A stretch of 64,000 nucleotides of DNA from Gemmatimonadota bacterium (GTDB lineage: Bacteria > Gemmatimonadota > Gemmatimonadetes > Longimicrobiales > Gaopeijiaceae). Shown here in pieces: positions 1-64,000 of the stretch (position 1 is the stretch's first letter; every line of letters begins with the position of its first letter). The position numbers and the translations under genes are program-made. The notes below the pieces were generated by a model that did no database searches, was not told where the DNA came from, and saw only the letters and a list, made by a program, of their open reading frames with translations. The stretch lies in NCBI GenBank assembly GCA_022827345.1, contig JAJDTB010000030.1, forward strand, positions 1-64,000, in the 5' to 3' direction.

Positions 1-449
1 CCGCCAACGTCCGTCCACGTCGCACGGCATCCCGTTTTGGAATGGGGATGTAAAAAGGGGATGATATTAACATCAATTACTCTAAACCGTTGTCATATAT
101 GCAACTTACGAAAACTCGACAGAATAGCTCTGCTATTCGCCCTTCGTCGCGCCCTGCCACCCCGGCGCCTCGGCACTCTCGGTAGCACGCGAACTTCCGG
201 GACGGGACACTAGCGAAAACCACCCTCTGGCCGCTCCCCCGGCGCCTTTCCGACCCTGTCCCGGTCGGCGTCCCGCGCCATCGACTTGTGAAAACCGCAG
301 TGCGGGGGCTACGGTAGCTTGGACGAGCGTCATTGCACCCCGCGCACGGCCAGCTGTCCGCGGTACGACTCCGGGCGCTCCGACCGAGTTCCAGATCGTC
401 GGCGGGTAGACGCTCGCCGGTCCTGCCCACGGTGTGAGACGAGCGGAGA
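1..449. other. Upstream region without a recognisable gene
   Basis: No convincing coding sequence is seen on either strand; the minus-strand open frames here have skewed, low-complexity translations typical of GC-rich shadow frames. The stretch around 48-125 is much more AT-rich than anything nearby and could hold promoter or regulator sites for the efflux operon that starts at 450, but I cannot assign a specific box. Confidence 0.4.
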
Positions 450-1670
450 ATGACTTCGACCGAGAGCCGTTTCTTCCGGGTGGCGATGCGCCCCTCCGTG
501 CCTCTGCTCGCGGCCACTCTGGTGGCCGGCTGTTCCCAAGACGTTCCGGAACCCTCACAGGCCGCCGTGGGAACCCCCCCGTCAATTGCCGTCGGGTCGG
601 AGGCGCCGGACACCGGCCTCGTCCGGTTGACGGAGGCACATGCCCGGACTCTTTCGGTGCGGACTGTAACCGTGTCGCGCGCGCCCGCTCCGTTTGACAT
701 CCAGGTTCCCGGAACGGTGACCCCCGCCCCCGACTACTACGCCGAGGTGAGTGCCCCGTTGAACGGGCGGATCGCGAGCATGGCCGTGCACGAAGGAGAG
801 CCGGTTTCCCGGGAGCAGGTTGTCGCGCAGCTGGAGAGCCTCGAACTGGCGGACCTGGTGTCGAGCTATCACGAAGAGGAAGCGGAGCGCGAGTTCGCCC
901 GGCTTCAGGTCGAACGGTACCAACCTCTCGCGGAGGCGGGCATCAGCCCCGCTTCCGCGCTGGAGGCGGCCCGTGCGGATCTGGCGAGGGCGGTTGCGCG
1001 CTCTGCCGCGGCCCGGATCCGCCTGCGGAGTCTGGGCGTGACCGATGAAGATCTGTCCCGCTGGTATGCTTCCAACGCCGACCGTCCGCTCCTGGCCATT
1101 CGCTCTCCCATCGACGGCACGATCGGTGAGCACCTGATCGAACTCGGCCAATCGGTGATGGCGTACGAGAAGATGATGAGCGTCGTGAATGCCGAGCGTG
1201 TGCTCGTTCAGGCGTTTCTAACCCCGGACGACGCTTCCTGGGTGCGGGCGGGAGATGCGGTCAAGGTGGCGCTGCCCGCCATGCCGGGCCGCGTCTACGA
1301 AGCTTCGGTCATGTCGCTCAGCCCCCTGGTGGGGAAGGGGAGCCGGTCGGTGGTGGCGATCATTCCGCTTGTAGTCAACGGGGGCCTGATACCGGGGCAG
1401 AGCGTCCGCGTCACGGTGACTGCACGGCCGGCCGAACCGGTGATCACGGTTCCGCTTTCCGCCATCGAGTGGGAGGGCGAGACGGCGGTGGTGTTCGTCC
1501 GGGGCGGGGATGCGCTGTCCTGGATCCCGACGCCCGTCGAAATTGCCCGTCTCGGGGACGAGGAAGCCATCATCGAGTCGGGGGTCGACGCCGGCGATGT
1601 CCTGGCCGTGACGCAGGTCTTCACCCTCAAGGCGCTGGCCCGCTTCGCGGAATACGGGGAGGAGCCGTGA
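450..1670 (+). CDS. RND efflux periplasmic adaptor (membrane fusion protein), CusB/CzcB-like lipoprotein
   Basis: This 406-residue protein should bridge an inner-membrane RND permease and an outer-membrane channel in a metal or cation efflux pump. The N-terminus is a lipoprotein signal with a lipobox (LVAGC), so the mature protein would be lipid-anchored at Cys28. The body has the adaptor order: barrel-sandwich half (around PGTVTPAPDYYAEVSAPLNGR), a helical hairpin rich in Glu/Ala/Arg, then the second lipoyl half (SPIDGTIGEHLIELGQ) and beta-barrel. An in-frame ATG at 486 gives a shorter signal peptide and is an equally good start. The permease follows after about 65 bases, so the genes form one operon. 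The metal cannot be read from the sequence; no His-rich metal-binding tail is present. Confidence 0.85.
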   Translation: MTSTESRFFRVAMRPSVPLLAATLVAGCSQDVPEPSQAAVGTPPSIAVGSEAPDTGLVRLTEAHARTLSVRTVTVSRAPAPFDIQVPGTVTPAPDYYAEVSAPLNGRIASMAVHEGEPVSREQVVAQLESLELADLVSSYHEEEAEREFARLQVERYQPLAEAGISPASALEAARADLARAVARSAAARIRLRSLGVTDEDLSRWYASNADRPLLAIRSPIDGTIGEHLIELGQSVMAYEKMMSVVNAERVLVQAFLTPDDASWVRAGDAVKVALPAMPGRVYEASVMSLSPLVGKGSRSVVAIIPLVVNGGLIPGQSVRVTVTARPAEPVITVPLSAIEWEGETAVVFVRGGDALSWIPTPVEIARLGDEEAIIESGVDAGDVLAVTQVFTLKALARFAEYGEEP

Positions 1671-1734
1671 TCCCGCATTCCACGGGGACGGGGCGGATCG
1701 ACACGCCGCCCCGATGCGAAGGGACCGCGATACG

Positions 1735-4816
<3,082 letters not shown>

Positions 4817-6115
4817 ATGCCGCGGGGCTGGTCCGTTCCGATCATCGCCGCCCTTTTGCTTTCCTGTGGTCTCCCCTCGGCGCTCGACGCACAGACGACG
4901 GTCCCCCGGGGCATTCCCCGCTCGATTTCCGTCCGCGATGCGATCGAGTTGGCCGAGGCGCGGAATCCGGCCCTCAACCAGGTCCGGCAGCAGGCGGAGA
5001 TGGCCGGGGCCAGGCGGTGGCAAGCCCTTGGCCTCGAGGCTCCGCTGCTCGGCTATATGAAGGAGGGAATCCCCCTGTCCGACGGCTCGGGCTTTCACGA
5101 GCAGCGGTGGAGTCTTGCGCAGCGCCTCCAGTTTCCGCTGACGACCTGGTACGGCGTCAGCCGCGCGTCCCGCTACGGCAACGCAGCGAACCTCGAAGTG
5201 ACGGCGGGTCACGCCCGGCTGCGGGCTTCCGTCAAGCAGGCGTATGCCGAAGTCGTCTACGCGCGAGAGATCGAGCGCCTGGCGGAAGAGGAACTCCGGC
5301 TGTACTTCGAACTGGAGGAGGCCGTGCAGTTGCGCGTCCAGGTCGGGGAAGCCAGCGGCCTTGAGTCGATGAAGGCCGAAGTCGAAAGGGTGCGGGCGGA
5401 AAACGCGCTGGCAAGGGCGGAGCAGGAACTCACGCAGGCTCGACATGAGCTGCTCGCGATGATGGGCCTCGCTTCCGATTCACTTGCGTGGCCACTCGAA
5501 TTCCCGGATGCGATGGCGTTCGTGGAAGTCGATGTCACACGAGACGAGGTCCTTTCCGGCATCGCCAGCGACTCCGGCCTGCTTTCCGCCGAGGAGAGGC
5601 TGGCGGCCGCCAATGCGGGCGTCAGGGAAGGGTGGAGCCGCCTGCTGCCGGACGTCGAGGTCCAGTACTACCGGCAGGACTTCGGCCAGGGATGGGTGAA
5701 TCATGGGGCACAGGTCGGTCTGCGACTGCCGCTCTGGGCCCCCATCGACGGGCGCGCACGCATCCGCGAAGCGAAGGCGATCGAGCGGAATGCGGCCTGG
5801 GAGGTCGAGGGCACGCGGCTTAACCTCGGTCGAGACGCCGGACGCTCCTGGGCGGGCTACGAAGCCAGCCGCGCCGCCGTCGCTAGGTTCGAGAGCGACA
5901 TTCTCCCACGTTCCGCCGAACTCCTGGAATTGACGCGCGAGGGCTACAGAGTCGGAGAGATCGGCCTCCTGACGCTGCTCGACACGCAGCGCACATACCT
6001 GGACGGCCAGCGCGGCTATTGGGAAGCCGTCCGCGCGTACTATCGCGACCTGATCGCCCTCGAGCGATTCCTGGACCGGGAACTGGTCTTCGGCGCCGAG
6101 GCGTTCAAGGATTAG
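4817..6115 (+). CDS. TolC/CusC-family outer-membrane efflux protein
   Basis: This is the outer-membrane channel of the efflux operon. The region has its own signal peptide (start MPRGWSVPIIAALLLSCG, ending near LDAQ) followed by two repeated outer-membrane efflux halves rich in long amphipathic helices (for example around VYAREIERLAEEELRLYFE, and REGYRVGEIGLLTLLDTQRT near the end). I place the start at the in-frame ATG 4817 because it opens exactly at the signal peptide. However, there is no stop codon between the permease's last helix and this ATG, so a read-through fusion is possible. The ribosome binding site before 4817 is poor. In a fusion the signal peptide could act as an extra membrane segment cleaved by signal peptidase. 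Confidence 0.75.
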   Translation: MPRGWSVPIIAALLLSCGLPSALDAQTTVPRGIPRSISVRDAIELAEARNPALNQVRQQAEMAGARRWQALGLEAPLLGYMKEGIPLSDGSGFHEQRWSLAQRLQFPLTTWYGVSRASRYGNAANLEVTAGHARLRASVKQAYAEVVYAREIERLAEEELRLYFELEEAVQLRVQVGEASGLESMKAEVERVRAENALARAEQELTQARHELLAMMGLASDSLAWPLEFPDAMAFVEVDVTRDEVLSGIASDSGLLSAEERLAAANAGVREGWSRLLPDVEVQYYRQDFGQGWVNHGAQVGLRLPLWAPIDGRARIREAKAIERNAAWEVEGTRLNLGRDAGRSWAGYEASRAAVARFESDILPRSAELLELTREGYRVGEIGLLTLLDTQRTYLDGQRGYWEAVRAYYRDLIALERFLDRELVFGAEAFKD

Positions 6116-6214
6116 CCGAGGCGTGACGGGATTCGGGTTTCCAGCGGCGACCGACCCGACACTTTCAGCGAGTGGCTGCCGATGAGTCAATCCCGCCCGG
6201 CTTTCTCGGCCGCG

Positions 6215-6931
6215 TCAGGGAGCCAGGCTCATTCCGAACACCAGGTAGGCGCGGTCCTGATCCGGATTGAGGATGTAGGACACGCTTAGCGGGATCGCGA
6301 ACGAATCCGTGATCTCCAGCGCCTGGCTCGCGCTCACTCCCAGGTTCACCACTGCAGCTCCCTCGGTTCCGTAGAAGTGGCTGTGCCCCGCCACCATCCC
6401 GGCCACGAGACCGATCTCGGCATCGTCCCCGGCGGCCACGGGCAGGCTCGCTTCGAGGTACAGCGAGTTGTCGTCATCGTTCAACATGCCGCCGAACACC
6501 GATACGGGAAACGTCTCCGGACCGGAGACCGAAAGAGCGAACTCCAGCGTGTGGGCGTCGGTGTACGAGAAGCCGTCCGCCCCCGGCCCCGGGAAGTAGT
6601 AGTCGGTCACTCCCAGGGACAAGGACGCCCCGTTGGACAACGCGAACGTGTAGGTGGCCCAGAGGTCGTTCTCGTTGGCATCGGCGCCGGAGGCCGAGAC
6701 CGAGTAGGAGCCCCAGGCACCGAACTCGAGGCCGCCGACGCCGAAGGTCAGCGCTGGCTGCAGGGAAAGGGACTCTCCGAAGTCGGCGCCGCGCCACACG
6801 TAGCGGCTCACGACATCGGCACCGATGGATACGGATTGGGCACTCGCGGGGCCGGCAACGGCAACGGGTGCCAGGAGGACCGGGAGCCACAGGGCGCGGC
6901 GGGTGAGCGGGGGGCGTCGGCGTGTCGTCAT
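6215..6931 (-). CDS. TorF/Gcw_chp-like outer-membrane porin
   Basis: A 238-residue exported beta-barrel candidate. It has an Arg-rich n-region, a hydrophobic segment and a cleavage site at SAQ. The early mature region contains the SRYVWRG motif typical of the Gcw_chp (TorF-like) family, followed by alternating hydrophobic strands and a terminal Leu-Ala-Pro. Family members are thought to be porins and are often found near ammonium transporters or electron-transfer genes. Its ATG overlaps the stop of the transglutaminase gene by four bases (6928-6931), so it is the last gene of the amtB-led operon. The substrate is unknown. Confidence 0.7.
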   Translation of the reverse strand: MTTRRRPPLTRRALWLPVLLAPVAVAGPASAQSVSIGADVVSRYVWRGADFGESLSLQPALTFGVGGLEFGAWGSYSVSASGADANENDLWATYTFALSNGASLSLGVTDYYFPGPGADGFSYTDAHTLEFALSVSGPETFPVSVFGGMLNDDDNSLYLEASLPVAAGDDAEIGLVAGMVAGHSHFYGTEGAAVVNLGVSASQALEITDSFAIPLSVSYILNPDQDRAYLVFGMSLAP

Positions 6932-7842
6932 TGTCTACTCCTTTGGTACAAGTGGTACTCCATCTGACTGTCTTGGGGGGCGTTCCGTGCCGGCGTTTGC
7001 CGTGTTACGACCACGTGGGCGGTGAGCGAAGAGGTCGCGGTCCCCAGGAACGTACCGCGCACGGGCGGAACGTCCGCGTAGTCCCTGCCGATCGCCACGC
7101 GCAGGTGGCGGTCGTCACAATCGCAATCGTTGGCGGGGTCGAAGCCGATCCAATCCAGCCCGGGCAGCCAGCACTCCACCCACGCGTGGCTCTCGCCGGG
7201 CGACATGTTGTCCCCGTCCGGCCCGAGGTAGCCGGAGATATACCGGGTGGGGATCCCCCAGCTCCGCGCTATCGATGCCATGACATGGGCGTAGTCCTGA
7301 CACACGCCCCGGCCGGTCTCGATTACATGCTCGATCGGAGAGTCCGCGGCGGTGCTCCCGGGCGCGTATTCGAAGACCCGGAAGAGCGTGGATCGCAGTG
7401 CACGGATGCTCGCGAGCGGGTCGGTGCCAGCCTTGATCCCGTTGGCTTCCACGAATCGTGCCAGCAGGGGCGACATGCGGGCGAACCGGCTCGACTGCAG
7501 CATGAGGGACAGTTCCGGCGCGCCCGTCGCCGCATGCAGGGCTTCCCAACCGCCTGCATCCAGACAAGCGGGCAGGGAGGTGGAATGACCCACCTCGACC
7601 CTGGACCGAACGCGGATCAGGAGGGATCGGTGGCTGGCGTGGCGGTCGAAGAAGTGCCCCCGGCTTCCGAACGGGCCGTCGAATTCGAAGGTGGTGCCCC
7701 CGGGATCCGTCTCGATCGAAATGTCCCGGAGCGACTGGCGCCCGTCCTCGATGGGACACACGAAGAGGGTCATGACCGACCCCCGAACCGGAGCGCCGTA
7801 GCGGAATTCGAGGTCGTGGCGGATATCGTAGCGCGTGTTCAC
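6928..7842 (-). CDS. Transglutaminase-like cysteine peptidase/ligase (COG1305 type)
   Basis: This 304-residue protein belongs to the bacterial transglutaminase-like superfamily. It has an N-terminal beta-rich domain (about 1-115) and a catalytic core with the triad in the usual order: Cys181 (GRGVCQDYAH), His219 (ESHAWVECW) and Asp235 (FDPAND). No signal peptide is present, so it is probably cytoplasmic. Its start overlaps the stop of the alpha-E gene (7839-7842), and its stop overlaps the next start, indicating translational coupling. In many genomes this family is linked with alpha-E and circularly permuted ATP-grasp proteins in a predicted peptide-synthesis or peptide-tagging system. The substrate is not established. 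Confidence 0.88.
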   Translation of the reverse strand: MNTRYDIRHDLEFRYGAPVRGSVMTLFVCPIEDGRQSLRDISIETDPGGTTFEFDGPFGSRGHFFDRHASHRSLLIRVRSRVEVGHSTSLPACLDAGGWEALHAATGAPELSLMLQSSRFARMSPLLARFVEANGIKAGTDPLASIRALRSTLFRVFEYAPGSTAADSPIEHVIETGRGVCQDYAHVMASIARSWGIPTRYISGYLGPDGDNMSPGESHAWVECWLPGLDWIGFDPANDCDCDDRHLRVAIGRDYADVPPVRGTFLGTATSSLTAHVVVTRQTPARNAPQDSQMEYHLYQRSRQ

Positions 7843-8816
7843 GCCGGCAGACCCCGTTCCACCGGATAGTTCACATACGTGGCCATCACGAGATCATGCA
7901 GCTTGCGGGCGTCGCGCAACAGATCCGGGAAGGATCCGTCCTCTCCTTCCGGGTCCGAATCGTCCCCGCCGAGGTCCATCTCGACGGTCGCCGCAAGCCG
8001 AATGGCCATGCGGTGCGGTGCGGCAAGGGGATAGCGGGCGCCCTTCGGGTCGATTCCCGACAGCAGCCGCTCGATCCTGTGCACGGCAAAGCGCAGGGAG
8101 CGCGGCACCTCGGGGTTGCGCACGAGAAACGCCAGCGCCGACTCCCGGCGGACCAGGATCGACCGCCGCCGGCGATAGAGTTCGTATGCCCGTGATACGC
8201 GAAGAAGATCCGACCACGACAGGCGCGCGCCCTGGGCCGGTTGCCCCAGCCTTGCCCACGTGTCGAGCAGCACGGTCTGGTGCTGCAGCCGCTCGACGAA
8301 TCGGCCAAGCTCCAGAAAACGCCAGGCGTCGTCTCGCGCCATCATCGCGTCCACCACCCCCGCCAGAAGCCGCAGCCGGTCGATCGCCTCGAGGGCCAGG
8401 GCGGCGGGGCCCTCTGACCAGGCCCTGGAAAAGTCGCAGTCCCGGATCCACATGAAGCCCTGGTTGAGACAGGTCCACACTCTTACCGGCAGCCAGGGGC
8501 GGAGCTGCTTCGCATTCTCCCTGGCCTGCGACCAGCATGAGATCATCGAGTTGGAGTTGGTGTCATCCTCGACGAAGGTGCCGGCGAGCGTGTACGCGTC
8601 GGCGATCAGGAACACCTCCGCCTCGTCCGCGTCCGTGGGCAGCGGCGGCGCCGGATGCCCGAAGGTGCTGTAGAGCACGCGCCAACCGAGCGCCACCTCC
8701 TCGGCCGGCGTATCGACCAGCCGCTCGAGCTGATACTCGAGAAGCCGGGCCGTCTGCTCGGTACGCTCGAGGTAGCGCCCCATCCAGTAGAAGTCGGCGG
8801 CTGCCCTTGCCAGCAT
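7839..8816 (-). CDS. Alpha-E domain protein (DUF403)
   Basis: This 325-residue, mostly helical protein opens with MLARAAADFYWMGRYLERTE, the hallmark of the alpha-E family, whose name reflects conserved Glu residues in alpha helices. Its biochemical role is unknown; genome-context studies place it with circularly permuted ATP-grasp ligases and transglutaminase-like enzymes. Here it lies between exactly those two partners, 14 bases after the ATP-grasp stop and overlapping the transglutaminase start. It has no signal peptide or membrane segment. Confidence 0.88.
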   Translation of the reverse strand: MLARAAADFYWMGRYLERTEQTARLLEYQLERLVDTPAEEVALGWRVLYSTFGHPAPPLPTDADEAEVFLIADAYTLAGTFVEDDTNSNSMISCWSQARENAKQLRPWLPVRVWTCLNQGFMWIRDCDFSRAWSEGPAALALEAIDRLRLLAGVVDAMMARDDAWRFLELGRFVERLQHQTVLLDTWARLGQPAQGARLSWSDLLRVSRAYELYRRRRSILVRRESALAFLVRNPEVPRSLRFAVHRIERLLSGIDPKGARYPLAAPHRMAIRLAATVEMDLGGDDSDPEGEDGSFPDLLRDARKLHDLVMATYVNYPVERGLPA

Positions 8817-8830
8817 CGATCAATGCCCCA

Positions 8831-10363
8831 TTACATTTCCGGCGCATCCCGGGGATGCTGATCACGAAGAATCCAGAGGTCCTTGCACCCGCCCCCCTGG
8901 CTCGAGTTGACAACCAGGCCGCCTTTCCGCAACGCCACCCGGCACAGTCCGCCCGGCGCGATCCGGATGTCGTCCCGGCCCCTCAACACAAAGGGGCGAA
9001 CATCCACGTGGCGGGGCTCGAGGCGGCCGTCCACAAAGCAGCCGGCGCGAGACAGATCGAGCACCGGCTGCGAGATGAAGTTGGTCGGATCGGCCCGCAG
9101 GCGATCGGCGTACGCCTCGCGCTCGGAGGCCGTGCTGTGCGGGCCCACCAACATGCCGTATCCACCCGAGCCGCCCACCTCCTTCACGACGAGATTCTCG
9201 AGGTTGGCCAGCGTGTAGGCGAGTCCGTCGGATTCCCGGCAGAGATGGGTCTCCACATTGGCGAGAATCGGGTCTTCGTCCAGGAAGTAGCGGATGATTC
9301 GCGGTACGTACGAGTACAGCGCCTTGTCGTCCGCCACGCCCGTCCCGGGGGCGTTGGCAATGACCACGTTACCCGTCCGGTAGGCGTTGAAGAGCCCCGG
9401 CACACCGAGGAGCGAGTCCTCGCGAAACACGACCGGATCCAGGAAATCGTCGTCCACGCGGCGGTAGATGACGTCGATTCGCTTCAGTCCCGAGGCCGTG
9501 CGCACGTAGACGACCGCGTCGTGCACCACGAGATCACGCCCCTCGACCAGCTCCGCCCCCATCTCGCCGGCCAGGAAGGCATGCTCATAGTAAGCCGAGT
9601 TGTAGTGGCCGGGAGTGAGGACAGCGACGCGCGGATCGCCGCCCCACGGTCCCAGCGAGGCGAGCGTCGCGTAGAGGCTCTCGGGGTACCGGGAAATCTC
9701 CCGCACTCCCTGCGCCCGGTACAGACGCGGGAAAGCCCGCTTGATCGCGGCCCGGCAGGCCAGCATGTACGATACCCCCGAGGGAACGCGCAGGTTGTCC
9801 TCGAGCACGGCGAACCCTTCGTTGGTGCGGACGATATCGGTGCCGCAGACGGCCACGTAGACATCGTGCGGCACCTTCACGCCCCTCATCTCGACCCGGT
9901 ACTGGGGACAGCCGAGCACGAGGTCGGCGGGCACGATTCCGTCCCGCAGCGATCGCCCCTCGTTGTAGATGTCCCGCAGGAACAGGTTCATCGCCGTCAG
10001 GCGCTGCCGCAGTCCCCGGTCGATGTGGTCCCACTCCGCCGCGGTAAGCACGCGCGGAACGCAGTCGATGGGGATGATGTGCTCGGACATCTTGGTGGCT
10101 CCGAGCACGGTGAAGGTGATGCCCTCGTGGATGAAGCGGCGGGCCACCCCCTCCTGAAGCGTCGACAACTCCTCGGGCGTCGCCGAGGACAGCGATGCCA
10201 CGAGCCGGCGGCACGCCTCGCGTACGGTGCCGTCCGGACGAAAGAGCTCGTCGTAGAACCGTGCCTCCACCTCGTAGTCGGCGAACGCCCCGGACCCGGC
10301 CGAGCAGGCCCGGGGCGCATCGCCGAAGCCGTCGCCCGACGACCCGAAGCTGGAGGCTGTCAC
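8831..10363 (-). CDS. Circularly permuted type 2 ATP-grasp protein
   Basis: A 510-residue predicted carboxylate-amine ligase of the circularly permuted ATP-grasp class (DUF404/DUF407 type). Family features include FYDELFRPDGTVREACRRL near the N-terminus, the conserved block with IPIDCVPRVLTAAEW, and the glycine-rich nucleotide-binding segment EVGGSGGYGMLVGPHST near residue 400. Such enzymes are predicted to form peptide-like bonds; the product is unknown. A GTG start at 10363 lies 18 bases after the amtB stop, so it should be co-transcribed with the ammonium channel. The usual Anbu proteasome-like peptidase partner is absent from this window. Confidence 0.88.
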   Translation of the reverse strand: MTASSFGSSGDGFGDAPRACSAGSGAFADYEVEARFYDELFRPDGTVREACRRLVASLSSATPEELSTLQEGVARRFIHEGITFTVLGATKMSEHIIPIDCVPRVLTAAEWDHIDRGLRQRLTAMNLFLRDIYNEGRSLRDGIVPADLVLGCPQYRVEMRGVKVPHDVYVAVCGTDIVRTNEGFAVLEDNLRVPSGVSYMLACRAAIKRAFPRLYRAQGVREISRYPESLYATLASLGPWGGDPRVAVLTPGHYNSAYYEHAFLAGEMGAELVEGRDLVVHDAVVYVRTASGLKRIDVIYRRVDDDFLDPVVFREDSLLGVPGLFNAYRTGNVVIANAPGTGVADDKALYSYVPRIIRYFLDEDPILANVETHLCRESDGLAYTLANLENLVVKEVGGSGGYGMLVGPHSTASEREAYADRLRADPTNFISQPVLDLSRAGCFVDGRLEPRHVDVRPFVLRGRDDIRIAPGGLCRVALRKGGLVVNSSQGGGCKDLWILRDQHPRDAPEM

Positions 10364-10381
10364 GCTGACCGCTGTCTCCCG

Positions 10382-11794
10382 CTAGTCGCGGTAGTCGGTG
10401 CCGTCCTCCGGATCAACCATGAGGACGAACTCGGGATAGGCGTCGATTCCCAGCTCTGCCGCATCCTGCCCGATCTCCTCGACCTCCCTCGAAACCCGGA
10501 CGCCGACCGTCTTCTCCAGAACCGTCCACAGCACCCACGCGACGGTGAAGACGAAGGCGCCTACGCTCACCACGCCGATCAGCTGCGTGGTGAAGGAGGC
10601 TCCAACCGAGAAGCTGGCGGCCAGCGTGCCCCAGATCCCCGCGAAGAGGTGAGCAGGCACGGCGCCGACCACGTCGTCGATCCGGCGCGTTTCGAGGAAC
10701 CTCAGGCCCGCGGTGCAGAACACGGCTCCCACGGCACCGATCAGTACCGCCAGTTTCGCGTCCTGGACATCGGGTGCGGCCGTGATCGCCACCAGCCCCG
10801 CGATCGCGCCGTTCAGGCCGGCGAAGAGATCCACCCGCCCGAGGATCGGCCTCGACACGCAGATCGCCGTGACCACGCCGGCCGCGGCGGCCAGGTTGGT
10901 GTTGACGATCACGTTGCTCATCAGGACGGCGTTGGCCGCGCTGTCCAGCGCGAGCACCGAGCCTCCGTTGAAGCCGAACCACCCCAGCCAGAGGATGAAC
11001 ACTCCCAGCGTGACCGCCGGAATGTTGGACGGAGGCGTCAGCTTCACGGATCCGTCCTTGCGGAACTTGCCCCACCTGGGGCCGACGACCAGCGCTCCCG
11101 CGAGCGCCGCCCAGCCACCGGTCGAGTGCACGATCGTGGATCCCGCGAAGTCGGTGAATCCCATCTCGCCGAGCCATCCGCCGCCCCAAGTCCAAGCGCC
11201 GATGATCGGATAGATGATCGCGGTGAGGACCGCGGTGAAGCCGAAGAAGGCCCAGAGGTTGACCCGCTCGGCCAGTGCCCCGGAAACGATCGAGGCGGTC
11301 GTCGCCACGAAGACCATCTGGAAGAACCAGTCGGAGGTGACGGCGTACCCGTTGTCCACCACCGCGGCCAGCGCGCCCTCGTCCCCGCCGATCAGTGCGA
11401 GCTCATCGGCGGACGGCCCGTAGAAGAAATCGAGCTTGCCGATGAAGCCGCTCACGTCGGTGTACATCAGCCCGTAGCCGATGACGAAGTAGGCCAGTCC
11501 CGCAATCGCGTACAGGCCAATGTTCTTCAGACAGATCACCGACGCGTTCTTCGACCGGACGGATCCGGATTCCAGCATCGTGAATCCGGCGCACACCCAC
11601 ATCACCAGCGCTCCCCAGATCAGGAACGAAAAGGTGTTGAGGATGAAGCCCGTGTCCGACACGGCCTCCTGGGCGGCCAATGCGCCCGGCCAGGCGGCCA
11701 GGGCGAGCACCGCCAACAATCCGGCCATGAGGGCCGTCCTTCCCGCCCGGGCGTTCCGAAGTGTGAAAGGGGATGGAATTCGGTTGACGTTCAT
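10382..11794 (-). CDS. amtB: Ammonium transporter (Amt family) with signal peptide
   Basis: This ammonium/ammonia channel of the inner membrane has about 470 residues. I chose the ATG at 11794 because a GGAGAAG ribosome binding site precedes it and the protein then begins with a signal peptide ending near ALAAQEA, as in enteric AmtB. The core has the Amt signature (DFAGSTIVHSTGGWAALAG, including the first pore His) and the second pore His in VPAHLFAGIWG, with about eleven membrane helices. It heads an apparent operon of five genes ending with the porin at 6215. No glnK (PII) gene is next to it, which is unusual for amtB. No clear sigma-54 or NtrC site was found upstream. Confidence 0.93.
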   Translation of the reverse strand: MNVNRIPSPFTLRNARAGRTALMAGLLAVLALAAWPGALAAQEAVSDTGFILNTFSFLIWGALVMWVCAGFTMLESGSVRSKNASVICLKNIGLYAIAGLAYFVIGYGLMYTDVSGFIGKLDFFYGPSADELALIGGDEGALAAVVDNGYAVTSDWFFQMVFVATTASIVSGALAERVNLWAFFGFTAVLTAIIYPIIGAWTWGGGWLGEMGFTDFAGSTIVHSTGGWAALAGALVVGPRWGKFRKDGSVKLTPPSNIPAVTLGVFILWLGWFGFNGGSVLALDSAANAVLMSNVIVNTNLAAAAGVVTAICVSRPILGRVDLFAGLNGAIAGLVAITAAPDVQDAKLAVLIGAVGAVFCTAGLRFLETRRIDDVVGAVPAHLFAGIWGTLAASFSVGASFTTQLIGVVSVGAFVFTVAWVLWTVLEKTVGVRVSREVEEIGQDAAELGIDAYPEFVLMVDPEDGTDYRD

Positions 11795-12111
11795 GGCTTC
11801 TCCAAGTGCGCGGTGGCGTTCACGAAAAGAGGGGACCGGCGCCTCCGGAGTCGCCGTGTCCCGGCAATCGTCAGGTGTCACAAAGCGATTTGTGGAGACA
11901 ATGGGTGTTGGGCCACATCGGCGCAAGGGCAGAGGGTCAGTTTGGCGCCGCCCCCGGAGGGGCGCCGGGCGGGGCTTCCAGTCGCGGGTCTTGACGCACT
12001 TGGGGCGCTGTCCTTCACTTTGGCTTCACCCGGTCGACGCGGCGGACACGCCCGTCACACGTGAGCCGGATATTGCCGGAGGGGGAAGACCCGCCCGAGA
12101 TTGGAGCCGAA
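11795..12111. other. Divergent intergenic region between amtB and a porin gene
   Basis: This 317-base region holds the promoters for both divergent genes. A stem-loop lies at 11944-11966 (GGCG with CGCC and CCCC with GGGG arms around a CGGA loop, with a three-base bulge); it has no T-run and is not an intrinsic terminator. I found no convincing sigma-54 box. Confidence 0.4.
11991..12019 (+). promoter_or_regulatory. Possible sigma-70-type promoter for the porin gene
   Basis: TTGACG (11991-11996), 17 bases, then TTCACT (12014-12019). The -35 box is close to consensus and the -10 box is weak. It lies about 90 bases before the porin ATG. This is a pattern match only. Confidence 0.3.
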
Positions 12112-13170
12112 ATGACGAATCGAGCCGGATTACTCGCCGCGTTGGTTCTTGGTCTGTCCCTTCACGGGGCCGTGCCCGCCCGGGCTCAGGAGTTCAGTGC
12201 CAGGGGCGGTTCCAGCGTGGTTCTGGGTGCTCGGGTGCAGGTGCAGTACGAAGCCTCGGGGGAGGAGGACGTACCGGCGACCTTCTTCATCCGGCGCGCA
12301 TGGGTGACCATCGACGGCAGTCTGAACGAGCACGTCGGAGGCAGGGTGCAATTCAATGCACAGGGCTCCTCGGTGCTGGAGGCGTATCTCGAACTGAAGC
12401 CCTCCGAGGCTTTCCAGGTACAGATCGGCCAGTTCAAGCGCGCCATGTCCTACTACTGGCTTGCGGCCAACTCCGACCTCCCTCTGATCGAACGCGACGC
12501 ACGGGTTTCAGGGGTCGACCACTGCCCGGGCGTGGGCGGCATCTGCTCCTTCGGCCAGTTCACCGGATCGCTCGGTCTCGACAACTACGAACCGGGTATC
12601 CTCATGACGGGTCGATTCGCCGAACGGCGGATGGGCTACAGGGTGACGATCACCAACGGCGAGGGGCTGAGCCGGAAGGATGTGAATACCCGCAAGTCGG
12701 TCTCGGGCCGGCTCTCGACGTTCTTCGGCGAAAACAGCCGACTCTCGGCCTACGTCGCCCTCGACGAAACACTGGATTCCCGCGGGACGACGATGGGGGT
12801 GCCCGCCTACGGAGCCGAGTTGGAAGTGGGCACCTGGCGGAACGGCCCCCATCTTCTGGTCAACGGCCTGCAGGGGCGTAACTGGAAGGTCGACGACGAT
12901 GCAGGTTTTGCAGCCTTCCAACTCATGGGGCTCTGGTATCGGCCCTTCCCCGAGGGTTCCGCCCTGGCCGCCTGGGAACCGCTGCTTCGCTTCAGCTGGG
13001 CAAGTTCCGACTCGACCGAGCCGGGAAGCATCAGCGGCACGGTGATCACGCCGGGGGTGATGTTCTATGCCACGGGACGCAACGGGATCTCGGCTAACCT
13101 CGACATCTACGGGTCTTCGGACGACCGGAGTCACTGGTCGTTCAAGATCCAGGCCTTTACGTTCTTCTAG
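12112..13170 (+). CDS. Phosphate-selective porin O/P-like outer-membrane protein
   Basis: A 352-residue exported beta-barrel protein. The ATG at 12112 is chosen over an upstream GTG at 12061 because it has a GGAG ribosome binding site and starts the signal peptide directly (MTNRAGLLAALVLGLSLHG, cleaved near ARAQ). The mature part begins with a strand region, then FFIRRAWVTIDGSLNEHVGG and LELKPSEAFQVQIGQFKRAM, which match the porin O/P family, and it ends in a terminal Phe (QAFTFF) as outer-membrane barrels do. A Cys pair sits in the VDHCPGVGGICSF loop. The substrate is not evident; divergence from amtB is compatible with a nutrient-uptake role. Confidence 0.75.
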   Translation: MTNRAGLLAALVLGLSLHGAVPARAQEFSARGGSSVVLGARVQVQYEASGEEDVPATFFIRRAWVTIDGSLNEHVGGRVQFNAQGSSVLEAYLELKPSEAFQVQIGQFKRAMSYYWLAANSDLPLIERDARVSGVDHCPGVGGICSFGQFTGSLGLDNYEPGILMTGRFAERRMGYRVTITNGEGLSRKDVNTRKSVSGRLSTFFGENSRLSAYVALDETLDSRGTTMGVPAYGAELEVGTWRNGPHLLVNGLQGRNWKVDDDAGFAAFQLMGLWYRPFPEGSALAAWEPLLRFSWASSDSTEPGSISGTVITPGVMFYATGRNGISANLDIYGSSDDRSHWSFKIQAFTFF

Positions 13171-13337
13171 CGCCTTTACGTTCTTCCGGCAGAGCGCTTC
13201 CTTGGCGGCGCCGAGGCTTCCCGGCACTCGCAAACGATGCCGGAGGGGAAACGTCTGAATGCACGGGCGACCGCCTCGCCGATGGTCCCGGATTCAGAGA
13301 CGGACCGCCGGCGAGGCGGGAGCCGGATTGGGCCGGA

Positions 13338-13676
13338 CTAGCCGGCGAAGCTTGCCTGCGCGTCCGCCGCGGTATCGAAGACCTTGGTGAGACGGACGAA
13401 GCCGCTGACCTCGAGTACCTCGCGGATGTGGTCGGGCACCTGGCAGAGCGCCAGTCCGCCCCCGGCGGCGTTGGTCTTGCGGATCGCGATCAGGAGGACT
13501 CGCAACCCTGCGGAACTCATGTACCTGAGCCCGCTGCAATCAACTACCAGGCCGCTGACGCCCTTGTCGATGATCGCACGCAAGGCCTGGTCGAAATCCT
13601 TCGCGTTAGCGGAGTCGACGCGGCCGCTGACAGTCGCGACCGCTGTGGTGCCAGAGTAGCTGGTTTCCACGTTCAT
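13338..13676 (-). CDS. STAS-domain anti-sigma factor antagonist (RsbV/SpoIIAA-like)
   Basis: This 112-residue single STAS domain is the phosphorylatable switch protein of a partner-switching module. The conserved site is RYMSSAGLRVLL; Ser54 (or Ser55) corresponds to the serine that the cognate RsbW-type kinase phosphorylates and a PP2C phosphatase dephosphorylates. The start codon overlaps the stop of the kinase gene (13673-13676), so the two should be made in step. A PP2C phosphatase is encoded divergently from 14581, and I infer that it acts on this protein. Confidence 0.92.
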   Translation of the reverse strand: MNVETSYSGTTAVATVSGRVDSANAKDFDQALRAIIDKGVSGLVVDCSGLRYMSSAGLRVLLIAIRKTNAAGGGLALCQVPDHIREVLEVSGFVRLTKVFDTAADAQASFAG

Positions 13677-14116
13677 GCATTTTCCTCCGAGTGTGCCGTA
13701 AGTGGCTGCACGAGGCTAAGGCGGTTCCATCCCTCTGTCCGCTCGTAGCTGAGCGTATCAACGAACGCCTTGGTGAGATGAATGCCGAGACCGCCTATCG
13801 TACGGTCTTCGGCGGAGAGTCCCAGATCGGGGTCTGGAGCGTCCAGCAACGGGTTGAAGGGTCGACCGTTGTCCTCGATCATGGCGACGATCCGATCGTT
13901 CTTCATTTCCAGCGTCACCTTGATGGCAGCATCCGAGGTGTCTTGATCGAAAGCATAGGAGACCACGTTGGTCAGGAGTTCGTCCAGAGCCAACTGGAAC
14001 TTGAACACGATGTCCACGGGCACGTCGTGCTCGACGGCCATCTCCTCGAACATCTCGGCAACGCGGCGAGGCTCATCTCCGTCGAGCGCGAGGTGCAGTT
14101 CATTCCTGACTTCCAC
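13673..14116 (-). CDS. RsbW/SpoIIAB-like serine kinase (anti-sigma factor, HATPase)
   Basis: A 147-residue GHKL-fold kinase, the usual length for RsbW proteins. The ATP site has the N-box (DELLTNVVSYAFD), G1 (IEDNGRPFNP) and G2 (GGLGIHLTKAF) motifs. I start it at the GTG at 14116 because an excellent GGAGGAGG site lies six bases upstream; an ATG at 14191 would add 25 unconserved residues. In the family it binds and inhibits a sigma factor or other target and phosphorylates its STAS antagonist. No sigma factor is encoded nearby, so the target is unknown. Confidence 0.9.
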   Translation of the reverse strand: MEVRNELHLALDGDEPRRVAEMFEEMAVEHDVPVDIVFKFQLALDELLTNVVSYAFDQDTSDAAIKVTLEMKNDRIVAMIEDNGRPFNPLLDAPDPDLGLSAEDRTIGGLGIHLTKAFVDTLSYERTEGWNRLSLVQPLTAHSEENA

Positions 14117-14580
14117 CTTCGTCCTCCTCCACGGAGCGAACTCTAGCGACGCTGCCCTCGGGGGTTCGATGTGTGGTAGCGCGATCACCAAATCCTCTTA
14201 GGCCTGCTACGATTTCTCATTCAATGGCCAAAAAGGTACTGGCGAATGGCCTGCAAGTCCAGAACTTCGCCTGCAGACAGCCGAGTGGAGGGATCCTCAA
14301 CCATCGTCGAGCCGGTTGCGAGGCCACCGCCCGGTCGCTGAACCCTGGTGGCCCCGGCGCACACGATGCGTGGTGGCGACCGGGGTGCATGGCGATTAGA
14401 CTATAGGCGGTTCGGGTCCGACCCCCGGGGATAGAGGGGGGGGCCTGGCTTATGGAGGCGCCTGGATGAGCGCCCAGTGCGTTCGGGGCCGGTGTGCCCC
14501 GGCACGGTGTTTACACTACACGATTCCTCACTGGTGTCTGGTGGACGGCAGCGGCCAGGCAGACATGGAGCGGTTGCACA
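14117..14580. other. Divergent intergenic region between the two partner-switching operons
   Basis: These 464 bases separate the rsbW-like gene from the receiver-PP2C gene and should carry both promoters. A Shine-Dalgarno sequence for the rsbW-like gene (CCTCCTCC on the plus strand) occupies 14123-14130. A TACACT -10-like box lies near 14511 ahead of the plus-strand operon. Short C-rich and G-rich inverted segments occur, but I cannot assign a regulator or an RNA. Confidence 0.4.
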
Positions 14581-15738
14581 TTGGCGAAGATTCTGGTTGT
14601 CGACGATGAGCCGGATCTTGAGCTTCTGCTGAGACAGAAGTTCCGCAAGAAGATCCGCAAGGGCGTACTCACCCTGATTTTCGCCCAGAACGGGGTCGAG
14701 GCGCTCGCCCAGCTCGAGGCCCACGACGATGTCGATATGGTCCTGTCCGACATCAACATGCCCCAGATGGACGGGTTGACGCTCCTCAACCAGCTGAACG
14801 AGCTGAACCGTGACCTGCGGGCGGTGATCGTCACGGCCTACGGGGACATGAAGAACATCCGCACCGCCATGAATCGCGGCGCGTTCGACTTCATCACCAA
14901 GCCGATCGATTTCCACGATCTGGAAGCGACGATCGCGAAGACCTTGGCGCACCTGGAGGTGATGCGGGAAGCCCTCCGTTCGCGGGACGAGCTCGTAGCC
15001 ATCAGGCGCGAGCTGGGGGTCGCGGCGCGCATGCAGGAGTCCATTCTGCCCACCGACTTCCCCTCCGACCCGCGCTACGAGATCCATGCCACCATGACCC
15101 CCGCGCTCGAGGTGGGCGGCGACTTCTACGACTTCTTCAAGCTTGAAGACGGACGCATGGGGATCGTCATGGCCGATGTCTCCGGCAAGGGCGTTCCGGC
15201 GGCCCTGTTCATGATGGTTAGCCGGACCCTCATGAAGGGAACCGCGATCGGCGAGGGGGATCCGGCCACGGCGCTCGCAGAGGTCAACCGGCTCCTGGTC
15301 GAATCCAATGAGGAGTCGATGTTCGTGACGCTCTTCTACGCCAGCTTCGATCCCGCCGAAGGGCGCATGGATTTCGCGAACGGCGGACACAATCTTCCCT
15401 ACGTCGTGAAGCGCAATGGAGAGGTGCACCAGATCGACTGTGATTCGGGCGTCGTTCTGGCCGTGCTCCCCGGTTTCGAGTTCCCGGGCGGAACCCTCGA
15501 ACTTGAGCCGGGGGACGTGGTCTTCTTCTATACGGACGGCATAACCGAGGCCATGAACGAGGACGGCGAAGAGTTCGGCGACGATGCGCTGGCCGACACG
15601 CTTGGCGAGGTCGCGGGCAGCGACGCGGCCACGATCAGCGAGCGGGTGGTCCAGGCCGTGCGCGTGCACGCCGGCGAGGCTCCGCAGTCGGACGACATCA
15701 CGTGTCTGTGCCTCCGGGTCGAGGACAGGGCGTCCTGA
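14581..15738 (+). CDS. Response regulator with PP2C-type (SpoIIE/RsbU) phosphatase output
   Basis: A 385-residue cytoplasmic switch phosphatase. Residues 1-125 form a receiver domain with acidic Asp8/Asp9, phospho-acceptor Asp57 (VLSDINMPQMDG), the conserved Thr in VTAYGD and Lys in FITKPID. A short coiled linker follows, then a PP2C/SpoIIE domain from about 160 with metal ligands in EVGGDFYDFF, ADVSGKGVPAALFM, FANGGHN and SDDITCL. The TTG at 14581 is chosen because the receiver starts there directly (AKILVVDDEPD). The predicted activity is dephosphorylation of a STAS antagonist, controlled by phosphorylation of Asp57. It overlaps the next gene as TGATG and is followed by a histidine kinase that could phosphorylate it. 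Confidence 0.92.
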   Translation: MAKILVVDDEPDLELLLRQKFRKKIRKGVLTLIFAQNGVEALAQLEAHDDVDMVLSDINMPQMDGLTLLNQLNELNRDLRAVIVTAYGDMKNIRTAMNRGAFDFITKPIDFHDLEATIAKTLAHLEVMREALRSRDELVAIRRELGVAARMQESILPTDFPSDPRYEIHATMTPALEVGGDFYDFFKLEDGRMGIVMADVSGKGVPAALFMMVSRTLMKGTAIGEGDPATALAEVNRLLVESNEESMFVTLFYASFDPAEGRMDFANGGHNLPYVVKRNGEVHQIDCDSGVVLAVLPGFEFPGGTLELEPGDVVFFYTDGITEAMNEDGEEFGDDALADTLGEVAGSDAATISERVVQAVRVHAGEAPQSDDITCLCLRVEDRAS

Positions 15739-16931
15739 TGCGCGGGGCGGGTTGCGTGTCGGGATTCCTGGCGGCGCTGGTGCTCTCGGCTTCGGCCGCG
15801 GGTGGGGCCGCGGCGCAGACGGAGTCCGGCGGCAGCGGGGTCTTCGCCGACTCGATCGTCTTCGGCCAGTCGGCTGCCGTGAGCGGCCCGGCGGCCGAAT
15901 TGGGCGAAAACATGAACCTCGGCATCCGGGCCGCGTTCGAGGAGGCCAACCTCGAGGGGGGGATCCACGGCCGGGCGCTCCGGCTGCTTCTCCGCGACGA
16001 CCGCTACGAGGCGGAGGCCGCCATCGAAAGCACGCGGGCTCTGATCGAGCACGGCGTGTTCGGCCTCATCGGAGCGGTGGGCACCCCAACCTCCCGCGTC
16101 GCGGCGCCGATCGCCAGTGCGGCCCAGGTGCCCTACATCGGCGCCTTCACAGGCGCGGAACTGCTCAGGGGCGACGATCAGCGGTACATGGTCAACCTGC
16201 GCGCGTCCTACTACCAGGAGACCGAGGAGATGGTGGAGCGGCTCACCACGGACCTCGGGTTCAGCCGCATCGCGATCCTCTATCAGGACGACAGCTACGG
16301 ACAGGCGGGGCTCACCGGCGTCGTTCAGGCCCTGGATCGAAGGAACATGGCGCTGGCCGGAGAGGGCACCTACGTGCGCAACACGGTCGCGGTGAAGCGT
16401 GCGCTCCTCAATCTGCGCAGCAACAACCCCGAGGCCATCATCATCATCGGTGCCTACGGCGCGGCGGCCCAGTTCATCCTGTGGGCCCGCAAGATCGGCA
16501 TGCAGCGGACCGTTTTCGTGAACATCTCCTTCGTCGGCAGCAATGCGCTCCTGAACGCGCTGGGGCGCGGGGGCGACGGGGTCGTGGTAACGCAGGTCGT
16601 GCCCTTCCCGCGGGACACCTCGATTCCGGCCGTGGCACGCTACCAGAACGCGATCCGGCGCATCGACGGATCGGCGCAGCCGGGGTTCGTCTCCCTCGAA
16701 GGATACCTCGCCGGGCGGCTTGTGGTGGAGGCGCTGCGTGCCTCGGCGGACCCCGGGGGAGCTCCCCCGACCAGAGCGGCTTTCCTCCAGACCCTCGAGG
16801 CGGCCGGCCCCATCGACCTTGACGGCTTCACGGTCCAGTACGGGCCGGCCGACAACCAGGGCTCGGACGAGGTCTTTCTGACGATCATCAGGGGGGGGAG
16901 GTTCGTTCCAGTCACCCGGCTCACCCGATGA
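15738..16931 (+). CDS. Periplasmic ligand-binding protein, LivK/type I branched-chain amino acid class
   Basis: A 397-residue exported protein with a signal peptide ending near GAAAQTE, followed by a type I periplasmic-binding fold (Peripla_BP_6 class). Typical blocks are FGQSAAVSGPAAELGENMNL, the RLLLRDDRYEAEAAIE strand-helix and RIAILYQDDSYGQAGLTG. No ABC permease or ATPase is adjacent. Instead the gene is translationally coupled to the phosphatase before it (TGATG at 15736) and to the kinase after it (ATGA at 16928). That context suggests it senses a small molecule for the kinase, as TorT does for TorS or LuxP for LuxQ, rather than feeding a transporter. The ligand is unknown. Confidence 0.88.
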   Translation: MRGAGCVSGFLAALVLSASAAGGAAAQTESGGSGVFADSIVFGQSAAVSGPAAELGENMNLGIRAAFEEANLEGGIHGRALRLLLRDDRYEAEAAIESTRALIEHGVFGLIGAVGTPTSRVAAPIASAAQVPYIGAFTGAELLRGDDQRYMVNLRASYYQETEEMVERLTTDLGFSRIAILYQDDSYGQAGLTGVVQALDRRNMALAGEGTYVRNTVAVKRALLNLRSNNPEAIIIIGAYGAAAQFILWARKIGMQRTVFVNISFVGSNALLNALGRGGDGVVVTQVVPFPRDTSIPAVARYQNAIRRIDGSAQPGFVSLEGYLAGRLVVEALRASADPGGAPPTRAAFLQTLEAAGPIDLDGFTVQYGPADNQGSDEVFLTIIRGGRFVPVTRLTR

Positions 16932-19165
16932 AGGACACCACCAGGACCCTCGACCACCGCCTGCACTCCGCCTTTGCGTGGGTGCTGAAGCGGCTGCCTG
17001 AACAGCTCCATGCCCGCGTGCACAAGTGGACGGGCGGGCGGCTCGGCATCGGGACGCAGATCGTCGTGGGGCTGGGCGGGGGCGTGTTGCTCACCCTCGG
17101 GGCCGTGGTCATGGCGCTGGTGCTGATGCGCGTTGTGAGTGCCCGGCAGACGGAGGTCAACGAGCAGCACATGCCTGCGCTCGTGGGCGCGTTCGATGTC
17201 GCCCAGCTGAGCGCCGAACTGGTGCGTGCGACTCCGCGGCTGGTCGCCGCCATGGATCTCGATGCGCTGGGTCAGGTGATGATCGATGTTTTCGCCACGG
17301 AACTCGCCCTGGACAGCGCATTGGCGGAAGTGATCGGTGCCCAGGCGGTGGGGGGGACGGGGGAGTCGGACGGCGAGACCATCGTGCCGCTGTTCGACAG
17401 CCTAGACGCGATCGTCACCCAGATTCACGAATCCGTGAACAGGAGGTTGACCTATCGGGACCGCCTCCAGGCGCTCGACGGGCAACTGACCGACCTCAGC
17501 GTCGAGCTCCAGCTCGAGGTGGAGCAGGAGATCGACGACCAGTACTTCTTCATCAACACGGGACTCCGGGAACTCGGCGACACTCCCGCGCCCGTCGGGC
17601 AGCGCAGGACGCTGGCGGAGATCCAGCACTACTCGGGCCTCCTCAACTTCAAGGCCTACCAGAACGAGGCGACCGCCCTGATCGCCCAGGCGATTGCGGA
17701 GAACGATCTGGCGGCGCTGCAGGCGACCCGCGAGCGCCTCGAGACGGCGCTGAGCGACGTCGTGGGGGCACTGGTGGATATCCGCTCCCGTCAGAGGGCC
17801 TCGCTCCAGGAGCTGGTCGACAGGCTCGAAGACCTTTACCGGGCACCGGAGGGAGTCTTCGCCACCCGGTCGGGTGAACTGGAGGAACTGGCGCGGGCCG
17901 AGGAGCTTGTGGCCATGAGCCGCCAGACGACGGCGGAACTCGTGGCGCGGGTGGAGGGGCTCGTCGACAGCGCGGAGGGCTCTGCGCAGGATGCGGCGAC
18001 CCGGTCCGGCAACCTGGTGCAACTGGGCTTCTGGTTCATGCTCACGGTGACGTTGCTCGTCATCGGGTTCGCTGTGTTCGGGTGGAAGTTCTTCGGCGAG
18101 CGCCTTGTCGTCAGGATGGGCAGGCTCTCCCGGGCCACGCGGCGGATGTCGAAGGGCGACCTCGAGGTGCAGGTGCAGATCGAGGGGAACGACGAGCTCA
18201 CCGACATGGCCGGCGCGCTTGAGGTGTTCCGCCAGCACGCCGTCGAGGTTCAGCGTCTCAACCTCGTCGAGAAGCTTGCCGCCGAGGTTCAGGCCAAGAA
18301 CGACAAGCTCGAGGACACGCTCGAAAACCTGCGCCGGACGCAGCAGCAGGTGGTCAAGCAGGAGAAGCTGGCATCGCTGGGTGCGCTGACTGCAGGCATC
18401 GCGCACGAGATCAGGAACCCGCTCAACTTCGTGAACAACTTCGCCGCGCTCTCGACCGAGCTCATCGAGGAGCTGCGCGAGGAACTCGACGAGGGCGCCG
18501 AGGAAAACGGCGAGGTCGACCGCGAGTACGTCGACGAAATCCTGGGCGACCTCGACACGAATGTGAAGAAGGTCAACGAGCACGGGGAGCGCGCCAACCG
18601 GATCGTCGAAGGGATGCTCGCCCACTCTCGCGACGAAGCCGGCCAGGTCGAGTCGGTGGACATGAATCTGATGCTCGACGAGTACACGAAACTCGCCTAT
18701 CACGGAATGCGCGGGGCGGACCCGACATTCAACGTCGACATGATCAAGGAATTCGATCCCACTGCCGGCGAGGTCGAAGCCATTGCCAGGGACCTCAGCC
18801 GCGTCTTCCTGAACGTCGTCACCAACGCGTGCCACGCCACCCATCAGCGGAAGACGAAGTCGAACGACTCGAACTACTTCCCGGCGGTTACCGTCAGAAC
18901 GCAGAGTCTGGACGACAGGGTCCGGGTGACCGTGCACGACAACGGTACCGGCATCCCCGACGACATCGTCGGCAAGATCTTCGATCCCTTCTTCACGACC
19001 AAGGCGGGGACCGGCGGCACGGGGCTCGGGCTGTCCATCTCCCACGAGATCATTCAGGAACACGGCGGCAAGCTGGAGGTGAACACCGAGCCGGGCGAGT
19101 TCACGGAGTTCGTCATCACACTGCCCAGGAAGGGCCCCCTGTCCACCGGGATCGAATCCGCCTGA
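16928..19165 (+). CDS. Membrane sensor histidine kinase with large helical periplasmic domain and HAMP
   Basis: A 745-residue kinase. The first membrane helix is about residues 43-69, the second about 366-387, leaving roughly 295 mostly helical periplasmic residues between them. HAMP follows (RLSRATRRMSKGDLEVQVQ), then a coiled coil. The HisKA box is centred on His493 (GIAHEIRNPLNF). The C-terminal ATPase has the expected N, G1 (VHDNGTGIPDD), F (IFDPFFTTK) and G2 (GTGLGLSISHEI) boxes. No receiver is attached; the natural partner is the receiver-PP2C protein two genes upstream. A helical sensor next to a type I binding protein resembles the TorS/TorT arrangement. Confidence 0.93.
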   Translation: MKDTTRTLDHRLHSAFAWVLKRLPEQLHARVHKWTGGRLGIGTQIVVGLGGGVLLTLGAVVMALVLMRVVSARQTEVNEQHMPALVGAFDVAQLSAELVRATPRLVAAMDLDALGQVMIDVFATELALDSALAEVIGAQAVGGTGESDGETIVPLFDSLDAIVTQIHESVNRRLTYRDRLQALDGQLTDLSVELQLEVEQEIDDQYFFINTGLRELGDTPAPVGQRRTLAEIQHYSGLLNFKAYQNEATALIAQAIAENDLAALQATRERLETALSDVVGALVDIRSRQRASLQELVDRLEDLYRAPEGVFATRSGELEELARAEELVAMSRQTTAELVARVEGLVDSAEGSAQDAATRSGNLVQLGFWFMLTVTLLVIGFAVFGWKFFGERLVVRMGRLSRATRRMSKGDLEVQVQIEGNDELTDMAGALEVFRQHAVEVQRLNLVEKLAAEVQAKNDKLEDTLENLRRTQQQVVKQEKLASLGALTAGIAHEIRNPLNFVNNFAALSTELIEELREELDEGAEENGEVDREYVDEILGDLDTNVKKVNEHGERANRIVEGMLAHSRDEAGQVESVDMNLMLDEYTKLAYHGMRGADPTFNVDMIKEFDPTAGEVEAIARDLSRVFLNVVTNACHATHQRKTKSNDSNYFPAVTVRTQSLDDRVRVTVHDNGTGIPDDIVGKIFDPFFTTKAGTGGTGLGLSISHEIIQEHGGKLEVNTEPGEFTEFVITLPRKGPLSTGIESA

Positions 19166-19174
19166 TCATTCACC

Positions 19175-20560
19175 TTGGCCACAACTGACGGCGTGCCGCT
19201 GGGCGCCTTTCGCCCTACCGCGCGGGAACTTCGCGACCTCACAGGGCTGGCGCTCCCGGTAGCCGTGGTTCAGATGGGGCTGGTGTCCCAGGGGCTGGTG
19301 GACACCGCCATGGTGGGAAGGGTCGACGCGATCGAACTCGCCGCCGTGACGCTCGGCAATCTCTATTTCTTCGGCATCTCGGTCTTCGGCATGGGGCTCC
19401 TCCTGGCCCTCGACCCGCTGGTTTCGCAGGCTTTCGGCGCCGGGGACCACGACGAGATCCGAGTGGGGATCCAGCGCGGACTCGTGCTCAGTCTCGTTCT
19501 CGGGCTGGCGACCACGGTGCCCATGGCGCTCGCGGGACCGGTGTTCCGGGTACTGGGCCAGCCCGCCGAGGTGATCCCGGTCGCGGCGGGCTATTCGCAT
19601 GCGCTGATCGCGGGGATGTGGCCCTTCTACGCCTTTGTCGTCTTTCGCCAGGTCCTGCAGGCCGTGGGCCGGGTGGCGCCGATCGTGTGGACGATCGTCC
19701 TTGCCAATCTGCTCAACGTCTTCGCCAACTGGGTGCTGGTCTTCGGCAACCTGGGCGCCCCGGCGATGGGCGCGGTCGGTTCCGGGTGGGCGACCGCGAT
19801 CTCCCGCTGGTTCATGTGTCTGTGCGTCCTGGGCCTCACCCTGCGGATGCTGGCCCCCTACCTCAGGCGGGTCCATCGCGATGTGCTGCGGTGGGCGCCC
19901 CTGTGGCGGATGATGCGCCTCGGAGCGCCGATCGGCATGCACATGTTCCTGGAGTTCGGGGCCTTCGGCGCGATCGGCGTCATGATGGGGTGGCTCGGGA
20001 CGGAGGCGATGGCGGGTCACCAGGTCGCCCTCAACCTGGCCGCCTTCGCCTTCATGATTCCGCTGGGGATTTCCCAGGCCGCGGCGGTCCTCGTCGGGAG
20101 GGCCGTGGGTGCCGGGAGGCCGGAGAGAGCGCGGCGGTGCGCGGGAGGGGCGGTGGTGGTCTGCTGCGTCGTCATGACAGCGACCGCGGCGGTCTTTCTC
20201 GGCTGGCCGGGACAGCTGGCTGCGGCGTTCAGCACTCAGGGCGAGGTCGTTGCCGTGGCGGCCATTCTCATCCCGGTCGCCGGCATGTTCCAGCTCTTCG
20301 ACGGGCTGCAGGTGGTTTGTGCGGGTGTGCTCCGCGGGGTTGCCGACACGCTGCGCCCGATGATCTACAACGTGCTCGGGTTCTGGCTCTTCGGCATGCC
20401 GATCAGCCTGTGGCTCGGCTTTGAGCGGGGCGCCGGACCGGTGGGTCTGTGGTGGGGGCTGGCCGCCGGACTCGGGGCCGTGGCGGTCCTGCTGATGTGG
20501 CGCATGTTGAACCGCTTTCGGGGGCCGCTCGCGCGGTATTCCACCAGGGTCGCGCACTGA
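19175..20560 (+). CDS. MATE-family multidrug/Na+ efflux transporter
   Basis: A 461-residue integral membrane protein with twelve predicted helices in two homologous halves, as in MATE transporters (DinF/NorM-like). The N-terminal helix region LALPVAVVQMGLVSQGLVDT and the VGRVDAIELAAVTLGN segment match the family, and the second half repeats the pattern (GAPIGMHMFLEFGAFGAIG). These proteins export drugs or metabolites with Na+ or H+. The TTG at 19175 is nine bases after the kinase stop, so it may be co-transcribed with the signalling operon; the ribosome binding site is weak. The substrate is unknown. Confidence 0.88.
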   Translation: MATTDGVPLGAFRPTARELRDLTGLALPVAVVQMGLVSQGLVDTAMVGRVDAIELAAVTLGNLYFFGISVFGMGLLLALDPLVSQAFGAGDHDEIRVGIQRGLVLSLVLGLATTVPMALAGPVFRVLGQPAEVIPVAAGYSHALIAGMWPFYAFVVFRQVLQAVGRVAPIVWTIVLANLLNVFANWVLVFGNLGAPAMGAVGSGWATAISRWFMCLCVLGLTLRMLAPYLRRVHRDVLRWAPLWRMMRLGAPIGMHMFLEFGAFGAIGVMMGWLGTEAMAGHQVALNLAAFAFMIPLGISQAAAVLVGRAVGAGRPERARRCAGGAVVVCCVVMTATAAVFLGWPGQLAAAFSTQGEVVAVAAILIPVAGMFQLFDGLQVVCAGVLRGVADTLRPMIYNVLGFWLFGMPISLWLGFERGAGPVGLWWGLAAGLGAVAVLLMWRMLNRFRGPLARYSTRVAH

Positions 20561-20593
20561 TGGGGTCTCGCGGCGGGTCGGCGCCGCAGCGCG

Positions 20594-20612
20594 TGACCGG
20601 TCCGCCCGGTCA
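20594..20612. terminator. Inverted repeat between convergent MATE and murB genes
   Basis: TGACCGG and CCGGTCA form a perfect 7-bp stem with a five-base loop, overlapping the murB stop codon. No T-run follows on either strand, so it is only a candidate for a bidirectional transcription end. Confidence 0.25.
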
Positions 20613-21560
20613 GAACTCTCCCACCAGACCGATCTCGGCCTCCAGCTCGTAGCCGGTTTCGCGCGCAACGGTGGTGCGGGCGAGGTCGATCAGCGTCATC
20701 ACTTCAGCCGCCGTCGCGCCGCCCAGGTTGACGATGATGTTGGCGTGCTTGTGGAAGATCTGGGCTGCACCGTGCGCGTGTCCCTTGAGCCCGCATTCGT
20801 CGATCAGGCGGCCGGCCCCGATCCCGTCGATCTTCTTGAAGATGGATCCCGCGCAGGGGTAGAGCCACATGTCCGGGTGCCGCTCGTCGCGCCACGCCAG
20901 GTTTTCCCGGATCACGCGCCGGAGTTCCGCGATCGGCGTGGGCACGAGCTTGAGCGATACGTCCAGCACCGCGTCGCCCGTCTCGTGGATGATGCTGTAG
21001 TCGTATCCGAACCGGAAGTAGTCGGTATCGACGCGCCGCACGGCCCCGTCCGGGGTGAGGATCGTGGCGCCCTCCATGAACTCGTCCCAGAACATGGTGC
21101 GTTCCCGGGCTGGGGCGGGCGCGAGGAAGTGGAGGTTCTGCCAGACGGCGCCCCCGACCGTGCTGGGGATCCCCACGAAGTGATGAAGACCACCAAGACC
21201 CCGGGCAACGGTCGCGTTGATCAGATCGGGGAAGGTGTCCAGCCCGGCGCCGGCCAGCACGCGTCCCCCCGGGAGGAACTCCAGCGTCCGGATGTCGCAC
21301 CGGATCACGACGCCCCGAAACCCCTTGTCGCCCACGAGGATGTTGGCGCCGCGTCCGAGAAGGAAGCTGGGGACTCCGAGCTCCCGCGCCGCCGAGATGG
21401 CCAGGCACAGCTCCTCCGGCGTGCGGGCGCGGAAGAACAGGTCCGCCGGTCCCCCGATCCTGAAGGTCGTATGGGGCGCGAGGGGCACGTTCCGCCGCAC
21501 GCGATCGGGACCGACCGCCTGGGCATAGCGTTCCAGAAGTCCGGCTTCCGGCCCGGTCAC
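20610..21560 (-). CDS. murB: UDP-N-acetylmuramate dehydrogenase
   Basis: This FAD enzyme reduces UDP-GlcNAc-enolpyruvate to UDP-MurNAc in peptidoglycan precursor synthesis. The FAD-binding part includes [15 protein letters not shown] and [16 protein letters not shown], then [15 protein letters not shown]. The C-terminal substrate domain has the catalytic Ser in [11 protein letters not shown] and a late catalytic Glu region (YELEAEIGL). A GTG at 21560 gives 316 residues; an ATG at 21635 would add 25 low-complexity residues. It stands apart from any mur/fts cluster, so it may be a stand-alone or second copy. Its promoter region contains the palindrome at 21650. Confidence 0.83.
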
Positions 21561-21649
21561 GAATTGGCCCCGGTTACCGTCGCCAGAGCCCGCGCGGCGC
21601 TGGTGCAGCGGTGCGTCCGCGCCGGCCCGGTCCAATCGAGCGGCCCGTC

Positions 21650-21667
21650 TGTAATGTTGACATTACA
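21650..21667. promoter_or_regulatory. Operator-like palindrome TGTAATGT-N2-ACATTACA (copy 1)
   Basis: A perfect 8+8 bp dyad with a two-base centre lies between murB and the divergent LolD-like ATPase gene. The same palindrome, with nearly the same 20 bases after it (ATGTC.TGTT...TTTAC), recurs at 60423. The form also fits the general TGT-N12-ACA pattern bound by several helix-turn-helix regulators. The regulator is unknown. Confidence 0.55.
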
Positions 21668-21782
21668 ATATGTCATGTTCTCTTTACATTTCTCGTAGGC
21701 GGCGCTCCGCTTCGCGGTTGCTGCATGGCCGGTTCCGCTACATTGCCGGTGTCGTATCGCGCCTGCGACCCGTCCCACGAAT

Positions 21783-22511
21783 ATGACCAGATCACTCATA
21801 CGCCTCAATGCGGTGAGCCGTGTCTTTCGCACCAACGAGGTGGAGGCCCGCGCGCTCTCGAACGTCTCGCTCACCGTCGAGCGCGGCGAATTCGTCTCGA
21901 TCGCCGGCCCCTCGGGGTGCGGCAAGACCACCCTGTTGTCGATCCTGGGACTCCTGGATGCGCCCACCGAGGGCGAGTACTTCCTCGACGGCGAGCCGGT
22001 CACCTCGCTGTCCGCGAGCCGGCGGGCGGAGCTCCGCAATCGCTCGATCGGCTTCGTCTTTCAGACCTTCAACCTCATTGGCGATCTCACCGTTTTCGAG
22101 AACGTCGAACTTCCGCTCAGCTACAGGGGACTGGCGCGCAGGGAGCGGCGCGCGCGTGCCTTGGAATCCCTGGAGCGAGTGGGAATGGCCGAGTGGGAGG
22201 AACACTATCCCTCCCAGCTCTCGGGTGGCCAGCAGCAGCGGGTGGCCGTCGCCCGGGCTCTCGCGGGCCGGCCCCTGATCCTGCTGGCCGACGAGCCCAC
22301 CGGGAACCTGGACTCCGCCAATGGCCAGGCGGTGATGGAACTGCTGGGCGAACTGCACGCGGCCGGGGCCACGGTCTGCATGGTGACCCACGACCCGCGG
22401 TACGCTCACGCCGCCGACCGGACCGTGCATCTTTTCGACGGCCGGATCGTTCCCGAGAGTCGGGGGAGGAGTGCCGCAGCGCTCACGCGGAGCGGTTTCG
22501 AGGTATCCTGA
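21783..22511 (+). CDS. ABC transporter ATP-binding protein, LolD/MacB type
   Basis: A 242-residue ATPase with Walker A (GPSGCGKTT), Q-loop (FVFQTFNLI), signature ([15 protein letters not shown]), Walker B ([12 protein letters not shown]) and H-loop (MVTHDPR). The LSGGQQQR and EPTGNLD forms are typical of the LolD/MacB/FtsE class, which drive lipoprotein release, efflux or cell-division functions. No permease gene adjoins it, so its membrane partner must be encoded elsewhere. It is preceded by about 115 bases of leader after the palindrome at 21650. Confidence 0.9.
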
Positions 22512-22591
22512 CCCGGTTTATCTTTTCGCGGTGCAGCGTCGGTGCGTGGACCCACCGCCGACCACAGAGACGATCGATTCGAGGAGCCCGA

Positions 22592-23011
22592 ATGTCGGTG
22601 CCCGACAGGAGAATCCGTGTGCTGGTGGCCAAGCCCGGCCTCGACGGGCACGACCGCGGCGCGAAGGTGATCGCGGCCGCGTTCCGCGACGCCGGCTTCG
22701 AGGTGGTGTACACGGGTCTCCATCAGACGCCCGAGATGGTCGTGGCGGCGGCGGTGCAGGAGGATGTGGACGTGGTCGCCATGTCGGTGCTCTCGGGTGC
22801 CCACATGACCCTGTTTCCCCGGGTGCGGGAACTGCTCGACGCCCAGGGGCTGGAGCACATCCTGCTCACCGGCGGCGGCATCATCCCGAAGGATGACGCC
22901 CGGGCGCTCGGGGAAATCGGCGTGGGCCGCGTTTTCGGACCCGGAACGCCGACCGGCGAGGCCATCGCCTACATCCGCGACTGGTTCGCCGGCCGGGAGG
23001 ATCCCTACTAG
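22592..23011 (+). CDS. Cobalamin-binding small subunit of methylmalonyl-CoA mutase type
   Basis: A 139-residue stand-alone B12-binding domain of the acyl-CoA mutase class. It has the DxHxxG motif in [12 protein letters not shown], whose His becomes the lower cobalt ligand, plus the SVLSGAH and [11 protein letters not shown] loops that line the nucleotide tail pocket. The ATG at 22592 has a GAGGAG site upstream. In archaea and many bacteria such subunits pair with a separately encoded large catalytic subunit; none is present in this window. It heads the acyl-CoA cluster, consistent with propionyl-CoA or other short acyl-CoA rearrangement. Confidence 0.9.
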
Positions 23012-23088
23012 TGTCGCGTCCCCGGAAACTCCCGGCAGTTCGAGCACCGGCGCGTCCGGGCCGGACCGCTTCCCGCAGGTAGCCACGG

Positions 23089-24738
23089 GTGGAGCCGAGC
23101 GACGCTGATCTGTCCGCGCGCCCCGGGCGCATGGGGGAGCTGGCGCGCGAGCTGCTGGAACTGCGCGGCCGGCTGAGGCTGGGTGGCGGCCCCGACAGGA
23201 TCCGGCGCCAGCGGGACCGCGGCAAGCTCACCGCCCGGGACCGGCTCCATCACTTGCTCGACCCGGGGGCCACGTGGGTGGAGATCGGTCTCCTGGTCGC
23301 CCACGACCGCTACGACGGCAAGGCTCCGGGGGCGGGGGTGGTGACCGGGGTGGGCGTCGTCGAGGGCCGTGAAGTGGTCGTGGTGGCCAACGACGCGACC
23401 GTCAAGGCGGGGTCGTGGTGGCCGGAGACGATCAAGAAGATCCTGCGCGCGCAGGAGATTGCCATGCGCTGCGCGATGCCCATCATCTACCTCGTGGACT
23501 CGGCGGGCGTGAATCTCCCGTACCAGGGGGGCGTGTTCCCGGGGCAGTACGGCGCGGCCAGGATCTTCCAGTACAACTCGATCATGCGCCGCTACCTGCG
23601 CACCCCGCAGCTCGCCGCGGTCATGGGTCCGTGCATCGCCGGGGGCGCGTACCTGCCGGCGCTCTCGGACGTGATCCTCATGGTGGAAGGCACCAGCTTC
23701 ATGGGACTGGGCGGCCCCAACCTGGTGAAGGGCGCGACCGGTCAATCGGTGGACAGGGAAACGCTGGGGGGCGCGGCCGTGCACACCGGGGTCAGCGGCG
23801 TCGCGCACTATCGGGCCGCCAACGACGAGGACTGCCTGGCGAAGCTGCGGGCGCTGGTTGCCGATCTGCCGCGGCAGCACGGCCCTTCGCCCGCCGGAGC
23901 GGACTTCGACCCGCCGGTGCGGCCGGCCGAGGATCTCTACGCACTGATCCCCGACGACCACCGGCGGCCCTACGACATGGAAGCGGTCCTCGACGCCCTG
24001 GTGGACAGGGGCGGACTGACCGAATTCCAGCCGGAACACGCGGCCGAACTGATCTGCGGGACGGGCTCCATCGCCGGGATCACTGTGGGAGTGATCGCGA
24101 ACCGGCGGACCGTGGTGAAGGACTCCCGCGACGGACCTCCGCGCTTCGGTGGCATCATCTACACCGAGTCGGCGGACAAGGCCGCGTATTTCATCGACAC
24201 GATGAATCGCCAGGGCACCCCGATCGTGTTCGTCCAGGACGTGTCCGGGTTCATGGTGGGGCCCGAGGCGGAGCACAGCGGCATCATCCGCGCCGGCGCG
24301 CGTTTCGTCGAGGCGATGGCCACTGCGGCCGTGCCCAAGCTCGTAGTCACCCTCAATCACGCATCCGGCGCCGGGTACTACGCGATGGCGGGGCAGGGGT
24401 TCGACCCGGACTTCATCCTCACCCTTCCCACCGGGCGCATGGGGGTGATGGAGGGCGAGAGCGCGGTGATGGCGCTTTTCGGTGCCCGGCTGGAGAGGCT
24501 CAGGGCGGAGGGGCGCGAGCCGGAGGCGGAGCTCACCGAAGAGATGGATGCCGTGCGCGCCGAGTACGACCGGCAGCTCGACGCGACCTTCGCCGCGGCG
24601 CGGGGGTTCGTCGATGCGGTGGTCCTCCCCGAGGAGGTGCGTGACTGGCTGACCCTGCTGCTGCGGGCGGCCCTCAACAACCCGGGACCGCACCTGGGGG
24701 CCTTCGTGCTACCGCGGGACCTGGGGGGAACGGTCTGA
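23089..24738 (+). CDS. Acyl-CoA carboxylase carboxyltransferase (beta) subunit
   Basis: A 549-residue biotin-dependent carboxyltransferase of the propionyl/methylcrotonyl/geranyl-CoA carboxylase class. It shows the N-half oxyanion region ([15 protein letters not shown]) and the C-half region ([15 protein letters not shown]). The N-terminal [17 protein letters not shown] block is family-typical. It starts at a GTG and its stop overlaps the next start (TGATG, 24736-24740). The biotin carboxylase/carrier subunit is not in this window. The AtuA-like and methylglutaconyl-CoA-hydratase-like neighbours favour a 3-methylcrotonyl- or geranyl-CoA-type substrate, but this is inference. Confidence 0.92.
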
Positions 24739-26123
24739 TGACGGAGACGAGCGCGCGGCCCATCCGGATCGCGAGCGGCCAGGGGTTCTGGGGCGACGAC
24801 CTCGAGGCGCCGATCCGCCAGGTGGAGGGTGGGCCGGTCGACTACCTCATGCTCGACTACCTGGCCGAGGTGACCATGTCGATCATGCAGAAGCAGCGAG
24901 CTCGGAACCCCGCGGCGGGATACGCGCGGGACTTCGTGCCACTGATGGAGCGCATCTTCCCGGCCTGCGCCGAGCGCGGCATCAGGGTGGTGACCAACGC
25001 CGGGGGAGTGAATCCCGCGGAGTGCGCGCGCGCGGTGGCCGAGGCGGGCCGGCGGGCCGGGGTGGAGGGGCGCGCGCGGATCGGTGTCGTGACCGGCGAC
25101 GATCTCATGGAGCGGCTCGACGACCTCATGGACGCGGGACACGCGCTGCGCAACATGGAGACCGGCGAGCCGCTCGAGACCGTGAGGGACAGCGTGCGCA
25201 GCGCCAACGTCTATCTGGGTGCCCGGCCCATCGTGCAGGCCCTGCAGGGAGAAGCGCTGGTCGTGGTGACGGGCCGCTCGACCGACACCGCGCTCACCTA
25301 CGCCCCCATGGCCAGGGAATTCGGATGGGCATGGGACGGCTACGACCAGCTGGCCAGCGGGGTCGTCGCGGGCCACATCAACGAGTGCGGGGCGCAGGCG
25401 AGCGGTGGCAACTGTCTGGCGGACTGGTGGGACATCCCCGACCTGGCCGAGGTGGGGTTCCCGATCGTGGAGGCCGACGCCGACGGGAGCTTCGTCGTCA
25501 CCAGACACCCGGGGCTTGGCGGCACCGTCTCGCTGCGCACCGTCAAGGAACAGATCCTCTACGAGATGGGGGATCCGTCGACCTACATCACCCCCGACGT
25601 GATCGCCGACTTCACCACCATTCGGCTCGCCCAGGACGGCGACAACCGGGTGCGTGTCAGCGGCATCCGGGGGCGGGCCCCGACGCCGCACCTCAAGGTG
25701 TCGGTCGCCTGCTCGGCGGGGTACAAGGCCGTCGGGACGCTGGTGTACGCGTGGCCGGACGCCGCCGCGAAGGCGCGGGCCGCGGCCGCGATTCTGCGGA
25801 AGCGGCTCGATCGCCTGGGCCTGACCTTCGACCGGGTGCTTGTCGAGCTCGTCGGCTGGGACGCCACGCACGGCCCGCTGGCCGGCGAGCCGCCGCCGGA
25901 TCTCCCCGAGGTGCAGCTGCGAATCGGCGTGAGGGGTCCCGATCGCGCATCCGTCGCGCGGTTCACCCGCGAGATCGCGCCGCTCGTGCTCACCGGTCCG
26001 CCATCCGTCACCGGGTTCGCCGGGGGACGGCCGCGGGTGCAGGAGATCGTGGCCTACTGGCCGGCGCTCATCGACCGCACGGTTGTCGAGCCGCATCTTT
26101 CCGTCGAGTTTGTCGAGGTATGA
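24738..26123 (+). CDS. AtuA family protein, N-terminal portion (DUF1446)
   Basis: A 461-residue member of the AtuA family, named from the acyclic terpene (citronellol/geraniol) utilisation cluster of Pseudomonas; its chemistry is not established. Recognisable blocks include [13 protein letters not shown] at the start, [15 protein letters not shown] and [15 protein letters not shown]. The gene stops before the small C-terminal domain that single-chain AtuA proteins carry; that part appears to be the separate gene at 26203. It is translationally coupled to the carboxyltransferase gene, supporting a role in the same catabolic pathway. Confidence 0.85.
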
Positions 26124-26202
26124 CGAGACACCTGCACACCAGACCCGGCGAAGCGGCCCGCGGACTGCGCCCTGCCCGCTCCCTGCGCACGGCTGCGCGC
26201 TG

Positions 26203-26583
26203 ATGACGAAAGTGCCCCTGCTGGACTTCGCCCACGCCCGCTCCGGCGACAAGGGCAACACGGCGAACGTCGGCCTTATCGCCTACGAAGAGCGGGACTA
26301 CCCCCTCCTCGTCGAGAAGGTCACCGCAGACCGCGTGAAGGAGCACTTTGCAGGCATGCTGGAGGGCCCGGTGGAGCGTTTCGCGCTCGACAACCTGGGC
26401 GCGTTGAACTTCCTTCTGCACGGCGCGCTGGATGGCGGCGGCACGGTGTCGCTCATGACCGACGCGCAGGGAAAGGTCTTCAGCACCGCGCTCCTGCGGA
26501 TGGAGATCGAGGTGCCCGACGAGGTCGCGGACCGGGTGCGTGGCAGGGGGCGGCTGCCGGCTGCAAGAGGTGGAACAGGATGA
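26203..26583 (+). CDS. AtuA C-terminal-domain protein (separate small subunit)
   Basis: A 126-residue protein that begins LLDFAHARSGDKGNTANVGL, matching the C-terminal domain found at the end of full-length AtuA proteins. Here it is a separate gene 79 bases after the larger AtuA part, so the family protein is split in two. Its stop overlaps the enoyl-CoA hydratase start (26580-26583). The role is unknown; it presumably forms a complex with the upstream protein. Confidence 0.8.
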   Translation: MTKVPLLDFAHARSGDKGNTANVGLIAYEERDYPLLVEKVTADRVKEHFAGMLEGPVERFALDNLGALNFLLHGALDGGGTVSLMTDAQGKVFSTALLRMEIEVPDEVADRVRGRGRLPAARGGTG

Positions 26584-27356
26584 ACAGCGGCCCGGTGCTG
26601 CGCCGCGACACCGACGACGGCGTCACAAGCCTCGTCCTCAACCGGCCGGAAAAGCGCAACGCGCTCGCCGCCGCCATGGTAGAGGAACTCCTCCGCCTCC
26701 TGGCCGAGGCGGGGGCCGATCCCGGCGTGCGGGTCATCGCGCTCCGCGGCAGCGGCCGCGATTTCTGCGCGGGGGCGGACCTGGGCGAGATCGCCGCCTC
26801 CCAGTCGCAGGGCCCGGAAGCCGGGCTGGTCGACGCGCGGCGCCTCGGCGAAGTCTTCCTGACGATGCGGCGCCTTCCGCAGCCGGTTGTTGCCGTGGTG
26901 CAGGGGCGGGCGCTGGGCGGGGGTTGCGGTCTCGCCACCGCATGCGATCTGGTCGTCGCGCACGAAGACGCCAGCCTGGGGTATCCCGAGGTGCACCTCG
27001 GCTTCGTGCCTGCCCTGGTGATGTCCATCCTGAAGCGCAAGGTCGGCGATTCCGCCGCCTTCGAGCTCCTGCTGCGCGGCCGGGGCATCACCGCACGGGA
27101 GTCGGCGTCGATCGGCCTGGTCAACCAGGTCATCCCCGGTGATCGCTTCGAGAGCACGGTGGAGGAGTACCTTGCCGCCCTCGCGACCCGCCCGGCGACG
27201 GCCGTGGCGCTGACCAAGCGACTCTTCTACGGCCTCGACGGCGCCTCCATCGAGGATGCCATTGCCCGGGGCGCCGAGGTGAACGCCCTCGCCCGGTTCA
27301 CGGAGGACTGCAAGCGCGGAGTGGCGAGCTTCCTCGCCCGCAGCCGGAGGCGGTGA
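26580..27356 (+). CDS. Enoyl-CoA hydratase/isomerase family protein, methylglutaconyl-CoA hydratase-like
   Basis: A 258-residue crotonase-fold enzyme. The oxyanion-hole segments are GSGRDFCAGADLGE and LGGGCGLATACDLVV. The catalytic Glu lies in GYPEVHLGFVPA, a form (PEV.LG..PA rather than LIPGAGGT) seen in 3-methylglutaconyl-CoA hydratases of leucine and terpene breakdown. Only one of the two classical crotonase Glu residues is obvious. Together with the carboxylase and the acyl-CoA dehydrogenase, this supports a leucine/isoprenoid (Liu/Atu-type) pathway. The specific substrate is inferred from context. Confidence 0.85.
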   Translation: MNSGPVLRRDTDDGVTSLVLNRPEKRNALAAAMVEELLRLLAEAGADPGVRVIALRGSGRDFCAGADLGEIAASQSQGPEAGLVDARRLGEVFLTMRRLPQPVVAVVQGRALGGGCGLATACDLVVAHEDASLGYPEVHLGFVPALVMSILKRKVGDSAAFELLLRGRGITARESASIGLVNQVIPGDRFESTVEEYLAALATRPATAVALTKRLFYGLDGASIEDAIARGAEVNALARFTEDCKRGVASFLARSRRR

Positions 27357-27360
27357 GCCC

Positions 27361-27549
27361 GTGTTCCGCGCATCCGGATCGCAACAGGCCGAGGACGACC
27401 GATACGTCCTGTGGAAGGTGCGCCTCTTCGCGCTCGGAGCGGCCCTGGCCCTGGCCGGCATGGTCTGGACGGTTCGCTGGCTGGTCTGGGCGGGAATCGC
27501 GGCGCTGGCCGCCGGGTTGGCTCTCCGGCTTCTGCCCCGCAGAGATTGA
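27361..27549 (+). CDS. Small hypothetical membrane protein
   Basis: A 62-residue protein with two adjacent hydrophobic segments (LFALGAALALAGMVW and WAGIAALAAGLALRL) and basic ends, likely a helical hairpin in the inner membrane. The GTG start at 27361 has a GGAGGCGGTGA site at the end of the hydratase gene, so it is translated as part of the operon. Its last codons merge into a 29-bp tandem repeat. No family is recognised. Confidence 0.5.
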   Translation: MFRASGSQQAEDDRYVLWKVRLFALGAALALAGMVWTVRWLVWAGIAALAAGLALRLLPRRD

Positions 27550-27664
27550 TCCTGCGCCTCCTGTCGCACCGGGGCTGATCCACCGGTTCCTGCCGCGCCG
27601 GGGTTGATCTACCGGAGTCCGCCGCGCCGGGACTGAGCCGCCAGAGTCTGCGGCTCCGCCCGCA
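27520..27664 (+). repeat. Degenerate 29-bp tandem repeat, about five units
   Basis: Units begin at 27520, 27549, 27578, 27607 and 27636. Units two to four share the pattern ATCCACCGG..CCTGCCGCG followed by CCGGGG.TG, with 22 of 29 identical bases between neighbours. The first unit overlaps the 3' end of the small membrane protein gene; the fifth is badly decayed. The 29-base period is not a multiple of three, so it is not simply an expanding protein repeat. It fills the gap before recQ. Confidence 0.65.
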
Positions 27665-27720
27665 TCAGTCCCATCTGGCCATTCCGGCGCCCCGGTCGCG
27701 CCGTTTTGTTTCCCGGCGTG

Positions 27721-29268
27721 ATGCACGAGCACGAAGACGACGTCGTCCACGAGGGGGCCCGGGCCGTCCTCCGCGAGAAGTTCGGCTTCGACGGATTCCG
27801 GCCCGGACAGGAGCGCCTGATCGCCGGGGTGCTGTCGGGCCGCGACACGCTGGGCGTCCTCCCCACCGGCGGCGGCAAGACCCTCACCTACCAGCTTCCG
27901 GCCTTCATGCTGGACGGCCTGGTAGTGGTGGTGAGCCCCCTCATCTCCCTGATGCAGGATCAGGTCGACCGGGCCTGCCGTCTCGGGCTCCGCGCCGCGT
28001 CCCTCACCTCCCAGGATTCCAGGGACGTCCAGGACGAGAATCAGCGCGCCATCGCGGAGAGGCGCTTGGACCTTCTCTTCTGTTCCCCGGAACGGCTCGA
28101 AGCGAAGAAGCTCCGCGGCCTCCTCGGCTCGTCCCCCGTCTCGCTGATCACGATCGACGAAGCCCACTGCATCTCGGAGTGGGGCCACGAGTTCCGTCCG
28201 GCGTTCCGGCGCATCAGCCGCCTGCGCTCGATCGTCAGCGCGCCGGTCCTGGCGGTGACCGCCACCGCCACCCCCGCCGTGCGCGAGGACATCGTACAGG
28301 TCCTGGGCATGCGCGATCCCGTGAGGGTCGTCACCTCGTTCGACCGCCCCAACATTCGCTGGCTGGTCGCCCGCAGCCGTCCGGGTGCGGACCGGATCCG
28401 GGCCATGGTCCGGCTGATCTGCAGAGCGCCGCCCGGGTGTGCGAAGCGCGCGCTCATCGTGTATGCGCCCACCCGGCGCCAGGTCGTGAGCGTGCGGCGC
28501 GCCCTCGCCAGCCAGGGCGTCATCGGCGACGCCTACCACGCCGCGCTCCCCAAGGAGGAGCGCCAGGCCGTGCAGCAGCGATTCATGTCCCGGAAGTCGA
28601 ACGTCGTGGTGGCCACCTGCGCCTTCGGGATGGGCATCGACCGGGGCGACGTGTGGGCCGTCTTCCACTACGCCTTCCCCGGATCGCTCGAGAGCTACTA
28701 CCAGGAGGCGGGCCGGGCCGGGCGGGACGGCGAGCAGTCGCTGGCGCTGGGGTTCGTCCATCGCGACGACTGGAAGGTGCCGGCGGCGTTCCTGGACCGC
28801 GCATATCCCAAACCAGCCGACGTGCTCAGGGTGCTGAAGCGGATCCGCGGCCGGCGAGCCGCCAGCCGCTTGGCGCCCGCGCGCGTCATCGGCAGCGGCG
28901 GTGCCAACGTGCCCCACCTGAAGTGGTTGATGCGCGGCGGAGCCGTGGTGCTTGCCCCCGATTTCGCCGGCTGGATCGACAACTGGCCGGACGGCGAGGC
29001 CGATGGTCCGCCCGCGATCGAGGGTCCGGCGATGACGGTCACCGGCGATGCCCCCGACCTGACCCCCCTCGTATCCGCGCGCAGCCAGGCCAGGCACCGC
29101 CTGCGGGCCATGCAGCGCTACTGCGGCCGGCGGGGATGCCGGAGATCGGCGCTGTTGCGTTATCTTGGGGAAACCGTCGAGCGGCGATCGTGCGGCTCGT
29201 GCGACAAATGTGAACGGTCGCGTTTCCCTGATGGATCCATACCTCCAACAACACCACACCGACCTTAA
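27721..29268 (+). CDS. recQ: ATP-dependent DNA helicase RecQ
   Basis: This superfamily 2 3'-5' helicase acts in recombination and replication-fork repair. The first half holds motif 0 (FRPGQERLI), Walker A (PTGGGKTLTYQLP), DEAH (DEAHCISEWGHEFRP) and TATATP. The second half holds ATCAFGMGIDRGDV and YYQEAGRAGRDG. The RecQ zinc site follows (YCGRRGCRRSALLRYLGE, then CGSCDKC). It ends soon after, without a clear winged-helix or HRDC domain, so at about 515 residues it is a short-form RecQ. The ATG at 27721 follows a GTG at 27718; neither has a strong ribosome binding site. The 3' end overlaps the acyl-CoA dehydrogenase start by 38 bases. Confidence 0.93.
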   Translation: MHEHEDDVVHEGARAVLREKFGFDGFRPGQERLIAGVLSGRDTLGVLPTGGGKTLTYQLPAFMLDGLVVVVSPLISLMQDQVDRACRLGLRAASLTSQDSRDVQDENQRAIAERRLDLLFCSPERLEAKKLRGLLGSSPVSLITIDEAHCISEWGHEFRPAFRRISRLRSIVSAPVLAVTATATPAVREDIVQVLGMRDPVRVVTSFDRPNIRWLVARSRPGADRIRAMVRLICRAPPGCAKRALIVYAPTRRQVVSVRRALASQGVIGDAYHAALPKEERQAVQQRFMSRKSNVVVATCAFGMGIDRGDVWAVFHYAFPGSLESYYQEAGRAGRDGEQSLALGFVHRDDWKVPAAFLDRAYPKPADVLRVLKRIRGRRAASRLAPARVIGSGGANVPHLKWLMRGGAVVLAPDFAGWIDNWPDGEADGPPAIEGPAMTVTGDAPDLTPLVSARSQARHRLRAMQRYCGRRGCRRSALLRYLGETVERRSCGSCDKCERSRFPDGSIPPTTPHRP

Positions 29269-30442
29269 GGCCGACGTCCGGCAATTCGCGCTCGAGGCGA
29301 TCGCCCCGATCGCCCGCGAGCTCGACGAGACCGCCCGCTTCCCCTGGGAGAACGTGCGGGCGATGGCCGAGCGCGGATGGTTCGGCGTCCCCGTGCCCGT
29401 GGAACTGTCGGGGATGGGCCGGGATTACCTGAGCTATATCCTGGTCGTGGAAGAGCTTGCCCGGCACGACGCCAGCCACGCGATCACCGTGTCCGCGCAC
29501 ACGACGCTCGCGATGTCGCCCATCGTCGGCTTCGGCACCGAGGAGCAGAAGGACCGCTTCGTGCCGCCGCTGGCTTCCGGACAGGTACTGGGCGGATTCG
29601 GCCTCACCGAGCCCGGGGCCGGCTCCGACTCCTCCGGCACCCGCACCCGGGCGACGCGCACAGGCGGCGGCTACAGCATCACCGGCAGCAAGATCTTCAT
29701 CACGCACGGCGGCGTCGGCGAGATTTTCGTCGTGACCGCGGTTACGGACCCGGATGCGGGATCCCATGGCATCACGAGCTTCATCGTCTGCAAGCCGACG
29801 GTCGACGTGGAGAAGGCGGCCGAGATCGGCGTCGGCCACCTGCCCTCGCTGCCGTACAGCGACGGGGTAACCTCCGGGGCCAGGGAGGACAAGCTCGGCT
29901 GGCGCGCTTCCGACACGCGGCAGCTGTTCCTGCAGGATGCCCGCGTTCCCGACGGGCAGCGGCTGGGCGATGAGGGCCACGGCTTCACCAACTTCATGAA
30001 GACGCTCGACGCGGGCCGGATCGGCGTGGCCGCGCTGTCTCTGGGCATCGCGCAGGGCGCATTCGACGCCGCCCTCGACTACACGACCCGGCGGCGGCAG
30101 TTCAACCGTCCGGTATGGGACTTCCAGGACGTGCAATTCGGATTGGCCGAGCTGGCGGCCGAGATCGAGGGTGCGCGCCACCTCACCTATCACGCCGCGT
30201 GGCTCAAGGACCGGGGGCGCCCCTTCGCGAAGCAGGCGGCCATGGCGAAGCTCGTCGCAGCCGATCTTGCGGCAAAGTCGGCCCGCGTCGCCGTCCAGCT
30301 CCACGGCGGTGCAGGGTACACATCGGATCACCCCGTCGAACGCATGATGCGCGACGCCAAGGCGTGCGAGATCGGCGAGGGGACCCCCGAAATCCAGAAA
30401 CTGGTAATCGGCCGACACCTGCTGAAGGAGGCCGCCCCGTGA
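29231..30442 (+). CDS. Acyl-CoA dehydrogenase
   Basis: A 403-residue FAD-dependent acyl-CoA dehydrogenase introducing an alpha-beta double bond. The FAD/substrate motif (GGFGLTEPGAGSDSSG) and the nucleotide-site segment (LHGGAGYTSDHPVERMMRDAK) are clear. The catalytic Glu lies in EIGEGTPEIQK near the C-terminus, as in butyryl/isovaleryl-type enzymes. The ATG at 29231 starts the typical helical N-terminal domain (DPYLQQHHTDLKADVRQFA). The gene begins inside the end of recQ. The substrate is probably a short branched acyl-CoA given the neighbouring genes, but it is not proven. Confidence 0.92.
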   Translation: MDPYLQQHHTDLKADVRQFALEAIAPIARELDETARFPWENVRAMAERGWFGVPVPVELSGMGRDYLSYILVVEELARHDASHAITVSAHTTLAMSPIVGFGTEEQKDRFVPPLASGQVLGGFGLTEPGAGSDSSGTRTRATRTGGGYSITGSKIFITHGGVGEIFVVTAVTDPDAGSHGITSFIVCKPTVDVEKAAEIGVGHLPSLPYSDGVTSGAREDKLGWRASDTRQLFLQDARVPDGQRLGDEGHGFTNFMKTLDAGRIGVAALSLGIAQGAFDAALDYTTRRRQFNRPVWDFQDVQFGLAELAAEIEGARHLTYHAAWLKDRGRPFAKQAAMAKLVAADLAAKSARVAVQLHGGAGYTSDHPVERMMRDAKACEIGEGTPEIQKLVIGRHLLKEAAP

Positions 30443-30577
30443 CGGAACTCGCGATTGCGAGCCGGCGGGGCCCCTCCGGCGGTGCGGCACTCACACGCGA
30501 TACGGCGGCCGGAGATTTCTTCCCCGCGCCCGATGGCCGGTTTGCGTTCCATGCCCTGATCGGGCAGGTACGCTGCC

Positions 30578-30609
30578 GGGACCGGGCACGGGAACGCGTT
30601 CCCGGTCCC
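30578..30609 (+). promoter_or_regulatory. Strong hairpin in the leader of the RNase E/G gene
   Basis: GGGACCGGG (30578-30586) and CCCGGTCCC (30601-30609) form a perfect 9-bp stem, and an inner palindrome CGGGAACGCGTTCCCG offers an alternative fold. It ends 22 bases before the TTG start and has no T-run, so it is not a terminator. Because RNase E of E. coli controls itself through a leader hairpin, an autoregulatory element is a reasonable inference. Confidence 0.45.
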
Positions 30610-30631
30610 GATCGACTATCGGAGATTTTCA

Positions 30632-32155
30632 TTGAAGAGAGAGATTCTGATCAGCGCCTCGGACGAGGAGTCCTGGGTGGCGCTCAAGGAGAATGGCGGA
30701 CTCACGGAGTTGATGTTCGACCGCCCGGACCAGGTCCGGCATGTCGGTGACATCTTCCTGGGCCGCGTCGAAGCGGTCCTGCCGGGGATTCAGGCCGCGT
30801 TCGTAGACATCGGCGAAGAGAAGGCCGCGTTCCTTCACGCCTCGGACCTCACCCGCGAGGAGGAGGCCGACGGCGGCCGCAACGGTTCGCGTGGCCGCGG
30901 CCGCAACACGACCCCGATCCAGAACGTGCTCAACAAGGGCCAGAAGGTTCTGGTCAAGGTCACCAAGGACGCGATTTCCACCAAGGGGCCCCGGGCGACG
31001 ATGCAGATTTCCCTGCCCGGGCGCTTCCTCGTCTACATGCCCGACTCGAATCACGTGGGCGTCAGCCGCAAGATCGACCACCGCGGCGAGCGGGGCCGGC
31101 TGCGTTCCATGGCGAAGGACATCGTCGCCGGCCAGCCGGGCGGGGTCATCGTCCGCACCGCCGGCGAAGAACTCACGCCCGAGAAGCTCGCCAGGGAGTA
31201 CAATCACCTGCGCGATCAGTGGAACGGAATAAGGAAGAAGGCGGCGAAGGCGCAGGCACCCGCGCTGATTCACGCCGATGCGAAGCTGATTTCGGGTGTG
31301 ATACGCGACCTCTTCACGAACCGCTTCGACGCAGTCACGATCGACAACCGGAGGGCGTACGACCAGATCGTCCAGTATGTGCGGACGTTCGACCCGGATC
31401 TCCTGGACCGGATCCACTACTACGACTCCCCCCGGCCGCTCTTCGATCACGCCGACATCGAAGACGCGATTCAGCGCTCCTACCGGCGAAAGGTCGACCT
31501 CCCCTCCGGCGGCCACGTCATCATCGAGCAGACCGAGGCGCTCGTGTCGATCGATGTAAACACGGGACGGTTCACGGGGAAGAAGAAGGATCCCGAGGAC
31601 ACCATCCTCAAGACCAATCTCGACGCGGCCCGGGAGATTGCCACACAGCTTCGCCTGCGGGATATCGGCGGCATCATCGTCATCGACTTCATCGACATGG
31701 AGTCCCGGGAAAACCGCAAGCGGGTCCTGCACGAACTGCGCACCCACCTCGGCCGCGACCGCGCCCGAACCCGCACCTGGGAGGTCTCGGACCTCGGCCT
31801 CATCGAGATGACGCGCCAGCGCGTGCGTCCCTCGCTCCTCCAGTCGCTCACCGAGCCGTGCAGCGCCTGTGCGGGGACCGGACACATCTGGACCGCGCCG
31901 ACCCTCATCCGCGAGATCGAGCGATGCGTGCACCGCGCCGCCGCGAAGGGCGACGAGCAGGACATTCTGGTGCGCGTCCATCCAAGGGTCGCCCTGCAGG
32001 TCATGGAGTCGGAGCCCCGTTTCCTGCGCAGGCTATCGAAAAAGACCCGCATGCGACTGGATCTGCGCGACGACCCGCTCATGCGGCACGACGAGTTTCG
32101 GCTCCTCGCCGGCCGCGCCCGCGTCGACGTGACTTCCAAGTACAAGGTGGCGTGA
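30632..32155 (+). CDS. rng: Ribonuclease E/G family endoribonuclease
   Basis: A 507-residue Rne/Rng enzyme that cuts single-stranded RNA in rRNA and mRNA processing. The start is the TTG at 30632, giving the classic RNase G opening KREILIS. An S1-like domain comes first (GDIFLGRVEAVLPGIQAAFVDIG) with a Gly/Arg-rich insert (RNGSRGRGRN) near residues 85-95. The DNase I-like catalytic core contains the two metal-binding Asp residues (LVSIDVNTGRFTGKKK and IIVIDFIDM). The zinc link is CSACAGTG (Cys410, Cys413). There is no long C-terminal scaffold, so it is RNase G-like rather than a full RNase E. It lies upstream of rplU-rpmA, separated by an M24 peptidase. Confidence 0.93.
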   Translation: MKREILISASDEESWVALKENGGLTELMFDRPDQVRHVGDIFLGRVEAVLPGIQAAFVDIGEEKAAFLHASDLTREEEADGGRNGSRGRGRNTTPIQNVLNKGQKVLVKVTKDAISTKGPRATMQISLPGRFLVYMPDSNHVGVSRKIDHRGERGRLRSMAKDIVAGQPGGVIVRTAGEELTPEKLAREYNHLRDQWNGIRKKAAKAQAPALIHADAKLISGVIRDLFTNRFDAVTIDNRRAYDQIVQYVRTFDPDLLDRIHYYDSPRPLFDHADIEDAIQRSYRRKVDLPSGGHVIIEQTEALVSIDVNTGRFTGKKKDPEDTILKTNLDAAREIATQLRLRDIGGIIVIDFIDMESRENRKRVLHELRTHLGRDRARTRTWEVSDLGLIEMTRQRVRPSLLQSLTEPCSACAGTGHIWTAPTLIREIERCVHRAAAKGDEQDILVRVHPRVALQVMESEPRFLRRLSKKTRMRLDLRDDPLMRHDEFRLLAGRARVDVTSKYKVA

Positions 32156-32190
32156 CCAGCCGGCCCCTTCTCACCACAAGGAGAACCTCC

Positions 32191-33609
32191 ATGAAACCGC
32201 GCCTGTCCGGGTGGCCGATGACCACCCGGTCGCCAATTCCTCCGCTCGCGTTGCTGCTCCTCGCGGCAGGTCCTCTCGCGACAGGTCCCCTCGCAGCGCA
32301 GGAGCCCGTACGGATCCCGGACGACGTGCCGGCCCGGATTCAGGCGCTGCCGAGCCTGCGCGAGCAGGCCGCCGAGCAGCAGCGGTGGCTCGAACTGCGG
32401 GTCGGGCGGGTGCTGCCCCGGCTGATGGAGGAATACGACGTCCGCATGTGGATCCTGTCGATGCGCGAATACGCCGAGGATCCCGTCTTCTGGTCGATCA
32501 TCTCACCCACCACCTTCGCCGCGCGCCGGCGTTCGATCTACGTTTTCACCCGCCGGGACGACGGCACGGTCGAGCGGCTGGCCCTCGGCGGGACCAGTCA
32601 GGGCGGCGTCTTCGAGGCGTACCGCTCGACCCGGCCCGCGCCCACCCAGCCGACCGCGGAACTGGTGGGCAACGAGCAGTGGCGGCTGCTGCGCGAACTG
32701 GTGGAAGACCGCGACCCCGAGAACATCGTCCTCAACATCGATCCCGACTGGGCGTTTTCGGACGGCCTGCACGCGGGCGAGCGCGAGGCCCTGGAGGAGG
32801 CGCTGGGTCCGGAACTGCTCGGCCGGGTGAAGCGGGAGCCACGCCTGGCCATGAACTACATCGCGCTGCGCCTCCCCGAGATGATGCCGCGCTACCGGAA
32901 GATCCAGGAGACCGTCCACGCGGTCATCTCGCACGCGTTCTCGAATGCGGTGATCACGCCGGGCGAGACCACCATCGAGGACGTGGAGTGGTGGATGCGC
33001 CAGCGCGTGCGCGACCTGGGCTACACGGTCTGGTTCCAGGCCAACGTGGACGTGCAGCGCGCGGGCGAGGTGCCTTCGTCCGGCCCCGTGGTGATCGAGC
33101 GCGGCGACCTGCTCTGGACCGACTTCGGTGTGGTGGCGCTGAATCTGCATACCGACACGCAGCACCTGGGCTATGTGCTCAGGGAGGGGGAGACCGGCCC
33201 GCCGGCCGGACTGCAGCAGTGCATCGCCAACTCGAACCGGCTGCAGGACATACTTCTCGAGCACATGGAGCCCGGGCTCAGCGGCAACACGATCCTCGCC
33301 AACACTCTGGCGCAGATGCGGGCGGAGGGGATCAATGGCACCGTCTACACGCACCCGATCGGGGATCACGGGCACGGGGCGGGGCCACTGATCGGCCGCT
33401 GGGACGGGCAGGAGGGGGTGCCGGTGCGGGGCGATGCGATCCTGTTGCCCTCTACCTGGCACTCGATCGAGCTGCAGGCGACCACCCCGATTCCGGAGTG
33501 GGGCGGCAAGCCCGCCAGTTGCCGCCAGGAAGAGGAGGCGTACCTGGACACCGAGGGCGAGCGCCACTGGACTTTCCGGCGCCAGAGCCGCTTTCACCTG
33601 GTCTGGTAG
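32191..33609 (+). CDS. Exported M24-family metallopeptidase (Xaa-Pro aminopeptidase-like)
   Basis: A 472-residue protein with a signal peptide (hydrophobic LALLLLAAGPLA, end near LAAQEP) and a pita-bread peptidase fold. The candidate metal ligands occur in order: Asp in WTDFGV, Asp in LHTDTQHLG, His in GDHGHGAGP, Glu in HSIELQATT and Glu in CRQEEEAYL. The N-terminal creatinase-like domain (about 40-240) is present. It probably removes N-terminal residues before proline or acts on related peptides outside the cytoplasm. The ATG at 32191 has an AGGAGAA site. The two-metal geometry is plausible from these motifs but not certain. Confidence 0.85.
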   Translation: MKPRLSGWPMTTRSPIPPLALLLLAAGPLATGPLAAQEPVRIPDDVPARIQALPSLREQAAEQQRWLELRVGRVLPRLMEEYDVRMWILSMREYAEDPVFWSIISPTTFAARRRSIYVFTRRDDGTVERLALGGTSQGGVFEAYRSTRPAPTQPTAELVGNEQWRLLRELVEDRDPENIVLNIDPDWAFSDGLHAGEREALEEALGPELLGRVKREPRLAMNYIALRLPEMMPRYRKIQETVHAVISHAFSNAVITPGETTIEDVEWWMRQRVRDLGYTVWFQANVDVQRAGEVPSSGPVVIERGDLLWTDFGVVALNLHTDTQHLGYVLREGETGPPAGLQQCIANSNRLQDILLEHMEPGLSGNTILANTLAQMRAEGINGTVYTHPIGDHGHGAGPLIGRWDGQEGVPVRGDAILLPSTWHSIELQATTPIPEWGGKPASCRQEEEAYLDTEGERHWTFRRQSRFHLVW

Positions 33610-33715
33610 GCTGACCGGGTCGAGCTTGACCGTGACGGCACCTTTCACGAGCTTTAAATGCTGCGTTGTATCGCAACTCTGAATGACGAATCACCACGCG
33701 GATGGCGGAACAGAC

Positions 33716-34030
33716 ATGTTTGCGGTTTTCAGGACCGGCGGGAAGCAGTTCCGGGCAGAGCCCGGCGCGACGCTGCTGATCCCTTCTCTCGATGCCGAGC
33801 CGGGGTCGACGGTGACCTTCGACGACGTGCTCCTGGCCTCTTCGGAGGGCGAGGAGGTCGCCGTAGGCACTCCGACGGTCGACGGGGCCAGTGTCACGGC
33901 CGAGGTCATCGCGCATGACCGCACGAAGAAGATCACCGTCTTCAAGCGGAAGCGCCGCAAGGGCTATCGCCGCAAGCAGGGACACCGCCAGGGCTTCACC
34001 GTGGTGCGCGTCGCCGACATCGTCCGCTAG
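33716..34030 (+). CDS. rplU: 50S ribosomal protein L21
   Basis: A 104-residue L21. It opens with [17 protein letters not shown], the standard L21 start, which fixes the ATG at 33716 rather than 33683. The basic C-terminal block [17 protein letters not shown] is the 23S-rRNA-binding tail. rpmA follows 11 bases later, the universal rplU-rpmA pair; the usual obg gene does not follow. Confidence 0.97.
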
Positions 34031-34041
34031 GAGGGTCCGAA

Positions 34042-34299
34042 ATGGCTCACAAGAAAGGCGTAGGGTCGTCCAGGAACGGACGGGACAGCAATGCGCAGCG
34101 ACTCGGCGTGAAGCGCTTCGGCGGCCAACGCGTGCTGGCGGGGAACATCCTCGTCCGGCAGCGCGGTACCAGGCTGCACCCGGGCAACAACGTCGGCCGC
34201 GGCAAGGACGACACCCTGTTCGCCACCGCGGACGGCGTCGTCAAGTTCGAGAACCTCCGGCGCCGCAAAGTCGTCTCGGTCTATCCCGCCGCCAACTAG
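34042..34299 (+). CDS. rpmA: 50S ribosomal protein L27
   Basis: An 85-residue L27 starting [20 protein letters not shown]. The flexible N-terminal tail that reaches the peptidyl-transferase centre is intact and is not preceded by a Firmicutes-type propeptide. [18 protein letters not shown] in the core is typical. A GGAGG site just upstream (34031-34035) drives translation. Confidence 0.97.
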
Positions 34300-34455
34300 C
34301 GTCCGCGACGCGACACCGGCGCCAACACACTTCGGCCAGGCCGATCCCCCGCCTGGCTGACGGGCCGCACGGCGACTGCATCCCATCGACGATCCCCGGT
34401 GCGCCTGGAGGTCCTGCATAGGCCGCTGAACCCCCGCCTGGCGTCTTGAAACCTC

Positions 34456-34522
34456 CAACGGGGGTGCTCTGGAGGTGCAACGGGGGCGCTGTCGTACCGG
34501 TGGAGGTGCCAAAGGGGGTGTT
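34456..34522 (+). repeat. Short G-rich repeats downstream of rpmA
   Basis: Three related segments (CCAACGGGGGTGCT, GCAACGGGGGCGCT and CCAAAGGGGGTGTT) begin near 34456, 34478 and 34509, the latter two preceded by GGAGGTG. They lie in non-coding sequence. A 7-bp inverted repeat (GCCAGGC/GCCTGGC) at about 34335-34357 may mark the end of the rpmA transcript but has no T-run. Confidence 0.4.
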
Positions 34523-34619
34523 GTTCGGCCCAAAACAGGCCCAAAGCAGCTGATTCGACCGTTTTTCCCCGCATTCCGCACACCATTCCTTGCGCCGCCC
34601 CTTGCGGAGTGTTAATCTA

Positions 34620-34990
34620 TCATCCCGCGGCAAACGGGAGTCGGGCCGAAAGGATCGGAGACCGGGAGCGGCGGAGGGTCCGGAAGGGCTCTCGACGGGG
34701 GCGACCCCGGAGAGGAAGCGATCCGGGTCCAACGCGCCGAAGGTACCGGAAACGGGATCGGAGGCGAGCGCGGCGCCGGGTTCGGCGGAGGCCGCGACGG
34801 CTGCAAGGTCGCTGGATGCAGCCGAGACCCCAGGGAACTGGGGCCCGGACGGCGGAGATGCCGAACGGGTGGAGAAAAGGGAAACCGGCCGTCGCACAAC
34901 GACGGCGCCGAAACGGAGCTTCCCGGATCGCCAGCGAGACGAAGCCCCCGCGCGGGTAGTGTGCTGCCCGCCGGGGGCTTTCTCTTTGCC
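34620..34990 (+). ncRNA. Candidate structured non-coding RNA ending in an intrinsic terminator
   Basis: About 370 non-coding bases fold into consecutive hairpins. A 9-bp stem (34676-34684 with 34722-34730, two G-U pairs) encloses CGGGG-GCGA-CCCCG (34696-34709). GCGCCG/CGGCGC (34734-34739, 34771-34776) encloses a stem with a GAAA tetraloop (34742-34759). CGGCTGCA/TGCAGCCG (34798-34824), CCCCAG-GGAA-CTGGGG (34828-34843) and GCCGTCG/CGACGGC (34888-34906) are perfect. Several loops are GNRA tetraloops. A TATCAT -10-like box lies at 34618-34623 but lacks a good -35. The hallmarks of RNase P RNA, tmRNA, SRP RNA and tRNA are absent. GC-rich DNA folds easily by chance, so this remains a candidate. 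Confidence 0.4.
34943..34988 (+). terminator. Strong rho-independent terminator
   Basis: AGCCCCCG pairs with CGGGGGCT, and GCGGG with CCCGC, giving a 13-bp stem with one bulged C, followed by TTTCTCTTT. The T-run is on the plus strand, so it ends a rightward transcript: either the candidate RNA here or the rplU-rpmA message. Confidence 0.75.
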
Positions 34991-35035
34991 CCTGTCCCGG
35001 CTTTTCCGTATTCGCCATGCGCCGGCGCCCCCCCT

Positions 35036-35419
35036 TCAGGCGTTGTCCGGCGATTCCTCCCCGCCCTGGGGCTCGTACTGCTGGTCTCTCGATGCGGACA
35101 TGATCTTCCAGATCAGGTCGCGGATGAGCTCTTCGTCCAGTCCGGCCGCCCGTGCCATCTCGGCCGCGCGCCGCACAACGGCCGCCTCCCGCCTGGGATC
35201 CGTTACGGGGAAACCCAAGCGCGCCTTCAGCTTGCCGACCTCACGCACCAGGCCGCGCCGCCGCGACAGAATCTCGATCAACTCGCGATCGCACTCCGAG
35301 ACCTGCTCGCGGAGCCGGTCGAGCCGCTCCAGCGACCCGGCCGCCTCGCCCGGTCCCCTTGCCGCGCCGCCCGCGCCCGATCCCCCGGCCCGGCCCGGCC
35401 CCGAATCAGATGTCCACAT
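35036..35419 (-). CDS. Chorismate mutase (AroQ type)
   Basis: A 127-residue protein converting chorismate to prephenate. The AroQ helices are visible: LERLDRLREQVSECDRELIE, then RRRGLVREVGKLKARLG, with the conserved Arg, Lys and Glu positions of the active site, followed by DPRREAAVVRRAAE. The start is uncertain; the ATG at 35419 overlaps the symporter's end by 14 bases and leaves a Gly/Ala/Arg-rich N-terminal extension of about 25 residues. No prephenate dehydratase or dehydrogenase domain is attached. Confidence 0.82.
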   Translation of the reverse strand: MWTSDSGPGRAGGSGAGGAARGPGEAAGSLERLDRLREQVSECDRELIEILSRRRGLVREVGKLKARLGFPVTDPRREAAVVRRAAEMARAAGLDEELIRDLIWKIMSASRDQQYEPQGGEESPDNA

Positions 35420-36869
35420 ACCCGTCCACGTGCTCGTCGTCCTGGGCCCTGCCGGCAAGGGTCACGCCAAGCAGCACCGGGATGTGCACCGCGAGCCCCA
35501 GAATCCCCTCGTGCATCCCGAAGGGCTTGAGCTCCGGATTGAGGAAGAAAAAGACCGAAACCGCGGAGCCCGCCAGCAGGCCCGCGATCACCCCGCGGGT
35601 CGTCGCCCGTCTCCAGTACATCGCGGAGAGCAGCGCCGGCATGAACTGGCAGATGATCCCGTACGACGCCAGCAGGAGCTCCACCAGCGAGAAGCCCTCG
35701 TTGAGCGCAAAGAGATACGCGGCCGCCCCGACGAGAACCACGAGCACCCTCATCAGCATCCTCTGCGCCCGGTCCGACAGCTTGAAGAACGGTTGCACGC
35801 CATCCTCCACCGTGACCGAGGCGGCGCCGTGCAGCAGCGCGTCGCCCGTCGACATCGATGCCGAGAGCGCACCTGCGCAGAAGAGGCCCACCACCAGCGC
35901 CGGCAACTCCGAGCGCAGAATCAGGAAGGGGAGGATGAAGTCGGGCTGGTCCGGACCCTCCGGGAGGAGCACCCCCGCGAACCCGATCAGGAAGACCGGG
36001 ATCAGGAAGAGCTGGAAGGTCGGGAACAGGATCACCGTGCGCCGGATCGTCGCGTCGTCGCGGGCCGTGAACGCCTTCATGAACAGGTGCGGCCACATCG
36101 TTAGCCCGATCGCGCTCGCCAGGATGGCGGTCGAGTATCCTCCCCAGCTCCACGGGGCGCCGCTGCCGTCGAGGCCCGGCAGCGACAGGAGTTCCGGACG
36201 CTCGGCGAGGATCTGTTCGAACATCGGTCCCACGCCGCCGTAGATCCTGTTGGGCAGATAGATCCCGAGCGCCCATGCGATCCCGACCATGAAGACGCCC
36301 TGGAAGGTGTTGGTCCATCCGACCGCCGACACGCCGCTCGTCAGTACGTACAGCATCACGATCCCGTAGGCGAGCGCCGCGCCGGCCCACAGCGGAATCG
36401 CCCCCTCGGTGACGGCCTCGATGACGATGCCGGCGCCGCGCATCTGGATGGTGACGTAGGGCACGAAGGCGGCCAGCGTGAGCACGGCCATCAGCAGCGA
36501 CAGCCCGCGCGAGGGGAAGCGGCCGACCAGCAGCTGCGATTGCGTGACGAAGCCGAACCGCCGCCCCAGCGCTGCGGCCTTGGGCCCCATCGCGTACCAC
36601 GGGGCCATTCCGAGGACGCCGTAGGTCAGGATGTAGAAGGCCGCCGCGCCCCGCGAGTACGCCCACCCGGGCCCGCCGAGAAAGGCGAAGGCCGAGAACA
36701 CCGTCGCCCCCGTGATGAAGTACATCACAAGCAGGCCGAAGTCGCGGTCGCCGGCTACGTAGCCCTGCACGGAACGGGACGCCCGCCGGCCCGCGAGGAG
36801 CCCGACGCCCAGGGTCGCCGCCAGATAGATGAAGATGATGACCGTGATCAGCGTGGATCTGTCCATCAC
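35406..36869 (-). CDS. Sodium:solute symporter family protein (SSS)
   Basis: A 487-residue transporter with about thirteen membrane helices. Early segments (AATLGVGLLAGRRASRSVQGY and GDRDFGLLVMYFITGATVFS) match the Na+/solute symporter family that includes PanF and acetate carriers. The Na+-site region with the Ser-rich GALSASMSTGDALLHGAA segment is typical. Its start overlaps the DUF3311 gene stop (36866-36869), a known pairing for this subfamily. The substrate is unknown, perhaps a small carboxylate. Confidence 0.9.
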   Translation of the reverse strand: MMDRSTLITVIIFIYLAATLGVGLLAGRRASRSVQGYVAGDRDFGLLVMYFITGATVFSAFAFLGGPGWAYSRGAAAFYILTYGVLGMAPWYAMGPKAAALGRRFGFVTQSQLLVGRFPSRGLSLLMAVLTLAAFVPYVTIQMRGAGIVIEAVTEGAIPLWAGAALAYGIVMLYVLTSGVSAVGWTNTFQGVFMVGIAWALGIYLPNRIYGGVGPMFEQILAERPELLSLPGLDGSGAPWSWGGYSTAILASAIGLTMWPHLFMKAFTARDDATIRRTVILFPTFQLFLIPVFLIGFAGVLLPEGPDQPDFILPFLILRSELPALVVGLFCAGALSASMSTGDALLHGAASVTVEDGVQPFFKLSDRAQRMLMRVLVVLVGAAAYLFALNEGFSLVELLLASYGIICQFMPALLSAMYWRRATTRGVIAGLLAGSAVSVFFFLNPELKPFGMHEGILGLAVHIPVLLGVTLAGRAQDDEHVDGYVDI

Positions 36870-37096
36870 TGCTCACCTTCCGTCGCCGCGGGCGTCTCCC
36901 GGATGCGGGCCGCGTCGAGCCGCCAGAGGACCACGAGGCTGCCGAGGACCCACGCCGCGCACCACGCCATCTGCTGCGGGAGTCCCAGGATGAAGGGCTG
37001 CGGGTCGTTCACCATGGCCTGGATCGGCCAGGTGACCGCGGCCGCGAAGAGGAGGTGGTAGGCCCAGACAATGCGGCGCCAGGTTTGAAGGGGCAT
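36866..37096 (-). CDS. DUF3311 small membrane protein, symporter partner
   Basis: A 76-residue protein with two hydrophobic helices (WAYHLLFAAAVTWPIQAM and MAWCAAWVLGSLVVLWRL). Short DUF3311 proteins are commonly encoded directly upstream of SSS symporters and are thought to be accessory subunits. Here the four-base stop-start overlap with the symporter supports that. Confidence 0.8.
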   Translation of the reverse strand: MPLQTWRRIVWAYHLLFAAAVTWPIQAMVNDPQPFILGLPQQMAWCAAWVLGSLVVLWRLDAARIRETPAATEGEQ

Positions 37097-37187
37097 ATGG
37101 CGGTGTTCTCGCTACGGTAAGGTCCGGATCATTGCCGGCTACGATTCTATGTCGTCGCGCCTGCGGTGGCGAGAGGCGCCGCCTCGG

Positions 37188-37964
37188 TCACTCCCGGAAC
37201 CGTGGCCGCCGCTTCTCCACAAAGGCCCGCACGCCCTCCCGGCCGGCCTCCGACGCGAACGCCTCGAGGAAGAGTTCCTTCTCCGCCTCGAGCCCTTTGG
37301 CGAGATGGCTTTCAGAGGCTTGCCGCACCGCTCTCTTCACCAATTGCAGCGTCACCGAACTCCAGCGGGCCATTCTGGCGGCGATTTCGCGGGCCTTGGC
37401 AAGGTGTTCGCCCTCCTCCGTCAGGAACTCGACGAGGCCGATCCGATGCGCCTCGTCCGCGTCGACGAAATCGCCGCACAGCCCGATCCGGAGCGCCTGC
37501 CCCGGGCCGACCAGGCGGGCCAGCCGCTGCGTTCCTCCGGCCCCCGGGATCAGCCCGAGGCGGATCTCGAACTGACCGAAGCGAGCGGTGGCGTCGGCGA
37601 CGCGGATATCGCATGCCAGCGCCAGCTCATTGCCGCCGCCCAGGCAGAAGCCGTGGATGGCGCAAATGACCGGTTTGGGGAACTCGGCGAGGGCGTCGTA
37701 GACCCGCCGGTGGCGGTAGACCTCGCGCTGTTCGTCGGGGGTGCGCGCGGCGAACTCCGCCACATCGGCCCCGGCGACGAAAGCCTTGTCGCCGGCTCCG
37801 TGCAGCATGGCGACCTTGACGTCGGCGCGCTCGGCCAGGTCGTCGAAGACGGCGGTGAGTTCGCCGCGCACCGTCTCGTTGAGCGCGTTGAGCTTGCCGG
37901 GCCGGTTGATCGTCACCTCGGCGATGCCGTCGGAGACGGAGAGCAGTACCGTCTTGCGTTTCAT
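37188..37964 (-). CDS. Enoyl-CoA hydratase (crotonase family)
   Basis: A 258-residue canonical crotonase. Oxyanion loops are GAGDKAFVAGADVAEFA and CLGGGNELALACDIRVA. Both catalytic Glu residues are present (GGNELAL and GQFEIRLGLIPGAGGTQR). It hydrates trans-2-enoyl-CoA and is probably the second step of this minus-strand beta-oxidation cluster. The frame stays open upstream, but the ATG at 37964 starts the domain (KRKTVLLSVSDGIAEVTINR) and has an AGAAGG site. It is the last gene of the cluster. Confidence 0.9.
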   Translation of the reverse strand: MKRKTVLLSVSDGIAEVTINRPGKLNALNETVRGELTAVFDDLAERADVKVAMLHGAGDKAFVAGADVAEFAARTPDEQREVYRHRRVYDALAEFPKPVICAIHGFCLGGGNELALACDIRVADATARFGQFEIRLGLIPGAGGTQRLARLVGPGQALRIGLCGDFVDADEAHRIGLVEFLTEEGEHLAKAREIAARMARWSSVTLQLVKRAVRQASESHLAKGLEAEKELFLEAFASEAGREGVRAFVEKRRPRFRE

Positions 37965-38022
37965 CGTTTGATACGCCTTCTGCAAGACGACATGTCGATC
38001 GAACGTGGGATCGTCTTGCATC

Positions 38023-38895
38023 TCATTGGTTGCTCTCCCAGTCGTAGAATCCGCGGCCCGATTTCCTGCCGAGTCTGCCTTCGGCCACCATCCGCTCCAG
38101 CAGGGCCGGGGGGCGGAAGGCTTCCGATGCGAGCGCTTCGTGGAGGTAGCGGGCGATCCCGAGGCGCACGTCGAGCCCGACCAGGTCGGTGAGGCGGAGC
38201 GGGCCCATGGGGTGGCGGTATCCGAGCACCATGGCCTTGTCGATGTCTTCGGGCGACGCGACGCCCGCCTCGACCATGCGGATGGCCTCGAGGCCGAGGA
38301 CGATGCCCAGGCGCGACGATGCAAAGCCGGGCGAGTCGGTCACCACGATCGGTTCCTTGCCGAGTCCGTCGACGAACTTCCGGCAACGGTCGAGGGTCCG
38401 GAGGTCGGTGTGCTCTCCCCGCACGATCTCGACCAGGGCCATGATGTGGACGGGGTTGAAGAAGTGCAGGCCGATGAAACGGCCCGGCGCGTCGAGGCCT
38501 GCTGCCATTTCGGTCACCGACAGCGACGATGTGTTCGTGGCCAGGATCGCCTTCGCGGGCGCCGCGGCCTCGACCTCCGCGAAGATCGTGCGCTTCAGCG
38601 CCATCGCCTCGGGCACGGCCTCGATCACCAGATCCGCGCCTGCCACCGCGTCACGCAGCGCCCCGGTTGCCGCCAGGCGGGCCAGCGCTTCGCCGCGGGC
38701 CGATTCCGCCACCTTGCCGAGGCGCACGCCCTTGTCCAGGGTGGCCTCGATCCGGGCCACGGCACGCTCGAGCTGCGCGGCGTCCACATCGCACAGGACG
38801 GTGTCGTGGCTCGCCATCGCCGCCACCTGCGCGATGCCGTGGCCCATCGTCCCGGCGCCGATCACCGCCACCTTGCCGATCGCGTGGCCTTCCAT
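38023..38895 (-). CDS. 3-hydroxyacyl-CoA dehydrogenase (3-hydroxybutyryl-CoA dehydrogenase-like)
   Basis: A 290-residue NAD-dependent dehydrogenase. The Rossmann fold opens with KVAVIGAGTMGHGIAQVAA. The catalytic His-Glu pair is in FIGLHFFNPVHIMALVEIV, and the family mark SPGFASSRL follows. The C-terminal dimerisation domain includes MGPLRLTDLVGLDV. The length fits a stand-alone PaaH/Hbd-type enzyme rather than FadB. It lies 58 bases before the hydratase and after the thiolase in the same direction. The continuous frame through the upstream thiolase region is a shadow. Confidence 0.92.
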   Translation of the reverse strand: MEGHAIGKVAVIGAGTMGHGIAQVAAMASHDTVLCDVDAAQLERAVARIEATLDKGVRLGKVAESARGEALARLAATGALRDAVAGADLVIEAVPEAMALKRTIFAEVEAAAPAKAILATNTSSLSVTEMAAGLDAPGRFIGLHFFNPVHIMALVEIVRGEHTDLRTLDRCRKFVDGLGKEPIVVTDSPGFASSRLGIVLGLEAIRMVEAGVASPEDIDKAMVLGYRHPMGPLRLTDLVGLDVRLGIARYLHEALASEAFRPPALLERMVAEGRLGRKSGRGFYDWESNQ

Positions 38896-38984
38896 CTCAG
38901 GCGCCCTTCGCAGCAGCGGCCGCGCGCCGGTGACCCGCGCGGCGCATTCCCGGCCTGGCGCCCGCATCCTTCGCGGTCGCCATT

Positions 38985-40181
<1,197 letters not shown>

Positions 40182-40217
40182 GCGCGGGCCTCCCGATCCG
40201 GTCCTCCATCCCGCCCC

Positions 40218-41690
40218 CTACCGGTCCAGCGCCACCCAGACGCTCTTCAGCTGGGTGTACTTCTCAAGCGCCGATTGGAAGCCCAGGTCGCGCCCGAAGC
40301 CGCTCTCCTTGTAGCCGCCGAAGGGCGACGCGGGCGAGTACTGGTTGTAGGTGTTGACCCAGACCGTTCCCGCGTCGATCTCGGCGGCCATGCGGTGGGC
40401 CTTGCCGATGTCGCGGGTCCAGACCCCGGCCGCGAGCCCGTACAGCGAATCGTTCGCCTTGGCGATGGCGTCGTCCACGTCGTCGAAGGGGATGACCGCC
40501 GCGACCGGGCCGAAGATCTCTTCGCGGGCGATCGTCATCGCCGGATCCACCTCGCTGAAGACGGTGGCGTTCACGAAGTTGCCCCGGCCATTCACCTTCA
40601 CCCGCTCGCCTCCCGCCACCAGGTTCGCGCCGTCCCGCCTGCCGCTCTCGATATACCCCATCACGCGGTCGAGCTGCTCCTCGCTGACGATCGCCCCGAG
40701 GCGCGTCGTGGGAGCCATCGGGTCGCCCACGGTGGCCTTCCCGGCGAGCGCCCTCAGCCCGTCCACGAATTCGTCGTGCACCGCGCTCTCCACCAGGATG
40801 CGGCTGCCCGCCGCGCACACCTCGCCCTTGCCGTAGAACACGCCCATCGAAGCGCCCTTCACCGCGCCGCGCAGGTCCGCGTCGGCGAAGACGATGTTGG
40901 GGGACTTGCCGCCGAGTTCCAGCGAGACTTTCTTGAGCGTCTCCGCCGCCCCCTGCATGATCATCCGCCCCACCTCGGTCGACCCCGTGAACGAGATCGC
41001 GTCGACCCCCGGGTGCCGCACGAGCGCCGCGCCCGCCGTCTCGCCGAACCCCGGCACCACGTTCAGCACACCGGGCGGAAAACCGGCCTCGGCGGCCAGC
41101 TCTCCGAAGCGCAGCGCGGTCAGCGGCGTCTGCTCGGCGGGCTTGAGCACCACCGTGTTCCCGCAGGCCAGCGCCGGCGCGACCTTCCACGCCGCCATCG
41201 ACAGGGGGAAGTTCCACGGGATGATCGCCCCCACCACGCCCACGGGCTCGCGCAGCGTGTAGTTGAGGAAGGGCCCCGCCACGGGGACCGTGTCGCCCTG
41301 CACCTTGTCGGCCAGCCCGGCGTAGTAGCGGAGCACGTTCGCGACGCTCGGCACATCGATCCGGCGCGCCTCGAAGTACGGCTTGCCGTTGTCCCGTGTC
41401 TCCAGCAGCCCCAGCTCGTCGGCGTTGGCCTCGACCAGGTCGGCCAGCTTCCACAGCATGCGCGAGCGCTTGTGCGGGTTCATGCGGCGCCACTTGCCGT
41501 CGGCGAACGCCGCGCGCGCCGCCGTCACCGCGCGGTCGATGTCCGCCGCGCGCGCCTCGGCCACCTCGGCCATGACCTCGTCGGTGGCTGGATTGACGGT
41601 CGCGAAGCGGCTGCCATCGGCCGCATCGGTCCACTCGTTGCCGATCCAGAGCCGGGTGCGGATCTCCTCTGCCATCTGCTTTGCCGACAC
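40218..41690 (-). CDS. NAD(P)+-dependent aldehyde dehydrogenase
   Basis: A 490-residue ALDH-superfamily enzyme oxidising an aldehyde to the acid. The nucleotide-binding Asn is in IIPWNFPLSMAAWK, the general-base Glu in SLELGGKSPN and the nucleophilic Cys in GKGEVCAAGSR. GSTEVGR and the C-terminal PFGGYKESGFGRDLG are standard. Within this cluster it probably supplies the acid before CoA activation; no acyl-CoA ligase is present here. Confidence 0.93.
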   Translation of the reverse strand: MSAKQMAEEIRTRLWIGNEWTDAADGSRFATVNPATDEVMAEVAEARAADIDRAVTAARAAFADGKWRRMNPHKRSRMLWKLADLVEANADELGLLETRDNGKPYFEARRIDVPSVANVLRYYAGLADKVQGDTVPVAGPFLNYTLREPVGVVGAIIPWNFPLSMAAWKVAPALACGNTVVLKPAEQTPLTALRFGELAAEAGFPPGVLNVVPGFGETAGAALVRHPGVDAISFTGSTEVGRMIMQGAAETLKKVSLELGGKSPNIVFADADLRGAVKGASMGVFYGKGEVCAAGSRILVESAVHDEFVDGLRALAGKATVGDPMAPTTRLGAIVSEEQLDRVMGYIESGRRDGANLVAGGERVKVNGRGNFVNATVFSEVDPAMTIAREEIFGPVAAVIPFDDVDDAIAKANDSLYGLAAGVWTRDIGKAHRMAAEIDAGTVWVNTYNQYSPASPFGGYKESGFGRDLGFQSALEKYTQLKSVWVALDR

Positions 41691-41696
41691 CGTCCG

Positions 41697-42500
41697 TCAG
41701 CTGCCGGAGAAGTCGGGCTTCCGCTTCTCGACGTAGGCGTTCAGCCCTTCGCGGGCGTCGTCGCTGGCGAAGAGCTGCTGTTGCAACTCCCGCTCGAGCG
41801 CGAGCGCCGTCTCGAAGGGGATCTCGGCCCCGGTCTGCACCGAACGCTTGATCAGGCCGACCGCCTTCGCGGCCCGGCCCGGCGGGCAGAAGCCGCGCGC
41901 GTAGTCGATCACCTTCTCCATGAACGCGTCGAGGGTGTCGGTCTCCCACACGTCGTTGACGATGCCGAGGTCCTTCGCCTCGCCGAAGCCGAAGGTCTTG
42001 CCCGTCGTCATCAGCTCGATCGCGCGCGACTTGCCGACCAGCCGGGTCAGGCGCTGGGTCCCGCCGGTGCCGGGGAGCACGCCCAGGTTGACCTCGGGCA
42101 GGCCGCACATGCTCCGGCCCGCCCGCGCGATGCGGAGGTCGGCCGCCATGGCGATCTCGAGTCCGCCGCCCACGGTGTGTCCGTTCAGGGCGGCGATGGT
42201 CAGCTTCGGCGTGTGCTCGAGGCGGTTGAGCGTCTCGTTGGCGTGCAGGCAGAAGCAGTACTTGAAGCCGGTCGTCACCTGCGAGAGCATCCCGATATTG
42301 GCCCCGGCGGAGAAGAACTTCTCGCCGTTGCCGGTGAGCACGATCACATGGATGTCGTCGGCGAAACGCGCGGTGAGGATGGCGTCGTCCAGCTGGCGCA
42401 TCATCTCGTGGGTGTAGGTATTCGCGGGAGGGTCGTCGAGGGTGATCAGGGCGACGCCGCCGCCGGCGTCCGCGTAGCGAACGAGAGTCTTTTCGGCCAT
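41697..42500 (-). CDS. Second enoyl-CoA hydratase/isomerase of the cluster
   Basis: A 267-residue crotonase. Oxyanion loops are GNGEKFFSAGANIGML and HTVGGGLEIAMAADLRI. Both Glu positions are kept (GGLEIAM and LPEVNLGVLPGTGGTQR). The ATG at 42500 has an AGGAA site. It leads the minus-strand cluster, six bases ahead of the aldehyde dehydrogenase gene end, and shares a short divergent promoter region with the lipoprotein at 42575. Two different hydratases in one cluster suggest a branched or aromatic-derived acyl chain. Confidence 0.9.
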   Translation of the reverse strand: MAEKTLVRYADAGGGVALITLDDPPANTYTHEMMRQLDDAILTARFADDIHVIVLTGNGEKFFSAGANIGMLSQVTTGFKYCFCLHANETLNRLEHTPKLTIAALNGHTVGGGLEIAMAADLRIARAGRSMCGLPEVNLGVLPGTGGTQRLTRLVGKSRAIELMTTGKTFGFGEAKDLGIVNDVWETDTLDAFMEKVIDYARGFCPPGRAAKAVGLIKRSVQTGAEIPFETALALERELQQQLFASDDAREGLNAYVEKRKPDFSGS

Positions 42501-42574
42501 TTCCGGGTTCCTGGGGGTGGGGGTTCTCAGCCCAAAAAGATAACCACAACCCCGCCGCGGGTTACATTGGATCC

Positions 42575-43396
42575 ATGAAAACAACTGAACGCGCGGTCTG
42601 CGTGGCAGTGGCCGCGGTGTTCCTCGGCGGCTGTCACGAGACCCTTACCCAGCTGGAGCCGCAGCTGATCGCGCCCGCGACCCACCCGGCGCTGGTCTTT
42701 TCGAGGTCGCTGCCGGAGCTCGGCGATATTGTCCGCGGAGCGGATCGACCGGCGGATTTCGCAGGCGGCCCCGGCATTAGCCCGGAGTCGCTGCTGTCGC
42801 GGTGGGACGCCTCCTGGGACCGCGGGGCCGGCGAGGGCCGCGTGCTGCGCGAAGCGATCTACCGCGCCGTCGCTTCGGGGGCCGCCGAGCTGGACGAGGC
42901 CGCCACCCGGTCGATGATGGACGCGGTTCGCCAGGCGGTCGTCGAGGCCGGCGTCCGCGCGCGGGTCTTGCCGCCCCACCTCGCCGGGCCCCTGGACGAC
43001 GCGCGCAGCTTCATGGACGAGGCCAAGCGCGCACGGGAGGCCGGCGACACCCCCGGTTGGGCGCTCGCCGGACTGAGGGCGGCGGATGCGCTCCGGGAGA
43101 CAACCCCGCGGAGGGTCGCGCTGCGCCTGCTTGCGGCGGCCGAGGAGGCGATGGCGGGAGAGGCGGCCACGGTCGCTTCTCCCGGCGCCGGGGAAGCCGG
43201 TGGGGACGATACCGCCGCCGGGGGCGAAGAACTCGCCGGGGACGACCCTGCCGCCGGCGGTGACGACGCCGGCCGGCTGACCCGCGCGGACGAACTCATT
43301 CGCTGGACCAGGGCCGCCATCGCATCCGGCGACTACGAACGGGCGATCCAGCGCGGCTACTACGCTTGCCGCCTTCTGGGCGCGGTTCCGGAGTAG
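42575..43396 (+). CDS. Hypothetical lipoprotein
   Basis: A 273-residue exported protein with a clear lipobox (VAAVFLGGC, Cys20). The mature part is helical and rich in Ala, Glu and Arg. An acidic low-complexity stretch of GEAGGDDTAAGGEELAG type lies near residues 205-235, and a conserved-looking C-terminus follows (ERAIQRGYYACRLLGAVPE). No family is recognised. It is divergent from the beta-oxidation cluster and 73 bases upstream of nfeD. Confidence 0.6.
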   Translation: MKTTERAVCVAVAAVFLGGCHETLTQLEPQLIAPATHPALVFSRSLPELGDIVRGADRPADFAGGPGISPESLLSRWDASWDRGAGEGRVLREAIYRAVASGAAELDEAATRSMMDAVRQAVVEAGVRARVLPPHLAGPLDDARSFMDEAKRAREAGDTPGWALAGLRAADALRETTPRRVALRLLAAAEEAMAGEAATVASPGAGEAGGDDTAAGGEELAGDDPAAGGDDAGRLTRADELIRWTRAAIASGDYERAIQRGYYACRLLGAVPE

Positions 43397-43469
43397 GTGG
43401 ATGGGTCCGGCGGGCAGCGCACGGCATGCGGGCTTAGATTGAAACCGGGACCTTCCGCGTATTCGGCGT

Positions 43470-44915
43470 ATGCCAGGCAGCCACAACGAGTCCAAGAGAA
43501 TTAGCGCCATGGTTGGGATTTGTCATTTGAGCACGGTCCGGGCGGGGATGTTCGCCGCGGCGCTGCTCGCTCATGCGGGGTACGCGGCGGGGCAGGGGGC
43601 CGCCGGCCAGGAAGAGGGCGCCGGGCGGGGAGAGCTGATTCGCGTCCCCCTCACGGGCGTCGTCGAAATGGGGCTGGCCCCCTTCATCGAGCGGACGCTG
43701 GAAGAAGCGGCGGCCGCCGGGGCGAGCGCGGTAGTGCTGGACATCGAGACGCCCGGGGGACGCGTGGACGCCGCCGAGCGCATCACGAACGCGATCAGCC
43801 GTTCCCGGGTCCCCGTGTACGCGTACGTCAACATGCACGCCTACTCCGCCGGAGCCATGATCGCGCTCGCGACCGACCGCGTGCTCATGCAGGAAGGCGC
43901 GGTGATGGGCGCGGCCACTCCGGTGGACGGGAGCGGGACGAAGGCGTCCGAGAAGATCGTGTCGGCCATGCGGGCCCAGATGCGGGCCCTGGCCGAAGCG
44001 CGGGAACTCGATCCGGCCGTCGCCGAGGCGATGGTGGACGAGGAGATCGCGATCGACGGGGTGGTCGAAGGGGGCAAGCTGCTCACCCTGACGGCGGGCG
44101 AGGCCGTCGCGCTCGGCTACGCGGAGAGCGTGGACGGGTGGGACGAGGTGCTCGCCGCCATCGGAGCCGAAGCGGCGACGGTCGTGCAGGCGGAGGTCAA
44201 CTGGGCCGAGCGGCTGGTTCGCTTCTTCACCAATCCGGTGATCGTGCCGTTCCTGCTCAGCCTGGGGTTCCTCGGCCTGATCGTCGAGATCAAGACGGCC
44301 GGGTTCGGAATAGCGGGGATCGCGGGGCTGCTGTCGCTTGCTCTCTTCTTCGGGTCGCACCTGCTGATCGGACTGGCGGGCGCCGAGGATCTGATCCTGG
44401 TGACCGCCGGCGTAGCGCTCATCCTGGTCGAAGTCCTGGTGATTCCGGGCTTCGGGATCTTCGGGATCGCGGGCATTGCGGCACTTCTCGGCGGCCTCTT
44501 CATGGCCCAGCTGGGAAGCCTTCCGACCCAGGAGGACTTCGCGACGGCGGCAGGCGTGCTGAGCGCGACCGCGCTGCTGGTGGTACTGACGGGCTGGGTA
44601 TTCCTGCGTTCCGTCGTCCGCAACCGCAGCCTGGGCCGCAGCGGGATCGTGCTGCCGGAGTCCACCGACCGCGAGGAAGGCTACACATCGGCCGATCTCC
44701 GTCCCGAACTGGAGGGCGTCGAAGGCGTCGCGATCACGGACCTGCGCCCCACGGGCGTGGGGCTCTTCGAGGACGAGCGGCTGGACATCATTTCCGAGAG
44801 TGAATGGATCGAGGAGGGCACCCCGGTCCGCATCGTGAGTGCGGAGGGGTACAGACATATCGTCCGGGCCATCCACTCGGATCAACTACAAAATCAGACC
44901 AAGAGGAACTCCTGA
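43470..44915 (+). CDS. nfeD: NfeD-family membrane serine protease (ClpP class)
   Basis: A 481-residue long-form NfeD protein. A signal peptide is followed by a ClpP-like protease domain (SPLTGV-type strand at about 50, [15 protein letters not shown], nucleophilic Ser in [15 protein letters not shown]). Four or five membrane helices span about 250-380, and a C-terminal OB-fold follows ([14 protein letters not shown] to [13 protein letters not shown]). Long NfeD proteins pair with flotillin/stomatin partners and may trim them or other membrane proteins. Exactly such a partner starts two bases after its stop. An ATG at 43509 is an alternative start. Confidence 0.9.
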
Positions 44916-44916
44916 A

Positions 44917-45891
44917 ATGCTGCTGACTTTGCTTCCGCTGATTGCCATTGTTGCGGCCGTACTCCTGCTGATGTGGGCGGTCCCCGTACGCCTGTGGATC
45001 GAGGCCAGATTCTCCGGGGTGGCGCTCGGCCTGGGCAACCTGGTCGGCATGCGGCTGCGGAAGGTCAGCCCGCCGGCCGTGGTGAGGCCATTGATCGCTT
45101 CAACCAAAGCGGGGCTCATCCTCGACGTTTCCCACCTCGAGGCGCATTACCTCGCCGGCGGCAATGTCGACCGGGTCGCGCGGGCGCTGATCAGCGCCGA
45201 CAAGGCGGCGATCGAGCTTCCCTTCCAGCAGGCGGCGGCGATCGACCTGGCGGGCAGGGACGTGTTCGAGGCGGTTCAGGTGTCGGTCAATCCCAAGGTG
45301 GTGCAGACCCCGCGCGTCGCGGCGATGGCCAAGGACGGGATTCAGTTGATCGCGGTCGCGCGGGTCACCGTGCGCGCGAACATCAACCGGCTGGTCGGCG
45401 GCGCCGGCGAGGAGACGATCCTGGCACGGGTCGGCGAGGGCATCGTTTCGACCATCGGCTCGGCGAATTCGCACAAGGCCGTGCTGGAGAACCCGGATGC
45501 GATCTCGAAGACGGTCCTGCAGAAGGGGCTGGACTCAGGCACCGCCTTCGAGATCCTCTCGATCGACATCGCGGACGTCGATGTCGGCAAGAACATCGGC
45601 GCCGAGCTGCAGACCGACCAGGCGGAGGCCGACAAGCGGGTCGCTCAGGCACGGGCCGAGGAGCGGCGGGCGATGGCGCTGGCGCGGGAGCAGGAAATGC
45701 ATGCGCGGGTGGAGGAGATGCGCGCCGAGGTGATTGCGGCCGAGGCGCAGGTCCCGCTGGCGATGGCCGACGCATTCCGCAGCGGCAACCTGGGCATCAT
45801 GGACTACGCCCGGTACCGCAACATCGAGTCCGATACGAGCATGCGGAAGGCGATCTCCGAGGGCGATCCCGGGGAGCAGACCACGAGCTAG
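44917..45891 (+). CDS. floA: Flotillin-like protein FloA (SPFH domain)
   Basis: A 324-residue membrane scaffold protein. One N-terminal membrane hairpin ([20 protein letters not shown]) precedes a FloA/YqfA domain ([20 protein letters not shown] to [20 protein letters not shown]), then a coiled Glu/Ala/Arg-rich region with [19 protein letters not shown]. The length and domain order match bacterial FloA. It organises membrane microdomains in other bacteria. It is tightly coupled to nfeD, the conserved gene pair. Confidence 0.92.
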
Positions 45892-45937
45892 TCGCTGCCG
45901 CCGATCGAGCGACCGTAGCTGACAAGGGGAGAGGCTG

Positions 45938-46642
45938 ATGGATCTCCGGTTCATGGCAATCGTGATGGCAATCGCCATCATCATGGACATCCTGGGGAGG
46001 ATGGCGCGCAAGCGTGCCGGGGAGCAGCAGCTTGAACAGCCGCCCGAGGGGGGGTGGAATGTCCTTCAGGCGCTGGCGGATGCGGACGAACTGCCGGACA
46101 AGCTCCGCAGGGACGCGTTGCCGCCGAGCCGGACGGGGTCGGAGCGGCAGCGGGAGCCGGCCGCGAGGGTCGATGCTCCCGATCCGGCGGTGTCGGCGCC
46201 GCGTTTCGACCCGGTCGCCTGGCCCGAACCGGTCGAGCCGGAGTGGACGGTTGCCGAGCGGTCAGCGCCGGAGCCGGTTGCCCCCGAGCCGGCCCGGATC
46301 GTGCCGGCGGCGGTTCCCGCTGCGGTGCGGTCGGAACCCGAGCCGTGGGAGCCGCCCATCAGGGACCGTGCGGCGAGACCGGTCGAGGTGCGGTCGCGTG
46401 CTCCCCGTGCACTCGACCGCGAGTCACCGATCGCGGGTCAGGCGACGGAGACCGAGGGGAGACGGCATCCGCTCGCAGATGCCGCGACGCGGTCGCGACG
46501 AACCCATTCGTCCGACGTCGCCGACAGGCTCGGTCTTGCGGATGCCCGGGCTTTGAGGAGGATCGTGGTTGCCCGCGAAGTGCTGGGCCCGCCGCTCGCG
46601 CTGCGCGACGACGAGCGGGGTGCCGGGGGGCGCCGTTCCTGA
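45938..46642 (+). CDS. Hypothetical proline-rich membrane-anchored protein
   Basis: A 234-residue protein with one N-terminal membrane helix (FMAIVMAIAIIMDILGRM), then a long Pro/Glu/Val-rich linker (about 60-150). The C-terminal segment LADARALRRIVVAREVLGPP may be a small docking motif. It follows floA by 46 bases on the same strand, so it may belong to the flotillin operon. I do not recognise a family. Confidence 0.55.
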   Translation: MDLRFMAIVMAIAIIMDILGRMARKRAGEQQLEQPPEGGWNVLQALADADELPDKLRRDALPPSRTGSERQREPAARVDAPDPAVSAPRFDPVAWPEPVEPEWTVAERSAPEPVAPEPARIVPAAVPAAVRSEPEPWEPPIRDRAARPVEVRSRAPRALDRESPIAGQATETEGRRHPLADAATRSRRTHSSDVADRLGLADARALRRIVVAREVLGPPLALRDDERGAGGRRS

Positions 46643-46697
46643 GGGGTCGCAGCAGGCCGGGCCCTGCGCGCTGCGCACTGTAACCCACGGCGACCGC

Positions 46698-47219
46698 TCA
46701 GCTTCCTCCCGATACGTACAGGCGCCCGTTGTCGTCGGGCGCCACCAGAATGACGTCACCGGGGGCGGCGGTGACGCTGGCGTCCAGCGACATGGCCCGC
46801 GCTCCGGGAGCATTCGCATTCGCGGCTTCGGGTACGAATTCCACGACGATGCCGTGGCTGCCGGGAGGGATCGCGAATCGCTCGTAAACCGTGATCGCGC
46901 GGGCGCGGCGGCCGGCTCCCGCCACCGGGCCGGAGCGCAGCGTGTCTCCGTCCAGGAGTATGTCGAGGCGGAAGGGAACAGCTTCGTCCGTGCAGATCTC
47001 CGCAGGACGCATGTGGGGAAGCACGCCCTCGAGCTCGGCATCCGTAGGCGGTCGGCACCGCCGGTCGGAGGGGGCGGGGATGCGCCACGAGACACGCAGC
47101 TCCGCCGCGTCGGCGGGCGGATTCCGCCAATGGACCCGAGAGAGCCACACCATCGTCAGCAATGCGGCGATGGCCAGGAGCGACGCCAGGAATCTCCGCG
47201 GCCAGGTCGTCACGCTCAC
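46698..47219 (-). CDS. Hypothetical membrane-anchored protein
   Basis: A 173-residue protein starting at the GTG at 47219, which overlaps the stop of the cytochrome b fusion gene by three bases. It has one membrane segment (FLASLLAIAALLTMVWLS) and a periplasmic beta-rich domain with two Cys residues (DRRCRPPT, AEICTDE) that could form a disulfide. I know no family; its coupling to the redox fusion gene suggests an accessory subunit. Confidence 0.55.
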   Translation of the reverse strand: MSVTTWPRRFLASLLAIAALLTMVWLSRVHWRNPPADAAELRVSWRIPAPSDRRCRPPTDAELEGVLPHMRPAEICTDEAVPFRLDILLDGDTLRSGPVAGAGRRARAITVYERFAIPPGSHGIVVEFVPEAANANAPGARAMSLDASVTAAPGDVILVAPDDNGRLYVSGGS

Positions 47220-48790
47220 GAGCCGGCCGTGCGACCGGTGCCAGGGAGCGGCGGGTCCTGCGACGCTGCGGTCCCCGCAAGTTCGCATTCCGCCAGGACG
47301 TCGACGTCATCGTCTGCGCCCGGTTGATCGAGGCGGGCAAGGTCGCGGGCGAAATCACCCAGAGCCGCCGCCAGCGACCACGGGTCGAAAGCGGACGCAT
47401 GGGCCACGCGCACGCGCCGCCGGTCCACGCGCGCCTTCAGTTCCGCTTCGCGCTCGTGAAACAGTCGTTCCACCAGCCACTTGGGGCCCTCTCTTCCCGA
47501 GCAGTCGCGGGCCGGGCACGCCACCACCAGCACCCCCCGTGCGCCGGACCGCACAAGGTACTCGACGACCGAGCTGTGCAGATTTCCGGCGCAGGATACG
47601 AGGAACCGCGCGTGGTGCCCGTCCGCTCCGGCGGCGGAGCGGCCGCAGCCGACCAGAACGATGTCCCCGCCCGCCCCCGGGTGCTCACGCACGAAATCCT
47701 TGACACGGCCGAGTTGGTCGCGGCCGGTGCGCCCCGGCGGTCCTACCCCCATCGGCGCACAGGAACCGGCGCAGATGCCGCAACTGACGCAGGCCGAGGG
47801 ATTCACGAGCGCCACCGTGCCCTCGCGGTCGTCGGTACGCTCGACCATCCGGATGGCGTCGTAGGGGCAGTCCGTGTAGCACTGCTCGCAACCGGTGCAG
47901 AGGCGTGTCGATGCGTGGGACGGTGCAGGGCGGCGATCCGCCCGGGGGCGTGTCAACAGCGGTACGGCCAGAAGGGCCGTCCCCGCCGCCACGCCAGCCA
48001 GCCAGACCACGCCGGGGGCGGCGGAGCGCACCCAGGGTAGCCAGAAGGTGTAGAAGATGTCGAGCGTCACCTCTCCGGGAAGGCGGAGGAGATCCGCCGG
48101 CGGTCCGAAGGCGGCGGGAACGGCGAGTGCGGCCACGGTCAGGAGTCCGGTCGTTACCCAGAGGAGCGGCCGCGGCGGCAGCAGGACCGGACGCGCGACA
48201 CGCGACACGTGCAACCACAGGAAGATCACGATCCCGACCGGCACCGCGATGTGCAGGAAGAGGTTCATGAAGAAGAAGGCGGACGGCAGGGCGTCGGCTC
48301 CCGCGAATGCCCGCGAAATCGGCTCCGAGAAGATGGGCAGCGCGTCCAGGAGCCGCGCGCCCTCCGCGGCGAGGAGCTGGCCGTGCGTGTCCCAGACCAT
48401 CACGTAGCCGGTCAGTCCGCAGACATAGAGCAGGAACACGAGGAAGACGCCCGATACCCAGGCGAGCGCCCGCGGCCCCCACGAGCGGCCCTGGCAGAAC
48501 ATCCGCAGCGCGTGCACGAAGACCGCGACCACGGCCAGGTCGGCGGCGTACCTGTGCAGCGACCGGATCCAGCGGCCCCCCCACGGCTGGCCGTCGATCC
48601 GGACGATGGACTCATAGGGGGCACCGATCCGGTAGAAGAGGATCAGGTAGATCCCGGTCACGAGCATGACCGCGAGGCACAACACCGCGAGCCCACCCGA
48701 CTGGTACAGGGGATTCCACTTCGATCCGTAGAGCCGGTCGGCCCAGCCGTCGATTCGACTCAGAACCCGTCCGAGCTGTCGCTTGAGCAT
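47216..48790 (-). CDS. Cytochrome b / 2[4Fe-4S] ferredoxin / MvhD-like fusion protein
   Basis: A 524-residue three-part redox protein. Residues 1-200 form a cytochrome b6-type four-helix unit with both bis-His pairs at the canonical spacing of 14: His79/His93 and His180/His194. Two further membrane helices (about 208-280) follow. A ferredoxin segment has two clusters (Cys298, 301, 304, 308 and Cys334, 337, 340, 344). The C-terminus (about 376-450) resembles the MvhD/FrhD iron-sulfur electron-transfer subunit (Cys382, Cys400, Cys425, Cys430). It probably moves electrons between a cytoplasmic donor and the quinone pool. The ATG at 48790 is preferred to a TTG at 48823. It is divergent from the rrf2 gene. 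Confidence 0.85.
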   Translation of the reverse strand: MLKRQLGRVLSRIDGWADRLYGSKWNPLYQSGGLAVLCLAVMLVTGIYLILFYRIGAPYESIVRIDGQPWGGRWIRSLHRYAADLAVVAVFVHALRMFCQGRSWGPRALAWVSGVFLVFLLYVCGLTGYVMVWDTHGQLLAAEGARLLDALPIFSEPISRAFAGADALPSAFFFMNLFLHIAVPVGIVIFLWLHVSRVARPVLLPPRPLLWVTTGLLTVAALAVPAAFGPPADLLRLPGEVTLDIFYTFWLPWVRSAAPGVVWLAGVAAGTALLAVPLLTRPRADRRPAPSHASTRLCTGCEQCYTDCPYDAIRMVERTDDREGTVALVNPSACVSCGICAGSCAPMGVGPPGRTGRDQLGRVKDFVREHPGAGGDIVLVGCGRSAAGADGHHARFLVSCAGNLHSSVVEYLVRSGARGVLVVACPARDCSGREGPKWLVERLFHEREAELKARVDRRRVRVAHASAFDPWSLAAALGDFARDLARLDQPGADDDVDVLAECELAGTAASQDPPLPGTGRTAGS

Positions 48791-48861
48791 TGACGATGTC
48801 GTGAGAGGCCGAGGGTGGAACAAGCGGGCGCAGTACCCCGGTGGCGCCTTGCGTCGTACTA

Positions 48862-48883
48862 ATGATCATATCATCATGATCTT
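48862..48883. promoter_or_regulatory. Probable Rrf2 operator in the divergent promoter
   Basis: GATCAT-N6-ATGATC (48864-48881) is an 18-bp dyad in an unusually AT-rich patch just ahead of the rrf2 ATG (48895) and between two divergent redox operons. Autoregulation by the Rrf2 protein is the natural inference. Confidence 0.5.
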
Positions 48884-48894
48884 ATCTGGAATAG

Positions 48895-49350
48895 ATGACA
48901 ACCGAAACGATCGAGGTCGGGATGATCTCCAGGACGGCCCAGAACGCCCTTCGCGCCGTGGTGCGCATCGCCGAAGGGCTGTCGTCCGGCCCTGTCTCGG
49001 CGAGGACGCTGGCGCGGGAGCTCGATCTGCCACGGAACTACCTGTCCAAGACACTCTATCGGCTTGTCCAGAACGGTGTGTTGCGCGCGGCCCGCGGCCC
49101 GGGGGGCGGCTACCGCCTCACGGTTCCCGCCGCCGAGCTTCCATTGGGCCGGGTCGTGGACGCGATCGACCCCGAGGGCCCGGAACGCCGCTGCCTGCTG
49201 GGTCGTCCGGAGTGCTCGGAAGTGAACCCGTGCGCGTCGCACCATCGCTGGTGCACGGTTCGGGAAGCCATAGACGCCTTCTTCGACGAAACGACGGTGG
49301 GGGACCTTATCTCCCCGCTGCCTGAAGCCTCTCTCGGGGACCGCATGTAA
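48895..49350 (+). CDS. Rrf2-family transcriptional regulator
   Basis: A 151-residue winged-helix regulator. The DNA-binding half is recognisable (SARTLARELDLPRNYLSKTL, and GVLRAARGPGGGYRLTVPA). Cys residues in CLLGRPEC and NPCASHHRWC are spaced like the iron-sulfur ligands of IscR/NsrR-type proteins, so it is likely to sense NO, iron-sulfur status or redox. It sits between the cytochrome b fusion and the heme-copper oxidase operon and probably controls both. Confidence 0.88.
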   Translation: MTTETIEVGMISRTAQNALRAVVRIAEGLSSGPVSARTLARELDLPRNYLSKTLYRLVQNGVLRAARGPGGGYRLTVPAAELPLGRVVDAIDPEGPERRCLLGRPECSEVNPCASHHRWCTVREAIDAFFDETTVGDLISPLPEASLGDRM

Positions 49351-49379
49351 CCACCCCTCAATCCAAGGAGCGAACATCC

Positions 49380-49574
49380 ATGTCCGAACCCTCTCCGGCA
49401 TCCTCCTCCCAGGCACCGCCCGGCCGCGGGGGGGACCTGCCCGTTCCACGCATGCAGCGGCTCTACGACAGCCCGTTTCTTCTGCTGGCCGCCTGCATCG
49501 TGGTGATGTTCGTGTTCTTCACCGCCTGGGGCGTGTTCGAGATCATGTCCCTCGAACCTGCACCGCTGCCGTAG
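49380..49574 (+). CDS. Small single-helix oxidase subunit (subunit IIa-like)
   Basis: A 64-residue protein with one membrane helix (LLLAACIVVMFVFFTAWGVF), starting at the ATG at 49380 with a good AAGGAG site. Small IIa subunits of this form accompany ba3-type oxidases, supplying the helix missing from a shortened subunit II. It immediately precedes subunit II. Confidence 0.75.
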   Translation: MSEPSPASSSQAPPGRGGDLPVPRMQRLYDSPFLLLAACIVVMFVFFTAWGVFEIMSLEPAPLP

Positions 49575-49589
49575 AGGAGGCTGAAGCCG

Positions 49590-50192
49590 ATGTGCCGAAC
49601 CGGAATAGAGCCGCCGGAACGCGTCTGGTGGAAGAAGGTGGGGCGGCACGAGAAGGTGTGGGTGTGGATCGCCTTCGCCTGGTGCATGGTCCTGTTCGCG
49701 ATGATGCCCGTATGGCATCTGAGAGGCGGCCAGAACCCGTCGGGGATCCGGCACCGGGTCGAGCCCGCCGACTTCCAGGCCAGGGTGGCCGAATTCGTGC
49801 AGGAATACCAGGTGGGAACCGACAACGGTCTCCCCGTGGTGGAGCCGCCGCCCGGGAGCGACGTCTACCTGCAGGCGTCGCAGTATGCATGGATCCCCGT
49901 CGTCCGATTGCGCCAGGGGGCCGAATACACGCTCCACCTGTCGTCCGTGGACGTCAACCACGGCTTCAGCCTGTATCCCCTGAACATCAACTTCCAGGTC
50001 GTTCCGGGTTACGACTACGGGCTTCGCATCGTCCCGAACGAGCCCGGCGAGTTCCACGTCATGTGCAACGAGTTCTGCGGGATCGGCCACCACCTCATGG
50101 TGGGAAAGATCATCGTGGTGCCGGGGGACGCGGCGGCGGAAGCGGAGGACGCGCCGGCGGACGCGTCTTCGAACGTGGGAGGTGACCGATGA
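49590..50192 (+). CDS. Heme-copper oxidase subunit II with CuA site (ba3 type)
   Basis: A 200-residue protein with one membrane helix (WVWIAFAWCMVLFAMMPVW) and a periplasmic cupredoxin domain. The CuA ligands are all present: His124 (VNHGFS), then Cys159, Cys163, His167 and Met170 in CNEFCGIGHHLM. It takes electrons from cytochrome c or a cupredoxin. Its stop overlaps the subunit I start (50189-50192). Confidence 0.92.
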   Translation: MCRTGIEPPERVWWKKVGRHEKVWVWIAFAWCMVLFAMMPVWHLRGGQNPSGIRHRVEPADFQARVAEFVQEYQVGTDNGLPVVEPPPGSDVYLQASQYAWIPVVRLRQGAEYTLHLSSVDVNHGFSLYPLNINFQVVPGYDYGLRIVPNEPGEFHVMCNEFCGIGHHLMVGKIIVVPGDAAAEAEDAPADASSNVGGDR

Positions 50193-51910
50193 GTGCCTTT
50201 CGCACGTGTCCGACCACCGGGCTCCAGGTGCACCGCACGGCCGACCAGCTGATCAAGGCCAACGCGGTCGTGGCGACCGTGGCGCTCCTCGTCGGGGGGA
50301 TCGCGGCGCTGCTCGTGCTGCTGACGCGCTGGGAGGCGGTCCTCCTCCTCGAAGCCGACATGTTCTACCGGATGCTGACCATCCACGGCATGAACATGCT
50401 CATCTTCTTCATCATCTTCTTCGAGATGGCGGTGCTCTACTTCGCCTCCGCCGTGCTGCTCAACTGCAGAATCCCCGCGCCGAAGACCGGCTGGGTCGCA
50501 TTCGTGCTGATGGTGGTGGGGACCCTGATGGTCGAGTGGACGATGTGGACCGGCCGCGCCGACGTCCTGTTCACCTCGTACGTGCCGCTGCGGGCGCATC
50601 CGCTCTTCTATCTGGGGGTGATCCTCTTCGCGGTCGGGGCGCTGACCGTGGTCGGACACTTCTTCGCCATCATCACGGTGGCACGAAAGGAAAAGGCGTA
50701 CGAGGGATCACTTCCGCTGGTCACCTACGGGGCGCTGACGGCGGCCGCGATCGCCGCCGTCACCCTGCTGCACGGTGCGATCATCTACATCCCCACCTTC
50801 CTCTGGTCGCTCGACCTGATGCACGTCGACGCGCAGATGTACCGCCTGATCTGGTGGGGACTGGGGCACTCGTCACAGCAGATCAACGTGGCCGCGATGG
50901 TCTCGATCTGGTATCTGCTCGGCGCGCTCACGGTCGGGTCTGTCGTGCTGAACGAAAAAGTCAGCCGTACGGCGTTCGTCCTCTACGTCCTGTTCATCTC
51001 GATGGCGTCGGCGCACCACCTGCTGGTGGACCCCGGCATGGGCCCGTCGTGGAAGGTCTGGAACACCAGCTACTTCATGTACATGGCGGTGCTGGCGTCG
51101 ATGATTCACGGTTTCACGGTGCCGGCGGGGACGGAACTGGGAATGCGTTTGCGGGGGGCGACGCAAGGGCTCTTCGGGTGGCTGAAGCGGGCGCCCTGGG
51201 GCGATCCCGGGTTCAGTTCGCTGGCGTTCTCGATCGTCGTGTTCGGCTTCGTCGGCGGGATCACGGGGGTGACCTTCGGCACGGAGCAGATCAACATCAT
51301 CGCGCACAACACGCTGCGCATTCCCGGGCATTTCCATGCTACCGTCGTGTCGGGCACGGCGATGGCCTTCATGGGGATCACCTACTACGTGATTCCCCTC
51401 ATCTTCCGGCGTGAAATCGCCTTCTACCGGCTTGCGAAGATCCAGCCGTACCTCTTCGCCATCGGCATGCTGATCTTCTCGATGGCGATGACCTTCGCCG
51501 GGACGTTCGGCGTGCCGCGCCGCCACTGGGACATCGGCTTCAACCAGGCGCTCTTCCAGCCCGAGTTCTCGCCGGCGGTCAACCTGATCATCGGGGTGAT
51601 GGCGGTGGGCGGGCTGATCGCCATCGTGGGCGGCGCGATCTACATCGTGGTCACGGTGGTGTCGGTGTTCTTCGGCAAGAAGATGGCAGCGGACGACTCC
51701 GGGCTGGGTGCGACCGGACGCGGGCTGCCGCCGGGCATCACCAACCCGCCGCGACCGCTCAAGCCGGAGGACAAGGAGGCGCTCGGTCCGTCGGGTCGCC
51801 TGGGTCCGGTCCCGGGCACGATGGTGCTGGTGCTGATCTTCCTGGCCGCGTTCATCATGTACTACTTCGTGAACTGGATGCTGCTGTCGTTCCTGTGGGA
51901 GGTGGGATGA
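50189..51910 (+). CDS. B-type heme-copper oxidase subunit I lacking the active-site Tyr (possible NO reductase)
   Basis: A 573-residue protein with twelve or more helices. Heme and copper ligands are intact: His66 (TIHGMNM), CuB His227 (GLGHSSQQIN), His276 and His277 (SAHHLLVD), and His381 and His383 (GHFHATV). In oxygen reductases the CuB His is followed four residues later by the cross-linked Tyr (HPxVY). Here that position is Gln231. The later helix Tyr (Tyr242, equivalent to ba3 Tyr248) remains. All characterised NO reductases lack the Tyr, so NO reduction is a serious alternative to O2 reduction. It is translationally coupled to subunit II and the SCO gene. Confidence 0.9.
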   Translation: MSAFRTCPTTGLQVHRTADQLIKANAVVATVALLVGGIAALLVLLTRWEAVLLLEADMFYRMLTIHGMNMLIFFIIFFEMAVLYFASAVLLNCRIPAPKTGWVAFVLMVVGTLMVEWTMWTGRADVLFTSYVPLRAHPLFYLGVILFAVGALTVVGHFFAIITVARKEKAYEGSLPLVTYGALTAAAIAAVTLLHGAIIYIPTFLWSLDLMHVDAQMYRLIWWGLGHSSQQINVAAMVSIWYLLGALTVGSVVLNEKVSRTAFVLYVLFISMASAHHLLVDPGMGPSWKVWNTSYFMYMAVLASMIHGFTVPAGTELGMRLRGATQGLFGWLKRAPWGDPGFSSLAFSIVVFGFVGGITGVTFGTEQINIIAHNTLRIPGHFHATVVSGTAMAFMGITYYVIPLIFRREIAFYRLAKIQPYLFAIGMLIFSMAMTFAGTFGVPRRHWDIGFNQALFQPEFSPAVNLIIGVMAVGGLIAIVGGAIYIVVTVVSVFFGKKMAADDSGLGATGRGLPPGITNPPRPLKPEDKEALGPSGRLGPVPGTMVLVLIFLAAFIMYYFVNWMLLSFLWEVG

Positions 51911-52929
51911 GCGCGGAGTCACCGGCGCGGGGAAGCCGTCCGCCGCCGCCGGACGGCCGTCACGGTGGGGAGGAGCGGGCGCGGCCGCGGGGGGATGGCC
52001 GCGGCCCCTCCGCGGTTGCCGCGCGGGGAGCACTGGCGGCCCTGGCCGGGCTGCTCGTGATCACCGTGGCATGGTGGGCCCTGGCGCTCTGGCCCGTGCA
52101 GGGAGTTCCCCCGGCCTGGCTGGAACGCGCCCGCCTGGTGTGTTTCAATACCGGGCCCTCCGGCCTGCCCGACGCTTCGGGGTGGCTGCTCCTGGTGGGG
52201 CAGCCGATCGGGATGCTGGCGGTGCTCATGGTGATCGCGGGCGATGCCGTGCGGGCGGGGCTCCGGCGGGCGTTCGCGTCCCCGGCGGGGCTGCTCGGGG
52301 TCGCGGGGGGCTCCGGGGTGCTCGTGGCGGGGTTGGTGCTGGCCGTTCTGCGCGTCGCGGACGCCCCGCTCGACTCCGAGTGGCTGGAGACGGCGCGGGC
52401 CGATGTGCCTGCCACCTACCCGCGCGTCGATCGCCGTCTTCCACCGGTCGACCTCGTGGACCAGCGCGGCGACGCGTTCAACTGGGGCCGCGTCGCGGGG
52501 CGCCCGACCCTCCTCACCTTCGGCTTCGGCCACTGTGCGACCATCTGTCCGATGACCGTGATGAACGCGCGGCAGGTCCAGGATCGGTTCAGTGGCGAGG
52601 GGAGAGAGATGGCGCTGGTGGTGATCACCCTCGACCCCTGGCGGGACACGCCCGCGCGGCTCCCGGCGCTGGCGCGGCAGTTTCATCTCGTTGCGGCGGA
52701 CGCGGACGGCGACGCGGAAGGCGGCGGCGACCTGTCCTATCTGCTCTCCGGCACCGTGGAGGGGGTGAACGCGGCGCTGGACTCACTCCAGGTAGCGCGA
52801 CAGCGCGTGCCCGAGACGGGGGACATCGTCCACCCGGCGCTGGTCTACCTGCTCGACGCGGAGGGCACGATCGTCTACGCGGCAAGCGGACACGCCGACC
52901 TGATCGAGGAGCTGGCGCGCCGCATGTGA
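51907..52929 (+). CDS. SCO1/SenC-family copper-delivery protein with extra membrane helices
   Basis: A 340-residue protein. A disordered N-terminus is followed by about three membrane helices (around 40-60, 90-110 and 128-148), then a thioredoxin-fold SCO domain. Its copper ligands are Cys210 and Cys214 (GHCATICPM) and His309 (DIVHPALVYLLD). SCO proteins load copper into CuA of subunit II. The overlap with the subunit I stop (51907-51910) fits that role. The multi-helix N-terminal extension is unusual; most SCO proteins have a single anchor. Confidence 0.88.
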   Translation: MSAESPARGSRPPPPDGRHGGEERARPRGDGRGPSAVAARGALAALAGLLVITVAWWALALWPVQGVPPAWLERARLVCFNTGPSGLPDASGWLLLVGQPIGMLAVLMVIAGDAVRAGLRRAFASPAGLLGVAGGSGVLVAGLVLAVLRVADAPLDSEWLETARADVPATYPRVDRRLPPVDLVDQRGDAFNWGRVAGRPTLLTFGFGHCATICPMTVMNARQVQDRFSGEGREMALVVITLDPWRDTPARLPALARQFHLVAADADGDAEGGGDLSYLLSGTVEGVNAALDSLQVARQRVPETGDIVHPALVYLLDAEGTIVYAASGHADLIEELARRM

Positions 52930-52930
52930 G

Positions 52931-55321
52931 CTACCCGGTCGGCCTCACGATCTCGTACTGACTCGGCGGCTCCGCGCCAAGCAGGTGCCGCACGAAGTAG
53001 TCCCAGCGCCGGCGGATGAAGTAGGGCTCGTTCAGTCCGTGGGCACGGTCCGGTGCCCAGATGAGGTCGAAATCCCGGTTGGCCTTGATCAGTTCGTCGA
53101 CCACCTGGACGGTCATCGCGGGGTGGACGTTGTCGTCCATGTCTCCGTGCATCAGCAGCAGCTTGCCCTTGAGGTTTGCGGCGTAGGTCTTGTTCGCAGA
53201 GGCTTCGAAGCTGTCGCTGCCGGTGGAGTCGGTCCTCATGACCCCCTGGTATTTCTCCGCCCAGTAGATGTGGTAACTGCGGTTGTCGTGGTTGCCGGCC
53301 CCCGAGACGGCCACCTTGAAGAAGTCGGGGAATCGGAGGATCGCGTCGGTGGAGGCGAACCCGCCGCCCGAGTGCCCATAGATGCCGACGCGGTCGAGGT
53401 CGATGAACGGGTAGCGGACCCCGAGCTGCTTGATCACCGCGACGTGGTCCGGGATGCCGTTGTCGATGAAGTTGCCGTAGTAGTTGTCGTGGAACGCCTT
53501 GGAGCGGTGGGGGGTGCCGAGGTGATCGATCTGCACCACGACGAAGCCCATCTGCGCCAGGGCGAAGTCCTCGCCGCCGCCCTTGAATTCCCAGGTGCCG
53601 ACGCTGCCGACCTGGGGCCCCGGGTAGATGTGTGAGATGATCGGGTAGCGGGCGTTCTCGTCGAGGTCGGGCGGCAGATAGAGGACGCCGTAGAGATCGG
53701 TGATGCCGTCGCGCGCCTTCGCCGAGAACACCTCGGCCGGTGTGAAGCCGATGTCCTCGAGGCGGGAGATGTCGGCGCGCTCCAGTTCGCGCACGATGCG
53801 GCCGTCGTCGGCGCTGCGCAGGGCGATGACGGGTGGCTCCTCGATGCGCGAGTACGTGTCGACGAAGTAGCGGCCGCTGGGGGAGAACACGACTTCGTGG
53901 TTGGCGTCCTCGGGGGTAAGCAGCGTGAGATTCGATCCGTCGTAGTCGACGCGGTACAGGTGGGCGTAGTACGGGTGGCGCCCGGGTTCGCGGCCGCGGG
54001 CCAGGAAGTGGACGCGCTGCCTCGCTTCGTCGACGTGGAGCACCTCGCCGACGACCCAGGGGCCGGATGTGACCTGGTTCTTCAGATTGCCCTGGCCGTC
54101 GAAGCGGTACAGGTGCCCCCAGCCGTCGCGCTCGGACCACCAGATCACGTCGTCGCCGCTTTCGGACACGTGCCACGACGGTGTGCCGCCGCTGGATCCG
54201 CCGCCCCGGTGCCCCAGCGAGACGAACGTCCGGGTGGAGTCGCCCAGTATGACGCGCGACGTGCCGGTGGCGGCGTCGATCTCCGCCAGAAACACCCGCT
54301 GGGAGCCGCGGGTGAAGTAGTTGACGTGCAGCCGGGTCCCGTCGGCGCTCCACGCCGAGTCCGGAGCGGAACCCGCGAAGGAGAGCTGATGGGGGGTCGG
54401 CGCGACATCGACGCGGTGGTTGGCTGTCGCACGGAGGGCCGGGGCGGCGCCGGACGCCGCATCGGTCTCCTCCAGCGACAGGATGTGGACGGTCGGAAGC
54501 GGGATCACCGAATCGCCCGGGATCGCGTACGGCTGGGAGAAGTGCCGGGGACGCTGCGACGTGTACGAGATGTAGTGCATGTGCTCCACCTCGCGCTCGT
54601 CTTCCCGGGCGACCGCGATGTAGCGGGAATCGGGTGACCAGGCGAGGGTGGGGGCTCGCGGCCGAACCCCCTGGCGCAGCTGGTTGGGGCTGGGCTCGTT
54701 GTAGCCGTACGCGTAGTGCTTCTCGCCGTCGCTGGTGAGCTGGATCGAGTCGCCGCCGCCCGCGGAGCGCACATACAGGTTGTATTCGTGCGCGAACGCT
54801 TCCCAGCGCCCGTCGGGCGATTCCACGAACGGCACCTGTGAAGAAAGTGTGTCGCCGACCGTGCAGGCGTATCCGACGATGTCGCAGACGAACCGCCGTC
54901 CGCCCCCGGCGAACTCGATCTCGCGCTCGGTGTCGCCGAAGCTGAAGGTGCTGAAGGGCAGCTTCTCGGGGACGTAGCTGGTGTCGTTCGCGAGCGACAT
55001 GGCCGCGGCCAGACGGTAGTGGTCGAAGAGGCGCGCGCGGCTTCCGGCGGCCGGGTCGACCAGGACGAATTCGTAGCCCGACCCGGTGTTGTTCCGGTAC
55101 CAGAAGCGGTCCGTGTCGCCGGTCTCCAGCCAGTTGGGATTCACGCTGCCCCCGGCGATCAGGCGCTCGGTGTTCCAGTTGAGGAAGCGTTCGGCGCGGG
55201 AGTAGTCGACGGTCTGGGCGAGCGCCGGGGCAGGGCCGGTCAGGGCCGCGAGGAGGGCCGCCGCGACGAGGGTGCGAAGGCGGGCGACATTGGCGCGGGG
55301 CGCCTGGGCAGGGTACGACAT
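52931..55321 (-). CDS. S9 family peptidase (dipeptidyl peptidase IV-like), exported
   Basis: A 796-residue protein with a signal peptide (LRTLVAAALLAALTGPAPA, end near ALAQT), a beta-propeller half and a C-terminal alpha/beta-hydrolase domain. The triad is Ser in IYGHSGGGFAST, Asp in HGDMDDNVH and His in PDRAHGLNE. The propeller shows repeated blade motifs (AWSPDSRYIAVA, WSADGTRLHVN). The ATG at 55321 has a GGAGG site. It probably releases dipeptides or oligopeptides outside the cytoplasm. It converges on the SCO gene with a one-base gap. Confidence 0.93.
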   Translation of the reverse strand: MSYPAQAPRANVARLRTLVAAALLAALTGPAPALAQTVDYSRAERFLNWNTERLIAGGSVNPNWLETGDTDRFWYRNNTGSGYEFVLVDPAAGSRARLFDHYRLAAAMSLANDTSYVPEKLPFSTFSFGDTEREIEFAGGGRRFVCDIVGYACTVGDTLSSQVPFVESPDGRWEAFAHEYNLYVRSAGGGDSIQLTSDGEKHYAYGYNEPSPNQLRQGVRPRAPTLAWSPDSRYIAVAREDEREVEHMHYISYTSQRPRHFSQPYAIPGDSVIPLPTVHILSLEETDAASGAAPALRATANHRVDVAPTPHQLSFAGSAPDSAWSADGTRLHVNYFTRGSQRVFLAEIDAATGTSRVILGDSTRTFVSLGHRGGGSSGGTPSWHVSESGDDVIWWSERDGWGHLYRFDGQGNLKNQVTSGPWVVGEVLHVDEARQRVHFLARGREPGRHPYYAHLYRVDYDGSNLTLLTPEDANHEVVFSPSGRYFVDTYSRIEEPPVIALRSADDGRIVRELERADISRLEDIGFTPAEVFSAKARDGITDLYGVLYLPPDLDENARYPIISHIYPGPQVGSVGTWEFKGGGEDFALAQMGFVVVQIDHLGTPHRSKAFHDNYYGNFIDNGIPDHVAVIKQLGVRYPFIDLDRVGIYGHSGGGFASTDAILRFPDFFKVAVSGAGNHDNRSYHIYWAEKYQGVMRTDSTGSDSFEASANKTYAANLKGKLLLMHGDMDDNVHPAMTVQVVDELIKANRDFDLIWAPDRAHGLNEPYFIRRRWDYFVRHLLGAEPPSQYEIVRPTG

Positions 55322-55434
55322 CGGGGCCTCCAGGGAGCAGCCGGCGGTTGCGCAGTCGTGAGGCGGACGAATGGATCCGCCCCGCGGCAGGATAGTCGGG
55401 CGGGCGACGCGGCAAAAGTCCCCGCCGCCGCCTG

Positions 55435-58197
55435 CTACTGCGCCGCCAGCCTCCGCAGGACCGTATGCAGGATGCCCCCGTTGCGGTAGTAATCCACCTC
55501 CACATCCGAGTCGAGCCGCACCGTGGCGCGGAAATCCACCGTCGAGCCGTCGCCGCGGGCCGCCGCCACCGCGACCTCCCCGCCAGGCTTCAGCCCGTCG
55601 GCGATCCCGGCGATGTCGTAGACTTCGGTCCCGTCGAGCCCCAGCGCTTCGGCGCCGTCGCCGTCCAGGAACTGGAGCGGCAGCACGCCCATCCCCACCA
55701 GGTTGGAGCGGTGGATGCGCTCGTAGCTCTCCGCGATCACCGCCTTCACCCCGAGCAGATAGGTCCCCTTCGCAGCCCAGTCCCGGGAGCTTCCCGTCCC
55801 GTACTCGCGTCCGGCGATCACGACCAGGGGCGTCCCGGCGGCGCGGTACCGCTCCGACGCCTCGAAGATCGTCGTCATCTCGCCGCTCGGCATGTGGACG
55901 GTGTAGCCGCCCTCCTTGTCCTCGAGGAGCAGGTTGCGCAGGCGCACGTTGCCGAAGGTCCCGCGCATCATCACCTCGTGGTTGCCGCGGCGGGCCCCGA
56001 AGGTGTTGAAGCGGATCGGCGTGACGCCGTGGTCCTGCAGGTAGCGGCCGGCGGGCTCGTCGCGGGGGATCGCGCCGGCGGGCGAGATGTGGTCGGTGGT
56101 GGTGGTGTGGCCCAGCAGCGCCAACACGCGCGCGCCGGTAACGTCCGCCAGAGGGGCCGGCTCGGCGGTCATCCCCTCGAAGAAGGGAGGATTGCGGATG
56201 TATGTGGAGTCCGGGTCCCACTCGTAGAGGCTCCCTTCTTCAGGCAACGGAAGGGCTCTCCAGTGCTCGTCACCGTCGAATACGCGCGCATAGCGCTGAT
56301 GGTACATCTCGGGGCGGAGGGACGCGGTAACCGTGTCGCGCACCTCCTCGGGCGTGGGCCAGATGTCGGCCAGGAAGACGGAGCGGCCGTCGGCGCCCCG
56401 GCCGAGCGGCTCGTTGTAGACGTCGATGTCGATGCGGCCGGCGAGGGCGAACGCGACCACGAGCATCGGCGAGGCGAGGTAGTTGGCGCGCACCAGGGTG
56501 TGGATGCGGGCCTCGTAGTTCCGGTTTCCGGAGAGGATCGACGCGACCACCAGGCCGTGCTCGGAGACCGCGTCCGCCACGGCTTCAGGCAGGGGGCCGC
56601 TGTTGCCGATGCAGGTCGTGCAGCCGTACCCGACCAGGTTGAAGCGCAATTCCTCCAGGTACTTCATGAGCCCTGCCGCTTCCAGGTAGTCGGTGACGAC
56701 CTGGGAGCCGGGTGCCATGCTGGTCTTCACCCACGGTTTCACGTCCATCCCCAGCTCGCGCGCCTTCCTTGCCATCAGGCCGGCGCCGACCATCACCGAA
56801 GGGTTGGAGGTGTTGGTGCAGCTGGTGATCGCGGCGACCACGATCGTTCCGTCGCCGATCTCCATCCGCTTTCCGTCCATCTCGATCTCGACCGTCCTGC
56901 GCCTTCCGGCCGCGACGGCGGTTCCGGTGCCCCCGCCGCCGGCCCCCGCGCCGCTCGCCCCGCCGCCGCCAAGGTCGAACCCGGTCGGCACCAGCGCCGG
57001 CAGGTCGCGCGCGAAGGCGGGCCGGACATCGGTCAGCGCGATCCGGTCCTGCGGGCGCTTCGGTCCCGCCACGCTGGGCTCGATGCCGGAGAGATCCAGT
57101 TCGAGGGTGGAAGTGTATTCCGGATCCGGGGTCTCGTCCGTGCGGAAGAGGCCCTGCTCGCGGGCGATCCGCTCCACGCGCGCGACCATGTCCGGATCGC
57201 GGCCCGTGCCTGCCAGATACCGGAGCGCCTCGTCGTCGATGGGGAAGAACCCCACGGTAGCGCCGTATTCGGGAGACATGTTGGCGAGCGTGGCCTTGTC
57301 GGGCAGGCTCAGTCCCGACAGCCCCGCGCCGTAGTATTCGACGAAACGGCCGACGACGCCGTGCCCCCGCAGCAGTTCCGTGACGCGCAGCACCAGGTCG
57401 GTTGCCGTCGCCCCCTCGGGAAGCTGCCCCGTGAGTTTCACGCCCACCACCTCGGGAAGGAGCATGTAGTAGGGCTGGCCGAGGAGCACGGCTTCGGCCT
57501 CGATACCTCCGACGCCCCAGCCCACCACGCCCAGACCGTTGATCATCGTGGTGTGGGAATCGGTGCCGACCACCGTGTCCGGATAGGCGAGATGGACACC
57601 GCCGTGCTCGCGCCGGTGCACGACCGAAGCCAGGTACTCCAGGTTGACCTGGTGCACGATCCCGGTCCCCGGCGGGACGACGCTGTAATTCTCGAACGCC
57701 TCCTGGGCCCAGCGGAGCAGTGCGTAGCGCTCACGGTTGCGCTCGTACTCGCGGGCGACGTTCTTCTCGAAGGCGTATCCGGTTCCGAAAAAATCGACCT
57801 GAACCGAGTGGTCGATGACCAGATCGGCAGGCACGAGCGGATTGATCCTGGCCGGATCCCCGCCCATCTCGCGGATGCCGTCCCGCATGGACGCCAGATC
57901 CACGATCGCGGGGACGCCGGTGAAGTCCTGCAGAACCACGCGCGTGGGCATGAAAGGGAAGTCCGCGCCCGCGTTCGTCGGGCTCCACCCCGCCACGGCC
58001 TCGACATGCTCTGCCGACACATGGCCGTCGCCGGCGTTGCGAAGCACGTTTTCGAGCAGAACCCGGATGGAAAACGGCAGCCGGTCGAGCGATGCCATCC
58101 CCATCTCCTCCAGTCGACCGGGGCGGTAGAATGAGGTCGGGCCCTCGGGAAGGCCGACGGTGGAAAGAGCGCCAAAGGGGTCTGTCAGATGCGGCAC
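55435..58197 (-). CDS. acnA: Aconitate hydratase AcnA
   Basis: A 920-residue TCA-cycle enzyme converting citrate to isocitrate. The [4Fe-4S] ligands are present: Cys in TSCTNTSNPSVM and the pair in GYGCTTCIGNSGPL. The C-terminal swivel domain includes GREYGTGSSRDWAAKG. The length is near that of AcnA/IRP1-type enzymes. A Gly/Ala-rich linker near residues 405-425 (GGGGASGAGAGGG) is a local insertion. The start is a GTG at 58197. Confidence 0.95.
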   Translation of the reverse strand: MPHLTDPFGALSTVGLPEGPTSFYRPGRLEEMGMASLDRLPFSIRVLLENVLRNAGDGHVSAEHVEAVAGWSPTNAGADFPFMPTRVVLQDFTGVPAIVDLASMRDGIREMGGDPARINPLVPADLVIDHSVQVDFFGTGYAFEKNVAREYERNRERYALLRWAQEAFENYSVVPPGTGIVHQVNLEYLASVVHRREHGGVHLAYPDTVVGTDSHTTMINGLGVVGWGVGGIEAEAVLLGQPYYMLLPEVVGVKLTGQLPEGATATDLVLRVTELLRGHGVVGRFVEYYGAGLSGLSLPDKATLANMSPEYGATVGFFPIDDEALRYLAGTGRDPDMVARVERIAREQGLFRTDETPDPEYTSTLELDLSGIEPSVAGPKRPQDRIALTDVRPAFARDLPALVPTGFDLGGGGASGAGAGGGGTGTAVAAGRRRTVEIEMDGKRMEIGDGTIVVAAITSCTNTSNPSVMVGAGLMARKARELGMDVKPWVKTSMAPGSQVVTDYLEAAGLMKYLEELRFNLVGYGCTTCIGNSGPLPEAVADAVSEHGLVVASILSGNRNYEARIHTLVRANYLASPMLVVAFALAGRIDIDVYNEPLGRGADGRSVFLADIWPTPEEVRDTVTASLRPEMYHQRYARVFDGDEHWRALPLPEEGSLYEWDPDSTYIRNPPFFEGMTAEPAPLADVTGARVLALLGHTTTTDHISPAGAIPRDEPAGRYLQDHGVTPIRFNTFGARRGNHEVMMRGTFGNVRLRNLLLEDKEGGYTVHMPSGEMTTIFEASERYRAAGTPLVVIAGREYGTGSSRDWAAKGTYLLGVKAVIAESYERIHRSNLVGMGVLPLQFLDGDGAEALGLDGTEVYDIAGIADGLKPGGEVAVAAARGDGSTVDFRATVRLDSDVEVDYYRNGGILHTVLRRLAAQ

Positions 58198-58380
58198 GAT
58201 TGCTTGAGCTCCGGGTTGGCGGTGCGGATCGCCGGGACGGCCTGTCTTCTTTAGGATAGCGAGCCGGTCGATCCAGTAGAAGTAGGGGCGGGACCGGGCA
58301 TCGCTGCGTAGTGGGCCGCCGCGGAACCGCCCTTCACGCCCGCGTCGCGCAGGCGTTAGCTTGATGTGCCCCCAGCCACC

Positions 58381-58464
58381 GCCGAGGTGGCGGAACCGGT
58401 AGACGCGAAGGTCTCAAAAACCTTTGCCCTTGCGGGCGTGAGGGTTCGAGTCCCTCCCTCGGCA
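58381..58464 (+). tRNA. tRNA-Leu (anticodon CAA)
   Basis: An 84-nt class II tRNA. The acceptor stem GCCGAGG/CCTCGGC is perfect. The anticodon stem AAGGT/ACCTT carries the loop CTCAAAA, giving anticodon CAA for UUG codons. A long variable arm (TGCCCTTGCGGGCG) and a T arm with GGTTCGAGTCC follow. The discriminator is A and the CCA end is not encoded. Confidence 0.95.
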
Positions 58465-58507
58465 CTTCTGTTCGTACTTCACACCCCCTGAAGGAGGGGA
58501 ATCCATC

Positions 58508-58975
58508 ATGAATCTGAAGAAACTGGCGATGGCGGTCCTGCTGCTCGGCGGCACAGCCCTGGTCGTTTCGTTCCGTCCTGCCTCAACCGATCCGGGAGCC
58601 GGCGGCGACGTCGTCGTCTACAAGTCCCCCACCTGCGGATGCTGCGTGAAGTGGATCGACCACCTCGAGGAAGCGGGCTACACCGTGCGCGCCCAGGACG
58701 TGGTCGACATGGTGCCGGTGAAGCAGCGGGAGGGCGTGCCGATGGACCTGTCGTCGTGCCACACGGCGATCATCGGGGACTACGTCTTCGAGGGGCACAT
58801 CCCGGCGCGCGTCATCACGGACTTCCTGGAAGAAGCCCCGGATCTCGCCGGCCTGGCGGTTCCCGGGATGCCGATCGGGTCGCCCGGAATGGAGGGGTGG
58901 AACCCCCAGCCGTACGATGTGATCGCGTTTGATGGTGAAGGAAACCGAGGGGTGTTCGAGCGCATCGAACCCTGA
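58508..58975 (+). CDS. DUF411 metal-binding protein, exported
   Basis: A 155-residue protein with a hydrophobic N-terminal export segment (MAVLLLGGTALVVSF) and a DUF411 domain. The family CGCC motif is in SPTCGCCVKWIDHL, with a third Cys in LSSCHTAIIGDYVFEGH. DUF411 proteins often occur in copper-resistance or oxidase loci and are suspected copper binders. A strong AGGAGG site precedes the ATG. It lies just after tRNA-Leu and about 5.6 kb from the CuA oxidase operon. Confidence 0.88.
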   Translation: MNLKKLAMAVLLLGGTALVVSFRPASTDPGAGGDVVVYKSPTCGCCVKWIDHLEEAGYTVRAQDVVDMVPVKQREGVPMDLSSCHTAIIGDYVFEGHIPARVITDFLEEAPDLAGLAVPGMPIGSPGMEGWNPQPYDVIAFDGEGNRGVFERIEP

Positions 58976-59073
58976 CGGATCCCCTTGGTAGGGTCCGCAT
59001 CCTTTGATACACTAAAAGGCTAAAAAGCCCAATCGACGCCCCAATCCCGGCCCCGACCGGCACCGGAGACGAG

Positions 59074-60375
59074 ATGTCCCAGAACGCCCCCCGAGACTCC
59101 CTGACCATCACCGACAACCGTACCGGCCGCGAGTACGAGGTCGATGTCCACGAAGGCGACGTGATCCGCGCGATGGACCTGCGCCAGATCAAGGTAAACG
59201 ACAGTGACTTCGGGATGATGGCCTACGATCCCGGGTTCACGAACACGGCGTTCACCATCAGCCGGATTACGGACGTCAAGGGGAGCAAGGGCATTCTGGA
59301 GTACCGCGGCTACCCCATCGAGCAGCTGGCGGAGCAGGCCACCTATCTCGAGGTCGCAAGCCTCATCCTCAACGGTGAACTCCCGACCCGGGACGAGCTG
59401 GACGACTTCGTCCACGACGTGACCTTCCACACCTACGTGCACGAGAACGTCACCACGATTCTGCAGGGGTTCCGCTACGACGCCCATGCCATGGGAATGA
59501 TGATCTCGACCGTGGCGGCGCTCTCGACATTCTATCCCGAAGCCAAGGACATCGAGGATCCCGCCAACCGGCGCATCCAGATGATCCGGCTGCTGGCGAA
59601 GATGCCCACCCTGGCCGCCTTCGCGTACCGGCACCACAAGGGGCTGCCGTACGTCTATCCGGAGAACGGCCTGTCCTACACGGCCAACTTCCTCAACATG
59701 CTGTTCCGGATCGGGGGCCGGGAGTACAAGCCGAACCCGGTGCTGGAGCGGGCGCTCGATGTCCTCTTCATCCTGCACGCCGACCACGAACAGAACTGCT
59801 CCACGACGGCCATGCGGGTGATCGGCAGTTCGCGCGGCGACCCGTTCTCGGCGATGGCCGGTGCGATGGCCGCGCTCTACGGGCCGCTGCACGGGGGCGC
59901 GAACGAGGCGGTGCTGCGGATGCTCACCGAGATAGGAACGCGCGACAACATCCCCGCCTTCATGGACAGCGTGCGCAGGGGCGAGCGGCGTTTGATGGGC
60001 TTCGGCCACCGGGTCTACAAGGCGTACGACCCGCGGGCTTCGATCATCAAGCGAACGGCTGAGGAAGTGTTTGAGGTGACGGGGCGCAACCCGTTGCTGG
60101 ACATCGCCTTGGAGCTGGAGCAGATCGCGCTGCAGGAGGAGTACTTCATCAAGCGCAACCTCTATCCCAACGTCGACTTCTACTCGGGGCTGATCTACCA
60201 GGCCATGGGCTTCCCGGTCGAGCTGTTCCCCGTGCTCTTCGCGATTCCCCGCACGGTGGGCTGGTTGGCCCAGTGGGAAGAGATGGTGGTCGACCGCGAG
60301 CAGAAGATCGCGCGGCCCAGGCAGGTTTTCAAGGGCTTCGAGCGCCGGGACTACGTGCCGATCGAGGCGCGCTGA
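59074..60375 (+). CDS. gltA: Citrate synthase
   Basis: A 433-residue type II citrate synthase, the entry step of the TCA cycle. Catalytic residues are His in LHADHEQNCST, His in GPLHGGANEA and Asp in YPNVDFYSG. GFGHRVYKAYDPRA carries the CoA/citrate-binding Arg and His. It begins at the ATG at 59074 with a GGAG site. The leader at about 59005-59030 contains two copies of CTAAAA and a small GGCT/AGCC hairpin. A hairpin overlapping its stop codon (TGAGCC/GGCTCA, 60373-60409) may end transcription. Confidence 0.95.
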   Translation: MSQNAPRDSLTITDNRTGREYEVDVHEGDVIRAMDLRQIKVNDSDFGMMAYDPGFTNTAFTISRITDVKGSKGILEYRGYPIEQLAEQATYLEVASLILNGELPTRDELDDFVHDVTFHTYVHENVTTILQGFRYDAHAMGMMISTVAALSTFYPEAKDIEDPANRRIQMIRLLAKMPTLAAFAYRHHKGLPYVYPENGLSYTANFLNMLFRIGGREYKPNPVLERALDVLFILHADHEQNCSTTAMRVIGSSRGDPFSAMAGAMAALYGPLHGGANEAVLRMLTEIGTRDNIPAFMDSVRRGERRLMGFGHRVYKAYDPRASIIKRTAEEVFEVTGRNPLLDIALELEQIALQEEYFIKRNLYPNVDFYSGLIYQAMGFPVELFPVLFAIPRTVGWLAQWEEMVVDREQKIARPRQVFKGFERRDYVPIEAR

Positions 60376-60422
60376 GCCGAACCCCGGTGGCGAGGGGTCG
60401 CGGGGCTCAGGCGGCCACGCAA

Positions 60423-60440
60423 TGTAATGTAAACATTACA
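60423..60440. promoter_or_regulatory. Operator-like palindrome TGTAATGT-N2-ACATTACA (copy 2)
   Basis: The same perfect 8+8 dyad as at 21650, followed by ATGTCGTGTTTTGTTTAC, which aligns base for base with copy 1 at most positions. It sits between the convergent gltA and S9 peptidase genes and its tail touches the peptidase stop codon, so it is not in an obvious promoter position. Confidence 0.55.
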
Positions 60441-60459
60441 AAATGTCGTGTTTTGTTTA

Positions 60460-62526
60460 CTACGAAACCGGCCTGCGCTCGGTCGCGTACTTGTCGAACC
60501 AGCCCTTGACCGTGGTGATCTTGGATATGCCGTGGGAGGGGCGTCCCCAGATTCCGTGGGCTTCGCCCGGCACGCGCACCAGCACCGCCTCCACCCCGAG
60601 CAGCTTGAGCGCCTTGTAGTACTGCTCGGACTCCGACATCGGGGTGCGCCAGTCCTCTTCTCCGGTCATGATGAGCGTCGGGGTCTTCACGTTGCTCACC
60701 ACCGACAGGAGCGACCGCTCCTCGTAGTGCTCCACATTGTCCCACGGCATACCGGGGAACCAGTACTTGACGGCCACCGGCGCCATGTCGGCGGTCAGGG
60801 CGAAGCTGTACCAGTTGATCACCGGATAGAATGAGACGGCGGCCTTGAAGCGGTCGGTGTTGCCGATCATCCAGGCGGTGAGGACGCCGCCGCCGCTGCC
60901 GCCGGTGACGAAGAGGTTGTCCTCGTCGATGTAGCCCTCGGCGATAACCGCGTCCACACCCGAGTTGAGGTCGTAGAAGTCGTCGCCCGGGTAGGCGTGG
61001 TGGATGAGGTTGCCGAACTCCTCGCCGTAGCTGGTGCTTCCGCGCGGGTTGGTGTAGAGCACGACGAAGCCCATGGAGGCCCAGAGCTGCTTCTCGACAT
61101 CGAAGCGGTCGCCGTAGTTGGCGAAGGGCCCGCCGTGGATCTCGAGGATGAGCGGGTAACTGCCCTCGGGATCGAATCCGGGAGGCTTCATGATCCAGCC
61201 CTGGATGGGCAGGCCGTCCTTCGACGAATTCCACCAGATCTCCTCGACCGACGCCAGGGTCTTGCCGGCGAAGAGATCGGCGTTGACGGAGGTGACGAGG
61301 TTCGGCGCCTGACCGGGCGTCGCGACCGCGATGTCGCCCGGCAGGTCCGGACGGCTGGTGGTGTAGGCAAAGGAGCCGTCTCCGGCCACGGTGTAGGACA
61401 CGCCGAACCCACCGTAGGCCAAGGACCCGCTCCCGCCGTTTTCGGCCACGACTTCATAGCTGCCATCGAGCTGGAACAGCGCGAGTTTCGTGTTGCCCTC
61501 GTCGTCGAAGAGACCGAAGATGGCGTCGCCGGTGGGCGACCAGCGCACCTGGTACACGGTGCGGTCCAGCGAGCTGCTGACGACCCTGGAGCCCGACCCG
61601 TCACGGTTCATCACATGCAGGCGCGTGACCTGGTAGCCCTGATAGCGGTCGTCGTAGCCCAGGTAGGCAATCCGACTGCCATCCGGCGAAACCGATGGCG
61701 CGTTGTCCGGCCCGCGCCGGTCGGTGAGCGCCCGCACGGACCCGTCGGCCAGGGAGATCTCGTAGATCTCGGAGTCCATCCACTCCAGGTCGCTGTCTTC
61801 GCGGAGGTTGGCGTCCACGATGATCGCATCCGAAGCCGGGGCCCATTCCGGCCCGCTGCCCGGCAGAGTGAAGAACCCCGACGAATAGCTCTGCTCACCG
61901 CTGGTGAGCTGCCTCGGGGTGCCGCCCTCCGAGGGAATCACGAAAAGGTGCCACGCCCCGGCGGGAACGTCGCCGATGCCGTCGAAGCGGAAGACGATCT
62001 CGTCGGTGTACTTGGCCGGTTCGGCCCACTGCGCGCCGGGCGGGGGCGCCGGCATCTGGCCGACGGTCAGCGGCGCAGCGGGAACGAGCTTGTTGAACGC
62101 CAGGTGCGATCCGTCGGGGGACCAGGAAAGGCCCATGGACGGGTCCGTGAGGTTCGTGATCGCCGCCGTCTGACCGGACGCGACCCAGTGCATGTAGATC
62201 TGCGGCACGCCATCCCGGTTGGACATGTACGCGATCCGCGTTCCGTCCGGCGACCACCGGGGACTGTTGTCCAGGAACTTTCCGGTCGTGAGCGGCCGGT
62301 GCTCGCTGCCGTCGCTGCTCACCAGCCAGAGGTTGGAGTAGTTCATGTCCGTCATGACGTCCGCGAACTGTCGGACATACACGACCCACTCGCCGTCCGG
62401 GGATATCCTGGGATCGCTTGCGTACTCCAGGTCGAAGACGTTCATCTCGGTCAGCCGGTCGGTCTGGGCGGCGAGCGGCGAGGTGAGGAGAGCGAGCAAC
62501 AGTGAGGGGAGCGAGGCGAATCTCAT
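60460..62526 (-). CDS. S9 family prolyl-oligopeptidase/acylaminoacyl-peptidase-like protein, exported
   Basis: A 688-residue serine peptidase with a signal peptide (LPSLLLALLTSPLAAQ) from the ATG at 62526, which has a GGAGAAA site. The propeller half has several PD40/TolB-like blades (ISPDGEWVVYVRQ, WSPDGTRIAYMS, WSPDGSHLAFNK). The hydrolase half has the nucleophile in VTGGSGGGVLTAW, Asp in TGEEDWRTP and His in PGEAHGIWG. It probably degrades peptides in the periplasm or outside the cell. Confidence 0.93.
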   Translation of the reverse strand: MRFASLPSLLLALLTSPLAAQTDRLTEMNVFDLEYASDPRISPDGEWVVYVRQFADVMTDMNYSNLWLVSSDGSEHRPLTTGKFLDNSPRWSPDGTRIAYMSNRDGVPQIYMHWVASGQTAAITNLTDPSMGLSWSPDGSHLAFNKLVPAAPLTVGQMPAPPPGAQWAEPAKYTDEIVFRFDGIGDVPAGAWHLFVIPSEGGTPRQLTSGEQSYSSGFFTLPGSGPEWAPASDAIIVDANLREDSDLEWMDSEIYEISLADGSVRALTDRRGPDNAPSVSPDGSRIAYLGYDDRYQGYQVTRLHVMNRDGSGSRVVSSSLDRTVYQVRWSPTGDAIFGLFDDEGNTKLALFQLDGSYEVVAENGGSGSLAYGGFGVSYTVAGDGSFAYTTSRPDLPGDIAVATPGQAPNLVTSVNADLFAGKTLASVEEIWWNSSKDGLPIQGWIMKPPGFDPEGSYPLILEIHGGPFANYGDRFDVEKQLWASMGFVVLYTNPRGSTSYGEEFGNLIHHAYPGDDFYDLNSGVDAVIAEGYIDEDNLFVTGGSGGGVLTAWMIGNTDRFKAAVSFYPVINWYSFALTADMAPVAVKYWFPGMPWDNVEHYEERSLLSVVSNVKTPTLIMTGEEDWRTPMSESEQYYKALKLLGVEAVLVRVPGEAHGIWGRPSHGISKITTVKGWFDKYATERRPVS

Positions 62527-62647
62527 GGGTTTCTCCGGCCGGGTTGGGGCGAGATCGTACCGACAACGGCGCGGCGAAGCGGAACGAGTCGAGCAGGATT
62601 GGCGTATAACCATTATTCTATGCGACTACTTCGGAAAAGGGGCGGCC

Positions 62648-63031
62648 ATGTTCGGCACCGGGACAGCAGGAAGACACAACCGATTTGCCGGGCTGGCCCT
62701 GGCGCTGCTCTTCACCGCCGCCGGCGGATGCGCGGGTACGGGCGGGCAGACCGGCAGTCCGTTCGCCGCGGCGCCCGGAGAGGGCGAGGACATCGAACTG
62801 CTGGTGCGCAACCTCAACTTCCACCAGGTGACCGTGTACACGGCCCGGGGTGGCAGTTCCGTGCGCCGGCTCGGAACCGTCCCCGGCAAGGGCGAGGCCA
62901 CCTTCACGATGCGCTGGCACCTTCCCGACATCCAGCTCCGGGTCAGGGAGCTCGCTGGTGAGGAATACCTGACCGAAACCCTTCCCGTGACCCCCGGTGA
63001 CCTGCTGGAGCTGATCATTCCCATCCGGTAG
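62648..63031 (+). CDS. Hypothetical lipoprotein
   Basis: A 127-residue exported protein with a lipobox-like ending (LLFTAAGGC) and a small beta-rich domain (VRNLNFHQVTVYTARGG, RVRELAGEEYLTETLPV). It looks like a compact beta-sandwich; no family is recognised. The ATG at 62648 follows an AAAGGGG stretch. It is divergent from the S9 peptidase and about 140 bases ahead of another S9-type gene. Confidence 0.65.
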   Translation: MFGTGTAGRHNRFAGLALALLFTAAGGCAGTGGQTGSPFAAAPGEGEDIELLVRNLNFHQVTVYTARGGSSVRRLGTVPGKGEATFTMRWHLPDIQLRVRELAGEEYLTETLPVTPGDLLELIIPIR

Positions 63032-63170
63032 GGCGGGCGGCCAATCCAGTCTGGCGGTCCGATGGGCCGAACCGCACATTTGTATCCGGATTGCGTCCGT
63101 GCCGCTTCGGAGGTCCCTCTCGGCGGCGTCGGCCGCTTGTGTTTCGTGAACCGCCTCCGGAGAATCCGAT

Positions 63171-64000
63171 ATGCGCACGCACGCACTCGCCGTACTGATC
63201 GCCGCCATCCCGCTGACTGTGGCCGGCGATCCGGAATTGTCGGCTCAGCAGACGCCCGACCCCACGCTTACGCTCGATGAGGTCATCGATATGGTCCGCG
63301 TCTCCGGGCCGAAGCTGTCACCGGACGGCTCCCGCGTACTGTTCGTGCGAAACGAGCTCGACTGGGACGAAAACAAGCGCGAGAGCCGGATCTGGATTGT
63401 GGGTGCGGATGGGGAGAACGCCCGGCCCTTCACGGGGTCGACGGAAGACCGTTCCCCCGAATGGTCCCCGGACGGGCGTTGGGTAGCCTTCACCCGTCCG
63501 GTCGGTGACAGCGACAAGGTGCGGCAGCTGTTCGTTCTGCCGGTGGACGGCGGAGAGGCCGTTCAGCTGAGCAGCCACGTAACCGCGGTCGGCAACTATC
63601 GCTGGGCTTCGGACAGCAGGTCGATCTTCTTCGTGGCCAACGACTCCCTCCCCGACGACCAGGAGGCGGAGCGCAAGAAGGGCGACGACGCGGTGTTCAT
63701 CGACGAGGGTCCGAGCGGCCAGACCCAGGGTTCCTGGAACGCGGTGTGGAAGGTCGATCTGGACACGGACGACGCGCCCCACCAGGCAGAGCGCCTGACC
63801 CCGGAGATGCGGCGCGTGGGAGACTTCGCGCCCTCTCCCGACGGGAACTTCCTCGCCTACACCCACCGCAGCGAGAATCGCCGCAATGCGTCGCATCTGT
63901 CCGAGATCGCGCTGCTTGCGATCGCTTCGGGCGAGGAGGAACAGATCACCCGCAACGACGCCCCGGAGTCGCAACTGGCGTGGTCCCCCGACGGTGCGTC
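63171..64000 (+). CDS. S9-type peptidase, N-terminal propeller part, cut by the window end
   Basis: The first 276 codons of an exported protein continue past the window edge, so no stop is visible. The ATG at 63171 has a GGAGAA site and begins a signal peptide (HALAVLIAAIPLTVAG, end near LSAQQ). The mature part shows repeated propeller blades (LSPDGSRVLFVRNELDW, WSPDGRWVAFTR, PSPDGNFLAYTHR), as in the two S9 peptidases upstream. The catalytic domain would lie outside the window, so a TolB-like non-enzymatic protein cannot be excluded. Confidence 0.8.
   Translation, partial: MRTHALAVLIAAIPLTVAGDPELSAQQTPDPTLTLDEVIDMVRVSGPKLSPDGSRVLFVRNELDWDENKRESRIWIVGADGENARPFTGSTEDRSPEWSPDGRWVAFTRPVGDSDKVRQLFVLPVDGGEAVQLSSHVTAVGNYRWASDSRSIFFVANDSLPDDQEAERKKGDDAVFIDEGPSGQTQGSWNAVWKVDLDTDDAPHQAERLTPEMRRVGDFAPSPDGNFLAYTHRSENRRNASHLSEIALLAIASGEEEQITRNDAPESQLAWSPDGA

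Follow-up and report, generated by a model that had tools for sequence, protein, structure and literature searches.

The window analysed here, a stretch of 64,000 nucleotides from a Gemmatimonadota bacterium, contains on its forward strand an operon (48895–52929) encoding, in this order, an Rrf2-family regulator, a one-helix protein, subunits II and I of a heme-copper enzyme, and an SCO/SenC protein. The ORF for the one-helix protein and a divergently oriented gene on the other side of the regulator, both of which were absent from the original prediction, also belong to the locus, which comprises the following features:

47216–48823, minus strand: cytochrome b–2x[4Fe-4S]–FlpD fusion, divergent from the predicted eNOR genes
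48868–48885, plus strand: putative operator ATATCATCATGATCTTAT, an imperfect inverted repeat in the divergent intergenic region
48895–49350, plus strand: Rrf2-family regulator, likely start at 48922, Fe-S-type cysteines C100, C107 and C113
49380–49574, plus strand: small single-helix subunit (IIa/CbaC-like), 64 aa, motif VPxMQRLxDxPFLLL...WGxxEI
49590–50192, plus strand: predicted eNOR subunit II with CuA site, Glu21 corresponding to ba3 Glu15 (K-pathway entry)
50189–51910, plus strand: predicted eNOR subunit I (B-family heme-copper catalytic subunit), 573 aa, Pfam COX1 200.9 bits
51895–52929, plus strand: SCO1/SenC copper chaperone, likely ATG at 51907, overlapping the subunit I stop

Searches with phmmer against solved structures matched subunit I to the A. 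aeolicus oxidase (E 1.5e-46) and to subunit I of the Thermus thermophilus ba3 enzyme (E about 4e-44), and ba3 oxidases were also the top solved matches of its AlphaFold model (pTM 0.84). The histidine ligands of the hemes and of CuB, previously described as intact, could all be located (H66, H227, H276, H277, H381 and H383). In the phmmer alignment, the segment GHSSQQ falls on GHPIVY of the T. thermophilus protein, and thus Gln231 (codon 50879–50881) takes the place of the cross-linked ba3 residue Tyr237, which lies on the helix of the CuB histidine in ba3-type oxygen reductases. This assignment, likewise part of the original prediction, is borne out by the homologues: Gln is fixed at this position in 124/124 aligned proteins, down to about 44% identity, whereas Tyr is present in 25/25 related B-family oxidases, a set that includes paralogues from the window's own relatives as well as plasmid-borne ba3-type enzymes. 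As judged from these alignments, the Gln is a real feature of the family and no chance substitution. Further fixed differences between the Gln proteins and the oxidases are V/I238 for Tyr (ba3 Tyr244), H307 for Thr (ba3 Thr312), N233 for Trp, Q230 for Val and Y266 for Phe. The latter residue, located ten positions N-terminal of the CuB His pair, is invariant in all 124 Gln-type proteins and replaced by Phe in 24/25 oxidases; Tyr266 may serve as a radical or proton donor. One of the 124 homologues, encoded on a Thermus thermophilus plasmid (L034:9983-11668), has GHFK for GHFH, its low-spin heme His seemingly being exchanged for Lys.

The stop codon of the subunit II gene overlaps the start of the subunit I gene (ATGA), and its product aligns with ba3 subunit II. 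The CuA site was correctly predicted to be complete: the residues H124, C159, E161, C163, H167 and M170 are each conserved in 132–133 of the 133 homologues, and Glu21 is kept in 132/133. A simple scan detected a small ORF comparable to the one at 49380–49574 immediately before the subunit II gene in 50/77 loci. SCO proteins are found together with any CuA enzyme, and the downstream SCO gene, which had been taken to favour an NO reductase over an oxidase, is therefore non-discriminating. In the corresponding Defluviimonas cluster (L033:9718-10599), a heme O synthase-like UbiA gene is inserted between subunit I and SCO, a hint that the high-spin heme of that organism may be of the o or a type; the operon in the window is devoid of such a gene.

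Within the same genus, 17 of the 23 genomes sampled have an orthologue; among the other relatives sampled, the figure is 15 of 75. Scanning named genomes yielded 80 loci, nearly all in Pseudomonadota; in Bacteroidota 13/296 genomes possess the enzyme, and the Defluviimonas and Thermus loci were contributed by plasmids. On a plasmid of Thioclava nitratireducens (L183:1723-2809), an eNOR-like subunit I gene is broken, annotated as two pieces and located next to an IS5 transposase. To place the protein, a maximum-likelihood tree was calculated after removal of columns 231, 238 and 307, from a data set without named sNOR, bNOR and gNOR references and without named Natronomonas or Chloroflexi eNORs. 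In this tree, the Gln proteins and the Tyr oxidases form two separate clades, each with a support of 100, and a single change of state between Gln and Tyr suffices to explain the distribution. Subunit I from the window thus lies outside the oxidase clade, as the original prediction demanded, and within the Gln clade, which also includes what is very probably the eNOR of Rhodothermus marinus (L159; motif GHGSQQ). An eNOR-bearing contig binned as Saprospiraceae (L061) clusters with Hyphomicrobiaceae in the same tree, reflecting either horizontal transfer or misbinning.

The residue occupying the position of the cross-linked Tyr differs between the families of the superfamily: O2 reductases have Tyr, cNOR and qNOR have Glu, gNOR has Asp, eNOR has Gln (PMC8756737 Table A4), and sNOR as well as the Bacillus CuA-NOR have Asn (PMC8756737). 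Gln at this site has been used to define eNOR (PMC8756737), which is one of four biochemically characterised NOR families (PMC11388526). The diagnostic Gln231 together with the clade shared with the probable R. marinus enzyme places the window protein in eNOR, and, likewise as expected for this group, subunit I is preceded by the gene for a subunit II of the cupredoxin (CuA) type. The enzyme is thus an added member of an already known subfamily, said to go back to Hemp and Gennis 2008, with the R. marinus enzyme reportedly described by Murali et al. 2024. Taken as a whole, the sequence evidence is best explained by an eNOR-type nitric oxide reductase that converts 2 NO to N2O, a reading we regard as very probable, and the original proposal of an NO reductase instead of a terminal oxidase is upheld by this placement. 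The comparison with Bacillus azotoformans made at that time holds only in part: the enzyme of this organism indeed lacks the Tyr and has CuA, but it belongs to a different subfamily, having Asn where the window protein has Gln; all in all, NORs carry Glu, Gln, Asp or Asn instead of the Tyr (PMC3475470).

Could the enzyme belong to another B-family NOR group, i.e. sNOR, bNOR (CuANOR) or gNOR? The SenC/SCO neighbour and the CuA subunit are shared with sNOR and bNOR, and we ourselves initially arrived at sNOR from this context and from the Nitrosomonas/Nitrosococcus literature; this identity was dropped, as sNOR has Asn and eNOR has Gln (PMC8756737). Since every member of the window clade carries Gln rather than the Asn of sNOR and bNOR or the Asp of gNOR, we consider an assignment to any of these groups exceedingly improbable. 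The C-family NorB proteins of cNOR and qNOR, with their Glu, do not fit either, as the best matches of subunit I are B-family proteins and the residue is Gln. B-type enzymes can show mixed O2/NO activity, and another competitor is a high-affinity O2 reductase that employs a Tyr from elsewhere, for instance Tyr266, in the way C-type oxidases borrow theirs from another helix. The invariance of Tyr266 in the Gln clade and its replacement by Phe in the oxidases would suit such a scenario. In C-type enzymes, as in the cbb3 structures, the Tyr precedes the CuB His pair by six residues. At this position, Leu or Ile is found in all 124 proteins, so that the Tyr from another helix that would have spoken against the original prediction did not turn up there; Tyr266 lies one helical turn beyond. 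Moreover, a Tyr-bearing A-type oxidase is already present in the genome. For the sNOR of Nitrosomonas, a related enzyme, a function as high-affinity oxidase has been suggested (PMC6967387), but eNOR itself is described as a biochemically characterised family of NO reductases (PMC11388526). Hence, we judge O2 reduction with a relocated Tyr to be very improbable and retain the assignment as eNOR.

As an eNOR, subunit I would hold a low-spin heme b, a high-spin heme and CuB, and would be joined by the CuA subunit II, the one-helix subunit and the copper chaperone. A periplasmic cytochrome c or a cupredoxin may deliver electrons to CuA, from where they would reach the binuclear centre by way of the low-spin heme; there, 2 NO + 2 e- + 2 H+ would yield N2O + H2O, with Gln standing in for the cross-linked Tyr that O2 reduction requires. 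The protons are probably taken up on the cytoplasmic side and conducted by a modified K pathway involving Glu21 of subunit II and Tyr242, Ser304 and His307 of subunit I; a single proton channel is predicted for eNORs. Of the K-path residues in subunit I, Tyr242 and Ser304 are retained, and the equivalents of ba3 Tyr244 and Thr312 are changed to Val/Ile and His, respectively.

The regulator gene lies directly upstream, as originally noted, and its product passes the Rrf2 superfamily model (99.7 bits, cut-off 73.3). Its cysteines are spaced C100-x6-C107-x5-C113. The protein fails the NCBIfam NsrR model (30 bits, cut-off 182) and also the IscR model (70 bits, cut-off 207.55). With a score far below the NsrR cut-off and only the general Rrf2 model passed, the label 'NsrR-like' attached to it earlier is not demonstrated. 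The core CATATCATCATG of the inverted repeat is found again in front of most orthologous Rrf2 genes, including cases in which the regulators are only about 45% identical. At full match, ATATCATCATGATCTTAT is unique in its own genome and not expected by chance within the window. A search of this genome with the operator pattern yielded no convincing second target, the two loci with three mismatches being located next to peptidase-like or uncharacterised genes. It is plausible that ATATCATCATGATCTTAT is a candidate operator shared by the Rrf2 gene and the divergent cytochrome b gene, a suggestion drawn from sequence conservation. In this case, an Fe-S Rrf2 regulator would control eNOR, and the divergent cytochrome b protein would probably be co-controlled. 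Most Bacteroidota eNORs accompanied by the cytochrome b gene also have an Rrf2 homologue nearby. In other phyla, hemerythrin, NnrS, Crp/Fnr regulators and a radical-SAM protein are encoded in the neighbourhood; the Thermus eNORs have Rrf2 and DUF542/ScdA_N genes as neighbours, which are positioned downstream on the T. thermophilus plasmid (L034).

The genome contains two COX1 genes only, the second one encoding the A-type oxidase, with the motif GHPEVY. Models for NirK and NosZ returned nothing above cut-off in this genome or the rest of the genus, cytochrome d1 (NirS) gave no match at all in the same set, and no NOR besides eNOR was found in the window's own genome. Absence of these denitrification enzymes and presence of the Tyr-bearing A-type oxidase make detoxification of NO, or use of NO released by others, likelier than denitrification. 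The role here is probably NO detoxification or NO respiration at low oxygen. Among relatives outside the genus, NirK occurs in 9/15 genomes with eNOR as compared to 11/60 without it (p = 0.002, with genomes treated as independent). The finding of eNOR but of no nitrite or N2O reductase in this lineage speaks for removal of NO more than for denitrification. As genes of this kind are usually annotated as cytochrome oxidases, organisms producing N2O from NO are overlooked in genome surveys.

The less expected part of the locus, and the one worth pursuing, is the conserved partner encoded by the divergent gene. This protein combines a cytochrome b of the two-heme type with two [4Fe-4S] motifs and an FlpD domain; its structure model is confident (pTM 0.83), and Foldseek returned only bc1/b6f cytochrome b among the matches listed. 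Of the 98 relatives, those with eNOR all encode a full-length homologue (32/32), as opposed to 1/66 of those without eNOR (p about 5e-25, relatedness ignored), and in the single exception the contig ends on the side where eNOR would be expected. Elsewhere, the gene follows the eNOR genes on the same strand in 72 of 73 testable loci, i.e. loci in which the partner was seen or more than 1.5 kb of downstream sequence was available without it; the only testable locus lacking it is that of Candidatus Parabeggiatoa. Across 79 sequences, there is no variation in the four heme His, the eight cluster Cys or the three FlpD Cys. The Bacteroidota homologues (L164-L170) are longer, about 610–740 aa, owing to an extra C-terminal part. 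One may argue that an unrelated gene came to lie close to eNOR by chance or local synteny, as it is on the opposite strand in the window and has no counterpart next to the eNORs of Thermus and of the Rhodothermus-like genomes. However, co-occurrence in the relatives, recurrence in other phyla and the invariant heme and cluster ligands all speak against coincidence, which we deem very improbable.

The protein probably works together with eNOR, most likely as an electron conduit that links a cytosolic donor (Fe-S or flavin) with either the quinone pool or the chain of eNOR. Our literature search, the scope of which did not include the main 2024 eNOR paper, retrieved no account of the gene as an eNOR partner. 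We tentatively propose that most sampled eNORs have this cytochrome b-2x[4Fe-4S]-FlpD protein as a near-obligate partner, tying NO reduction to a cytosolic Fe-S/flavin donor and, in the present organism, subject to the same Rrf2 operator, and that they represent an undescribed branch of NO respiration/detoxification distinct from the Rhodothermus/Thermus eNORs; we regard this proposal as possible rather than probable. If confirmed, the partner would serve as a marker of eNORs of this type, and it would raise a testable question on the source of electrons.

Among known systems, the R. marinus eNOR is similar in having a B-family subunit I with Gln, a CuA subunit II, the full set of His and the proton-entry Glu; the window enzyme and the probable R. 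marinus protein are about 45–48% identical and fall into a common supported clade, but the cytochrome b-FeS-FlpD gene present in the window does not occur at the loci of Thermus and of the Rhodothermus-like genomes. The NorSY-SenC system (sNOR) of Nitrosomonas/Nitrosococcus shares the CuA subunit and the SenC/SCO gene, sometimes has NsrR nearby, and differs by Asn, according to the literature, at the site of the Gln. Similarly, the bNOR/qCuANOR of Bacillus azotoformans is a B-family enzyme with CuA, a small subunit and SCO, but has Asn and an adjacent six-helix protein instead of Gln and the cytochrome b-FeS-FlpD protein. Finally, the T. thermophilus ba3 oxidase agrees in fold, heme/CuB ligands, CuA, Glu15 of subunit II and the equivalents of Tyr248 and Ser309, whereas its Tyr237, Tyr244 and Thr312 are replaced by Gln, Val/Ile and His, respectively, in the enzyme of the window.
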